Source: Lenzites betulinus
Lineage: Eukaryota; Basidiomycota; Agaricomycetes; Polyporales; Polyporaceae
Length of the DNA stretch: 64,000 nt
Direction of reading: 5' to 3'
Assembly: GCA_022264855.1 (NCBI GenBank)
Contig: JABYQU010000019.1
Location: 526,941-590,940 of the forward strand
In this document: in pieces, positions 1 to 64,000 of the stretch
Position numbering within the stretch: position 1 is the stretch's first letter
Layout of the letters: each line of letters opens with the position of its first letter
Translations under genes and position numbers: made by a program
Notes under the pieces: model-generated
Seen by the model: only the letters and a program-made list of their open reading frames with translations
Database searches by the model: none
Told to the model about the DNA's origin: nothing

Positions 1-334
1 GGAACCACGTCTTGCTGTCCTTCTCGTCCTCCTCGAACGGGATCCCGAACGAGTTCGCGACGTTGATGCTCGTGCCGTTGTCCTGCCCCAGCAGGATCCC
101 GATGACGCGCTTGCTCGAGCCGCGCGGCACCGAGCGCGCATGGTGGTCTGCTACCGAGAGCAGCACGAGGGGGTGCACCACTGGGGACGCGGGCGTGAGT
201 ATCACGTCCGGATGTTACGTGCCGCGTTGGGGCATACCGACGGTGGTATTTGAGAGCGCTGAGAGCTGCGGACGGTTAGCGAGGTTTGGGGGTCGTGCGT
301 GCGTGCGTACCTGTTCTGTTGTTGTTGCGACCAT
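1..334 (-). CDS. RPN8: 26S proteasome regulatory subunit RPN8 (5' part, runs off the window)
   Basis: RPN8/PSMD7 is the MPN-domain lid subunit that pairs with the deubiquitinase RPN11 in the 26S proteasome. Three exons fit: 334-311 (start ATG 334-332), 265-238 and 180 to the window edge, joined by GT-AG introns of 45 and 57 bp. The joined frame gives an N-terminus ending in TTV, then VVHPLVLLSVADHHAR and, further on, NSFGIPFEEDEKD, which is the characteristic start of the RPN8 MPN domain. RPN8 is a catalytically inactive MPN protein, so no JAMM motif is expected. Only about the first 77 residues are visible. The plus-strand open frame over the same bases (12-572) is a shadow. Confidence 0.9.
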
Positions 335-929
335 GATGGAGGTGAAGGAGAGGCGAGTGTGGAGGCGGAATACGGAGGAGGTGGCTGAAGGGCTCCGACG
401 CGCGTACTTCCGCCTACGCGTCCTGCTCTGTTTGCACTTGTTGTCCAACAGCCTTAACCCGTCCCAAAATGGACGAACTCCTCCATCTAGCAATAATCTC
501 ATACCAAGACCCGTCCGCGTTCCGTGTCTGCGAGTGATTCGGAACGAAACTACCTCTATCAATGTGTTGTGAACTTTCTCCATCTTCACGACCAAAGATA
601 CGTTGGAAAAATCCGTTTCACCTGTTTACTTGATTCATTAGACAAATGACGCAGTGGTCATTTATTCTGTACGTTTCAATAAGTAGTAGTGGTGCCCGAC
701 AATCAGAGCAACAGCATTACAGTGCTGCAATGTCAGTGTAATCATGATCTCGTATGCGTTGCTGCCGTCTCCGACAATTTAGCCATTCTGTCCATCACGC
801 CGTGCTGAAATGTACATGATATGCCCGTAAAAACCGTGATCGTAAACATGATACCAGAAATCTATGCGAGAGTTATAGAAAAAACGCTTTGGGGTTGATG
901 CTCAGCATGGAATTAGCGTGATCAAGGAT
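335..929. other. Intergenic: RPN8 upstream region and 3' flank of the MFS gene
   Basis: Both neighbours read on the minus strand, so this stretch holds the RPN8 promoter and the 3' flank of the transporter. The half nearest RPN8 is GC-rich and the half nearest the transporter is AT-rich. No supported gene or repeat is visible. Confidence 0.5.
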
Positions 930-2964
930 TTAGGCCTTCCCCCGCCAGCCACCGAGGATAGCAGCCCGAGTCGCCAGTAGGCAGCAGCACGCCACCATGA
1001 CCGTCGAGCCTGTCACGAAGATAAAGCCGTCAGCTCCGCCGTAATACACATCATGGCCATAAGCAAAAAACGCACCTGCGTAGACCCCAGTGAGCTTGTA
1101 CGACCCTGTAGCGGCGGTGATAGCTCCTGAGATGGGGGGGCCGGCAACGGCACCGAGGGCGATCACCGTCATGCTCATGCCCACGCGCATACCGACGTCT
1201 TGTGTCTGTCCCATGCGCACAACCGGGGCTGCAAGCAGGGAAACGTATACACCGCTAGCGCCGCTATAGAGCGAAGGGTATGTTAGAGCAGCGCGAAAAT
1301 ATCACGAGCGTAGACGTACCCATAAATGATGGCGACGGCGATGTTGGCTCCGACGGAGTCCGCGAACGGCCAGGCGTATGTCAGAATTCCGGCTACGAAT
1401 GTCGCAGGGGTCATCACCGTGATGGGACCTGTCAACACATACTTAGCAAAGGGGACACGCGAAGCAGGAGTAAGTTGGCAATACCGATGCGGTCGGAGAG
1501 CAGTCCACCAGAAAGACGTCCAACGGCTGAACATGCGTTGGCAATGGCCAGGAGGTAGAAGGAGAAGTTCGGGTCGATGCCCTTAGACTCCGCGCTGACG
1601 TCAATGTACGTGAGGACCTGGATCTCGCTATGAGCCCGTGCTGATGCATTCATTGGACATTGAACGCACCGTATAGATGCCTAGGAAGGCCATGAAGCTC
1701 GAAAAGCAGTAAAGGGAGAATGGCGGCGACTTGAACGCAGAGAGATCGAAGAACGGGCCAGTGTGCTTCTTAGGCGGGAGTCGCCGTTCTACGGTCTATA
1801 TAAGAATATCAGCCCTTAATGAGAAATGGGTGCACAAGGCGTTGCGCAAGACTTACAGCGAACTGGAATGCCAAAAGCGCGATCTCAATGAAGCCAAGGA
1901 TGCGCATCGTCCATTTGAAGCTGCGGCGCGGTAAAATGAGCGGGGAATTAGGGAGGGATGAGGACAATAACATACCCCACTCGGTCTATGAGGTTGCGCA
2001 CAGCGATTGGGAAGCAGGTACCGCCCAGACTGGACCCGAGCGCCATTATTCCGAGGGCAAGACCTAACCTATGTTTGAACCAATGTGCAGGGCAGCCCAT
2101 CACAACACCGAAGATGACCCCGCAAGCCAACTGCCGTCCTTGTGGTGAGTGGTATAATTCCTTGAGCGCTATGTGGAGTACGCACCCCGAGCGCAAATCC
2201 TTGACACAGAAGGAAGTGCCAATATTTTGTGCACTCTGCGGTGAGGAAACATACGGCGACAATTACAGCGCTTGCCAAACCTAGAGGCGTCTTGGTCCAT
2301 CCCATGTCGAAAACACGGCCTACTACCAAACCCGGAAGGAAAACCAGCGCATACTATCCTGAAAGTCAGTCCATAGCTTCTTTGGTGTTCTGGGGGCTGC
2401 GCCACGACTTGCCTGAATAGAACCGATCCAGGCACTGAGCATCCAATGCTAGTGTGAATATAGTACTACGGTCTGAGAGGATTTAGAACGCACATATTAG
2501 ATGGCGAAGAGTCGGAGAGGAGATTTTCCTGATAGTACGCTTGGAAAACCTGGTGTTTCGACCGTTAGCGTCGTGTATGCAACATGAAAAAGCTATGCAT
2601 CTGAAATGGGAAGACTTACACCCCACGCGTTCACTAGACCAAACGTAGCACAAGCGCCCACTGCGCACTGCAAGGATTCACATTAATATCGAGATCGTCG
2701 CGTGGTTCGACAGGGAAAGGACCGTACCCCTGAGATAGCCAACCAAGCGCGTAGACCACCATCGGGGTGTTCGCCATAGTAGTCGGGATGGACGGGCTCA
2801 GACGGTACGTCGTCGATCTTTGACTGAACGGCCTGCTTTTCTTCGTCTATGGATTTTTTTTCGTCCCGAAGGTCGTCCGCGGATTGGCGGCGAGAAATGG
2901 CTGCGTTGACAGTGGATGCAGACGCTGAACGGCCCCTAGTCTCCTGTTGCGCCACCGACGACAT
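930..2964 (-). CDS. Monocarboxylate-transporter-like MFS permease
   Basis: Plasma-membrane MFS permease of the fungal monocarboxylate porter (MCT/SLC16-like) group. ATG at 2964 starts MSSVAQQETR. A Ser/Glu/Lys-rich cytosolic tail precedes PDGGLRAWLAISG, the signature before TM1 in this family. About ten short introns give a continuous frame through NAWG-VFQAYYQENLL, SAVGRLSGGLLSDRIG (the loop between TM8 and TM9) and LGAVAGPPISGAI to the terminal GGWRGKA and stop at 930. Length and about 12 hydrophobic segments fit the family. One intron (2412-2354) appears to use a GC donor (GCAAGT) instead of GT. Substrate cannot be read from sequence; yeast Mch-type relatives often have no proven monocarboxylate transport. 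Confidence 0.88.
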
Positions 2965-3609
2965 ATTCGTGAAAATTCGTGAACGCTGTCCTCGGCTCAA
3001 GGTCTTGTGTTTTCCCGAGAACAAGGACAAACTCCAACTGGCGGGTTGGCAAGACTCGCACGGGATGTGCGCTGAGGTTGAGGGCGGTGGGAAGGACAGT
3101 GGGCAATGCTGATCAGAGAAGAGGGTATATGTGTCCGGCCTGAGAGTGTCTCTGCGCTCGGCTCGGCTTGCTGAGAAATATCTTGCCTTGTGATCAAATT
3201 GAAATAGCGACATATACGGGCGGCGCAACCTTCCGTATAGACGGAGCGCCGTCTTCATGACTCTTTTGGCACATGTTTAGTACGTCCGTAGCACAGAAGT
3301 TAATTGCACATTAATGTGTCATCAGTGACTCTATAATTCATGTACGCCATACGAGTCGAGTCAAAGCGTGCAGACAACGGCCTACAACGGCGCGGCTTCG
3401 TCAGAAACTCGGAGCAGAAACGGTCGTAAATCCGGCCCGGGTGTAGCCGGCGTCGTCGATCAAAGTTTGTAGCCACGTGGCATATTTCTTTCTGTCCTAA
3501 TCCGGAAAGCCCGGCGCTTCTCAAAATTTCCCTGCAGAGGTTCGTGCTGCCAGTCTTTGCACGCAGTTCCATCACCACCAGCCCCTCCTTCACAATTCAA
3601 AATAAGAGC
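2965..3609. promoter_or_regulatory. Divergent promoter region, MFS transporter (-) / fibrillarin (+)
   Basis: These 645 bp separate two divergently transcribed start codons (2964 minus, 3610 plus) and so must hold both promoters. No clear TATA box is visible. Open frames here, such as 3300-3593 minus, have no recognisable domain and are treated as chance. Confidence 0.5.
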
Positions 3610-4879
3610 ATGGCTTTCGGTACGTAAAGTGATCTAGCACAAAATACGGTGTTTACTAAATGTCCTGCAGGTGCCTCAGGCGGACGCGGCGGTTTCGGTG
3701 GACGAGGTGGAGGCGGCGGTCGTGGGGGTTTTGGTGGACGGGGCGGCGGTGCTCCTAGGGGACGCGGGGGTCCCCCAGGCCGTGGCGGACGAGGTCTGTT
3801 GTCTGACTTGCATAGCTGTATCGTCAACTAACGCCTACAGACGGATTCTCAGGCGGCTTCGGAGGAGGAGGCTTCTCAGATCGAGGCCGCGGCGGAGGTG
3901 TTTTCAAGCGCGGTGCTGGAGGACGCGGCGCCGGCGGTGGACGGGGTGCTCCTCGTGGCGGCCGTGGCGGCCGTGGGGGAGGGCGTGGTGGTGCCAGGGG
4001 AGGCTCAAACGTGATCCTCAAGCCGCACAAGCACGCTGGAGTCTTCATTGCCGAAGGCAAGGAGAGTCTCCTCGTGACAAAGAATCTTGTCCCCGGAGAG
4101 GCCGTATATGGCGAGAAGCGGATATCTATCGACGGCGGCGTTGAGGGCACCAAGGTTGAGTACCGTGTCTGGAACCCCTTCCGCAGTAAGCTTGCTGCAG
4201 GTGTCCTCGGCGGCCTCGACGACATCTTCATCGCGCCCGGCAAGAAGGTCCTTTATCTTGGCGCTGCGAGCGGTACTAGTGTGAGCCATGTTGCGGACAT
4301 TGTGGGCCCGGTGAGTGCGCAGCAGTGCCCTCTCATATCCCCGAGACTCAACGGTTTCAGGAGGGTGTTGTGTACGCAGTGGAGTTCTCCCCCAGGTCAG
4401 GACGAGACCTGATCAGCATGGCGAAAAAGCGGACGAACGTCATCCGTATGTCTCTTTTCTAAGGCACACTATCATGGAGTCTGACACATCTCCTTTCTGT
4501 CTAGCTATCGTTGAGGATGCACGGACACCGCAAAGATACCGGATGCTTCTCTCCACTGTGGATGTGATCTTTGCCGACGTTGCGCAGCCCGACCAAGCCC
4601 GTATCATCGCGCACAACGCCGAATACTTCCTGAAAGCTGGTGGACACATCGTGATCTCCATCAAGGCGAGCTGTATCGACTCCACCGTCCCGGCGGAGGC
4701 TGTGTTCACCAGGGAGGTCGAAGTGTTGAAGGAGAGCAAGTTCAAGCCCATTGAGCAGGTCACCCTGGAGCCGTACGAGCGTGACCACGCTATGGTAACA
4801 GGTACGCGCACTGCTTTCGTTCGTGTGTGAGACCGAAACTTACTCGGTACCTATAGCCCTCTACCAAAGGCACCAGTAA
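3610..4879 (+). CDS. NOP1: Fibrillarin, box C/D snoRNP rRNA 2'-O-methyltransferase
   Basis: Fibrillarin methylates pre-rRNA ribose 2'-OH in the nucleolus as the catalytic subunit of C/D snoRNPs. Six exons (3610-3619, 3671-3793, 3841-4310, 4361-4445, 4505-4801, 4857-4879) give 1008 nt, 335 residues. Residues 1 to about 100 are a glycine/arginine-rich GAR domain. The methyltransferase domain follows: SAM-binding [18 protein letters not shown], then [14 protein letters not shown], the catalytic-region motif [27 protein letters not shown] and a terminal YERDHAM stretch. The last exon gives a short ALYQRHQ tail rather than the longer read-through to 4830. The first exon holds only MAF plus one base. 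Length and motif order are typical of the family. Confidence 0.96.
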
Positions 4880-5170
4880 AATGCATGTGTTTCGTGGACG
4901 TCGCTCTCTCTGTCTCGCTGTGTCTTGGCCTGTTTCTTTCGCATCGCTTGTAACTATGTAGTACATTTCTCAAAAGTATTTCTATATGCTGTAGAGCCGC
5001 CTAGAGTGCGCGTGCTGCGGGACGGCCACGTCAGGATCGAGAATGCTGCGGTGGCAATACAGACGCGGTGCAAGCTTATGATGCGTAGGCCGCATTAGAC
5101 GCCCGGATCGTCTCCCCGCTATTGCCACACCCGCCAGTCGAAACACCTCGAGCTGAAGTCAGCTTGGCTG

Positions 5171-8100
5171 ATGAAACCATCCCAAGTTGCTCTTGACCTC
5201 GGACCTCCCTACGACGACGACCCCCGCTCGTCGTCCGACTTCGAGGAAATCCCCCACCCCGCCTCCCAGAACGCCTACTGGCCTGAGTCTGCCACCACAC
5301 GCGCCCGTGACGAGGACCTCCCGCTGCACTACATGTCTGAGGACAAGGCTCGCAGGCGGGTCACCCGCGGCCCCGGCGGCAACGGCGGAGGATTCGCCAG
5401 CCAGATCTCCGAGAAGGGCCTCGACTACGATGCGTACGACGACGAGGGCAAGGATGTTTATTCCAAAATGAAGGCCTCCAAGGGGCCCATCAGCAGCGGC
5501 CGTCCACGCAGACCACCTCCCCCTCCCCCTACCACTATTGTATGTCCCCCCTTTTCGCGCATATACGCATCTCATGGACTGAATATATGCGCGTCATCTA
5601 GCGCGAGTTCTTCCTCCAGAACCTAGAGCATGTCCCACCAATCATTTACACCCTGCTCTCGTGCTGGACCCGCTTCCACAAGATCGGCAAGTCGGACGTT
5701 GTTGTGTGGGACGAGGCGCACTTTGGCAAGTTCGGTTCGTACTACCTCAAGCGCGAATTCTACTTCGACGTGCACCCGCCGCTCGGGAAGATGCTCGTCG
5801 GCCTCGCCGGCCTGCTGGCAGGTTACGACGGTACCTTCGACTTCGGGAGCGGCTCGACCTACCCCGAGACCGTACCCTATGTCGCTATGCGTGTCATGCT
5901 CGCGTCCTTTGGTGTTGCGATGGTCCCCCTTGGATGGTACACTGCTGTGGAGTTAGGGATGAGCCAGATGGCTTGTCACTTGGTCGCATTGATGGTGCTG
6001 TGCGGTGAGTGCTCTGCGCCTGCGTATATGCGCGCAGTAAGAAACTGACGCCGTTCAAGACGTCGCATGGTTGTGTATATCCCGTTTCATTCTTTTGGAC
6101 TCTATGTTGCTCTTCTTCACGTTCACTACCGTATTCTGTATGGCCAAGTTCCATAACCAACAATATCGGTGCGTACTTGTCCCCCAGGCATTCCGAAATT
6201 GTACACTGACAGGGTGTCTAGACCCTTCACTCTTGACTGGTGGCTGTGGCTAGCGATGACAGGGTGGTCTATCGGCTGCGTCTGCAGGTCAGTGTTAGGC
6301 ATAATTGATGGGTGCGCCCTTGCTAACGCCACCACAGCGTCAAATGGGTTGGGTTCTTCGTGACAGCTTTGGTTGGCGCCTACACGCTCGAGGATCTATG
6401 GGAGAAGTTTGGAGATCTCAAGATGTCATTCGTGGGTGTTTCCTGAATCTCTACAGTGGATGATCTTTAACGGAATGATCCCTATACAGCGCGACCAAGT
6501 CCGACACTGGGCAGCCCGCGTCGCATGCCTCATAGTACTACCCATCATCATTTACATGATGTCGTTCAAGATGCACTTCCTGATCCTCAACCATTCTGGT
6601 CCTGGTGATGCACAGATGAGCTCGCTCTTCCAGGCGAACCTGGTCGGCAATACTTTCCACGAGAACCCGCTTGGTACGTTGCTACTTGCTGACATCCATC
6701 TACTGAGGTACTCAGATGCTGTTGTTAGATATCGCTATTGGATCGAAGGTCACTCTCAAGAACATGGGCTGGGGTGGAGGCCTCCTGCATTCTCATGTCC
6801 AAACATATCCCGTGGGTTCGGAGCAGCAGCAGGTCACTTGCTACCACTACAAGGATGAGAACAACGACTGGAAAATCCTTCCGCGGTGGGACGATGTCCC
6901 TTACGACCCGGAACAACCGTTGCGGTACCTCCAAGACGGTGACATCATTCGTCTCTCGCATGCAGCGACCACTCGTAACCTGCACTCGCACCCCATCACC
7001 GCGCCGGTCTCTAAGCTCAACAACGAGGTTTCCTGTTACGGGAATGCGACAATTGGCGACTTCCAAGACCACTGGGTTGTCGAGGTGGTGGACGACATTC
7101 ATCGTGGCAGCAAGGATAAGTACAAGAACATCCACTCGTTGACGACTCGTCTGCGCTTCCGTCACCACGCGTCGGGATGTTACCTCCGGGCGTCGAACGC
7201 GATCCTCCCTCAGTGGGGGTTCAAGCAAATCGAGGTCAGCTGCGACAAAGAAAATGACCCAACTGATGTGCACACCTATTGGAACGTTGAGAGTCACTGG
7301 AATGACCGCAGTGAGTACTTCAGCGTTGAGTACCCTTCGCCCTCTCTGATTGGGTATGTGTTCAGTGTCTCCTGGCGACGTGCGCTTTTACAAATCTCCG
7401 TTCCTGCGCGACTTCTGGCATCTCAATGTCGCAATGGCCACCTCCAACAATGCTCTCGTCCCCGACCCCGACAAAGAGGATATTCTTGCGTCGAAGCCTA
7501 CGGAGTGGCCATTCCTCCACGTCGGTCTCCGTATGTGCGGCTGGGGTGACCAACAAACCAAGTATTACCTCGTCGGCACCCCTGTCATCTGGTGGGGCGG
7601 CACTATCAGCTTGATCTTGGGCTCGGTCGCGGCGGGAGGGTACCTGATGCGGCAGCAGCGCAAGTACATCGACATGGATCCAAGTGAGTTGTTTCAAGGC
7701 GTATATTTTGCACAACCTGATTTGTGGTTTAGGGGAATGGGAGCACTTCTTGTATGTCGGCAAGGTGGCGGTGATAGGCTGGCTATTGCACTTCGGTACG
7801 CATCATGTGTGTCTCAAGTACTGTATCCTTTACTGACTCGCCTCCAGCGCCCTTCATGATCATGGGTCGTGTCACCTATATCCATCACTACGTACGTGCG
7901 CTGTTCATGGTAATATGGCCTTACACTCATGATCATATCCTTTCAGCTCCCTACGCTCTACTTCTCCGTGCTCATGTTCGGGCACCTGCTGGACCACTTC
8001 GTCTTCAGCTCCCGCCGTCTCTCCGACCGCACAAAACGCATCACCTTCGGTGTCGTCGCGTTCGCCATCGTCGCCAACTTCTGGTGGTTCCGCGGCGTCG

Positions 8101-8233
8101 CGTGGGGCATCGACGGCCCCATCAACGAACACTGGGGACTCAAGTGGCGCTCGGTATGTGCACCCCTCTCGTATCTCCTAGTTGACCTCGCTAAGACTGT
8201 CTGATGCAGAACTGGAACCTATATAATGAGTAA
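5171..8233 (+). CDS. PMT2: Dolichyl-phosphate-mannose protein O-mannosyltransferase, PMT2 type
   Basis: Endoplasmic-reticulum multispanning enzyme that moves mannose from dolichyl-phosphate-mannose to Ser/Thr of secretory proteins; PMT2-class enzymes usually act as heterodimers with PMT1-class partners. Twelve exons total 2463 nt (820 residues, frame closed at every junction). An acidic and proline-rich cytosolic N-terminus of about 120 residues leads into the GT39 domain with WDEAHFGKFGSYYLKREFYF and DVHPPLGKMLVG, where the DE pair is the catalytic acidic motif. HFGKFGSYYLKREFYF fits PMT2 rather than PMT1 or PMT4. Then come LLHSHVQTYP and a MIR region (about residues 390-580), and a C-terminal membrane block with FLHVGLRMCGWG, WEWHFL-like and HYLPTLYFS segments. 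Ends in NWNLYNE. Confidence 0.94.
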
Positions 8234-8578
8234 TTATCGTATATGCCCCCCAGCAGTCCTGGATAAGGTGTCTCTAGTTAGCTCTCGCAATGGACGCTGT
8301 GAGATATGTATTCCCGATCCCCTTTCCACCGAGAAGGGTATATCTATAATTCTATCCCAAAAGTCTCTCGATCGTCTCATCGTGACACACGGCGCGTTCA
8401 AGACCTTGCCACGAGATGTTGATATGTATCGGCACACGGAAAGCGATGGGGTGGGTTAAATCCGGAAATGCATCACAACAAACACGAGTACTAGTACTGG
8501 CACAGTAACATAACAGCAGCTGCAGCAATACTAAAACGACGACGAGAGCGAGAGCGACGAGCGCGACCAAGCCGGAAA
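8234..8578. other. Convergent 3' flanks of PMT2 and the deubiquitinase gene
   Basis: The two neighbouring genes end towards each other here, so this is 3' UTR and terminator sequence for both. It contains a GACGA/GAGCG-rich stretch at 8535-8575. No gene is supported. Confidence 0.5.
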
Positions 8579-11500
8579 CTAGTTTGTCCTTGTCGACGGC
8601 CCCCACGCGCTCACTATCCGATAGAAGAGTAGGTACGCGTGCCGGTCGTCGCGCTCGAGCCCGCCGAACACGTCCTCGGGACGCACGTCCGACACGAGCT
8701 CGTCGTCGATGCGGATCCACGCGGGTCGTGGCCGGTCGGACAGCTCGCGGTTCGGGTGCAGGACGTCGAGGGTGTAGTGTCCCCCCGACGCGGAGGGCCC
8801 ATGGTGGTATAGGACTGGTGGCAGTTCCATCAGCTCTGAACACCTATGCTACAGAGGCGTGCAGGACGTACCTCCAAACAGCTGGTATTTTACCGGTTGC
8901 GCCGTCCTCTTCGGCGGCGCAATGAGGTCTATGCAGGTCATAAGCTTAAGTGTCCATATGCGTGTAAACATGGCACATACCAGGGCTGATCTCAAGTTCC
9001 GGGGAGAATGACACCTGCTTGCCGACCTTCACGACGTCGCCAACCTTGGTGTCGTACAGGAAGCGCTTCATGTGCAGAATCAGCACTTTGGGCAACGCCT
9101 CAATGAGCACCTGCTGCGTCGCGTCGAGGATCGCACCCGGCCGTGTAGGGATGGAGATCTGCACAGGCTGAGGGTGAGAAATGTGCTGGAGCGCATCCCG
9201 CAGCGACTTGACGTTGTCGGGTTGGATATCCAGCTGGAGGGAGCGCCAGTCCTCGATCGTGACGGAGTCGCGCTGATGAGGAGTGCGGAGGGTTGAACGG
9301 AACTTGCCACCGAATATGCGGGTGATCGGGGACTCCGTCGATTTTGCCTGTTGCGTAAGGTTAGTAATATGCTGGGGCGTGAGGCTCTTTCAGAACATAC
9401 TGTTCTCGTGGTGACCGTTTTGTTCTTCCTACCAACCTCGAGCCACTCTCCGTCCGGCAGCTGGGGCTCCTCAGGAACCACCACTGGCTCCTTGGGCGAC
9501 AAAGACTGGGAGATAGACAAGAGTTCCTCCTCTAGGGTATCCAAGAAGAACCCGAGGAACTCCTCGGCGTCCTCCTGATGCCCGGTCTGAAGTGAAAGAA
9601 GAAAACGCGTCAGAAAGTCAAACAAAGGATTGTGGGAGTATATGACTGACGATCATATTCGCGAACCGCTTCTTCTCCTTCATCGCGTCGTATACGTACG
9701 TCGGGATAAAGCTATCCAACTCGTCGAACAGGTCATCCTCCCGCTCCTTGCCCTTGGCTTTCGGGTCGTTAGCCGTAGGTGGGTCGGGGACGAACTCCCT
9801 CAAGAAGTGGATCGTCGCGTCAACCAACGGAGTCGCTTTTGTACCTTCACGCTGCGAGCCGACTACGGGTCCAGCGAGGTGCTTCCGCAGTTCCAAGAAG
9901 AAACGATGGAAAGGCGGGCAGTATACGAAGATCTGCAAGACAGCGTTCGCGAAGCACATGTTGCCAGTGTTCACCAGACCCCGAGGACGGATCTTCATCG
10001 CAGCCGCAGCATTAGCCGCAGAACCAGATGGGCCGTCGTTGAGGAGATGCAGGAAGTCGTTACGATTCGCAGCTGCCACGGAAACGCTCGCGAGGGTAGA
10101 TGTGCTGCCGCTGGAGGCGGCGGGGATGGAGAAACCAATGACGTTCGAAACTGGGAGACGAGGCTTCGACGATGACGCTGTGGAATCGTTCGATTGCAGA
10201 AGAGAAGCCCATGATTTTCGCGGTCCGGGAGCGGGTTTTGAGGCGGGCGCGGGCGAGGGAGCTGCTGTAGATGTGGGGGCCGCGTCAGCAGCAGGTTGCG
10301 GAGGGGAGGAGATAGCGACGCCGTAAACGGGCGGCGCAGGGACAGTAGCATCTGTTGGGAGGTCGGCCTTAGTCTCGACATGCGGAGAGAGGGGTGATTT
10401 GGGCGCCTGGTTCTCTGGAGAGCCAACAGCTGCCGAAATCGAGGTCGCGCAGGAGTAAGGCGACCCTGGCACGGGCGTATCCGCAGCCGTTGAGCCTGCA
10501 GGTGTGGTCTCTGTTGTGGAGACGGAAGGAGCTTTGGCAGAGTCTGACAGGGCTTCCTGGAAATCCTCGGTCGGCACCGATGACGGTAGAAGTATGACTC
10601 GGCTAGGCTTCGGAGACACCGGTGGCGAAGGGAGTTCGATGGCTTTGTCCGCGACGCCCTGAGGAGGGTAGGCATGAGTCGATATAATGACACCCGGAGC
10701 ACGAAGAGGATCTCCTGGACGCCGTGACCACACCACGTAGGACGACACAAAAGACGGAGAGGGTGTTGGATCAGAAGGAGAGGGACTCCTCGGTGTGGAT
10801 GGCTTTGAGTCCTCCTGGCACTGCGCCTCTTCCACCACTGAAGCCACAGGTTCTTCTGACGTTGGCTCCGGCTCTACTACCTGCGGCTCGGCTTCGAGTG
10901 GGGTTTCCGGTTCGGTGATGACGGTTTCCTGCAACTGAGGTACCTGGACTTCCGTCAACTCTACCTTCGGAGGCTCCGGCAGCGAAGGCTCGACCTGTAG
11001 CATCTGCAAATGCTGCGGTACAAATGGCGCCACGGAAGGCGAACCAAGTCGAGGCGTATGCATCTCCATGGATTGCAAGGGCGCTACCTGTATGCGCTGT
11101 GAGATTTCGGGTGACAGATGGGGTGGAGGAATTGCTTGAAGCTGGTGTTGTTGCATCTGAGGTGGCTGAGGTAGCTGCGACACGTGCTCTGGGGAGCCCA
11201 TGGGAGGCAACATTGACATCTGCTTCGGCAAGGGCGAGAGTGTCTGCCCCGGCCACGTAGGCTGGTAGGGCCCGTTGGGCTGAGGATGGTGGTATGGAGA
11301 TCCATACGGGACCTGGTGGACATGCTGATGCGGAATAAACTTTTGTGGGTGGTGGTATGGGCTTGCAGGCGAAATGGGAGGTGGCGATTGCATCGGTACA
11401 GGTTGAGGGAGCATGTGGTGCTGAGGTACAGACTGGTAATGATAGGCTGGTCCGCCACCTCGGTGGGGATTGAATCTACCACGGCCAGCCCCGTTGATTC

Positions 11501-11675
11501 TAGGAGAGGCGGGTTGGTGCATGGGTGAATGTCCGTTCATGGGGGGCATGGGGTACGGATAATATGGTGCTGCACCGGGCGCCGGAGGGTAGCCGTACGG
11601 AGGGGGCGGAGGAGGCGGATGGTGGTAGTAGGATGGCCCCGGCTGGGGATGGTATGGTGTGTGAGGACTAGCCAT
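8579..11675 (-). CDS. Ubiquitin carboxyl-terminal hydrolase, Ubp3/USP10 type
   Basis: Cysteine protease that removes ubiquitin from substrates; yeast Ubp3 works with Bre5 in ER-Golgi transport, ribophagy and stress granule control. The first exon (from ATG 11675) codes about 560 residues of low-complexity Pro/Gln/His/Ser-rich sequence, starting MASPHTPYHPQPGPSYYHH. The USP fold then begins with the Cys box GLVNTGNMCFANAVLQIF. GHQEDAEEFLGFFLDTLEEE follows, then LPKVLILHMKRFLYD and the His box YHHGPSASGGHYTLDVLH, ending near DRHAYLLFYR. Introns of usual size separate these parts. The order and spacing of Cys, QED and GGHY boxes match active USPs. The long N-terminus resembles the disordered N-termini of Ubp3/USP10. 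I infer the subfamily from that and from the Cys-box spacing. Confidence 0.88.
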
Positions 11676-12225
11676 TTCTTCGGAGGAATGTGATCAGGCG
11701 GAATATATCCTTCGAGCACAGGACCACATACCTGAGAACTTCAAACTGTGTTTGATCCAGGGTGGAAGCTACCTAACTGCAGACATATATCTGGTTACAA
11801 CACTCGTTCAAACAGCGACCGAAGGGGCGGAGACGTGTTCCAAGATCGCGTGAGGGCGAGCAGGCAGTAGATTGCTACTTAGCCAAACTTCGCTGTAGCA
11901 GGTCGTGTAGGGGTCAGCGGGATTGATTGTCGCGCTGCAGAGAGCGCGGGGGCTACCTTGTGATAGTCGACTTGTATGTTGTGGGGGCGTCGACAGCGAG
12001 GAGCAGGGCAAGGACGACGAGGGGACTGGAGAAGACGTCGCCCCCTCCGACTCGCAGTGCCACAGCGGAGATCGCGCGTGTGAACTCCGATTGGCCGGGC
12101 ACGTGGGTAGTGTTGAAGGTCCGCCGCGCCACGCTTCAGTCGGAGCTGTAAACTGGTGTACCCGTGCAAGGACACCCGCGAGAGGCAAGGCTGCAGCTTT
12201 ACGCAGCTTGTACGTGCTCGTGCAC
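11676..12225. promoter_or_regulatory. Divergent promoter region, deubiquitinase (-) / coiled-coil gene (+)
   Basis: These 550 bp lie between two start codons that point away from each other (11675 minus, 12226 plus). Open frames across it are GC-rich shadows without domains. No clear TATA box is seen. Confidence 0.45.
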
Positions 12226-15200
12226 ATGGCCGACGCTTCGTCTGCAGCTCCGACAGTCAACGTCGACCATCTGCTCGTGCTCGAACTCAGCAGCCTCCGT
12301 GCAGCGGTCTCTCGCTACCAGGTGCGTCCGACCCGGTCTTACACCGCTCCTCGTCCAAAGCTCATCGACTGACGTACAGGCTTCCTTGGCAGCACGAAGC
12401 TCATGCCACATCGCTCAAGCTTCAACGACACTCGCTCGAGACTTCGCAGGCAATTGACCATGCGCGCGCATTGGAACGCGAAAATGCCCGGTTGAAAGAG
12501 GAGGTCGCGGTCCTCCGGGCCAATCCCGACACCAACCCGACACAGGCTACCTTCCAGGTCCCCGAGTTGACCCTCGCACTCCGCCGTCTCTCTGACAAGC
12601 TCACCGCAGTGGAAGAGACACTACTTGCGCGCACAGAGGAGGCGATTGACACGCGGAGCGAGCTTGCGAATGCGCAGAACGAAATAGAGGCTGCGCGCGC
12701 TCTAGCCGCGGATGCCCGTGCGCGCGAAGAGGAGGGCCTTGCTAGGGAACGCGACCTGGCGCGCAGGCTGAAGGCTGCGGATGAAGAACGGCGTATGGCG
12801 GACCTGGTAGTCCAAGAATACGCCGACCTCGTGCGCAAACTCGAGGGCAGGGCTAGGGTGCCATCCGACTCCTCGTCCACCTCGTCGGTTGACCTCTCAG
12901 GTCCCAACAATGGCTCGACAGCGACGCTCGTCGACAGCCTTGCGGAGGGCAAGTCAGGCCTTCAGCGGCTGCTCGAAGAGTTCAATGGCCAGAACGAGCA
13001 CCTGGAAGCGGAAATCGCTAAGCTTCACGGCGACAATGGTTTGCTCTACAAGGAGCTCGAGGTCGCGCGCTTGGGTGCCGAACATGATCGGTTGGAATTA
13101 GCTAAGGTCCAGCATGAACTTGACACGTACCACGCGGACGATAGCACTGCAGTGAAGATGGTATCTCGTTATATGTCAGTCACCTTCGCTCCCAGTGTCA
13201 CCACTTACCTGCTGAGACTTAGCTCCGTAGGAAGTTCTCGCAGTCTTCCACGGATACATTGCAAAGGGCTATGGATGCACTCAGAGCGCGCCACTCTGCT
13301 ACGATAGCAACCTTCAACACTGAGCTTACACATCTCCAGCGCGTGGTCGAACGTGAACGAACCGAATCCGATCGAGTGCGTTCCGCCCTGGACGAGCTCA
13401 CAGAGGACATAGCGCGTGAAGCGTTCGGGCGTCGGCGGGAGATCTCTTTGCGGCTCGCATTCCTTGGCCGAGAGGAGAACCTTGCTGAGAGCTTGAGACG
13501 GTGGATACGTAGGACGCGGGAGTCCTTGGAGCGCTCGTCCGGTAGCTCAGGAGACGACGAATTGGACGCAGTATTGCTCAGGGACAACTTCGCCAGGGCA
13601 GTTTTGGACGCAGAAGGCCTTTTGGAAACACTGAATCATCAACCTTCGGTAGAAGACGAGCAAGGCTACTGTGGCTCCATCGCGAGGCTCATTCTCGCAC
13701 AGGATGCCGTCTCATCTTTGACGCATGAGCTTCAAGAGGAGACAGTGCGCAGGCTGAAGACGGAGCGTAAGCTCGCACGACTAGAAACGCCAGACCATCC
13801 TGAGGACATTCTCGCCCAACGCGAAACGAAACCTATGGCGCACCCAGTGCCGCATCGTGCGAATGTCGCTATGCCGGAGCAGTCATTGGCGGAGTGTGAT
13901 TCGTCCCCTCCAGCCTCCTTCATTCCATCCCCAGTCCTGAGGGAAGGGAGGGCTTCCGCAGACGAGGTATCGCCAGCGGATGTGATCATTGACGAGATCG
14001 TCATCGCTCCCTCTCTGGACCCGTTCGAACGCCAGTCGCATGAAAGGCGCTCGGAGTCTTCGGTGGCGTCTTCGCTCGCACCCGGCGAACCACACACTCA
14101 TGAGCCAGCTACACAGGATACCCTTAATCCCCCTCATACCCCTGACATCCCTGACACAACATCCAATCCTACTATTCCTCCGCGTAACACTGATACTGCT
14201 GTGGGTTCTCCGGCAGGTCCCCTTCCACCACCTCCTGAAACGGTCGTGCAGCGTCTGGACGATAGTCTGCCAGTCCTGTTCCCCTCGCGCTCCGATTCAC
14301 CGCCGTTCGCTCCTGCGTCCGACGGTCCGTCCCATCATGCTTCTTCTCAATCTTCCGTCCCATCTCCGAGTGTATCATCGGTCCCCACACCGGCGGTCCT
14401 TCAAGTCACCTCTCGAGCTGCGATACCCCCGCCATTGCTGCTCGATGCAATGGATGGATCAACGCTCTCGCCGTTACCTTCAGATCCCGTGTCGCCTGCA
14501 CGGCCAACGGGGGTCAGCAAAGAAGCATCGTTACTTGCGAATCTGGCAAAGGTCAAACACCGCTATGACGACGTGCAGCGCGGTTTCCGGGATTGCCATC
14601 TTGCTCTCAAAGAGCTGAAGAAGTCCCTGTCCGATCTTCCTCCACCCCCAACAGTGTCTGCGTCGGACATGCACACACTTCTCCAAAAAGCGGTCGATCG
14701 CTTGGGCGACTTCAACGAGGATGCGCGAGTCGAGCTCGAGATCCGCATCGCCGACGAGGAGCGCATAGCGAGCGGTTACGAGGCGTTGCTCTCCATCCCT
14801 GGCGCGTTGGCCCACGCAGACGACGTGGAGAACGTGGACGCGAACGAGATGTTGAAGGAGGTCCGCGCCTTCGTCGACGGCACCGACCGCGTGGTCGGGA
14901 AGGCGACGCACGCGTTCGCGCAGAAGCTGGACGACCTCGAGCACGACATCGCGTCGATCAAGCGCACGCTGCACGAGCTCGCGCTGGCGTCGTCAGAGGA
15001 CCCGCTGCTCTCCGCGCCCGCGTCGTCCGCGCGGACGACGACGTCGCCGAAGTGGTCGGCGTGGACACCGAGCTTCCTCAGCCCGCCGCGCGCGACGAGT
15101 CCCGCGCCGACGTTCGGGTCTGTGATGACCTCGCCGCGCTTGCGGCACTCCTCGTCGTTCACCCGTCCGCGCGACTCTCCTGTCGAGTCCCCGGTTGACC

Positions 15201-15538
15201 CGCTATCTGGCCTCGGTTTGCGGATCGCCGTGCCCTCGCCCGTGCGCAGTCCTGTGTACGGCGGCCTCGGCGTAGGAGCAGGGGCGGGGGCGGGTGGGCC
15301 GCAGCGAGCAGGCCCGAGACAACGGACGACGTCGGGGATGTTCATGCTGGGTCTGGGAATGCGGAGCACGTCGTTCGGGTCGGGCATGAGCGTACAGACG
15401 GGTGCAAGCGCGTCTCGGACTTCTTCGGCGAGCGGTGCTCCGAGCACCAGTCGACTTGGGTTGACGACTACCAGCCCCAAGCGGCCCGATAGCGATGGGG
15501 AAGGAGATGAAGAATGCGTAGATTCAGATGTAGAATGA
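12226..15538 (+). CDS. Long coiled-coil protein of unknown function
   Basis: I do not recognise a named family. Exons 12226-12321, 12393-13174 and 13231-15538 total 3186 nt, 1061 residues. The start MADASSAAPTVNVDHLLVLEL was chosen because its frame splices directly into the heptad-rich exon 2. Residues about 30-430 are strongly coiled-coil (for example LERENARLKEEVAVL and ERDLARRLKAADEERRMADL). Residues about 430-650 are Pro/Ser-rich and probably disordered. A second helical block of about 150 residues holds SLLANLAKVKHRYDDVQRG. The C-terminus is Ser/Gly-rich and ends in an acidic DSDGEGDEECVDSDVE tail. The layout suggests a cytoskeletal or scaffold role, but this is a guess. Its 3' end has been copied, in decayed form, to about 26.33 kb. 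Confidence 0.85.
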
Positions 15539-15939
15539 TACCGACCGGTACTATAGCATATAATAGAAGCGTCATTGCTAAAACAGTGCACGGGAAATGT
15601 GCAATTACCTGTCAATAGCGGCGATATACATTGGAGTGAATTCTTCCACTCATATGCTAATGGTCAGCTTCTCAGCTTGCGGATGGAACGATCCATTGCA
15701 TATATGTGATCGACGCCAACTTTGTTTCGACGACCTGTGAGTCGTTGGTGAGTTTGTCGCCTAGTATGTGGCTTTTTTGACCACGAGGTGTCTTTGGTTC
15801 TGCTATCGTGAGCTATATCTTTTGTCGTGTGTACACATACTCCGTGAAGACAGCATTCCGAACTGATTGACATCGGGATATTGCGTGGTATGATACAGCA
15901 AGGTAGTTAACTTGAAACTCAGTTTAAAGACACTTTTGT
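15539..15939. other. Convergent 3' region (coiled-coil gene / FunK1 A)
   Basis: This is AT-rich 3' flanking DNA between two genes that end towards each other. The part up to about 15660 is the source of the decayed copy at 26.33-26.61 kb. Bases 15896-15939 match the 3' flanks of FunK1 copies B and D, so 3' flank was copied with the kinase genes. Confidence 0.6.
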
Positions 15940-18730
15940 TCAACTATCAACGAGCGACAAAAGCCTTGAAGGAAGCTCGGCGTGCAACTGGGGGTCATCG
16001 GTCAGTACACTAGCGATGGACTGTTTAATCAGGGCACAGAACTCCTCCCAGAATTTACTCGGCGCGTCGTCCTCCGTGGGGCGATGTGACCGGATATCAT
16101 CGGAGGGCATAACCGTGAGCTTGAATGTGACAGCGCTCCATTCCTTCATTAAATGCTTTCTGGTGACTCGGATATTCCCAAAGTACGCGCGCAAGTCATC
16201 CAGGAGCTCGAGTCCCAGCTTGCCCCATGATTCCTTTGGTTCGATGTTTTCTGGCCAATGCTCCCATGTTAGAAGACAGTGTTTCTCCTTCGCGCACCTA
16301 TCCATGTCATCTTTGGTCCACAATGCAAAAGTCTCTGGCAAGGAATCCAAGCGTTTTCCATCCTTGTAGCAAGAAAGAGCCCAGAGAAGGATATAGAACA
16401 AGGACTCGAGGTCGTGTCGATAAAGATGCCGCACTTCACCCCTAAGTGCCGCCGGGGTGAGACGTTCGATCGCCATAAAGGGTACCGTGCCGGTCATTTC
16501 AATGCCCGTGTGCGTCTGGGGTAGTGTAGTGTCGATTGCGAGATCCCAGTCGTTCAACACCGCGTAGATAGTGTCGCCGCGGGTCCGATACATGAGATTG
16601 TCCAAGCTCAGGTCCTGGTGATGGATGCCGTTCATCCAGTTGAGGTAGTGGGCTGTCCAAAGAATCAGTCAACACTTACAGTAGAAGACGGTATGGAACG
16701 TACCCTCCGCGCACTGAAACCAGGCGTCGATGAATACGTCGCCGGATAGTCTCTTCAGCGGCTTCAGGCGGTCCATAGTAATCAACCGAAGCACACGGTA
16801 GACTTCGACCTCCGGGCCATCTGGCCCCCCAATGCGGCGGGTGCGGAGTGGGATACCCAGCTGGCGTCGTACGGTGGCCGTATTGTACCGGTCGTACTGC
16901 TTCTCGTCCACGACAATCGGCATGTGGTCCATAATCTTCCGATTGCCTTTTGCACGGTCAATAGCCTTTTGGATCATCGCACCCTCTAACTCCCGGGTGC
17001 AATCTTGCCAAGACAGCTTGGTGACTGTTTCTTCGTTTAGCGGATTCTCAGGATCGAAGCCGAGATATGTAGATTTGACGACGTATGAGCCCCTGCCTTT
17101 CAGACCCAAGGACCTGTACAGCTTCTCGCCTGTCTGTACCTTGACGTCGTGGTTGCAAACACCCCTGATAGTTGTATGCTTGGGACACTCGCGATCCTTC
17201 TTCTGGTCTATGAGCGCTTTGATGCTGCCCAGGTCAAAGTCGGGAACAATGCCCCAATCTTCAGCGTTGAAGCGCTGTAGCGCAAAGAGCATGGCGAGGA
17301 AACGAGGAAGGTCTGTAAGGAAATCAAGTCCAGTGGTCTGTATCGCTCCTTCATGGTCGTACCACCAAACATGGATAACGGAATCTAGATTGTGGTCAGT
17401 TTTGTTGTTCTCATTTCGCAGTTTGATTCACAAACCAAAAATGACCATGCCGATCGCGTGAGAGATCGCTGGTGCACGCGACAGCATTTCAGCGCCATAC
17501 AAGGCTGCTTGTATGGCCGGGGGCGGCCTGTCCTTGTTGATCTCCTGCTGCACGGGTGCGGTCGCAACCATGTCCTCGTTGTGCACCGGCGGAAGTTGGT
17601 CAGCTTTCTCTTGGGCGTTTCGTAGTTTAGCCACAGCACGCTCGTCTGATAAATGAGATGAATAAGTTATGTCAATAAACATAGCAGGCCGCTCACCTGG
17701 AGGCGGATGAGTTTTTTTGGCCCGCTTTGCCGCTTTGGGGGGTTGCGGCGGCGTTGTCTTGGTTGGTCGCACCATTGTCTCAGAGTTGATATCCATCACA
17801 GTGTAGTGTGACTGGAGAGACATTTCATATTCGCTTGGGGCCGAGTCCAACTCTCCCTTCACCACCTTGAACTCCAAAATGGCCAATATATCATGCCACG
17901 TGTGTTGCCCCGGGGGCGTTTGGGACGCCTGGTACATCAGATCCTTCTCATCGTAGATGTTATCATGCATTCTACTCAGAGCAGCCCGCGATGTCAGGAT
18001 GATGTCAGGTTTCCGCTTCGTCGTCAAGTCTGGTAAGTCGCCGGTTCCACTTGTGTACACACCGGAAATCTCCTTATCTGTATTTCGGACAAAACGAATA
18101 TCAAACTCGTGTGAGGAGCGATATGAGCAACCATCGACGCAAAGTTGTGCCAGGCGCGACAGTGCCCAATTGAAGGTTTGCACAAAGGGCTCGTAACGTT
18201 GGTCTTCTTTGTGAGCCTTCTTGCAGCTGTCGTAGAAAGTTGTTCAAAATGAGCATGTATATGCCATGGTGAGACGTATCATGGCTGTATGCGCGCTTGG
18301 AATGCGCCACTGTTGCAGATAGACAGCAACGCGCAGAGGGTTTTCTCCAGGCGCTCGTCATCGTCGAGCACGGGATCATTATCCACACGCCCTAGAACAA
18401 ACTTCAGGAATGTGTCGAAGTTGCACGTGGCGTGCTCTTTGAGATCTCGAGCAATCCAGGGGTAGACCTGGGGCACCCTGTACATATAGCAGTCTCAGAA
18501 GGAAACATTCGTTTAGGGCAAGACTGATGAGCTCACCGAGGGTCGGTGAAGCCACCACTGGCCGTAAAGCTGCCAGACCCTGTGCTCTTGGGTGTGGCCT
18601 CTAGAGTCAAGGCTGCTAGCGTCGTGGTAGTCTGTTTGACCGGCGTGCTCGGCTGCTCCTGCCAGTGCTCGGCCGCAATGGCGGCACCAGCCTGAGCCTG
18701 ATCATCGCTGACGCGACGTTTGGGAGGCAT
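15940..18730 (-). CDS. FunK1 fungal-specific protein kinase, copy A (possibly disabled)
   Basis: Member of the fungus-specific kinase-like FunK1 group (Pkinase_fungal), expanded in Agaricomycetes; substrates are unknown. ATG 18730 starts MPPKRRVSDDQAQAG. Later exons carry KEHATCNFDTFLKFVLG, DSVIHVWWYDHEGAIQTTGLD and the N-lobe region VVDEKQYDRYNTATVRRQLG. The C-lobe has GIHHQDLSLDNLMYR and LNDWDLAID. The catalytic Asp of the HRD loop is kept but Arg is replaced by Gln (HQD), and DFG is written DWD. The exon 2 frame meets TGA at 18281-18279 before any GT donor equivalent to that of copies B and D, so this copy may be a pseudogene or use an unusual splice. The other junctions are canonical. Confidence 0.75.
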
Positions 18731-19767
18731 AGTATTTTCAGTGGCAAGTAGGTCAACGTTGAGAGGTATATTGGATGGTGAGTGTAGGAGATTGCGATGT
18801 GGATTATCACAAAGGACTGCTCGAGACCAGAGGTATTTAAGCAGCCGCAAGCACTGCCCGACTCACATCAATAACCAATAACGACGGGAATCCTCGGTCC
18901 CGCATCTGTGGCGTCATGGCAGTCTAATCAGTCCGAGTCATAGTCAGTCACTTGTCTCAATAAGTTAGCCAGATCCTCTCAGGGATCCTCGGTCCTGCAT
19001 CTGTGGCGTCATGGCAGTTGGCAGTCCGAGTCATAGTCAGTCACTTGCCTCAACAAGTTGACCAGATCCTCTCACTTGACGTTAATGGACCAGTTAGTAG
19101 TCACAGCCTTTGGAACTCTGCTGTGGCTGTCATTGAAACTGGCAGCGTTTACATGAGCGCTCGCACTTGTCAACGTGAGTTCTCTATCGGACGAGACCTT
19201 TGATCTGGCCATACAATCTCGCATGGGACAATATCGTATGGTTACTCCGAACGTACGAAATGGATTACGCACTCAAACTTGGAAGGCGTTCGGGGGACGT
19301 CCGCTGAGATCGTCCGCACAACGTGATTGTGCTATGTAGCGTCCGTGAGAGGTCCTCCGAGGTGTCCTGGGAGCGCCAGATCAAGCCAGAACGTCGGTGA
19401 ATATTCACGTAGGCGCTTGAAACATTAAGGCATGAATGGGTAGTCTGAAATACCTGAGGGTTTCGAGGTTTGGGAATAAGTACGTAGATATCTGAGCTGT
19501 CCAAATCAGGAACGGGCTTTGAGCTGCCGTGGCGCCAACCACTGCCAGCATGCTCAATTCACTGATGGACGATGGACAAGCCTGCGTTGGAGCACGCTGC
19601 GCGTCGCGCGGGGATATAGACGGGCACGCCGAAGACATTGCAATATTATGGGATGCGTAGTACAACAGTTATCATATGGTACTAGATGCAATCATACTTG
19701 CGCCGCCTCGAAGACCGCATGTACAGCAAGGTAGTCAACTCAAAACTCAGTCTGAAGACACATTCGT
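18731..19767. other. Intergenic between FunK1 copies A and B
   Basis: It holds the upstream region of copy A, including a TTAAATA box (minus) near 18831-18837, a two-unit 96-bp tandem repeat, and at 19729-19767 sequence matching the 3' flank of copy A. The rest (19075-19700) shows no gene that I can support. Confidence 0.5.
18886..19074. repeat. Two-unit tandem repeat, period about 96 bp
   Basis: Units 18886-18981 and 18982-19074 share TCCTCGGTCC-GCATCTGTGG, then GGCGTCATGGCAG, CCGAGTCATAGTCAGTCACTT and AGATCCTCTCA, with a few substitutions and small indels. It lies upstream of FunK1 copy A. Confidence 0.85.
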
Positions 19768-22429
19768 TCAACTATCAACGAGTGACAAAAGCCTCGAAGG
19801 AAGCTCGGCGTGCAACTGGGGGTCGTCGGTCAATACACTAGCGATGGACCATTTGATCAGGGCACAGAACTCCTCCCAGAATTTACTCGGCGTGTCGTCC
19901 TCCGTGGGGCGATGTGACCGGATATCATCGGAGGGCATAACCGTGAGCTTGAATGTGGCAGCGCTCCATTCCTTCATTAAATGCTTTCTGGTGACTCGGA
20001 TATTCCCAAAGTATGCGCGCAAGACATCCAGGAGCTCGAGTCCCAGCTTGCCCCATGATTCCTTTGGTTCGATGTCGTCTGGCCAATACTCCCATGTTAG
20101 AAGACAGTGTTTCTCCTTCGCGCACCTATCCATGTCATCTTTGGTCCACAATGCAAAAGTCTCTGGCAAGGAATCCAAGCGTTTTCCATCCTTGTAGCAA
20201 GAAAGAGCCCAGAGAAGGATATAGAACAAGGACTCGAGGTCGTGTCGATAAAGATGCTGCACCTCGCCCCGAAGTGCCGCCGGGGTGAGACGGTCGATTG
20301 CCATGAAAGGCACCGTGCCTGTCATCTCAAGGCCTGTGTGCGTCTGGGGTAGTGTGGTGTCGATTGCGAGATCCCAGTCGTTCAGAACTGCGTAGATGGT
20401 GTCGCCGCGGGTCCGATACATGAGATTCTCCAAGCTCAGGTCCTGGTGATGGATGCCGTTCATCCAGTTGAGGTAGTGGACTGGCAGAGGAATTAGTCAA
20501 CATGTCTAGTCTATGATGATATGGAGCCCACCTTCTGCGCACTGAAACCAGGCGTCGATGAATGCGTCGCCGGATAGTCGCGTCAGCGGTGCGAGACGCT
20601 CCGTGGTAATCAAACGAGGCACACGGTACGACTCGACCTCCGCACCGTCTGGCTCTCCAACGCGACGGGTGCGAAGGGGAATACCCAGCTGGCGTCGTAC
20701 GGTGGCCGTGGTGTACCGGTCGTACTGCGTCTCGTCCACCACGATCGGCATGTGGTCTATAATCTTCCGATTGCCGTTTGCGCGCTCGATGGCCTTCTGG
20801 ATTATCATACCCTCCGAATCCCGGCTGCAATCTTGCCACGACAGCTTGGTGACCGTCTCTTCGTCCAGCGGATCCTCCGGATCGAATCGGGGATATCTAG
20901 ACGCGAGGACGCAGGACCCCCTGCCTGTCAGACCGAAGACGCGGTACAGTGGTGCACCCGTCGCAACCCTGACGTCGCGATTCCGAACACCCCGGATGGT
21001 CGTTTCCTCCGGGCATACACGGGGCTTTGTCTGGTCTGTGAGTGCCTCGATGATGCCCAGGTCGAAGTCGGGAATGAGACCCCAGTCTTCGGCGTTGAAC
21101 CGCTGCAGCGCAAAAAGAAGAGCGAGGAAGCGGGGAAGATCAGAGAGGAAGTCGAGGCCTGTCGTCTGTATCGCTCCTTCGCGGTCGTACCACCAGACAT
21201 GCACAACGGAGTCTACATTCGGGGTCAGTTCGTTCACGCGTTTTAGCAGTCCAATGTACGCACCAAATACCACCATACTGATTGCGTGAGAGATCGCTGG
21301 TGTACGCGACATCATCTCAGTGCCATACACGGCCGTCTGCATTGCCACAGGCGGTCTGTCGGTGGTGTACTCCTCCTGTCCGGAATCCGTCTCCTTGTTG
21401 CGCATCGACGGGTGTTGTTCAGCGCGCTCCTGGTAGCTTCGCAGCTTGCGCATAATCTCCTCGTCTGGTGGATAAATCAGCAAATATGCCGGGGGAATAT
21501 GGGATGGCTCACTGAGATGAGGGCGAAGGCTGTTGCTTGGTTTTGCGGCTTCGGAGGATTCGGGCAACCCCGTCGTGATCAGTGGCGTCTTCGCCTCCGA
21601 GTATATATTCATAGCGCCGTAAACCGACTGGAGAGACGTCCCATAGGCATCCGGGGCCTCCAGCGCATCCTCGACGAGCTTGAACTCCACTGCTGCCAAC
21701 GTATCGTGCCATGAGTAGTGCCGCGGCGACCGTCGCTGCGCCGCGTCCAGAAGCTCTGACTCCGCGAGGGGCCGGCCATGCATTCGACTCAGGGCGGCCA
21801 GGGAAGTCAAAATGACCTCGGGCCTCCGCTTTACGGTTAAAACTCGCACGTCCTCGTCAGGACCGCCTGGACCCATGCCGGCGATTTCCATCTCTGGTGG
21901 GTCCGCATTCCTACAGAATCGGATGCGGATGTCGTCTGGGGGGCGATACATGCAATCCTGCACGCGAAGGTCATCCAGGCACGATAGCGCTGTGTTGAAT
22001 GCCTCGACGAATGGGCCGTAGCGGCCTCGTTCGTTATGAGCCGGTTCGCAGCTGCCATACATAATTAGTTACGATAGGCGGGTAACTCGAGCTGTGGCGT
22101 ACTATTTCCTCGCGAGAGTTTGGAAATATTCGTGGTTACAGATGATCAGCAAGGCCCGGAGGGTATTCTCGAGACGTTCGTCAGGATGAAGCGTAGACCC
22201 GCGATCGACCTTCGCAAGCACGAACTTGAGGAACGTATCAAATGTGGATGTGGCGTGCTCCTTCATGTCGTGACAGATTGAGGGATAGGCCTTTCTAATC
22301 CTGTAGAGAGATATAAGAACACGGTTTGTTGGAAGACTGGCGGGCTTACAGTGCGGAAGAAGAGCCGTCGCTGGGCGTATAGCTGCGGGAGTCCTCACTC
22401 TGGAATCTGGCTTCAAGCTCGGAGGTCAT
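19768..22429 (-). CDS. FunK1 fungal-specific protein kinase, copy B (intact)
   Basis: Six exons (22429-22350, 22300-22103, 22051-21513, 21464-21264, 21212-20532, 20480-19768) close in frame at 2412 nt, 803 residues. ATG starts MTSELEARFQSEDSRSYTPS. Landmarks in order: STFDTFLKFVLAKVDRG, RPEVILTSLAALSRMHG, DSVVHVWWYDREGAIQTTGL, IVVDETQYDRYTTATVRRQL, GIHHQDLSLENLMYR and LNDWDLAID. HQD and DWD replace HRD and DFG while both aspartates remain, so catalysis is possible but unproven. The last exon is almost identical to that of copy A, while the N-terminal exons are closer to copy D. This patchwork suggests gene conversion or mosaic duplication. Upstream sequence also matches copy D. Confidence 0.88.
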
Positions 22430-23519
22430 GGTTCAAGTGGCTAGAATCTACTAAGTGACCTTCAGCCCGAGTTGTCTGTTTCGTTGATGAGAGCCCCCTA
22501 CCGTCTGTTTACTCTACGAGCCCTGATTTTGCGATCAGAATTTGCGTGTGCGCCGAGTTATCCAGTGTCGAGAGCAAGCGCGCGGCGTGAGCAGGAGGCA
22601 GCCAGTCGGCATCTGCCGGACCATGACGCCGGCCAAAGGTCCCACGTTTGTGGCGTCCTGGTACTCAGCCTGATCTAGTGGTCCCCTCAGCGCTCAGCGC
22701 TCAGCTTTCAAAATTTCATGGACCAGTACTAGTAAATAATCCTAGTAGCGCCGACGAGCGGCACAGCCCGCTACCTGACACATATAATTATTACAAATAA
22801 CCCGAGAACGTGTTATAAGGTTTCTCTCGTGCATAACGTGGAGTTGGTACAACGATATCGCGTCCATTTGTAGGCACAAGTCCCAGGACGGCCAATGTGG
22901 GTTCGTTGACATATGACGGTGACGTTGTCGGTTACAGAAAATTCGCCGACGAGAACGATGTCACCCACTGCTAATTTGGAGAAACGTAGTTCTCTTTAGT
23001 GGTATACTCCTTGATGGCGTCGTACAGGGATCATGATTGGTCACGCAGTTGAAATGGCGGATTTGGGTACAAATCGATCTACGTGTATAGTGGCTGGCAC
23101 ACCGGCGCACGAGCCTTGGAGGATGTGGACCATGATAGAGTGCAAAGAGGGATGTGTCCGCGCGTTGGGCGGAACACAGACAGATGTAGGTGAACCGGAA
23201 GAGATGCTGACTAACAGTTATCGGAAGCAATCACACACCGGGAGGTTACAGTGAATGAGGCCTTCATGATCAGGAGTAGACATCCGCACACAGGAACGCA
23301 GCGGATGTGCCCACAACCTGCTAAGGGGCCGGACGCACGAAGATCGCTGAATCCAGTAGCAGTGCAGCGGATGGTAAGGGGTGTGAATTTGTCACGTGAA
23401 GCACGTGACATGAAATCCGCCCGCGAGTTTTGAAAAAATACAGGCAAAGAAGACCCACTACCTACAGGTAGCGGGGATCCAATCTATTTTCTTGCCACAC
23501 GTGCACTAATCTTGCCACC
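22430..23519. other. Upstream of FunK1 B, with a copied piece of the FunK1 D / Hel2 spacer
   Basis: Bases about 22540-22600 (TGTGCGCCGAGTTATCCAG and GTCGAGAGCAAGCG) match, in inverted orientation, the spacer between FunK1 D and Hel2 near 35690-35745. The remaining about 900 bp are unique, include a short AT-rich tract at 22770-22830, and hold no gene I can support. The 5' half of Hel2 would be expected here and is missing. Confidence 0.6.
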
Positions 23520-24471
23520 TCCAACCGGCGGCGGTCGCCCTCGCCCGACCTTGGTGACCTGTCCGCGCTCATTGGACGCTTGAATGCGCTCGCCTCGAAC
23601 CCGGCAGCAGCTGTTCCAGCGGTCAAGGCGGCGATCCGGTCATACAAGGCGTCCGAGTCGTCTGCCAGGGACCTCATTTCCACGGTGCGGAACATCCTGG
23701 ACCGCAATCTCGACGGGACGGCGAGCATCATCAATGCCCTCGTTGATGTTGTTGGCGACGACGAAAAGAAGCAACATCTCCTGACCGCTTGGAACGGCTT
23801 CAAGGTAGAGGTGCGTAACTCCTCCTTTTAATATCCATGGCAGCTATACTCATGTTGTATCATCCCCTTCCACAGCAACGGAGCCAGTTCCCGGAGCTCG
23901 TCCCGACCGCAACGGGGTCTGAGTGGGCAGGCGTAACAAGCGGCCGCGTGCTCAACGCGAAAAACTCTACCGCCGCTCGGTCGCACACCCAATCCTCCCG
24001 CCAGCTCTTGGATCGTGTCGCGCGTGCAGCAGAATCGACCCAGCCCTCGTCCTCGCGGCCTGCACGCTCCACGGCCGCGAGCTTCCCGCCCTTACAATCC
24101 GCAGCCGCTGGATCCTCGTCATCCGCCATGGCAGGCACAGCGCGTCACGCCCTGGGCGTCCGGAGGGGCTGCCGCCGCTCCTCCTCCGCCCCCCGCACCC
24201 GTCGTCCGCGTCCCGACGTCCGTCCCCGGTCCCGGGGCGAAGGTGAAGGGCGGCCGGGCGGCCCCGCGGTGTTCTCAAAGTCCGCGTTCCCGGAGCTGCC
24301 GACGGGGAACGGGCCGCGGGTGCCGCGGGGCGCGGTCGGCGGAAACTAGTCCGAGTCGCTCCGGAAGATCCTGGGGGAGTCTGCGCCCGCGCAGGCGGCC
24401 TGGCGTGCCGGGGGCTCGGAGGGCGACAGTGGGACGTCGACGCCTGGGGAGCCCGTCGCCGCAACTAGGGG
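23520..24471 (+). pseudogene. Decayed 3' fragment of Hel2/ZNF598 (inverted duplicate)
   Basis: This stretch is homologous to 33063-34016 read on the minus strand. It codes LGDLSALIGRLNALASNP, then ASSARDLIS-like and DDEKKQHLLTAWNGFKVE text nearly identical to the intact gene. It keeps the intron at 23815-23878 and the KNSTAARSHTQSSRQLLDRV exon. It then loses frame in the Ala/Pro tract at 24130-24200 and hits a stop in a duplicated TAGTCCGAG at about 24350. RING and zinc-finger exons are absent. No promoter or start is evident. It arose with FunK1 B as part of an inverted segmental copy. Confidence 0.88.
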
Positions 24472-25913
24472 GGGGCAGCGATCGAGAAAGCGGAGCGTGG
24501 GCAGGGCACAGGCTGAGGACGGTGGCCCAACATTCTCGTACTACACGGCGCTGCATGAAGCGAATATGCTTATATCGTTGTCTAAACATGCGCTTGAGTC
24601 GGTTGGGGGCATTCGCAGTCGCTGCTAGTAGGACGGACAGCCTGTCGAGATGTCACCGCTCCAAACTACATGACCTGCCTAATGTGGCAGAGCAGCTAGG
24701 GTTGGCGCCACGCGCTAGTGAGTGCTCGTACTAGTTGCCAAGTCTATTCCTTTCTCTCGCTGACTTCTCTGCAGCTGCGCGAGCGGGCCAAGCAGTCCTT
24801 TGAGGCCGTCCGCGCTGAACATCACTCACGGGGACGCTAACCCTTCTCAAAAATGCATGCGCGCTCCTCCCAATCACGGGCACTGGCAGGGCAACCGGCG
24901 AGAACTACATGCGAGACGGGCCGCTTGCACGCGCAGGTCCTCAAAGCTTGGAGTCCGGAGACGTTGTTGAGATCATTTCAGAGGCCAGGTAAGCAGATCT
25001 AGTTTGCATAGAGTAGTCGTGTGCCATATACCACGTCGGGAAGAGCAGGGACTCGGCCGGCGTACCCTAACAAAAAGAAAGATGTTGCCGGCATATGGCA
25101 CGATCGGACGCGGTACGCAAAAAATTGCACAAAATATTCTCCTTGACGATGGCGATGCTCACGCGGAAAAAATAGCTCGAAATTTGTCGCGTCTGCGCGT
25201 GCCCTGCAGCGCGTGCGCTCACGAACGGACCAGGGCCGGTACTCCGCGGGCCCCAATACAGACGGCATGGATGTCCCGCGGCCGTTTCGCGGCCGTTATA
25301 TCGCTTGCTGTCACCCCTACTTCCCACTTCGCCCCGGTCGCCTCCCCGCCCGCCGTCGTCGCTCGGCCGACGTTGTCTCCGTGCGGTCATTCCTCCCTCG
25401 CCCATGGCGTGTTCTTTGCCACCCCACGGAATCCCCGTACATCCACGTACGTCCCCTGGCGCCACCTGGCGTTCCCTGCCATTTCCCGGAAATTACTATG
25501 GAGGTCCTCGCGCTCCACTACCTACCTCTGTGCTCTTAGACGTTCCTCGACCCCTCCCCGCCCTCTGCCACTCGTCCTGAGGATGCCCGCAAACTAGAGC
25601 TGTTTCGCAACGCCCGAAATATCGTGAAGTAAAACCAACCGGCAGTGGGACATGGCGAAAATCCACGCGAGCTCCCGCCAAAATTGCTCCACTCAAAGCA
25701 AACAGGGCTCCGCCTAAGGCAGAACAAATGCTCTGCGAGTGCTCCCTTCCTTCGTCGGTCCTAGAAACCCCTCCTCGCCTGCCAACACACGTCTCGACTC
25801 GATGCACCGGCACGGCGCGCCGCGGTGCATGTAGTTCTCGTAGGGACGGGTAACGGCGCCTTTCAAGCTCGAGCTTCAGGAAGCAAGCAAGCATTCCGGC
25901 ACGTGCTCCTACT
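24472..25913. other. Accessory DNA without a recognisable gene
   Basis: Several open frames of 70-250 codons cross this GC-rich stretch, but none shows a domain, a plausible spliced model or codon pattern that I would trust. It may be decayed copied sequence of unknown source. Confidence 0.4.
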
Positions 25914-26335
25914 CGAACGGCCATGCACCGAGCTCGTGAGACGCGACTCGTAAGCAAATAACGTGCGTGCGTCTTCGTGTAGTGTCTTTGTGCGACGGCC
26001 GCCGTATGGTGTATGCGCTGACATGGGCCAACACGGCGCGTTGGACGGCGGCTTGGGGCTTGGTGCAACATCCACAGCGCGCAGGCACTGGCAGGCGAGG
26101 GGATCTCGTTGCTCGTCATCAGCCGGGTGGGGACGCGATCGAGGCGCGCTCGAACGGCGACGTGTGTGGCCCGGAAGACGCGATGTGTAACGAAATAACA
26201 GAGTCGGTGCGTTTTCGTGCAGTGAGAGTTCTCATCCACGACCACGGTAGGACCTCACGGCGTGCGACATGCGCCCGACACTGGCATGCGCCGACAGGGC
26301 GCGTTCGACGGCGACTCATTGTAACATGGATGTTC
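25914..26335. repeat. Degenerate tandem duplication, unit about 190-240 bp
   Basis: Two units (about 25914-26150 and 26151-26335) align at CTCGAACGGC, at GACGCGA...TAA.CAAATAAC versus GACGCGATGTGTAACGAAATAAC, at TGCGT.TTCGTG.AGTG and at ACACGGCGCGTTGGACGGC versus ACAGGGCGCGTTCGACGGC. The second unit is shorter. Divergence is high, so it is old. It accounts for the internal similarity of the 250-codon minus-strand frame here. Confidence 0.6.
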
Positions 26336-26612
26336 ATGCTAGGTCTGGAAATGTGGAGCACGTCGTCGGGTCGGCGAGCAGTGCTCCGAGCACCAGTTGA
26401 CTTGTGTTAACGACTACCAGCCCCAAGCGGTCCGACAGCGATGGGCAAGGACATGAGGACGGTATAGACTCAGATATAGAATAAGGTAGCATCTAATAGA
26501 AGCGATCATGCTAAAACACTGAACAGTATACTGGAGACGTACAATTGCATACTGAGAGCGGCAGTACTTATTCATCAGAGCGAATTCCTTCACTCATGTG
26601 TTAACAGCACTG
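26322..26612 (+). pseudogene. Decayed copy of the 3' end of the coiled-coil gene
   Basis: Bases follow 15335-15660: GGATGTTCATGCT.GGTCTG, GGAGCACGTCGT, GCTCCGAGCACCAGT.GACTTG, ACGACTACCAGCCCCAAGCGG and an equivalent of the acidic C-terminal tail. The copy continues into the 3' flank (AATAGAAGCG and CATGCTAAAACA). Deletions remove the SFGSGMSVQTGAS-coding part. It lacks the rest of the gene, so it cannot be functional. It sits about 11 kb from its source in the same orientation. Confidence 0.85.
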
Positions 26613-26977
26613 TTTGGTTGCTGGCCTGCTATGGAAGTACGTGCACGCCGCACCGCCAGGCAATCAGCAAACGAAACACACTGCACGCGCTTTGGTGTTG
26701 TGTCCAAGCAGAAGTCTTAATGATTACGGTGTACAACAACGAAAGCAGTTCAGGTATACCACTGGCACATGGTGTACAATACAAGGATGCGTAAGTCCAA
26801 ACGCGTAAGAAATATGTCCGTATCATGTAGTCCGAGGTGGGGTCCGTAGGAATTCATGTCCGTGTGTTGATATGTAGTCGCCGGCCGCGATTACAGCTCA
26901 CTCGCAGCCTGCAAGTGCATACGTCGCATAGCGCGACTCATGCCTCGCCGGACGGAGTGAGGAACGGGCGCCGGGAT

Positions 26978-27558
26978 CTACTGGTTGATGGTGAACTGTT
27001 GGCTCCAGTTACCTGAGTCGCCAAACACTGAGAGCACATAGTTAACGCGACATGTCCGTATACACAACGATGGCTATCGGACACTCACGAACAACACTGT
27101 AGTCGGTGCCTTCGATGACCCAAGGGACAGTTACCTCAATCCGGCCGAGCAGGATACTAAAGCCGTCGGCGAGGATTACTACCGGCGCACGTCAGCCGGA
27201 AGGAGATGCAAACGACGATGACAAGGTACGTACGGGGTGTGCCAATGTTACCCTTCCGGAGCATGATCCTCCCGATCTTGTTAGTAATGTTTACTGGCGG
27301 GGAGGAGACGTCCCTATCCGATCAAACGCGTGAGTATTGGCCGCATCCGCCAGTGAATGATTGTGAACTGTACCAAGTGACGTTGTGAGTCTGACCCTTG
27401 TACCAGACGGTGCCGGCGTGTGGGTAGAGAACAGGCGGTGTGTATACATCACGCCTCTCGAGCTCGGAGAGGGGCGCTGCGGCAGCGATCTGGAAGATGC
27501 CGAAGAGGGCGACGAAGACGAGGATGCACTTGGCGAGGATGGAGTTGTGCGAGCTCAT
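26978..27558 (-). CDS. Small secreted protein with KRE9/KNH1-like N-terminal domain
   Basis: Four exons (27558-27374, 27313-27234, 27178-27089, 27027-26978) close in frame at 405 nt, 134 residues. Residues 1 to about 28 form a signal peptide (hydrophobic ILVFVALFGIFQIAAAA), followed by a possible LERR processing site. The mature part has the beta-sandwich pattern of the Ser-Thr-rich GPI-anchored / KRE9-KNH1 N-terminal family (PF10342 type): VLYPHAGTVWYKGQTHNVTW, ADGFSILLGRIEVTVPWVIE and DYSVVLFGDSGNWSQQFTI. There are N-glycosylation sites (NVT, NIT, NWS). There is no C-terminal hydrophobic GPI signal or Ser/Thr stalk, so it is probably a free secreted protein. Its role at the cell wall is inferred from the family only. 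Confidence 0.87.
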
Positions 27559-27668
27559 AGCGTATGGGTTCGTAAGGTATCGTTAACGGTGGTCGTGAAA
27601 GGTCTGAGTGAATGCAGGGAATGCAAGCGGATGCTTTGCTGGGGGCTGCTCGCTGTTATTGCGCGCGG

Positions 27669-27675
27669 TTTTATA
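27669..27675 (-). promoter_or_regulatory. TATA box of the KRE9/KNH1-like gene
   Basis: TATAAAA on the minus strand, about 110 bp upstream of ATG 27558, in a position usual for filamentous fungal promoters. Confidence 0.6.
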
Positions 27676-28187
27676 GATCATGGCTCATGGTCGGTTGAGG
27701 CCGTTGTGGGGCACGGCGGATTGAAGCCAGTCACCGCCCCCGCCCAGACTGTTCTCGATGAGTGAGTGCTATAGCACTGGTCGGAGAAATCAGCACGGCG
27801 AACAAGCTCCGAGTCCGACTTCCCGACTCACAGAGTCACTGGTCTGACGGCCCGCAGATATTCGGCCCGCAGGGCTGAACGTTTGAACCGGGCTCAGGGA
27901 GTGGCACTGTCAGTGTGGCAGTCGGCGGTGGCTAGAGACGCTGAGGCCCCTGCTATAGCTAGTATGTAAGTCTAGACCTTTGACCTGCCTTCGCGCGCTT
28001 CACGCTGCCATGTTCAACTACTCTAAGTAGGAGGGTCGTTAGCTGGTCGCCGTCTTCCAGCGGTGCGTTGTCGCGCGTCACGTCGGAGTTCCCGGACGGG
28101 TGCGTTGAGGTGAATTGACAGGTCAAATGAGAGGTTGGCAGCGCTCTCGGACGGATTACAGTGGCAGCCTACTATGAATACATACAT
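27676..28187. other. Intergenic, no gene seen
   Basis: Upstream DNA of the secreted-protein gene and 3' flank of FunK1 pseudogene C. No supported ORF, RNA gene or repeat. Confidence 0.45.
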
Positions 28188-29362
28188 TCAGCTATTAACG
28201 AGTGACAAAATGCTCGAAGGAAGCTCGGTGGCATGCAGCTCGGGGTATTTAAGTAATGCCGTAGCGATGGACTGCTTTACCAGGGCATGAAATTCCTCCC
28301 AGAATTTACTCGGCTCGTCGTCCTCCGTGGGGGGGAGTGGTATGTTGTGATCGGACTTCTCGAAGATTTCGGCATCATACTAGTCCCGAAGTCTGTTGTT
28401 GTTGGCCTGTATGAGATCCACGAAGTATCTGCGCAAGGCTTGCACGAGCTTGCGTCCCAACTTGCCCCAGGATTGCATCGGACGAAGGTCGAGTGGCCAC
28501 CGAGGTTCCCACAGTAACTCAATTTTCTTGCGCCTGCACTCCGCCATGGTATCTTGTATCCAGCATGCAAGACTCTCTGGCAAGGAATCCAGGCGTCGAC
28601 TGTTCCTGTAGCAGCAAAGAGCCCATACAAGAATGTAGAAGAAGGATTCGAGGTCGTGTCGATAAAAATGCTGCACCTCACCCCTAAGTGCCGCCGGGGT
28701 GAGACGGTCGATAGCCATGAAAGGCACCGTGCCTGTGATCTCAAAACCGGTGTGCATCTGGGGCACTGTAACATCGATTGCGAGATCCCAGTCGTTCAGG
28801 ACTGCGTAGATCGTGTTGCCGCGGGTCCGATACATGAGATTGTCCAAATTCAGGTCCTGGTAATGGATGCCGTTGACCCAGTTGAAGTAGTGGACTGGCG
28901 GAGGAATTAGTCAACATGTCTAGTCTATGATGATATGGAGCCCACCTTCTGCGCACTGAAACCAGGCGTCGATGAATGCGTCGCCGGATAGTCGCGTCAG
29001 CGGTGCGAGACGCTCCGTGGTAATCAAACGAGGCACACGGTACGACTCGACCTCCGCACCGTATGGCCCTCCAACGCGACGGGTGCGGAGAGGGATACCC
29101 AGCTGGCGTCGTACGGTGGCCGTAGTGTACCGGTCGTACTGCTTCTCGTCCACCACGATCGCGAAACGTGTCGAATGTGCATGTCGCGTGCTTCTTCTTG
29201 TCGTGACAGATCGAGGGGTAAACCTCTCGAATGCTGTAGAGGGGTGTAAGAAAACGGTTTGTGGGAAGACTGGAGTTCTTACAGAGCACATGAAGAGCCG
29301 TCACTGGGCGCATAGCTGGGGGAGTCCTGACTCTGGGACATGGCTTTGAACTCGGAGGGCAT
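28188..29362 (-). pseudogene. FunK1 kinase copy C (internally deleted pseudogene)
   Basis: Exon 1 from ATG 29362 (MPSEFKAMSQSQDSPSYAPS) and the start of exon 2 (VYPSICHDKKKHATCTFDTF) match copies B and D. At about 29158-29162 the sequence jumps straight to IVVDEKQYDRYTTATVRRQL of the kinase core, dropping what is about 1.5 kb in copy D. The junction is out of frame. The rest follows with GIHYQDLNLDNLMYR and LNDWDLAIDV, then an in-frame TAG at 28382-28380, about 64 codons before the ancestral end. Beyond it the frame is open to the usual LSLVNS stop at 28188. Two independent lesions make a working kinase very unlikely. Confidence 0.9.
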
Positions 29363-30970
29363 AGCTGTCATATTCGCCGTGATTTAAACGTCGGGCGTGC
29401 TCGGCGGTTCAAGCATGGCCGCAGTAGTAATTGTAGTACAAGAACTTGAATTCGAAGGCCACTCGGCGAGACTTGTAGGCGTTGCAGCGGCGACGAGTAT
29501 CAATGCTCGCCCTGAGTGAAGACTTTTCTTCCCGCGTTCTATATAGTTTCCGTTTAGGTCGATGTCCGTTTACCTTCTGTGCGAGAATCGATGCCTGAAA
29601 TGCTAGAAGCCAATGTATGTAGGCCGCGATGAGACGTTGAGCAAGAGCAAGAGCCGCCGACTCGGAGTCGCCCCGTTTGCTCTTGACCATCATCATCAAC
29701 ACTCTCTTGGTTACTTGGCTCGTCCCAGGCTCGTCCCCACGACAAGTCATGCTCGTGTACAACGCGTCCTCGCGCTGCTGAATGTTCTGAAACACCACTA
29801 GTACGATTATTGGTCCCTTTGGCTGGCTTTTCGTTTCTCGCTCTCTGCAGCTCGACGCAGTCCTCGCGCTTTTCCTTCCTACACTTACTGCGCCCGGCCA
29901 CCCGAGGATCTGGTGCAACCGGTTCCTCGCTGTTCTGGTGCACATAAGGCTGCGTTTGTCTTTGCCTTACTCCTCTACCCGTACGCGCACCTCATTGGCT
30001 TCCTTTCAGCAGGTGATCGCGGGCGCAGCGAGGTCTTCACGCGCCCTGTGCCCATTCCTTAACCCCACCAGGTGCACGATACCTCTGGCATCGTACAACG
30101 GAGAGACTATATCTTTCAATCTCTCATCGGCGACTCTGTAGGTGCGTACACCCGCCAAGTGCCTTGGAATGCTCCACCGTTGCGATTGCTACGGTCGAGC
30201 ATCTCAAGCTTGACCCTTTCTACTCAATCTTGAGTATCTCTTGTGTCGTGGAGGCGCAGGCTCTCGGTGCTGGCCTATGTTATGCATCATATTCAAACAT
30301 ATGGTTTCTCCTGCCTGGTAGTGTTAGGGCATAATCACTGGCTATCAGCTCAAGGCTGACTCGTGCCACTGCCCAACTAAAATGCATGCCCATGACACTT
30401 GCACAGAGTTACTCCGTAAGGACAGCACAGGCACTCTCGCTTCGTGCGGACCAATGGACTACTCACAGATCAGGATGCTCAGGCTGCGTCAGAGCCTCCG
30501 CTCGGCTGAAGGCCGTACTGTGACGAATTATAGATGGCTTTCCGTGTTATGTCGCGTCGCAGTGTATGTTTATGGCGAGCTTTCTGGCCCGGGGATAGAA
30601 TGCGATGGCGGTGGACTGGGTTGGAGGGTATGTGGAGCCATGAGGCAGCTTCTTAACCTCATGCAGGGCCAGTGCAAGGCCTCGCTGGGGCAATCATATC
30701 TAGAAGTAGCTGTGGACGACGCAGTCGAGATCACTTCCCAGAAGGGAGCAGGCGATGGAAACAGCCATCCTGCACACTCGCTGGCGGCGAGGCATTTGCA
30801 AGATGGTGTACGCCGCAGAGTATCGTATCGTGGCGTATCACGGTGTGCCTGGTTGTGGTGTTCCAATGTGCACAGTACGAAAGCAGCAGTCGTTAATGCG
30901 CGGCCGGGCCATGTACCTAGTCATCGCTCCCCGTTTTGTCGAGCTTGCCAAAACCAGATAGCTACGGCGG
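29363..30970. other. Long intergenic stretch, no gene supported
   Basis: Minus-strand frames at 29409-29945 and a plus-strand 198-codon frame at 30382-30978 have no recognisable domain and no consistent splice model. Pyrimidine-rich sequence at 30995-31030 belongs to the promoter of the next gene. I see no repeat of the neighbouring families. Confidence 0.4.
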
Positions 30971-30973
30971 CGA

Positions 30974-30980
30974 TATAAAG
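30974..30980 (+). promoter_or_regulatory. TATA box and CT-rich start region
   Basis: TATAAAG at 30974 is followed 20-60 bp downstream by the pyrimidine-rich CTTACCCCTCTCCTCTTGCC, a usual fungal core promoter layout. It argues for a real transcript starting near 31005-31030. Confidence 0.5.
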
Positions 30981-31265
30981 CGCGTCTCGTTCCCACCATT
31001 TTTCGCTTACCCCTCTCCTCTTGCCCTCAACATCCAGGCAATCGTTCATCGAGGGCATTAGAGCATTCACTCTCTTTGCCTAGCCTGCCCTCATCACCTT
31101 CCGTCGCTACCGCCCGCCCTTGAGCAACACCTCACCACCAGTCCTTACTATACTCTAAAACATGCACACATCGTCCGCGATTCAATATGACGCTCCTCAA
31201 TACAAGCCGTCTCCCCACTCTTTCTTGCCCTTCGTATTTCCGTGTGATCGCCAGTTTCCTATCTA

Positions 31266-31780
31266 TGCCCACTGCAACTCCCAACGCAAAGTCAAAACGC
31301 CTCGCCTGCAATGCAACACCACGCACTTGGTCCCCCTTCGCCCCCAAAGTGACCTCATGGTAGATACCTTGACCCTTCTACCCTGGGTTCCGCTCAGACC
31401 GTGGTTCCCTCCAGCAAACTGTGGATTACCGCTACCCCGATCCCGAGCCCGAGAGAGACCAGCGGTCGAGCTTCGCACTGGTACGTCCGTGCGCCCGCGA
31501 CACCGGATCGAGATGTTCACCGTCGAGTGGGATGTGCAGTCCGACATCTTCGAGAGCGACGAAGACGACGTCGAGATCGAGATATCGCCGGTGCTCCCCA
31601 CAACCCCGCACACCGCCAGTTCGGTCTCGACGAGCAAAAGCGCCAAGGCGCGCGTGAAAGCCCTCCTCACGGTGCGCCTCGATCTTCTTCGCTGATATGC
31701 CCGGGTTCTGACGTGTTATGAAGGGCGCTATGTACTCCGTGAAGGCGTCGTGGGGCCGCGCCCGCCCCGCGAGGAAGTGA
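31266..31780 (+). CDS. Hypothetical small protein, exon structure uncertain
   Basis: No family recognised. A plausible model starts at ATG 31266 (MPTATPNAKSKRLA) and is spliced (GT near 31350, AG near 31400). It ends after an intron at about 31675-31720 with AMYSVKASWGRARPARK before TGA 31778-31780. The most convincing coding text is FTVEWDVQSDIFESDEDDVE with a following EISPVLPTTPHTASSVST stretch. Which upstream frame joins to it is not settled: ATGs at 31162 and 31186 are alternatives. The promoter-like sequence at 30974-31030 supports transcription. Confidence 0.35.
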
Positions 31781-32085
31781 TCATGGTTGCAATGTGTTGC
31801 TTGCATGCGCAGAAAGGCCCGCGATCGTCTCGCAAGATCGGTAATAAACGTATATATTCGTACTCCGTTATAAAGCCCTAGTGCCCTATGTACAGTAGTG
31901 TGTCCCTAGCTACGTCCGCACCCCCGTTAATGCATTGCCTCGCGTCTCCTCATTGACAACGCGCATACTCCGCGAGCCTGTGGCTGCGGTAACACGTCCT
32001 ACGCGGTGGTGGCGCTGTGTTCTATATAAGGCAATGGGCTTTTCCGTCGAGAGCGGGAGCGTGCACGGGCGCCTCTTTGTCCACC
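31781..32085. promoter_or_regulatory. Promoter region of the mL54 gene
   Basis: TATATAAG at 32023-32030, about 55 bp before ATG 32086, is a likely TATA box. The rest is unique AT-balanced spacer without a gene. Confidence 0.5.
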
Positions 32086-32530
32086 ATGTCCTTCGTGCAA
32101 ACCTTCCGACGCCAGCTGCGCCTCAACGCCTTCTGCGCACCTCGCAGGTGTCTCGCCTCGCAGAGTGCGCCTGCAACAGCACCTGCGCACCCAGAGGCGG
32201 GTACAGCCCCCACAAAAACCGATGCGCGTGAGTACCACACCTGAACTGGCGCCATACACGACGCACGCTCACGCCCGTCCCGCTCGATTCGTAGCGGCGC
32301 TCGCGGAATCGTCGTGTACGGAGAACACGGTGCTCGTCGGCGTGAACTACCTCAAGGGCCAGCCGGAGGTGCTCGCGCAGGCGGACGACGCGTACCCGCC
32401 CTGGCTCTGGACGCTCCTCCAGCCGAAGCAGATCCCCGACGACGGCCCGGGGGGCAAGGGCGAGAAGATCCGCCTGCGCAAGGCGAACCGCCAGCGGATA
32501 CGGGACCAGAACTTCATGAAGACGCAGTAG
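32086..32530 (+). CDS. MRPL37: Mitochondrial ribosomal protein mL54 (MRPL37/L54 family)
   Basis: Large-subunit mitoribosomal protein. Two exons (32086-32227, 32295-32530) give 378 nt, 125 residues. The N-terminus MSFVQTFRRQLRLNAFCAPR is Arg-rich and amphipathic, as in a mitochondrial presequence, followed by an Ala/Pro linker. The conserved domain has VLVGVNYLKGQPEVLA, YPPWLWTLLQPK, the Gly-rich DDGPGGKGEKIRLRKANR and terminal IRDQNFMKTQ, which is diagnostic for this family. ATG 32086 is in good context (CCACCATG) and places the presequence correctly. Confidence 0.93.
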
Positions 32531-32943
32531 GATGGGCGCGGGCGGGGCGGGTGGCGCCGGGTTTGCTGGTGAGTGTGCGAGCGTCGTTTGCGTTTCTAGC
32601 GGCGTGCTGACGCGACGGGGACAGGTTCGTACATGTACTTCCTGCTATTAATTTTCCCTCCTGTTATGGATGCATAGCTCTCACTATCCGTGGAGTCCGA
32701 CACATTGGTTACCACATACAAAAGACGGTGGAATCACTTGTCAAGTCGACCGGAGTGAGCTGTCCTCGAAAAGATTGCTGGATTCGACATGCATCTACGT
32801 TCCAGTGGCAGAAAGCTGCAGCGCAACAAATAACAGCACATGCAGGAAAGCTCACAAAGCTACATCTACTAATGCCTCCTCTACATCTAGCTCACGAATA
32901 GTTCAGCTAGCTCTGCGGCGGGTCTAGACCGAGGCGGAGCGCA
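32531..32943. other. Convergent 3' flanks of mL54 and Hel2
   Basis: Both genes end towards this stretch. It is AT-richer than its surroundings and holds no supported gene. Confidence 0.5.
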
Positions 32944-35544
32944 TCAGGTAGGGAAGGAGCCCAGCGTGAACAAAGTCTGCTTCTGCTTTCCCTTGCCCTT
33001 CTTCTTCCCGCCCGCACCCTGCTGGCCTTGCCCCTGCCCCTGGCTCTGACTCTGGCCGTTTGCCTCCCCCTCAATTGCGGCGACCGGCTCTCCAGGTGTC
33101 GACGTCCCACTGTCGCCCCCCGAGCCCCCGGCGCGCCACGCCGCCTGCGCGGGCGCAGACTCCCCCAGGATCTTCCGGAGCGACTGGTTTCCGCCGACCG
33201 CGCCCCGCGGCACCCGCGGCCCGTTCCCAGTCGGCAGCTCCGGGAACGCGGACTTTGAGAACACCGCGGGGCCGCCCTTCGCCTTCGCCCCGGGACCGGG
33301 GACGGACGTCGGGACGCGGACGACGGGTGCGGGGGGCGGAGGGGGAGCGGCGGCGGCGGCCCCTCCGGACGCCCAGGGCGTCACGCGTTGTGCCTGCCGC
33401 GAAGGCATGGCGGACGACGAGGATCCAGCGGCTGCCGATTGTAAGGGCGGGAAGCTGGCGGCCGTGGAGCGCGCAGGCCGCGAGGACGAGGGCTGGGTCG
33501 ACTCTGCTGCACGCGCGACACGGTCCAAGAGCTGGCGGGAGGACTGCGTGTGCGACCGAGCGGCGGTGGAGTTTTTCGCGTTGAGCACGCGGCCGCTGGT
33601 AACGCCTGCCCACTCAGACCCCGTTGCGGTCGGGACGAGCTCCGGGAACTGGCTCCGTTGCTGTAAAGGGGATGATACAACGTGAGTATAGCTGCCATGG
33701 ATATTAAAAGGAGGAGTTACGCACCTCTACCTTGAAGCCGTTCCAAGCGGTCAGGAGATGTTGCTTCTTTTCGTCGTCGTCGACGACATCAACGAGGGCA
33801 TTGATGATGCTCGCCGTCCCGTCGAGATTGCGGTCCAGGATGTTCCACACCGTGGAAATGAGGTCCCTGGCAGACGACTCGGACGCCTTGTACGACCGGA
33901 TTGCCGCCTTTACCGCTGGAACAGCCGCTGTCGGGTTCGAGGCGAGCGCATTCAAGCGTCCAATGAGCGCGGACAGGTCACCAAGGTCGGGCGAGGGGGA
34001 CCGCCGCCGGTTGTTGGAATGCTGAGCCGCACTGGTGGGCGCGCTCTCAGTGGTGAGAGCACCGCTGAAAGCCTCCCGACGACGAGCACCCGCTGCTTGC
34101 GGGCGTGGCTCGCCGCCAGGCGGCTGCACGGGCATGTGCGGTGGGGGCTCCCGCTCCCGCTCGCGGTCACCCCGTTCGCGCCTGCCCCGACGGCCACCAC
34201 CGCCTGCGCCCACCTCCTCGAAATCAAAGTCGGCCTCGACGCGACGGGCGTCGCGCCGGTCACGAGCGGACATCTCCGCGCCGTGCTCCTCGACCTGGTG
34301 TGCCTTCAGGTCGATCTCGGAGCCGAACACGACGAACTTGCGCGCCTGGCACTCGGAGCGACGGCAGGCGAAGTGTGCGTGCGTAAAGTGAGCCTCCTGC
34401 GGGGCGGGCGGACGTATGTCAGACGTGCGCGGAGTCTACAGGGGGTGTGGCAAGAGCCCTGCGCGTGCGCACTCACTAATGCTTCGTAATTGCGGAAACT
34501 AGCAGAGGTGTCATGATTGGTGTGGCAAGAAGATATATTGGACTTACTACTGGTCCTTGACATCGTTGCGCTTGCAAATAAAGCAGTCTTCGTGCTTCTC
34601 GCGCATATGCGCATATAGCTCATCGTCTCCGAAGAAACACTCCCGGCAAAACTCACACAGTGGGTGGACGCCACCCTCGACTTGTTGCGGTGGTTTTGCA
34701 TGGCCATTTCTGTAGCCCCGGGCCATGGATGGCAGGTGGAAAGGGAGCTGATTGGGATCATAGAGCGCATGCTCGTGGGCGAAGACTTTCTTGAAACGTA
34801 TGCATATATCACTGAAGGAAGACAGTACATACGCGAGGTCAACGTCGTGAGGCAGGACCTACTCACCACATGAGTTTTCCATGTGTAGCACGTGTATGGA
34901 GCTTGAGGTCGCTCCATCCATTCCCGATAAAATCGCACTGAGCGTCTGGACAGTTGAATCGAAGAAGGATGAGGGTCTCCTCCATCATCTCTTGCGTCTC
35001 GAACGAGATGGAGAGTTTCGCATCCTTGTACGGAATATGGTCTGGGGTGTATGAAGCCCAGGTCGCATCGGGCGAGGTGGTGAATATCACGGACGGTTGG
35101 GGTTCCTAAGAGGGGTCCGATAGCGAATGCTCAGTGTCTGTTTGCTATGCGTCAAATGCCATCCAGACCGCGAACCTTGCAGAACGTGCACTCCATCTTC
35201 TTGTAGAGTGCGCGCAGACGCAAGGCGCACACATGGCACGTTCGATGGTTGCACTCGGAGACGGACCAATATTTCACGGATTCGGCACAGATCCAGCAGA
35301 CCGTACCATCGTCGGCGGCCGAGCTGTCTGCGTCTGCGGCTTGTTTGGCGTCCTCCGTAGATGTGAGCTGTTTCTCTGCGGGAGCCGCGTCGGTCGATGG
35401 GTCTGGCTTGGAAGTGTGGCCAGCCGTGTCGCGCGGAGCACCGTTCTTCTGGCTGCCGCCTCCGCGTCCACGGCGGCCTCTGTTGCCCCCGCGTCCGCGT
35501 GTGTTGCTAGCGCGTGCCTGAGTTGTAGTAGTGATAGAAGACAT
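32944..35544 (-). CDS. HEL2: E3 ubiquitin ligase Hel2 / ZNF598, collided-ribosome sensor
   Basis: Hel2 recognises collided ribosomes, ubiquitinates small-subunit proteins such as uS10 and starts ribosome-associated quality control. ATG 35544 starts MSSITTTTQARASNTRGRGG. A Gly/Arg-rich N-terminus precedes the RING: CWICAE, ECNHRTCHVCALRLRALY and CTFC. Later exons carry the family zinc fingers: FNCPDAQCDFIG...LHTRATHGK, MCDICIRFKKVFAHEHALYD, CEFCRECFFGDDELYAHMRE, CFICKRND and ACRRSECQARKFVVFGSE. A mixed charged region and a helical RLNALASNP domain follow. The Gln/Lys-rich tail ends KKKGKGKQKQTLFTLGSFPT. All introns seen are GT-AG. It is intact and probably the functional copy; a 3' fragment is duplicated at 23.5-24.5 kb. 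Confidence 0.93.
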
Positions 35545-35997
35545 GTTGTTCGAGTGCGCTTGGTGGATGCCAGAGGATGAGGAGGACGGAGAGGATGAAA
35601 GCTGAGGCCGGTGCTAGTGACTGACTGACGCCAGAAACGCGGGACCGGCGAAGTGACGGAGGACGGGACCGGCGATTCCCGATTTGTTCGGAACGTGCTC
35701 ACGCTTGCTGCTCTCGACATTGGACAACTCGGCGCACACACAAAGCCTGACCGCAAGCATATTGGGGGCTCGCGGAGTAAAAAAACGGCATTTATTCCAT
35801 CAGAGAAACGGACAATTTATGCTGGAGGGTACTCCTTGAATTTTAGCAGCCATGACCGGGACCTCCGAGCTTGAAGCCACTCCCAAAAATCAGGACTCCG
35901 GCAACCATACACTTAGCGACGGCTGCATTACAAATACTCATCGTACTACATCTGATCAACCGCCGAGCACCTCAAGTCACTGTGAATTCTAGCAACC
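35545..35997. promoter_or_regulatory. Divergent spacer between Hel2 and FunK1 D
   Basis: It separates start codons at 35544 (minus) and 35998 (plus). The Hel2-proximal part has a diverged inverted copy near 22.54-22.60 kb. The FunK1-proximal part holds a duplicated first-exon remnant (35849-35930). Confidence 0.6.
35849..35930 (+). pseudogene. Duplicated first exon of FunK1, decayed
   Basis: TTTTAGCAGCCATGACCGGG at 35840-35859 starts a frame MTGTSELEATPKNQDSGNHT that parallels exon 1 of copies B (MTSELEARFQSEDSRSYTPS) and D (MSSEPAATSYNIEDSQDYRP), about 145 bp before the real start of D. No splice donor equivalent to CT-GTAAG remains, and the frame leads nowhere. It is a tandem remnant of the 5' end. 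Confidence 0.7.
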
Positions 35998-38685
35998 ATG
36001 AGCTCCGAGCCTGCAGCCACGTCCTACAATATTGAGGACTCCCAGGACTATAGACCCCGCGACGGCTCTTCGTGTGCTCTGTAAGAACCCCAGTCTTCTC
36101 ACAAACCGTATTCTTACACCCCTTTACAGCATTCGAGAGGTCTACCCCTCGATCTGTCACGACATGAAGAAGCACACGACATGCACATTCGACACATTTC
36201 TCAAATTCGTGCTTGCGAAGGTCGATCGCGGGTCTACGCTCGACGCCGACGAGCGTCTCGAAAACACCCTCCAGGCATTGCTGATCATCTGCAACCACGA
36301 GTATTTCCAAACGCTCGTCAAGAGATAGTATGTCCCAACTCGAACTGCGTGCTCACTGAGCCTAACTATACATATGATAGCTGCGAGCCGGTTCATAGTG
36401 AACGAGCCCGCTACGGCCCATTCGTCGAGACATTCAACACGGCGCTCTCGTGCCTAGAAGACCTTCGCGTACAGGACTGTGCGTATCGCCGCCCAGACGA
36501 CATCCGCATGCGATTCTGCAGGAATGCGGACGCACCCGAGATGGAGATCTACGCCATGGGTTTAGGCCGTCCTGACGACGACAGGCGAGTTTTCGTCGTG
36601 AAGCGGCGACCCGAGGTCATCCTGACTTCCACGGCCGCCCTGTGTCGAATGTATGGCCGCCGGCCCCTCGCGGAGTCAGAGCTTCGGGACGCGGCGCAGC
36701 GACGGTCCCCGCAGCACTACTCATGGCATGATATGCTGGCAGCAGTGGAGTTCAAGCTCGTCGAGGATGCGCTGGAGGCCCCGGACGCCCCGGATGCCTA
36801 TGGGACGTCTCTCCAGTCGGTTTACGGGGCCATGGATGTATACTCGGAGGCGAAGACGCCACTGATCCCGACGGGGCCGTCTGAATCCTCCGAAGCGGCA
36901 ACGCGAAACAAGAACTCACGCCCTCCTCGGAGTGAGCAGCCCCCCACGCCCGCCTGCATAGTTTGCTGATCCGTGATCTATTCATTAGACGCAGAGGTTA
37001 TGCGCAAGCTGCGAAGCTACCAGGAGAATGCTCAACAACACCCGTCGGTGCTCAGCCAGGATATGGACACTGTTCAGGAGGAGTACGCGCTCTACCGACC
37101 GCCTCCAGCAATGCAGACAGCCGTGTATGGCACTGAGATGCTGTCGCGTGCACCAGCCATCTCTCACGCGATTAGCATGGTGATATTCGGTGCGTATATT
37201 GGACTGCGAAAGAGCAGGGACGCACTGACCTCAGATGTAGACTCCGTTGTGCACGTCTGGTGGTACGACCGCGAAGGAGCGATACAGACGGCAGGCCTCG
37301 ACTTCCTCTCTGACCTTCCCCGCTTCCTCGCTCTTCTCTTCGCGCTGCAGCGGTTCAACGCCGAAGACTGGGGTCTCATTCCCGACTTCGACCTGGGCAT
37401 CATCGAGGCACTCACAGACCAGACGAAGCCCCGTACGTGCCCTCAGGAAACGACGATCAGGGGTGCTCGCAATCGCGCTGTCAGGGTACAGACGGGTTTG
37501 CTGCCGGTGTACAAGACCTTGTGTCTGCAAGGCAAGGCGACCTGGGTATTCGCATCCAGATGTCCCGGGTTCAATCCTGAAGATCCGCTGAACGATCTGA
37601 CGGTCACCAAGCTGTCTTGGCAAGATTGCACCCGGGATTCGGAGACTGCGATCATCCAGAAGGCCATCGACCGCGCAAACAGCAATCGGATGATTATAGA
37701 CCACATGCCGATCGTGGTGGACGAGACGCAGTACGACCGGTACACCACGGCCACCGTACGACGCCAGCTGGGTATCCCTCTCCGCACCCGTCGCCTTGGA
37801 GGTCCAGACGGTGCGGAGGTCGAGTCGTACCGTGTGCTTCGTTTGATTACCACGCAGCGTCTCGCACCGCTGACGCGACTATCCGGCGACGTATTCATCG
37901 ACGCCTGGTTTCAGTGCGCAGAAGGTGGGCTCCATACCAGCACAGACTAGACATATTGACTCATTCCTCTGCCAGTCCACTACCTCAACTGGATGAATGG
38001 CATCCATCACCAGGATCTGAGTTTGGACAACCTCATGTATCGGACCCGCGGCGACACCATCTACGCGGTGTTGAACGACTGGGATCTCGCAATCGACACT
38101 ACACTACCCCAGACGCACACGGGCCTTGAGATGACAGGCACGGTGCCTTTCATGGCAATCCACCGTCTCATTCCGGCGGCACTTCGGGGTGAGGTGCAGC
38201 ATCTTTATCGACACGACCTCGAGTCCTTGTTCTATATCCTTCTCTGGGCTCTTTCTTGCTACGAGGACGGAAAACGCTTGGATTCCTTGCCGGAGACTTT
38301 TGCATCGTGGATCAAAGATGATATGAACAGGTGCGCGAGGGACAAATACTGGCTTCTCGCATGGGAGTATTGGCCAAACGACATCAAACAAAAGGAATCA
38401 TGGGGCAAGCTGGGACCCAAGCTCCTGGATGTCTTGCGCAAGTACTTCTGCAATATCCTAGTCACCAGAAAGGGTTTGGTGGATGAATGGAACACTACTA
38501 GATTCATGGCTATGCCCTCCGATGATATCCAGTCACATCGCCCCCCCACGGAGGACGACGCGCCGAGTAAATTCTGGGAGGAGTTCTGTGCCCTGATCAA
38601 ATGGTCCATCGCTAGTGTATTGACCGACGACCCCCAGTTGCACGCCGAGCTTTCTTCGAGGCTTTTGTCACTCGTTGATAGTTGA
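35998..38685 (+). CDS. FunK1 fungal-specific protein kinase, copy D (intact)
   Basis: Six exons (35998-36080, 36130-36327, 36381-36931, 36989-37189, 37241-37924, 37976-38685) close in frame at 2427 nt, 808 residues. Landmarks: CTFDTFLKFVLAKVDRGS, RPEVILTSTAALCRMYG, DSVVHVWWYDREGAIQTAGL, VVDETQYDRYTTATVRRQLG, GIHHQDLSLDNLMYR, LNDWDLAID and ESLFYILLWALSCYEDG. As in copies A and B, the HRD Arg is Gln and the DFG motif is DWD, with both aspartates kept. The acceptor of intron 4 was set at GATGTAG because the same site exists in copy B. The gene lies on the plus strand, divergent from Hel2. Function and targets are unknown. Confidence 0.9.
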
Positions 38686-39285
38686 ACGAATGTGTTTTCA
38701 GACTGAGATTTGATTGACTACTCGCTGTATTGCACGATGCGGTATCTTGGGCAATTGATGTTGGCAAGCAGTTCAGTGGAATTATGGGCCATGGCTTCCC
38801 AGAGTATGTGCCTACACGTGAATTAAGAAAACTCAGAGTCTACAATAGCAGGCCCTGAACCTATGATTCAGACACCTCGTAGCTGAAGAAGACGCCCCAA
38901 CCGTGGAGCCGGGCATGCCCAACCCACGGACGCCGGTTGACCTGCTCGTCCCTCGAGGACATACTCAGCGTCAATGGCGCCTACACAGCGAACAATGAAT
39001 CTTGATCATCGTTGGGCAGAGACTCTTGAGAGGACATAAGGTGTTCGTCTTGAGAATATACTTAGGCGGATAGTAAGAGTCTGCTTGACTTACCCGGTCT
39101 CAAGAATCGTCCCAGACACTGAGATCTGAGACCGCGGTCGATGAGAACTGGTCGAGACACCTGCTCGTCCCACATTAGCGAAAAGTCACTTTCACTGCAG
39201 AGCGATGTGACTTGAGTTACTTTCTGGTGAATCGCATCCTTTGTTGCCTCTCCCGGTGGCACCTGAAGTTGTGACAGTTCAGGAG
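38686..39285. other. Spacer between FunK1 D and the retroelement nest
   Basis: Bases 38686-38735 match the 3' flanks of FunK1 A and B. The remainder is unique, with two similar GTCTCAAGA/CTTGAGA words near 39025-39105 and no supported gene. Confidence 0.5.
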
Positions 39286-39615
39286 TGTTAGGATAACGTT
39301 CACTGGTGGCTGTCGAGCGCACTGGTGAGGTTCGGAAGGCGTCAAGCCTAAGGATGTATAACAGAGAGTACGAGGTATGAACAGGAGATCGAAGCTGGGG
39401 CTCTACTGTGAGCCCCTAGGGTTTTATATACAGGTGGAGTCGAGTCATGCTCTGCATGAGTCATAGTTCAGGAAGAGTCACGACGAGTCATAATGAGTCC
39501 AGGGGAGTCCTATCAAGTCACAACGAGTCATAGTGTCCAACGAGTCACTGGGAGTCATACTGAGTCGCAACGAGTCATATAGAGTTATAGTCCAGAAATA
39601 GGAGGAATTGTAACA
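39286..39615 (-). repeat. 3' LTR of the chromodomain Ty3 remnant, with a GAGTCA array
   Basis: On the minus strand the LTR runs TGTTACAATTCC to CGTTATCCTAACA and is preceded by a polypurine tract (AAGGGGGGGGTAA, 39616-39628). A TATA box (CTGTATATAAAACC, minus) lies near 39424-39437. Its U3 part (39440-39600) has eight GAGTCA words about every 15-20 bp, one in the full form TGAGTCA, besides related GAGTCC and GAGTCG words. Confidence 0.85.
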
Positions 39616-40105
39616 TTACCCCCCCCTTAAGCCTGACCTTCCATGGGCAGGTGCACCTCGTTAGGGTCCACCCAGGGGGTCGGGCTGTCTCCAGCGTCGA
39701 GGGAGATGATATCGCCCTGGTAGTGAAGGACCCGAGGGTCGAGCATGGGGATGTGGTCGTCCTGGTAGTGAAGAACCCGTGGGTCGATCGTTTGCACCGG
39801 CTGATGATTGGCGATGTTCTCAGCAGGCGCGTAGGGCTGTTGGGCCGATGCTTGTGCGAGGAGAGCGAGGGCGGCAGGGGTGCCGAAGGTGATGTTGTGG
39901 GTGCGTCCGCGGAGCCAGTCAAGGAAGTGCTGGGTGGCACGTTCGCCTGCTGTGAGGGAGGTGTCCTCGGATTCGCTACCGTCGTAGATGGTTTCCAGGC
40001 TAGGGAGACACCAGCTGTGGTAGTCGTAATGTATCATAAACCGGTCATGCGCCCGCGCAGCATTACATTATAAACCGTTCGTGTTCGTAATGTATTACGA
40101 ACAGC

Positions 40106-40180
40106 CGGGGGCGCCAGTGCTGCCCTCCGGGACCTGCCTAATATGGTAGGCAGGCCCGGGGGACAGTGCTGGCGCCCCCG
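40106..40180. repeat. GC-rich hairpin of the left arm, element 1
   Basis: CGGGGGCGCCAG...CCTGCCTA pairs with TAGGCAGG...CTGGCGCCCCCG around the loop ATATGG, giving a stem of roughly 33 bp with few mismatches. Counterparts lie at about 42395-42471, 54626-54700 and 56915-56990. Confidence 0.85.
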
Positions 40181-41247
40181 GGAGCCTCTAATCTGTTATC
40201 TCTTAATAGATTATGTCTTATCTCATCTCCCTGGGGCTTTTCCGCGCGCGCCTGTGCCTCCCTCGCAGCCACATCCCGATTAGGCAGGTCTGCCTCAGCC
40301 ACCCTCCCCTGCCTGTCTGCTTCGCCTCTCCCTCGCTCTAATCTTGTCCGATTCGCTTCCGAAGTAGCGCGTTTTACTCAGGTATGACTACGCTACAATC
40401 TCGCGCAAACGGAACAGGAATTGGGTAAGTACTGATTGTTCTACAGTTGATACAGTAAAAGTGCAAAGGAGGCGACAAAGAACGGGCGATATCTCGTCCG
40501 TTCTTTGTCGCCTCGGCGCGCAGATTACGTTCCCATAACGAGGGAGCTCAGCGCATTCGAACGAGCCCGCATGCGCGCGGAACGGCCCACGGACAGCGGA
40601 GCTGCGCTCCGCCCACCCCGGGGGGAGTGCAGCTCCTCCTCCTCCATGCATATTTCACTTGTTTTTGCTCATATTTGCTCTATAAAGTTGCTAATACATT
40701 TCATGTTATAGGTACAACATTTTACGAGCAAATTACGGCGGAGAAACACGTCCAGGAGGGTGGGTAGTAGTCCAGCTACTACCCACCTTCCTCGACGCAT
40801 ATCTCGGTCATTTCGGCGCGTATCGCCGCGCGGAAGGCACCGTAAGAAAGCGGCACAATGCAGCGTTCTGACGGTGCCTTCTGCGCGGCGAACCGATTGC
40901 AGAGTCCTTCGCAGTATGATATTCTGTGTTTCATACTGTGAAACCACATATTTTGACAATAGATTCATGTATACCGATTCAAATGACATTCCGTTTGCTC
41001 AGGAATATGAGTATAGGCTATAGCTATGTGTACACCACATTATAGGGGAATTGGAGTTGGTTCAGGTGTATGATCTGCTTATCTAGGACCACAATGTACC
41101 TCTTTGCCGCGCAAGATCCGCCAGGCCGATTGTCATAAAAGCTGGCACGATTAATACGACATAGAAACGCTACCTGTATACAAATTTGCAGGGGAAACGG
41201 ACGGGAACGGACGGAGATACTTTGTTATCAGTGCACAGATGCAGGTA

Positions 41248-41280
41248 GCCGCCCACCGTCTTAAGACGGTCTCGGGCAGC
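41248..41280. repeat. Central hairpin of element 1
   Basis: GCCGCCCACCGTCTTAAGAC followed by GGTCTCGGGCAGC folds on itself about a CTTAAG centre. The counterpart in element 2 (55766-55798) ends GGGCGGC and closes the stem more fully. It marks the middle of the element. Confidence 0.75.
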
Positions 41281-43480
41281 TTCTGCAAGGTAGTAAGTAC
41301 TGTACATCACTATACATCACTGTAGGATACTATGTAGCACATTAACTTGAGTTCTTCGCCAATTTACATGTTTCTGGGCTTGTTTGAAAGCTGTATACGT
41401 TGGCTATCGATGTATACGCTTCACAGATGTATTGGAGGTCTAACTAGCTATGTAGGGACGAAATGAGTGTGCAAAACTCGCTGTTTTGCTCAGTTTTGCT
41501 CAGTCTGTGGTTTGTGCAGCACATATGAGTATAAATCATCATTGAATATGTATATACACTGCATAATATGTTAATAGACATGTACATAGCATTTCAGAAT
41601 ACCTGTGGAGAGATAGAAGAGGGGGTGAGCAACTGGGGGAGGAGGAAGAGCACATATGGATAGCGACGCGCCAAATGGTCGTATCGTCGCGCATAAGGCA
41701 CCGACAGAAAGCTGCAATTCGCCGCTTTCTGGCGGTGCCTTTTGCGCGGCGATACGCGCAGAAACGGCAGCGCTATGTGTCGAGGAAGGTGGGTAGTAGT
41801 GGGACTACTACCCACCCTCCTCGACGTGTCTGTGGGCTGTAGTTCGTTAAGAAAACGTTATAACTGTGGTGTAAAATGTATTAGTGAATGAATAAAGCAA
41901 GTGCGAGGAAAAAAGAATGAAATACAAGCACAGGAGGAGGAGCTGCACTCCCCCCGGGGTGGGCGGAGCGCAGCTCCACCGTCAGTCGGCCGATTCGCGC
42001 GCATGCGGGCTCGTTCGAACGCGCTGAGCTCCCTCGTTATGGGAAAGTAATCTGCGCGCCGAGGCGACAAAGAACGGACGAGATATCGCCCGTTCTTTGT
42101 CGCCTATTGTACCCTGTTACTGTATGTAGTGTAGCGCAGTCATTACTTACCGTATTTCCGTTCCGTTTGCGCGCGATTGTAGCGTGAGCTCGCCCGAGTA
42201 AGACGCGCTAGTTTTGAGGCAAATCGGACGAGAATTGCGCGAGGGAGAGGCGAAGCAGGCAGGCAGGGGAGGGAGGACAAGAGCACACCTGCCTAATCGG
42301 GATGTGGCTGCGAGGGAGGCACAGGCGCGCGCGGGAAAGTACCAGGCAGATTAGATATGGCCATTATCTACGTTAGATAAGAGATTAGAGGCTTCCGGGG
42401 GCGCCAGCACTGTCCCCCGGGCCTGCCTACCATATTAGGCAGGTCCGGAGGGCAGCGCTGGCGCCCCCGGCTGCTCATAATACATTACGAACACGAACGG
42501 TTTACAATGTAATGCTGCGCGGGCACATGAACGGTTCGTAATACATTAGAACTACAACAGGGGCTGAGGGAGAGATTGGGATGGGGTCGTCGGCCAACCC
42601 TGAGGGGATGTGGAGGGGAACGGGGTGTCGACGCGGGAGGTGGAGAGTCGTTCCTCCAGCGGTCGGCGTGGAGGTTCGTTCTCCTTGTCGTCATCCCAGT
42701 TGCCGACGGGGGCGCCCCACGAGTTGGTGCTGGGGGTGGAGAAGGGGGCGTTGTTGGCGATGAGGTGGTCCCATGCGTCCCGCTCCCGGTGTGCCAGGAG
42801 GTCGGTGTTGTAGTCTGAGCGACCCGGACCTCGGAATGCTGGGACCGGATGGACGGCGTTGTAGCCTGTCTGGCGACGAGAGAGGATGCGCTCGAACTCG
42901 GGTATTGTCGAGATGCCGGGGATTATTTGGCCCATGCTCCGCTCCGCGATCTGGTAGGTCCTGGTGAGCGCCGTGTCCAGCGCAGCCCGGACCTCGCAGT
43001 GAAATTGATGGTCGGGGCCCGGGTGAGTCATGACGAACTGTCGCATGAGGTGGAGGGCTGGGGTTAGGTCGGCTGCCGCCCGGTAGATGTCTGCGGACCC
43101 AATCAGGGTTGGGGAGCGGGTCCAGAGGAGGGTATTGGCTTCCACTCGGAGGTCGGGGTGGACCAGGGTCCATCCCACCCGATCCATGAAGGATCCGTCG
43201 GTGAAGGCCGAGGAGGGAAGGCGGGGTAGGTGGTCGTATGTTGCCGGGGTTTGGTGTATCCACGTCGGGATGCGGAGCTGGGAAACTCCCGGCAGAAGGA
43301 GGGGGGGTCCGGTGGATGTCCTGTGAGTTGGACCGGGGGTCGGTGAGGAGTTGGAGCGGTTGCGGTAGCGGCGAGAGCGGCGAGAGCGAGGCATGGTCAA
43401 AGAAGGGGTCGATGTCCTCGAGAGAGGAGAGGGTGAATGGGAGAGGAGAGAGGGGATCCAGGGTGTCGAGTCTGAGGGCT

Positions 43481-44451
43481 TCAGGCCATCTTGTGCCTCT
43501 TCTTATAGGCCTGGAGGATTGTTTGTGAATGTTTGAGGTCCTTATCTCGGAGCCATTCGTTTTCATGACTTGGTCGTCCTTTCCATGTGACTAGGTACTG
43601 GATGCCTCCTCGTGCCGGCTTCCGGTGATTGATTATGGCTTCGACTTCCCATTCTTCAGAGCCTTCTACTATCTCCGGTGGAGGGGACACGTAATTGGGG
43701 CCATGCTCCGGTGTGGTGCGATAGTGGGAAATTAAGGACGTGTGGAACACGGGGTGCACCCTCCATGTGGATGGAAGTCGGAGCTTGACTGTTGCCGGGC
43801 CCATGACTTGGTCGATGACAAAAGGACCTTCCCTTTTTGGGGCTAATTTCCGGTTCGGATATGGGAGTGAGAGGTTGGTAGATTCTAAGAAGACCTTGTC
43901 CCCCTTCTTGAAGGTCACATTGCCTGCTGCACGTCTTTTCGCCATTGTGGCGGCGGCTTTATTGTGTGCGGCTAGAGCGTTCTCCCGCCATTCCCGAAGC
44001 TTGTCTAGACGTTCCTCCGTACTGGGGTGCTTGGGTTTAGGGTGCACGGTCCCAATAGCTTTAGGTTGATACCCCATTAGAAGTTCGAATGGGCTTTTGC
44101 CGGTGACAGAGTGGGTTCGTTGGTTGTGGGCAAATTCGAATTGGGGTAGCAGCGTGCTCCAGGTGTCCGGATAGTTCCCACAGTAGATACGAAGGGCAAC
44201 CTCAATTTCTTGGATGGTTCGCTCTGATTGTCCATCCGTTTGTGGGTGATGCGCTGTACTGAGAGATTGGCCAATCCCCAAGATTCGATTGAGTTCTTGA
44301 TATGCCTTTGAGATAAACTGAGGTCCTCGGTCGGATATGATTCGGTCCGGAAGGCCATATCGGTTGTATACGTCTCGCATGAGCATGTGCGCAGTGTCCA
44401 TTGCGTTGGTTTCTTTTGTGCAGGGGGATAGGACAATAGCCTTGGTGACGT
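43481..44451 (-). pseudogene. Chromovirus integrase, catalytic core truncated, with chromodomain
   Basis: The frame enters at NVTKAIVLSPCTKETNA, just past the expected first catalytic Asp, and continues with LPDRIISDRGPQFIS (second Asp) and HPQTDGQSERTIQEIE (Glu). A GPY/F-like segment RKLAPKREGPFVI follows. The C-terminal chromodomain carries VEAIINHRKPARGGIQYLVT and WKGRPSHENEWL. Chromodomains of this type usually target integration to heterochromatin. The 41 residues that precede NVTK in the open frame (up to 44575) come from the neighbouring inverted repeat and are not part of the enzyme. The first catalytic Asp is lost, so it is dead. Confidence 0.9.
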
Positions 44452-44580
44452 TGATGCACTGGAACCTGCTATAACAGCAGGATAGAGGGCGCGGCCGAGA
44501 GCCTAGGGGGCGAGGCCGGACGTAGTGCGGGGAGGGAAGGATAATGCCTGCGAGTAAGGGCCGGTTTCCCTTCACTGGGC

Positions 44581-44812
44581 TTCCACGAAGCGTCGCAGGT
44601 CGCGGTCGTCCCGCTATCGCAGAGGGAAGGTGGGTACGCGGTCCGTCGGTTCTATCGCAACCGGTCGCAGTGCCAGCGAACTGGTAAGGAGGCGTGGACG
44701 GGGCAGTCGCGGTGGTCAGGGGGAAGCCGTGATCGCAGTCGCAAGTTCGCGTCGCAGCTCGCGGTCGCAGTTCGCAGTTCGCGGTCGCAGTCGCAGTCGC
44801 AGTCGGTACCGG
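44581..44812 (+). repeat. Subterminal TCGCA array
   Basis: Twelve TCGCA pentamers, mostly as (G/A)TCGCAG, all in the same orientation within 232 bp, some in direct tandem (CAGTCGCAGTCGCAGTCGG). The right end has the mirror-image array of TGCGA at about 59815-60040. Confidence 0.85.
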
Positions 44813-44874
44813 GGCCGGTCTATGAGATCTGAGGGGTGGGGATTGCTTGCCTTCTGAAAACTACGGAGCACGGA

Positions 44875-44884
44875 ATATATACAT
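44875..44884 (+). promoter_or_regulatory. TATA-like box of gene 1 (left copy)
   Basis: GGAATATATACATGG is kept identically in the right copy (minus, about 59735-59747), although flanking bases differ. It lies about 330 bp before the gene 1 start. Confidence 0.5.
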
Positions 44885-45210
44885 GGACGATACCGGGTCG
44901 CTCTCCCAAAGTCCGAGATCAGCCGGTCGCACGGCCAGACTCCTCCTGCTGCGACTACGGTCCTCAGGCGCCCGCGACTCAGCCGGGCGTGCGACGGCTC
45001 GCGACGGCTTGCGACGGCTGCGCCGAAGCCTGCTACGCCCGTACCTAACTGTACCGCTCCGGCCTCAGCGGGCCGCAGGTCGCATCATCTCCCCCTCACT
45101 GAGATCCCGACCGCCCTCGGTCGGCCATCGATGCGATCGCGCGATAGACCCTGCGATAAAGGTCACCATCTGCCCACGGAGGCCCACCTATCCTTTTCGC
45201 TCTCTCTCCT

Positions 45211-45890
45211 ATGCGCGGTATCGCCACCATGGATAACTTGGTCGAAATCGAGGCCGCATCGGCTCGCCTGCGACAGACTACTATCTCCCTGGCCCGTGCA
45301 CAGGTCGAAGAGCAGGCGGCCATTATGGAGGAGATGGTCGAGACCGGCTATAGCGTCGCAGATTGGGAGGACGCCATCGACCGCTTCCTGTACCGCACGG
45401 TACGTCCTATCGGCCAGTCTCCTGCTCTGCGAGCGATGCGATACTGAGCTTGCCTTCCTAGGAGTCGTACTTCTTGATTTCCCTCGGCGATACCGTGATG
45501 ACGCCTCTCCTTACTCGCGCCCGAGTGGCCTTGCGCGCCCTGGAACGACACAGCGAGTACCGCGGCGCAGTCGCAGACTTCGACCGACGACTCTTTACCA
45601 TGTCGCGCGACCTGGAAGGTGTCTTCTTAGCTGCCGCCCGCCAGCGCCTGGTCCTTCTACGCTCTCGCTCCTCTGCGATCCACAACGTTCTTGCGATCGC
45701 GGGCGCCGACCGGTCCGTGGACATGGCCCAGTCGCAGGATATCGCGGGCGCGATCGCCCGTCTTCAGCGCGACGTCGCGGCCACCCAAGACGCCTACCGT
45801 GGTGGAGAGCGCACGGTACTGGTCGACCGCCCTGAGGAGGCTGGGTGGGTCGCAGCCATGGAGGAGGTTGCGACTAATCGTTCGGGTTAG
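45211..45890 (+). CDS. Element gene 1 (left copy), conserved helical protein of unknown function
   Basis: Two exons, 45211-45399 and 45462-45890, with a GT-AG intron of 62 bp, give 205 residues; ATG 45229 is an alternative start. It reads MRGIATMDNLVEIEAASARL, then EEMVETGYSVADWEDAIDRF, SYFLISLGDTVMTPLLTRAR, RRLFTMSRDLEGVFLAAARQ and ends ATNRSG. It is probably all-helical. The right copy (58769-59447) keeps both splice sites and the same length with about 20 residue changes and no stop, which argues for past selection on the protein. I recognise no family. A virion-like or DNA-binding role can only be guessed from its place in the element. Confidence 0.7.
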
Positions 45891-46070
45891 GAAGGAGGGA
45901 AGACACCTGAAGGCAGGAGACGAATTGCGATGCGTGTAGTCTAGTCCATCGATGGATTAGATGTCTTGCGATCGGTTCCCGATTGCGACCTCGTGTGGCC
46001 CGCTCCTTCCTATAAGTCTGCGACCTGCGATGCGACCAGCCTGGTATCGCACGCCCCAGTACTCCGCGCC

Positions 46071-46674
46071 ATGGATCCCCTTCCTGACCTTGTCCGCGCT
46101 ATAGACTCTCTCTGCGGCGAACTTGTCGACCCCGCCCTCTACCAGTTAGAGTCGCAGGTTGCGACCATCGAGGGCACCCTTTCTTCCGTGGACCCGCCTG
46201 ATATCCGCCACTGGCACGTCCTTGCGACGCGTGTCCTGGTCGCCATAGTGCGTATGCTAGCTGCTTCCCAGCGCAGTCATTGACCCGTAGTCGCAGGAAG
46301 CCTGTATTGCGATGGGCTGCGACCAAGCTCTTGTGGATGCCGCGACCGCCCGCGCCCTCTCGGTCCTGCGATCGCAGACTGCGTACCCCGACCTCGGCCC
46401 CTGGTTCCTGCGAGAGAGACTTCGGTACACAGCCGCTCAAGAATGCCTTACTCTCGAAGTGACTCGCGCCCAGCTACGTTTATTGGTGTCGCGGGCCGAC
46501 GCGGCTCGCGGAGTGGCCAGTCGCGCGGGCGGGGCCGGGCATACATTGTCTTCTGCTCTCTCCAGCATCCGAGGGGCTTCGGCGCGCGCCTTGCGGGGAA
46601 CTGAGCACGCGCTTACCGAATTAGGGGAGATGGAGGGCATCGGCCTCGGTGCCGCGGGGGCGGGACTGGACTAG
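46071..46674 (+). CDS. Element gene 2 (left copy), helical protein of unknown function
   Basis: The spliced frame starts at ATG 46071 with MDPLPDLVRAIDSLCGELVD. It crosses an intron (GTGCGT after VLVAI, AG in CCCGTAG just before SQEACIAMGCDQALVDAATA) and continues LGPWFLRERLRYTAAQECLT to GLGAAGAGLD. Total is about 185 residues, Ala/Leu-rich and helical. In the right copy the acceptor AG is lost and the 3' end is replaced by gag sequence, so only the left copy can be whole. No known domain. Confidence 0.6.
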
Positions 46675-47105
46675 TCAGGGGAGGCGGGCCGCCCGAAACG
46701 GAGGAGTAGGGAAGCCCGGCGCGGCCGCCGTTTGGCGTCTATGGTGTATTTCTGGCGCGCCAATCCTAGCTCTGGCATTTGCGACCCGTTGCGATCGGGG
46801 TACGATCTGGTGGGAACGCGTCGCGCGCTCCGCTGCGCTCTGAATGTACCCGCGTAGCGCCTGTTCGACTGGGTCGCGGCGCGTCAGCGCTAAGTCTCCG
46901 TGCGCTGGAAATTTTGCTTCCGCGATGCTTCGGCGCTTGACGTGCCGCGTGCTTGCGACTGTCAGCGCTTCCCGACCCTGCGCTGCTGCCGTCCGCGGGG
47001 AGGGGACTGCGAACAGCTAAGTACTCGTCGCATCGGTCGCTGGACTCTTGCTCTCTTCGACCTCTCTCCGCTTACTCCCCCGCTTGCTTCATCATCCCGC
47101 ACGCC

Positions 47106-49701
47106 ATGGCCAGCTCCTCTACGCCCGCCGCCAAGAAAGGCAAAGGTCGCGCCGACCCCGCGACCGTCTGCGCCGAGACCGTAGAGTACCTCGAGGACTT
47201 GTTCAAGGCCGCTCCCGAGGGCGTCGCAGGCCCTTCCGACTACGCCGCCTTCGCCTTCTCCGCCTTGGGATGGATCGTACGTCCCTTGCGACTGCGACCG
47301 CTCTCTCTTGCTGACTTGCCTCTCCAGCACCGCCTAGAGCGCTACGACGCCGAGCCCGCGCTAGTCGCTCGGTGGGGCGACCGCGTGTTCGCGGCCGTCG
47401 ACGCGGGGCTCGGCGGCTACTCGGGCGCGGACGACCCCTCTCGCGACGACCTATACGTCGCCGCGCGCGAGCGCGCCGCCGCCGCCCTGGTCGCGCGACG
47501 CGAGGAAGAGGCCCGTAGCGAGATCGAGGCTCGTCGCAAGGTTTGGGCAGACGCGCGCGCCGCGGCCGCGGACTCGGACGACGAAGACGACGTCCCCCTT
47601 GCGACCGCCGCCCCAGCTCGCCCCGCTCCGCCCGCTCCTCCCACTGCTCCCCGGACCCGTGCGATGATGCGAGCGTCCAACGCCCCTCCGATCGCGGTGA
47701 AGGCTCCGGCCGCGACCAAGTCCGCGCCCCCGCAAAGCTCGCGCCTGCGATCCAGCTCGCGCCTGCGATCAAGCTCGCGCCCGCGACCAAGCCCGCGCCG
47801 CGACCAAGCCCGCCTCCACGCTGAAGGTCACTCCCGTGGCCAAGTCCGCGCCCGCGCCTGCCCCCTCGACGCCCCAGAAGTCCGCCGCGCCGGCCGCGAC
47901 CGCTCCCACAACCTCGCCCATCTCTCCGGCTGGCCCTTCGCGCAAGCGCGCCCGCGAAGGCGAGGACTTCGTGCTGGTCACGAAGCGACCGCGGACTGGT
48001 GAGGGCTTCGAGCCTGCGACCTACCCGCCGGGTGCGCGCCTGCCCTCGGGCAAGGAGGCGGTAAGTCCTTGTCTCGTCCGTCTGCGACCACGCTAACCCA
48101 CCCCTTCTATAGTGTGCGCAGTGCCAAACACTTGCGCGCCCCCGATGCGTCCTGCGTCGCGGGGTGCGCAAGTGCGATCGCTGCGTGTACTCGCAGAAGG
48201 GGTGTTATGCCGCCGGCCACATCGACTATGGAGAGTGGTACGACAGCAACGGCTTCGACCGCGGTACGTCGCAAACTGCGCCCCCTTTGCATTTTCTTGC
48301 GATATTGACCTCTTTCCTCGGCCTAGCGAACCCGCCCATCGGGCACATCTGGCGTGCGGTCCTGACCGCGAAAGGCCGCCCCTCCGACATCCCAGAGTGC
48401 TGCCGCTTGCCCGAAGGAGTCACGGAAGAGCAGGCGACCGCCCAGGAGATCGTCGACATCACAGCCGGTGTCGTCGCGCAACACGCCGCCCCTGCGATCG
48501 CGACCGACCCCACGCCTGCTGCCGCGGCGGTGACCGCTCCCGCGACCACGCCTGCGACCGCGCCGGGGGCCACGCCGAAGACTCCATCCAAGGCCGCGCC
48601 GGCGACCGCGATTACGCCCAAAGGGACGGGGTCCTTCCTCCTCAGGCCCTTCCCTCCTCGCGCATCGACGCCTCCGCCCGCTCCTCGCGCCCCGACGCCC
48701 CCTTCTGCGATCGCGGCCGCTCGCGAGGAAGACATCACCATGGCTCCCTCAAGCGCGGCCCAGGACGCGGAGCGCCTCCCGTCGGTTTTGGTGAGCCAGC
48801 TATTCCCTCCGGTAGAGTACACCCGGCTGATCGTGACCTACCCCGGCCAGGAGGACCTCCTCCGCATCCAGGCTCGACCCTCGCGCACATATGGGGCCTC
48901 GCGTACCATCGCGGGCGTGCCGAGCCCATGCGAGCACCGCCGCTGAAGCCGCGACCGACCATGCCCTGCAATCACGACCTCGCCCACGCCTGCGACCGCA
49001 GCCACAGCCGCTCCCGCGACCACGCCTGCGACCGCGCCAGAGGCCAGGCCGAAGACCACGCCCAAGGCGACGACAAAGACCGCGATTATGCCCAAGGGGA
49101 CGGGCTCTTTCCTCCTCAAGCCCTTCCCTCCTCGTGTTGCCACGCCTCCGCCCGTCCCTCGTGTCCCAACCCTCCTTCTGCGATTGCGGCTGCTCGCGAG
49201 GAGGACATCACGCTGGCCCCTTCAAGCACCGCGCAGGACGCGGAGCGCCTCCCGTCGGTTTTGGTGAGCCAGCTCTTCCCTCCGGTAGAGTACACCCGCT
49301 GATCGTGACCTACCCCGGCCAGGAGGACCTCCTCCCATCCAGGCTCGACCCCGCGCACTATGGGGCCTCGCGTACCATCGCGGGCGTGTCGAGCCCTTCG
49401 ACTTCCCGATCGCGCGCCCCTGACTCCGCCGCCAATGCTCTGCGATCGCACCGGTCGCAGGTCCTTCCCGTCTCGCGCCCCGCGCTCGCCCGACTGCGAC
49501 GCGGACTGCCTCCCTCCTGCCGGCGGGCCACCGCGCGACGAGGAGGTAGACGACTTGGAGAACGTCCCCGGCATGACCGAGGACCGCCGCCTGCTCATCC
49601 TCGCTTACCGCCAGGAGCGCGCCTTCCTACGGGCCCGCATCTCCGCGCTGACCCATCAGGTCGCGACTTCAGGAGCGCGAGAGACTACTGCTCGGGCTTG
49701 A
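47106..49701 (+). pseudogene. Element gene 3, Cys-rich (C-x2-C) protein, frameshifted
   Basis: Exon 1 (MASSSTPAAKKGKGRADPAT...FSALGWI) splices at GTACGT/CTCCAG into HRLERYDAEPALVARWGDR and an Arg/Ala/Glu-rich helix. A low-complexity Ala/Pro/Lys region (about 47.7-47.9 kb) has frame breaks. A possible nuclear signal, SRKRAREGEDFVLVTKRPR, follows. The next exon codes a Cys cluster: CAQCQTLARPRCVL, RKCDRCVYSQKGCYAAGH, recalling zinc-binding modules. Then comes ANPPIGHIWRAVLTAKGRPS, a Pro/Ala region and a late MTEDRRLLILAYRQERAFLR segment. A 450-bp tandem duplication (48480-49398) disrupts the C-terminal half. DNA binding is inferred from the Cys cluster only. Confidence 0.6.
48480..49398 (+). 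repeat. Tandem duplication inside element gene 3, period about 460 bp
   Basis: Units about 48480-48938 and 48947-49398 share GACCACGCCTGCGACCGCGCC, the GACGGG-TC-TTCCTCCTCA run, GCGGAGCGCCTCCCGTCGGT and TTTTGGTGAGCCAGCT. They also share the run from CCTCCGGTAGAGTACACCCG to GGGGCCTCGCGTACC. The second unit has small deletions, for example CCCGGCTGATC to CCCGCTGATC, that shift the frame. Confidence 0.88.
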
Positions 49702-50186
49702 GTGGAGCGCGGCAGACTTGGAGCCGGAGGATAGGCTGCGATCGCGACTTAGGTAGTTTCTTGGGCTCTTATGTATCTAGTCGCGCGCCGCCGATGTCGC
49801 AGGTAGGAGGTGCTCGGACTTGTATATACGTCTTGGCATGCACTTGCCTGCGTCGCATCGCTGTTCCGTCGGTGGCCGCCGGTCGTCTCTTCTTGATGTA
49901 TTGTAGCACGCGATCGAGCTGTCGCGTAGTCGTCGCAAGTGGGCCAATACACGTCGCTTCCCCCTTGTCCGTTCTCGTCCTAAAGAGTGTGAATGGAGAG
50001 GTCGCAAGTGCGACCGCTCTGAGAAACATAAATAGGGGTATAGAGTCGCCCTTGCGACGGTGGTACGCTTGCGACCGCGACCTCAGTCTGATTCGTCGCC
50101 TTCGCTGCCCCCTGGCCCTGCGAATACTGGCGGCTCGTCTAAGACTTCTGGTTCCGGGTCTTCTGTACCGTCGTCCTCGGATGCGA
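49702..50186. other. Convergent spacer between gene 3 and the integrase end
   Basis: 3' flanks of oppositely oriented genes. Short frames here have no domain. If the minus-strand gag-pol were a standard LTR element, its 3' LTR would be expected here; I could not identify one that matches sequence upstream of gag. Confidence 0.45.
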
Positions 50187-51887
50187 CTAGCTCGTGTAGC
50201 CTTTTCCTGAGATATCTGCGAACCCTTCAGGTAGGGGTATAGCCTTGCGAGCTAGGTACGGGATGACTCGAAAGGCTGCGACCGGTCGGTGGAGCACTGA
50301 GCCATCCAGTTCGCAGAGTACGTATGCGCCCCGCGATTGCGGGACACTACCACTAGCGGGCCTGTATACCCGGTCGCATCTTGCATTCAGCGACTTCTCG
50401 ATCTGCGTATGTCGCATGAGGACCAGGGCCCCGGGTTGAAGTCGAAGTCGGTATGGTCGCAGCGTGATCGCGCTCGAACTTCAGGGCGGCCTCCACTCTC
50501 GCTCAGTAGACCCTTGAGTGTAGTGTAGCTAGCTGCCCTTGCCGCTTTTGAAGTTCAATCGCCCGTCGCGCGATGAGGTCTTCGGTTGACAGAAGCTTTT
50601 CTGGCGCGGGCATGAGGTAGGTCGCCTCTGCGATATCCATAGGGAGGATAGGGTGGCAACCTGTGACCGCGAAATAGGGCGAACAGCCCATACGTTTGCG
50701 GACCATGATGTGATCCGCCCAGAATACGTAGGGTGCGACCTGCGACCACTTGGTCTGGTCGCCGTCCGCCGCCTTGAATAGCAGCTGTCGCAGATAAAAT
50801 GCGACCTCTCGACGATCCCGTTGGCCTTGGAATTGTATGCGCTGATACGGATATGGGGGAGGCCATATTTGCGCTGTAGTCTTCCGGCTGCGCTGACGAA
50901 GGCCGACCCATTGTCGGTCACAATCTCCGAGGGTGCGCCCCATCGGCAGTACAAGTCTTGGAGGAGGAAGTCGGTGATGACCTTGTCTGTTTCTACTCGC
51001 AACATGCGCCATTCCGTCCATGCCGAGACGGAGCATTGCGCTGCGACAATATTGCGGAACCCGCCGGACGCCGGCATCTTCATGGTGTCCACGTACCATC
51101 GTACAAAGAGCGCGCCTGGTCGCGCGACCGTGGGTGGGATCAGGATCTTGCGATGTGATCGCACTTGGCACAGGTGACACGTCTTGATGTACCAGGACAC
51201 GTCCTCTCGTAGGGAGGGCCACCAGAAGCGTTCTGTGACCATCTGGAGCGTTGCGTAGTTGCCTCGGTGTCCTAGCTCGTCGTGCGCTCCCTGTAGTATA
51301 CTGAAACGTCGCTCGGGTCGCACTACTATCTTGTGCGCGCCTTGTGCGTCCTTCTTCCACAACCATTGGTCGTCGCAGAAGAATCCTTGTGCGTACTTGA
51401 TCAGAGACGCGTACTGGCTATCCGTGAGGCCCAGTGGTCGCTGGAGCGTTCGAAGCCAGTCCGCAACTAGTCGCAGCCGCGCGTCGGCTTTGTTCGAGTG
51501 CTCGTTAGACGGTAGCTCGGTCTCTTGGTCTATCGCGGCCGCCTCTGCTTCTGTGTCGCTGCTCGCGCGATCCTCCCCCTCACTGAAATTTCGACCGTCC
51601 TCGGTCGCTTCGGATAACTCCAACATTGCGATCGCAGGCGTCTTGCGTCGCAGACGCGATGGTGGGGCTAGGATATGGTGCATGAAGCCATGGACCTTGT
51701 CTATCCAGTCCTCGAATTCGTCTGGATCTTCCGTGGGGTCATCATCGGGTTGCGGGTTGCGATGCGACAGGCCGTCTGGGCCATGTGACGTGCCCGGCAC
51801 ATGTACCAGGTGGAAGTGGAAAGTGAGGATACCCAAGATCCAGCGGTTGATGCTTGCGCTGGGCGCGAGGTCCGGATTCTGTAGCAT
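50187..51887 (-). pseudogene. Gypsy-type integrase (zinc finger, DDE core, C-terminal domain), frameshifted
   Basis: After the end of RNase H (HVPGTSHGPDGLSHRNP) the frame carries the H2C2 finger: HDELGHRGNYATLQMVTE and YIKTCHLC. The DDE core follows with WYVDTMKMPASGG, IVTDNGSAFVSAAG and YNSKANGIVERSHF. A shift near 50845 moves the frame to VFWADHIMVRKRMGCSPYFA and LLSTEDLIARRAIELQKRQG. A later piece (to 50187) has GAYVLCELDGSVLHRPVAAF and RVIPYLARKAIPLPEGF, typical of the C-terminus of this basidiomycete gypsy family. All three catalytic residues are present but the chain is broken. Confidence 0.85.
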
Positions 51888-51899
51888 TCCGCGGATATA

Positions 51900-53858
51900 C
51901 CGCGCGTCGACCTCGACTATGAGGTTGCGACTCCTACTAGGTAGATCTTGGTCGCCTGTAGTGCGCGGAACAGACCATAGAGCTCTAGTTTCGGTTGCGA
52001 GAAGTGCGCTTCGCGCTCGTTGAGGGTGATGGACCCGAAGCGGCTATAATAGCGCTTGCGAAGGTCATCTGGGTCGCATTGGCAGAGGTGGTAGCCTACC
52101 GCAATGTAGGATGTGTCGACTGCTAGCACCACTGGTGCTCCATTGTTGTAGTCGATCGCCCGTAGGCGGGGGAGCCAGGAGCGCCTCTCGCAAATCGTCC
52201 ATTGCTGCGATCTGTGCCTCTCCGAATTCGAATGGGGCGTCTTTCCTTGTGAGTGCGACCAGAGCGTGAGCCCGTTGCGCGAAGTTGCGTATGAAGATCC
52301 TTGCGACGCCTACGGTCCCCAGGAAGGCGCGTACCTCAGAGAGGTCCTTGCATGTGCGCCACTTCTTGATTGCTGCGACGCGCGATTCGTCTGGCTTGCG
52401 ACCTTCGGGGGTGCACCGGTGCCCTACCACCAGTATTCGCGGGCGCAGAGGATTGACTTCTTCCCAGAGAACGTCCCGCCTGCGTACTTCATGCGCTGGA
52501 CAATGCGATTATTGTTCTGGAAGTGTTCCCAGACAAAACGACGGATCCCTGGGTTCTCTGGGATGGTCTCGTAGGTCCCTCCTTCGTCGCGATAGTCTGA
52601 CGCAGGCCCCTTACAGGGCACGTCGTCGATGTAGGGGACAGTGATCTCAGGTATTTCCGGTCGCAGGATGTAGGTGACGTCGTCATGGAAAATTGGTATG
52701 GAATTCGACCATCCCATAGGGAGGGTACAGTGTCGCAGCGCCCCGTAGGGTGTCTGGAAGGTCGTGAGGTCGCGCGATGACTCTGCGATCAGTCTCTCGT
52801 CGTACCCCACTAGAGATGAAGATCGCGCCGCAGGCACGACCCCGAACTGTTCCGCTAGGTAGTCGGGCGTAGGTGTTACTCCAGAGTGTTGGATGGTAAC
52901 CTTGTTGAGTGGCTCTAGACTGTGTACAATTCGCAGCGACTTGGTGTCCTTTTTGAGGACGCAGAACCATCGCGACTGATAGGAGGAGTTGGATGGCTCG
53001 TAGACGCCGGCTGCGATCTTCTTCTTGAGCATGTCGCAGACCTCGCGGTAGAGGCCGGGGGTATAGGGATATTGCGCTCTACCCAGGTGTGTGTGGTAGC
53101 ACAGGAAACTCGACGGGAGGGAAGAATTCGGGCTTGAAGCAGCCGCGCTCTGTGTCGTCCCACGCGAACGCCTCGTTGTGTTGTCACATGAAGTTGTGTA
53201 GAAGTTTGCGCTCTTCCGCCCATAGGAAGTCGCCTCCATGCGCTTCATCCATGGCTTGCTTGCGCTCTTCGGTATAGCGCCCAGTCGGTACAAACGGGGG
53301 CAGTCGCGGATGCAGTCTAGGCATCCCAGCTAAAGGGTCGCCGGTGATGTTGCGCTCTATGCGGAACTGGCCCGGTACGGTGCCTAGTACCGGTCGCACC
53401 TTCTGCGCCACGGGCTTGTACTTCTTTTTAGACTGTATGAAGATCCCGGCTGGGGATGTCTGCGTCGCGGTTTGCGACCGAGGTGCGACCACAAAGGAAC
53501 CTGTGTCGGTTTTGTACACGAATGTGAACGGCCTTTGCTGGCGCCCAGAGGCTAGGGGGGTATCGGGGACCGCAGGTTGCGCCGCGGTCGCAGGAGCTTT
53601 GTCTGGCCCACGGGTGGTTGCAGACTGGGCCCTCAGAGGAGTCGCAGGGGAGAAGAAAGACGAGGAATCGCGGGTCGCAGACAGGATACTGGGTTCGCTT
53701 TGTGGTTCTTTTGATGATAAGTGGGCTTCCATAAAGCCCGAGAGACGGTCGCACGCAGATAAGTAGATAGCAGGGATAGAGAGAGAAGTGTCCGATAACT
53801 GGGTATATGCGCAGATCTGCGGTATGCCGAACTCTTCGGTAATGACCACCGTGATCAC
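51900..53858 (-). pseudogene. Gypsy reverse transcriptase and RNase H, frameshifted
   Basis: The N-terminal linker reads YKPVAQKVRPVLGTVPGQFR and VPTGRYTEERKQAMDEAHGG. RT follows with SRWFCVLKKDTKSLRIVHSL, TTFQTPYGALRHCTLPMGWS and the catalytic box VPYIDDVPCKG (YIDD). The connection shows VGHRCTPEGRKPDESRVAAI and AFLGTVGVARIFIRNFAQRA. RNase H has VLAVDTSYIAVGYHL and GSITLNEREAHFSQPKLELY. At least three frame changes occur (about 53.2, 52.43 and 51.9-52.1 kb). Family assignment is firm; activity is lost. Confidence 0.87.
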
Positions 53859-53871
53859 ATCGCCGTTGCAA

Positions 53872-54528
53872 CTAATCAGATCCTCTACTCGCGGGCTTGG
53901 GGGTCGGTTGGGCCCGAAAGCGAGCGCGACCGCGGGTTACGGTCGGGATAGTCGTGATCTGTCCTGTGTTCGGACACTTGATCGTGATCGTCTGGTCCTC
54001 GTTCTCGAAATTCTTGACGACGCTCTTGGTCAGGACGTCGAACGGTCGCCCTAGTAGGAGGTCATAGGCCGCGTTCTGTATCACATGTACTTGGAGGTAC
54101 AGTACAATCTCTGCGACCACAAAGGGGACGTTCCGCACGAGCCCCAGCGACTGGTCGACCTCTCCGTTCGCAGACTGCATATTGAGGCGAATGGTAGGGT
54201 CGTACGAGAGTCCTAACGCGTGGCAGACGTGCTCGGACATCGCAATGATCATACATCCCGGGTCGACGATAGCCTCGACATACTCTTTCGAGTCTACCAG
54301 CCCCACGATAGAGCGTAGGGTGTGCGACTCCTTTGCGACCGTAAGGGAAGCCTTGTCCGGTCCCGGCGCGGTCTTGCACAAGTATACTTCGTAAGGGTCC
54401 GGCAGTATGAAGCCTCCAGGTTCAAGCGGGTCGCCGCTGCAGGATAGCTGTCGATGACTTCGTTTACGTCTGCGAATGCGACCGTACGAGTCGCAGGGGG
54501 GACTCTCTTTGGTGTGACTGCCTCCCGG
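53872..54528 (-). pseudogene. Retropepsin-like protease domain of the gypsy element
   Basis: The frame codes GFILPDPYEVYLCKTAPGPD, then EYVEAIVDPGCMIIAMSEHV with the D-P-G form of the active site that I know from this basidiomycete family. LNMQSANGEVDQSLGLVRNV and AYDLLLGRPFDVLTKSVVKN follow. The sequence next to hairpin element 2 (about 54460-54528) is in another frame and reads VNEVIDSYPAA-like text, so a frameshift lies near 54450. Confidence 0.82.
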
Positions 54529-57082
54529 CACCAGCTGATGTACTCCTGATGTATCAGGAACCGTTTAGGACTCCGCGCCGCTTTACATCAGGAACAGGAA
54601 GTGTTCCTGATGTATCATGGGCGGCCGGGAGCGCCAGCGCTGCCCTCCGGGACCTGCCTAATATGGTAGGCAGGCCCGGGGGACAGCGCTGGTGCCCCCG
54701 GGAGTCTCTAATCCGTTATCTAATGCAGATAATGGCATTATCTAATCTCCCCCGTACTTTCCCGCGCGCCTGTGCCTCCCTCGCAGCCACATCCCGATTA
54801 GGTAGGTCTGCCTCAGCCAGCCACCCCTGCCTGCTTGCCCGCCCTATACCTCGCTCAGTTCTCGGCCGTTTTGCTTCAAAACTAGCGCGTTTTACTCGGG
54901 GGAACCTACGCTACAATCGCGCGCAAACGAAACGGGAATCCGGTAAGTACTGACCGTGCTACAGTGGATACAGTAACAGGGTAAAAGCGGCGACAAAGAA
55001 CGGACAATATCTCGTCCGTTCTTTGTCGCCTCGGCGTGCGAATTGCTTTCCCATCACGAGGGAGTTCAGCGCGTTCGAAAGAGCCCTTATGCACGCGAAT
55101 TGGCGCACGGACGGTGGAGCTGCGCTCCGCCCACCCCGGGAGGAGTGCAGCTCCTCCTCCTCTGCGCATATTTCATTCGATTTGGCTCGAGTTTGTTTCC
55201 TTCAGTAACTAATACATTATATTACACAGGAAAGACGTTTTAAAGTCAACGCAGGGCCCAGAAACTCGTCGAGGAGGGTGGGTAGTAGTGTGACTACTAC
55301 CCACCTTCCTCGATGTATATCTCTGCCAGTTCTGCGCGTATCGCTGCGCAGAAGGCACCGTCAGAACGCGGCGCAACACAGCGTTCTAACGGTGCCCTTT
55401 GCGCGTCGATCCGACCGCAGCTACCCTCGCAATACGGCATCCTGTGTTCCATACAGTGTAATAACATGCTGTAGCGATAGAACCATGTAGAGTCCTTCAA
55501 ATTCAATTTTGTTTCCTTCCTCATATCAGTGCTGGCCGTCGCTATGCGTACACCGGAGTATAGGACAATCGGAGGCCATCCCGATGTGTAATCTACTTAT
55601 CTATGACCAGAATGTATACCCTTGCTGCGCACGATCCGCGAAACCGATTGTGATCAACGCCCGCATGCGTATTGCTACATAGAACCGCTAGATGTATACA
55701 GAATCTCAAGGGAAACGGACGAGAACTGACGGAGATATTGTGTTATCACTGCAGACATGCAGGTAGCCGCCCACCGTCTTAAGACGGTCTCGGGCGGCTT
55801 CAGCAAGTCTGTATGTATAGCACAGTACATACAGACCCTGTAGAACACTTTGTAGAGCAGTAATTCGAGTTCTTCGCCGATTTTCACGTTCTTGGGCTCG
55901 TCTGAAAGCTGTATACGACTGCTATCTAGCCACCTATTTCATGAATATATTTGTGGTCTCAGTAGCTCTGTATCAGCTAACTTAGTGTGCACTAGTTGCA
56001 GTTTTCGAGTTTTTAATAACTTCCTGTGTTTTTTGAGGACAGATGGATCTCCATTGCTATATAGGAGGTAGATATAGTACATTAGGAATCAAATAACATG
56101 TATGCAGTGTTCCAGAGTACCTGTGAAGAGATGGAAGGGGGGTGAGCAGCTGGGGGGGGGAGGAGGAGCAGAGAGGGATAGCGACGCGCTGCGTGGTCGT
56201 ATCGCCGCGCAAAAGGCAACGCCAGAGAGCAGCATTCCGCCGCTTTCTGGCGTTGCCTTTTGCGCGGCGATACGCGCCGAAACGGCAGTGCTATGCGTCG
56301 AGGAAGGTGGGTAGTATTTCACTACTACCCACCCTCCTCGACGCGCTTCTGGGCCGTAGTTTGTTCGTAAAACGTACCATCTGTGTGCTACAATGTATTA
56401 GTAGCTAAAAGAAACAAAGACGAGCAAAAAAGAACGAACAATGAGCACAGGAGGAGGAGCTGCACTCCCCCTGGGGTGGGCGGAGCGCAGCTCCACCGTC
56501 CGTCGGCCGTTTCGCGCGCATGCGGGCTCGTTCGAACGGCAGTGATTCCCTCCTGATGGGAAAGCAGTTCGTGCGCAGAGGCGACAAAGAACGAACGAGA
56601 TATCGCCCGTTCTTTGTCGCCTCTTTTACCTTTTTACTGTATGTACTGTAGGGAAGTCATTACTTACCGGATTTCCGTTCCGTTTGCGCGCGATTGTAGC
56701 GTATTAGCACCCGAGTAAGACGCGCCAATTTTGAAGTGAATCGGCCGAGAAATGAGCGAAGGAGAAGCAGAGTAAGCAGGCATGGGTGGATGGCTGAGGC
56801 AGACCTGCCTAATCGGGATGTGGCTGAGAGGGAGACAGAGGCGCGCGCAGGAAAGCACAGGGAGATGAGATAAGCACACAATCTACATTAGATAAGAGAT
56901 AAGAGCCTCCCGGGGGCGCCAGCACTGTCCCCCGGGCCTGCCTACCATATTAGGCAGGTCCCGGAGGGCAGCGCTGGCGCTCCCGGCCGCCCGTGATACA
57001 TCAGGAACACTTCCTGTTCCTGATGTAAAGCGGCGCGGAGTCCTAAACGGTTCCTGATACATCAGAACTACAACAGGGGCTG
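54529..57082. mobile_element. Hairpin-rich inverted-arm element, copy 2 (no coding sequence)
   Basis: The element is 2554 bp, flanked by the direct repeat CTCCCGG (54522-54528 and 57083-57089), within the gag-protease region of the gypsy set. Ends CACCAGCTG and CAGGGGCTG equal those of copy 1. Arms of about 900 bp (54529-55425 and 56185-57082) are inverted around a centre homologous to that of copy 1. The same ordered hairpins are present: TTCCTG-ATGTAT-CAGGAA ends, GC-rich stem 54626-54700, the GGCGACAAAGAACGG stem near 54989-55032, the GTGGGTAGTAG stem near 55270-55312, and a central stem 55766-55798. Sequence differs from copy 1 by many substitutions, yet stems are kept. No coding potential is seen. 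Confidence 0.9.
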
Positions 57083-58130
57083 CTCCCGGAAACGCGCGCT
57101 GATCTCGGGCGCGACCGATAGCAGCTCCTCGGTGGACAGGGTGATGACCGGTGTTTTCATAGTGCGTGCAAAGATTTCCTCTGCGATCTTGGTCTGATGT
57201 ACTGGGATCTGGTTCCTGCACGCGGGCTCTCCTGGCTTCGGTTTCGGTGGCGGTGCCCCAAAGTTGCGTGCGGTCGGTGGCACGTAAGTCGCATCGCGTG
57301 ACTTTGCGAACCGGTGCTCGGGTACCCCTCCAGTGTTCGTGGCCTTCTTCTCGGAGGTGTTCGACGTTAGGGGCCGAGCACTCTCGCGCTCCTGCGACCT
57401 GTCGCGACTGGGCGCCGCCCTAAACATGGTGTCCTGCGTCATTCCGCTGTGTCCCGGCTGGCTCGCCGGATAGCTCGACAGTCCCGTGTTTGCGTCGCGC
57501 GACATTGCGACCGGCGTTCGCAAAGTTGGGCTGTTGCCCGGTAGTGGTACGCGCGGGCCTGTCTGAACAGGAGGGGGGGGTAGCGGTCGCGGGTCACGCG
57601 ATCCGCTTGGGGGCGGAGTCCCAGGTCGTGGCCGTTGGGTAGGTCGCCGATAGGAGGGTACCTCTACTCCGTCGAAGCGTTCTTTGGTCCGTCGCAGAGC
57701 GTAAAGCTCGTACTCCAGCTGAGTGATCCGGTCCTCCGTCGCAAGCGCAAAGCCACTCGCCGTGTACGGGTCCTCTGCGATCTCGAACACCATCTGCGAC
57801 GCCGGCCGCGACGCGAGCTGATTGGGGTTGCGACAATGCCATTCGTAGACTCGATCTCGCATGGTGAGGCCGTTGAAGCCGTGCATAAACCTGGGCACAT
57901 ACATCCCGTTGGGTAGGCAGACCCGTCCTTCGTGGTTCCGGATACACTGCCCTGCGTCGACATCTTCTTGGACAAAGGGGCAGTTCCGTAGCATGCAGCC
58001 GGCATTACCGCAATAGTGGCAGAAGCCGTCGTTCTGGTCCTGCGTCGCGTAGCTCCCTGACAAGTGATTCTGTTGCGACTGTGCGGCAGGACCAGGGGCG
58101 TTTCCTCGCTCGTTCACAGACTGTGCAAGC
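57083..58130 (-). pseudogene. Gag of the gypsy element, with zinc knuckle, cut by hairpin element 2
   Basis: The frame reads LAQSVNERGNAPGPAAQSQQ and the Cys-rich knuckle DGFCHYCGNAGCMLRNCPF. GQCIRNHEGRVCLPNGMYVP and RDRVYEWHCRNPNQLASRPA follow, then a Pro/Arg-rich region and VITLSTEELLSVAPEISARF. This gag type is common in Agaricomycete gypsy elements. The apparent C-terminus QPLL-stop is encoded by the end of hairpin element 2, not by gag. Upstream it is fused to the inner end of the right inverted repeat at 58131. Confidence 0.8.
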
Positions 58131-58591
58131 CGCCTGCGCGGCTGGCCACTCCCCGGGCCGTGTCGACTCGCGACATCGACAGGCGTAGTTGGGTGCGAGT
58201 CACTTCGAGAGTGAGGCCTTCCTGAACGGCCGTATACCGAAGCCTCTCCCGCAGGAACCAAGGGCCGAGGTCGGGGTCCGCAGTCTGCGATCGCAGAACC
58301 GATAGAGTGCGGGCGGTCGCAGCGTCTACAAGAGCCTGGTCGCACCCCATCGCAATACAGGCTTCCTGCGACCATAGGTCAGTAACTGTACCGGGAAGCA
58401 GAGCGCGTACACACTATAGCAACCAGGACACGCGTCGCAAGGACGTGCCAGTGACGGCTATCGGGAGGGTCCACGGAAGAAGGTGCGGCCTCGATGGTCG
58501 CGACCTGCGACTCTAACTGGTAGAGGGCGGGGTCGGCAAGTTTGCCGCAGAGAGTGTCTACGGCGCGGACAAGGTCAGGAAGAGGATCCAT
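58131..58591 (-). pseudogene. Element gene 2 (right copy), truncated
   Basis: MDPLPDLVRAVDTLCGKLAD starts the first exon at 58591. The acceptor that is CCCGTAG in the left copy is CCTATGG here, so normal splicing is lost. The second exon (MGCDQALVDAATARTLSVLR...ASRAGG) runs into unrelated gag sequence at 58131. Confidence 0.75.
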
Positions 58592-58768
58592 GGCACGGAA
58601 TACGGGGCGCGCGATATCAGGCTGGTCGCATCGCAGGTCGCAGACTTATAGGCGGAGCGGGCCACACGAGGTCGCAATCGGGAATGGATCGCAAGGCATC
58701 TAATCCATCGATGGGCTAGGCTACACGTGTCGCAATTCTTCCCCTGCCTCCGGTTTCTTCCCCCCTTT

Positions 58769-59447
58769 CTAACCCGAACGATTAGTCGCGACTTCCTCCA
58801 TAGCCGCGACCCATCCGACCTCCTCAGGGCGGTCGACCAGTACCGTGCGCTCCCCACTACGGTAGGCCTCCTGGGCGGCCGCGACGTCATGTTGAAGGCG
58901 GGCGATAGCACCCACGATATCTTGCAACTGGGCCATGTCCACGGACCGGTCGGCGCCCGCGATCGCAAGAACGTTGTGGATCGCAGAGGAGCGAGAGCGT
59001 AGAAGGACCAGGCGTTGGCAGGCGGCAGCTAAGAATACACCTTCTAGGTCACGCGACATGGTAAAAAGTCGTCGGTTGAAGTCTGCGACCGCGCCGCGGT
59101 ACTCGCTGTGCCGTTCCAGGGTGCGCAAGGCCACTCGGGCGCGAGTAAGGAGAGGCGCCATCACGGTATCGCCGAGAGAGATCAAGAAGTACGACTCCTA
59201 GGAAGGCGCGCTCAGTATCGCAGTGCTCGCAGGCAATGGACCGGTCAAAAGGGCGTACCGTGCGATACAAGAAGCGGTCTATGGCGTCCTCCCAATCTGC
59301 GACGCTATAGCCGGTCTCGACCATCTCCTCCATAATGGCCACCTGCTCTTTGACCTGTGCACGGGCCAGGGCGATGGTAGTCTGTCGCAGGCGAGCTGAT
59401 GCGGCCTCAATTTTAACCAAGTTATCCATGGTGGCAATACCGCGCAT
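58769..59447 (-). CDS. Element gene 1 (right copy)
   Basis: Same two-exon gene as 45211-45890. It has MRGIATMDNLVKIEAASARL, the intron GTACGCCC to CCTTCCTAG, then SYFLISLGDTVMAPLLTRAR and the end ATNRSG. No stop or frameshift is present and length is kept, with conservative changes such as E to K, D to N, R to H and R to S. ATG 59429 is an alternative start. Function unknown. Confidence 0.68.
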
Positions 59448-60169
59448 AGGAGGGAAGGGGAAGGGAGAGTGGGCCTCCTCGGAAGGGATGGCGGCCTTTA
59501 TCGCAAGGCGCATCGCGCGATCACATCGATGGCCGACCGAGGGCGGTCGGAATCTCAGTGAGGGGGAGATGATGCGACCTGCGGCCCGCTGAGGCCGGGA
59601 TGGAGGCACAGCCGTCGCAAGCCGTCGCAGGCCCGGCTGAGTCGCGGGCGCCTGAGGACCGTAGTCGCAGGAGGGGGAGTCTGGCCGCGCGACCGGCTGA
59701 TCTCGGACGTGTAGGATGGTGACCCGGTATTTTCCATGTATATATTCCGTGCTTCGTAGTTTTGAGAACCCAGCAATCCCCACCCCTCAGATCCCATAGA
59801 ACGGCCCTGGTACCGACTGCGACTGCGACTGCGACCGCGAACTGTGAATTGCGACCGTGCGCTGCGACGTGAAACTGCGACTGCGATCGCGGACTCCCTC
59901 TGACCGTCGTGACGAGCCCGTCCACTCCTCTTAACCAGTTCGCTGGCACTGCGACCGGTTTGCGATAGACCTGGCGAACTGTGCACCCCTTTCCCCTCTG
60001 CGACCGCGGGACGACCGCAGCCTGCGACGCCTCTTGCGAGCCCAGTGAAGGGAAACCGGCCCTTACTCGCAGGCAATATCCTTCTCTCCCGCACTACGTC
60101 CAGCCTCGCCCCCTCGGCTCTCGGCCACGCCCCTTATATCCTGCTGTTATAGCAGGTTCCAGTGCATCA

Positions 60170-60378
60170 CCGCACAAAGAGGAACTACAAGTACTGGTAA
60201 GTAACACATATGTAGGCATAGAAGTAGTGGGACTTACTCTTCAGTCTGTGAGCGAAAGACTGAAGAGCTATGGCAGAGAATGTCCTCCTTATATACTACT
60301 GGAGGACTGCGATGAGTAAGCATAAAAGAGAAGCATGTGACGTCCAGAGGACACTGAGTAAGTAGCCTATGCGATGAG
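60170..60378. other. Short unassigned spacer, possible LTR remnant
   Basis: On the minus strand it has AGTAGTATATAAGGAGG (TATA-like) and TCTTCAGTCTTTCGCTCACA-GACTGAAGA, a small hairpin. It matches neither side of the neighbouring elements in what I can see. It may be part of another LTR. Confidence 0.35.
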
Positions 60379-60743
60379 TGTTACAACCGTACGTGCTTCA
60401 GTAACAGGTTGGTCACACGTTATGTCTGGAATCAGTCACGGACTCTGCCTCGTGGTTACCTTGTGTTTTGGATACGTGTTTCAGTGCCTCATGGCTACGG
60501 TGTGTTTCCGCTATGCGTTTCAGTACCTTATGGCTACGGTGTGGTTACCTGCAGGCTGTGCCTCATGGTTACAGAGTGTCTCACATGTATATATACGAGT
60601 AGGAGAGCTGAGGAGAACCTCAGCTCGACCTGGTTATCTATCGCCCTTCGAACCTCCCCTCTGAACCTCAATCCCTCTGTGTGAAGCGTCTAAGTCCCTG
60701 TGCTGAAAGCCTAACAAGCGAACCACTGGGCATCGTCTTAACA
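60379..60743 (+). repeat. 5' LTR of Ty3/gypsy element Z
   Basis: The LTR is 365 bp, from TGTTACAACCGTACG to CATCGTCTTAACA, with a TATATATACGAG box near 60590. An inverted copy of exactly the same length lies at 63401-63765. Confidence 0.9.
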
Positions 60744-61227
60744 TAAGGTCGAGCTCTCCCCACCCATCAATCTACCAAGATCTAGACAACCAGCTGAAAC
60801 CCGACGAACCTGAACCTGAACCGCTGCTGAAAAGCGAGCGGTAACCCGATGAATCGACACGGAACCAGTCCCGAACAAATCAGAAGACTGGTCCTTTAAC
60901 CCTAGCACCGGGTTAATCTACCACGAAGGACGCCTAGTCTACCCAGTAGGAGACGACAAGTGGAAATACGTGAACCAAGAACGAACAGACGTAACTGTCG
61001 ACGAACTCCGAACAGAGAACCCCAACTACGACGAATGATACTATCACTTCACCAGAAGAGAAGCCCCGAGACTAAGAGTCACACTGAACCCGACCCCACT
61101 CGACCAGATCGCACAGGAAGACCCTGTCCCAAGAGAACCAGAACCCGAGAACTCGGAGAGCGAATCAGAGCAATCTCAGCATAGCTTTGACACCCCCACC
61201 CCACGAACCACCGGAGAACTTCCTGCA

Positions 61228-62214
61228 TTGACAGAAGCAGTAGCCACTATCCATATCCACGAAGAACCCCAACTGCAACCCAGAATCACAGAAAGAATGG
61301 CAGACAAAGTCAAGCTCAAAATGCCGCCGACCTTCGATGGCAAACGAGAAGAGCTCATCGGATGGACCCAGAAATGTGCTCTCTACTTCAAGTTCTACGA
61401 AACCAAGTTCAACACCGACGAGAAGAAAATAACATTCGCTCTCATGCTGATGAACGAAGAAACGGCAGGACAATGGGCCAGCGACTTCATCACCAACGCA
61501 GAAGCTCAGAACCCCGTCAACTATGGCACTTGGAATGCCTTCAAGGAAGCACTCAAAGCTTCGTTCCAAGACGTCGATATGGCCGCCAGTGCCAGAGTCC
61601 TGCTACGGAACCTCAATCAGGGCAAGAAGACAGCGGAAGAATACATTCTCGAGTTCAAGAATGTCATCAGTCGATGCGGAATCAACGACTTCAACGTCAT
61701 TGCCGACTTTTTCTATCAAGGGCTGAACAAACCCTTGAGAGAAAAGATGTTTGCATTGGCTACCATGCCAACGACCACCAACACGCTCTACTCCCAAGCA
61801 GCCCGCCTTGAACAGCAATGGCGACTAGGCCAAGCCTACGACAAGAACTCGACGAAGAAGCCAGTATTCTTCCCAAAGCGCTACTCGAGCCACAAGGAGA
61901 AGGACCCTGGTGCCATGGATGTTGATCGCATGACTACCGAAGAAAGAGACCGACACTACAAGGAAGGACGATGCTTCACCTGTCATGAGATTGGACATCT
62001 CTCTCGCCACTGCCCAACCAGGAAGAACAAAGGGAAACAGCCAGCACGCAAGATGCGGATGACCGAAACTGAGGAAGAAGCCGAAGAAGAGGACAATGAA
62101 GACGGGAACACTCGCACTGTCACAACAGCCAGAATTCGCACTGCACTCAGAGGAGTTACCAACCCAGCTGAGAGGGACTTGATGGTGAAGGACATCCTGG
62201 AGGAGGGTTTTTGA
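61228..62214 (+). CDS. Gag of element Z (capsid and zinc knuckle)
   Basis: Retrotransposon Gag that forms the particle around element RNA. The 328-residue frame has KLKMPPTFDGKREELIGWTQ, ALMLMNEETAGQWASDF and FKEALKASFQDVDMAASARV of the gag fold, then the zinc knuckle CFTCHEIGHLSRHC and an acidic tail. Coding text continues upstream of ATG 61228 (YYHFTRREAPRLRVTLNPTP onward) up to a TGA near 61036, so the natural start was further 5' and this copy is probably shortened by that stop. Confidence 0.85.
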   Translation: MTEAVATIHIHEEPQLQPRITERMADKVKLKMPPTFDGKREELIGWTQKCALYFKFYETKFNTDEKKITFALMLMNEETAGQWASDFITNAEAQNPVNYGTWNAFKEALKASFQDVDMAASARVLLRNLNQGKKTAEEYILEFKNVISRCGINDFNVIADFFYQGLNKPLREKMFALATMPTTTNTLYSQAARLEQQWRLGQAYDKNSTKKPVFFPKRYSSHKEKDPGAMDVDRMTTEERDRHYKEGRCFTCHEIGHLSRHCPTRKNKGKQPARKMRMTETEEEAEEEDNEDGNTRTVTTARIRTALRGVTNPAERDLMVKDILEEGF

Positions 62215-62266
62215 GAACGTGGTCCGAAGCGACGTCGAAACCACGCACGCAGGTTCGTGCTGTAAT

Positions 62267-62734
62267 TATGGCAGACACCACCAAGCAATCCATGAGGATA
62301 CCGCTGGCCATAATCGCGGACCGAATCGTCGAAACCCAAGCCCTTATCGACACGGGAGCACAAGACTCCTTTGTGGACTATTGATATGTCCTAGAAAAGA
62401 AACTGCCGATACAACCCTCAAGGTCCCTATACGAGCCCTCAACACCGATGGAACCCCAAACAAGCAAGGGACAATCAAAGACTGTTCAGTCCTAGAAATC
62501 GAAGCTGGAGGACATCGACATCTTGTCCGCATGCTCGTCACCTCTCTAGGAAAGGAGAAGATCATCTTAGGGCTTCCTTGGCTACAAAGGGTCAACACCG
62601 AAATTGACTTCACCCGAGGCTCCCTTCACATCGACCCAGCAAAAGTGAATCTACAGCTCTCTGAACGGTTGCGACAGCTCTGGTTCCAGAGCAGAACCAC
62701 TTCACCGGACGAATCATGCGGAAGACAACCATAG
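62267..62734 (+). pseudogene. Protease region of element Z with an in-frame stop
   Basis: MADTTKQSMRIPLAIIADRI leads to the retropepsin active site ALIDTGAQDSFVDY, followed at once by TGA (about 62382). Downstream, in another frame, LVTSLGKEKIILGLPWLQRV is the conserved flap/C-terminal part (I-L-G-L-P-W-L). A stop and a frame change therefore break the enzyme. Confidence 0.82.
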
Positions 62735-63400
62735 AAGATATTCCTGAAGACAATACGCGCCAACAGTCGGAAGAAGGCAGTATCATTGCACAACAGGACA
62801 CCATGAAAGCACCCTTTGCGGAATTACCCACGCCAAATGACGAGCACCAAGAACAATGCACTGACAATCTGATACTAGCGTACCTGGACAAGACCATTGA
62901 GCACCACGGGGACTACCTGAAGCTAGGAGACAAACTCACCACAGAAGACCCTCACGAGGAACAAGACCAGCGAGTCCGTCCCCGCCCGCGAGTAGGACAA
63001 ATCTATCGAGCACCGGAAGGAACAAGCTTCATCTACTCTATGAATCTCTGGATACGGGCCAAGATCAACCCAGCTATGGCGCTCGCACAACAAGCATCCG
63101 GGAATAACCAGAAGATCCTACCTGAAGCATACCAAGAATTTGCATCGGTATTTGAGAAGAAAGTGGCAGAACGATTCCCATCCTCAAGACCCTGGGACCA
63201 TGCCATTGAACTGAAACCGGATTTCGTGCCTAAGGATTTCAAACCATATTGGCTGTCTCCACAGGAACAACAAGCAGCCGACGAATTCATCGATGAAAAC
63301 CTAAAGAAAGGCTATATTCGCGAATCCAAATCCCCAATGGCATCACCACTATTCTTTGTTGGCAAGAAGGATGGATCTTTACGGCCATGTCAAGACTACC
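62716..63400 (+). pseudogene. N-terminal part of element Z reverse transcriptase
   Basis: The frame codes an acidic spacer, then YQEFASVFEKKVAERFPSSR, DHAIELKPDFVPKDFKPYWL and GYIRESKSPMASPLFFVGKK with DGSLRPCQDY. This is the start of the RT palm and fingers. It ends at 63400, before the catalytic DD box, by insertion of the inverted LTR. Confidence 0.88.
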
Positions 63401-63765
63401 TGTTAAGACGATGCCCAGTGGTTCGCTTGTTAGGCTTTCAGCACAGGGACTTATTCGCTTCACACAGAGGGATCGAGGTTCAGAGGGGAGGTTCGAAGGG
63501 CGATAGATAACCAGGTCGAGCTGAGGTTCTCCTCAGCTCTCCTACTCGTATATATACATGTGAGACACTCTGTAACCATGAGGCGCAGCCTGCAGGTAAC
63601 CACACCGTAGCCATAAGGTACTGAAACGCGTAGCAGAAACACACCGTAGCCATGAGGCACCGAAACACGTATCCAAAACACATGGTAACCACGAGGCAGA
63701 GTCCGTGACCGATCCCAGACATAATCGTGTGACCAACCGTCACTGAAGCACGTACGGTTGTAACA
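63401..63765 (-). repeat. 3' LTR of an inverted family member inserted in element Z
   Basis: The 365-bp mirror image of 60379-60743. On the minus strand it is preceded by a polypurine tract (AAAGGGGGTTA, 63766-63776), so it is the 3' LTR of an element whose body lies beyond the right edge. Confidence 0.9.
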
Positions 63766-64000
63766 TAACCCCCTTTCTATGGTAGGAAGTCGCCCTCGAC
63801 TTCTTCAGATGTTGTCTCGGAAGTGTCGAGTCTCCGGTGAGCGCGGAGGAGAGCGAGGGGACGCAGTTCCGAACCAAGGGCAGTCCGCGTCGAGATGTCC
63901 TGCACCCCACATCCTGCACCAACGACACTGTCTCTGGGGACAGTATAGCGTTCCGTGGCCGACGATGACGCAGTTGAGGCAGAACTGTTCATTGGCTATT
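63766..64000 (-). mobile_element. 3' internal end of the inverted element, extra ORF with Cys/His motifs
   Basis: From the window edge the frame reads NEQFCLNCVIVGHGTLYCPQ, then CRWCRMWGAGHLDADCPWF, an Arg/Ser/Pro-rich segment and RHFRDNI before a stop near 63817. The two CxxC...H...C clusters resemble Gag-type zinc knuckles, placed after pol as an additional ORF. The alternative frame at 63777-63992 has no motif. The protein is partial at its N-terminus. Confidence 0.6.

Follow-up and report, generated by a model that had tools for sequence, protein, structure and literature searches.

Foldback transposons such as Tm1, the Mutator-like plant foldbacks and Galileo carry long inverted arms with internal structure and little coding sequence. 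These foldbacks use transposases of superfamilies other than KDZ; the Mutator types make 9-bp target-site duplications (TSDs), and those of the Galileo foldback are 7 bp long.

Within the KDZ superfamily, the Kyakuja group of Agaricomycetes, published in December 2025, is characterized by 7-bp TSDs and CA..TG ends (Kojima 2025, PMC12730594). In that account Kyakuja are the only TET-bearing transposons found in Polyporales, two Laccaria Kyakuja families are described without terminal inverted repeats (TIRs), and the hAT7 families of rust fungi are listed with a 7-bp TSD and a hAT transposase (PMC12730594). KDZ1-KDZ3 of Cryptococcus neoformans have been shown to move and have TIRs of 139-241 bp, with TSDs of 8 bp (KDZ1) or 4-8 bp (PMC12810828). 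The word "hairpin" is absent from the main text of PMC12730594, and a literature search over titles and abstract openings returned no hairpin-built or non-autonomous KDZ element among the matches listed. Here we compare with these systems a hairpin-built element of Lenzites betulinus. It lies in the window, the whole stretch of 64,000 nucleotides that was analysed (C20, 526941-590940, in a genome of 37.4 Mb and 108 contigs).

Results

The element, copy A1, occupies 40009-42566 (2558 bp). It starts CACCAGCTG at 40009, CAGGGGCTG finishes at 42566, and AGGGAGA stands on both sides. Its flanking sequence is present at four places in the genome. One of them, C42:350566 (L089), is an empty site and gives the strongest proof of insertion. 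There the left flank is matched over 409/409 bp and the right over 400/400 bp, each at 98.8%, with an overlap of exactly 7 bp between them, AGGGAGA in one copy. A second copy of the flanking sequence, L090, has flanks at 88.8% and 96.5% with the same 7-bp overlap. A1 is therefore a precise insertion with a 7-bp duplication, and the ends proposed for it in the original prediction are correct to the base, as judged by the end coordinates, the flanking AGGGAGA and the empty site. A near-copy at C30:18405-20962 is 99.8% identical and has a different TSD. The same-strand neighbouring frame matches integrase and chromodomain; for the frames at both flanks Pfam gave no match. The features of the element and the second copy in the window are as follows.

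40002-40008, no strand: left target duplication AGGGAGA; single copy in the empty site L089
40009-42566, plus: complete element, copy A1 (2558 bp), non-autonomous and hairpin-built; near-identical copy elsewhere
40009-40103, plus: left end module, type A, with CAC terminus and three palindrome-type sites; 94 bp at 90% to the 14-kb KDZ element
40105-40181, plus: hairpin 1, left arm; no other part of the body is as conserved (about 95% across end types)
40392-40445 (approximate), plus: left-arm non-coding block that is conserved and contains GTAAGT (5'-splice-like) at 40425-40430; putative function
40469-40514, plus: hairpin 2, left arm; inverted pairs, folding and alignment
40591-40642, plus: hairpin 3, left arm; folding and alignment
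40741-40805, plus: hairpin 4, left arm; inverted pairs and alignment
40823-40891, plus: hairpin 5, left arm, the helix with 9 of the 14 both-side-changed pairs; inverted pairs, folding and alignment
40892-41675, no strand: central spacer between the inverted arms; least conserved, mean 74-79% between copies
41680-41756, minus: hairpin 5, right arm; inverted pairs, folding and alignment
41779-41825, minus: hairpin 4, right arm; inverted pairs, folding and alignment
41934-41985 (approximate), minus: hairpin 3, right arm; alignment
42062-42105, minus: hairpin 2, right arm; inverted pairs and alignment
42130-42183 (approximate), minus: conserved block of the right arm, with GTAAGT at 42150-42145 on the minus strand
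42395-42470, minus: hairpin 1, right arm; inverted pairs, folding and arm alignment
42472-42566, minus: right end module, type A, inward CAGCCCCTGTTGTAG; 92 bp at 89% to the KDZ element
42567-42573, no strand: right target duplication AGGGAGA (7 bp)
54529-57082, plus: another copy within the window, B10 (2554 bp), with ends of type B; TSD CTCCCGG at 54522-54528 and 57083-57089

The inverted arms of A1 correspond to element positions 7-883 and 1676-2552 (about 877 bp, 84% identity inverted), and each arm contains several separate hairpins. Local folding with pairing within 130 nt gave -993, compared with -745 ± 16 in eight mononucleotide shuffles, which do not preserve dinucleotides. The longest ATG open reading frame within the element encodes 106 aa. 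These data agree with the original prediction of a hairpin-built body without a long reading frame; the palindromic centre that formed part of the same prediction is incorrect, as 40897-41678 holds no inverted pair with both arms inside. An Rfam search of the element yielded 12 matches at E ≤0.1, all to microRNA precursor families and all below the gathering scores. These matches were rejected as chance matches to GC-rich hairpins.

B10, the second copy predicted in the window, is one of 18 complete A/B copies of 2548-2564 bp that share 76-100% identity. Six further complete copies form a distant subfamily C (2406-2468 bp, 46-55% identity to A/B). These numbers, which come from searches with the ends and the arms, are lower bounds, since 40 of 72 candidates and 40 of 119 were scored. 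Eleven incomplete A/B copies were left out of the counts (C50:292270, C99:2064, C50:325070, C50:331422, C64:1065, C19:28798, C55:23832, C19:21130, C42:340065, C65:545 and C82:113), as were C76:427063-429616, complete by coordinates only, the two-left-end element C98:296803, the subfamily C copy L086, whose right end was not found, and some other subfamily C copies.

An exact TSD flanks 22 of the 24 complete copies, 21 of them with 7 bp and A7 with 8 bp, as expected of the transposon family with 7-bp duplications that had been predicted. The exceptions are both in subfamily C, where copy C5 has one mismatch in 7 bases and copy C6 a match of merely 4 bp. The TSD of B8 is less telling because this copy is inserted in a short local repeat. 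The left TSD of one copy equalled the right TSD of another in 0/552 comparisons. Furthermore, when the 400-bp flanks of the 18 A/B copies (36 sequences) were compared by BLAST, no match between different copies was found; the six C copies, with flanks too short, were excluded from it. Two pairs of copies at different sites are nearly identical (B1/B2, 0 substitutions; A1/A2, 5 substitutions), and several diverged lineages have therefore moved recently.

Pairing in the hairpins was assessed over the arms of 12 of the 18 A/B and 5 of the 6 C elements, with helix structures derived from the tested alignments themselves, which favours them. In 24 A/B arms, the 122 pairs of the five helices were paired in 94.5% of cells (shuffled 93.9). 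Fourteen pairs had changed on both sides, compared with 6.0 ± 1.7 in shuffled alignments (0/500 as high) and 3-6 when the alignment was slid. The number of further pair types was less telling (46 vs 42.3; 20/500 as high). By helix, nine of the both-side changes fall in helix 5, three in helix 4 and two in helix 1, with none in helices 2 and 3. The signal in subfamily C was weaker: 10 of 71 pairs across 10 arms, compared with 6.1 ± 1.8 shuffled (18/500), and a slide of +3 also yielded 10 pairs. Hairpin pairing thus exceeds the shuffled and slid controls in A/B, mainly through one helix, and does so weakly in C. Hairpin 2 is present in C with a largely different stem and the same CGATATCTCG core.

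The best-kept internal block between A/B and C reads CTACAATCGCGCGCAAACG...GGAATCCGGTAAGTACTGAC and lies downstream of a CT-rich stretch, with GTRAGTAMT at the block in 44 of 48 arms. From its sequence, the block looks like a promoter-proximal exon followed by a 5' splice site, directed inward in both arms, and we regard this as a lead. The motif ACTAATACATT is ambiguous, resembling a branch point and the type-A end palindrome alike.

The original prediction had pointed to a longer relative encoding a transposase, and such a relative was found at C22:87335-101694. This 14.36-kb element (hereafter C22) has the TSD CACAAGA on both sides and TIRs of about 897 bp at 89% identity. Its transposase gene, spliced by eye, is an open gene model of 1090 aa with nine exons and eight GT-AG introns. 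PF18758 (KDZ) scores above the cut-off in two exons (1.3e-31 and 6.9e-21), and N-terminal to it is a CxC cysteine cluster (CxC2, PF18803, 1.2e-38). PF18758 is also above the cut-off in the Lenzites betulinus protein P0008. The transposase has 1120 relatives, the best 120 of which are fungal CxC2/KDZ proteins so far as they are named. Adjoining it is a TET/JBP-type gene whose hand-spliced protein has 644 relatives; the 120 listed include three named 2OGFeDO JBP1/TET and three others with PF12851. Pfam assigned no family to the TET-like frame or the hand-spliced protein, and a solved-structure search with the frame gave nothing meaningful. Across the genome there are 77 KDZ matches, a count in which a gene in pieces contributes more than once. 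Two of the elements that contain them, C87:1688-15875 and C87:20955-35024, are candidate autonomous elements of about 14 kb with 7-bp TSDs, and all three autonomous candidates (C22 and the two on C87) have a TSD of this length.

A1 and A6 have their outer 92-94 bp in common with C22, at 90% and 98% for the left ends and 89% and 92% for the right ends; the end modules are thus common to a transposase-bearing element with an open gene model. For B10 and the subfamily C copies C1 and C3, 70-99 bp are common to C22 at 69-74%. In all five hairpin elements the matches at E 1e-3 were confined to the outer ~100 bp, and as its body has no match to C22 beyond the ends, the A1 type is no simple deletion derivative of C22. 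The ends of the C87 elements match one subfamily C copy at 91-93% over 67-71 bp. Over module positions 18-95 (7 of the 24 elements), type A is 86-95% identical to C22 and type C 79-84% to C87, while type B is 71-79% identical to C87 and 68-69% to C22. The end match between C and C87 is weaker than that between A and C22. A search for an autonomous element with type-B ends came back empty: the 31 exact matches to the B motif, assigned by coordinates or sequence, are ends of known hairpin copies, and a 32nd match has 3 mismatches.

The end modules are about 95 bp long and fall into discrete types. Compared over positions 18-95 and 2464-2541 in 13 of the 18 A/B elements, near-identical copies excluded, they are 92-93% identical within A, 97-99% within B and 68-69% between A and B. 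Hairpin 1, beside the module, is 94-97% identical regardless of end type, and the bodies (181-2378, 13 of 18 elements) have a mean identity of 83% among A copies and of 80% both among B copies and between the two types. The difference between A and B stops at about position 95 on both sides, which is the length common to the KDZ element. Each module carries TRATGYATYA sites at position 19 and at 79-80, with an inverted half-site between them at 55, which the pattern missed in the right end of A1. The A-type sites are those of C22 save single letters (A1 left, C22 right). The C-type sites resemble those of C87, though not letter for letter (GCATC in copy C1, GTATC in C87), and in their direct sites B and C87 are identical. 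Read inward, the tips comprise one CAC and one CAG end in 24 of 24 copies, the C copies having been oriented by these tips. The sole two-CAC element, C98:296803-299352, is without a TSD, as expected if transposition requires one CAC and one CAG tip.

Copies with the same end type do not form one clade by body lineage. The body tree of all 18 A/B copies requires at least 3 changes of end type, imposed by its starred branches (bootstrap trees need 3-4), and the AU test rejects a single A clade (p 0.00034). Clustering by end type persists on this tree, where 3 changes compare with a shuffled mean of 6.2-6.3 (4-5/500 shuffles as low), and near-copies contribute to the clustering. Trees of three body blocks need 2, 3 and 4 end-type changes, from which we conclude that the bodies are mosaic. 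Transfer of ends onto bodies and recombination of bodies behind ends are consequently indistinguishable in direction. Either way, ends and bodies are separable.

Discussion

Together the results make it very probable that A1 is a non-autonomous, Kyakuja-like cut-and-paste KDZ element, moved through its ~95-bp modules and with a 7-bp stagger by the KDZ transposase of ~14-kb elements. Autonomous elements of this size in the same genome would supply the transposase in trans. The transposase would bind the three palindrome-type sites of the ~95-bp modules at one CAC.. and one CAG.. tip, excise the element and reinsert it with a 7-bp staggered cut. End modules may be exchanged between lineages by recombination or gene conversion, allowing body lineages to change partner. 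The hairpin body, in which no gene is evident, would be kept by selection for its structure, with pairing maintained at least partly while the sequence changes.

Other origins of the element have to be weighed against this model. A segment duplicated inside its host retroelement would be expected to lack duplications in other copies or to share extended flanks with them; only 2 of 24 copies are without an exact duplication and no flanks are shared among the 18 A/B copies. The unrelated A/B flanks, the TSDs and the empty site refute this origin, and we give it practically no weight. It is also very improbable that the family is a foldback group of another superfamily with 7-bp TSDs, such as Galileo/P or hAT7, with KDZ-like ends by coincidence or convergence. 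The TSD length would fit, being known from the Galileo foldback and reported for hAT7 in rust fungi (PMC12730594), but the A-type ends are 89-98% identical to those of C22, whose transposase is KDZ, and the 10 reading frames scanned from C22 included no P or hAT transposase.

Two further alternatives concern parts of the model. The mismatch between ends and bodies could reflect recombination among A/B bodies without any exchange of end modules, in keeping with the mosaic block trees, the clustering of end type on the body tree and the slightly higher body identity within A than between A and B. We consider this unlikely, though deserving of serious attention, because on both sides the divergence between A and B ends near position 95, the length shared with the KDZ element; in practice its result would be the same, with ends and bodies separable. 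The hairpins, for their part, could be kept by mutation, if template switching in replication perfects palindromes and leaves compensating changes without function. This possibility, to which we assign somewhat less than an even chance, would account for the small number of both-side-changed pairs (14/122 in A/B, 10/71 in C), their concentration in helix 5 with none in A/B helices 2 and 3, and the C controls that reach the observed number in 18/500 shuffles and one slide (+3). It accounts less readily for the constant A/B length despite an identity range of 76-100%, and for the persistence in C of hairpin 2, whose stem is largely different there but whose CGATATCTCG core is unchanged.

By its described features, the element is most likely a non-autonomous, foldback-type, Kyakuja-like KDZ transposon. 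The original prediction knew of no standard fungal superfamily with this build; that view has to be revised, since the ends are common to a KDZ transposon and Kyakuja are known with 7-bp TSDs and CA..TG ends. The family shares with Kyakuja the TSD length, the termini, an autonomous partner with a KDZ transposase and a TET/JBP gene, and its occurrence in Polyporales (PMC12730594). It differs in that the window element is non-autonomous, the KDZ transposase residing in the C22 partner and not within the element, and in that C22 has long TIRs, in contrast to the two Laccaria families without them (PMC12730594). As the fit is good except for these TIRs, we place the element in KDZ and describe it as Kyakuja-like. 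KDZ1-KDZ3 of Cryptococcus likewise have a KDZ transposase and long TIRs, but they carry CxC1 and not CxC2, have other TSDs and are coding elements of about 9-11 kb (PMC12810828). The hAT7 families share only the 7-bp TSD, with no hAT among the C22 frames scanned (PMC12730594).

With its long structured arms and little coding capacity, the element falls in the foldback structural class and resembles Tm1, the Mutator-like foldbacks and Galileo. The 8-bp TSD of Zisupton/Dileera occurs in just 1 of 24 copies, and this assignment was rejected. A MITE is a short deletion derivative, usually under 800 bp; we rejected this class as well, for elements of 2.41-2.56 kb whose body has no match to the C22 partner.

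Non-autonomous transposons are usually viewed as deletion copies bound to one transposase. In L. betulinus, related bodies keep a near-constant length across 20-50% sequence change, with different recognition ends from copy to copy, and for two of the three end types the same genome contains candidate partners. We speculate, as a doubtful proposal, that the non-coding body outlives its partners by swapping ~95-bp ends between KDZ transposases, while its arms make an inward, spliced, hairpin-rich RNA that helps it. If so, such RNA could feed or evade RNA silencing, and non-coding hairpin lineages would be persistent transposon parasites and not short-lived deletion products. Apart from this proposal, the family adds to the KDZ superfamily, members of which move in Cryptococcus (PMC12810828), a non-autonomous group whose left and right ends are defined, and it opens the switching of partners, and what structure does in a non-coding transposon, to direct test.

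Retroelement frames on the minus strand adjoin both hairpin copies in the window, at 53872-54564 (aspartic protease) and 43481-44860 (integrase with chromodomain). The window also carries blocks repeated in direct and inverted orientation, at 16302-17120, 20130-20938, 28544-29161 and 36974-38506. Because a frame at 36970-37950, matching Pkinase_fungal (PF17667), sits in one repeated block, a fungal kinase-like gene seems to have been duplicated inside the window.

Elsewhere in the genome, the hairpin element at C98:296803-299352 (stretches L070 and L071) has two left-type ends (tip CAC) and lacks a target duplication; it is probably the product of recombination between two copies. A lone end at C98:82599-82686 (L080) matches the distant subfamily C at 100% over 88 bp and diverges beyond that, and no opposite end was found for it. 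Several hairpin copies lie near contig ends (C19:9451-34129, C64:1065, C65:545, C82:113, C99:2064, C106:1725-4282 and C50:6026-18814), a location that perhaps reflects either repeat-rich DNA or assembly breaks caused by the palindromes of the copies.

The long TIRs of the autonomous KDZ transposon on C22 contain GC-rich tandem repeats with a unit of ~31-33 bp (L074 500-950; L075 6230-6600), which have no counterpart in the five hairpin elements compared. Two further ends (CAGCTGCTGTTGTAGGAATAATGTAT), at C34:138765 and C55:189575, are of a type absent from the elements studied and possibly belong to another KDZ family.
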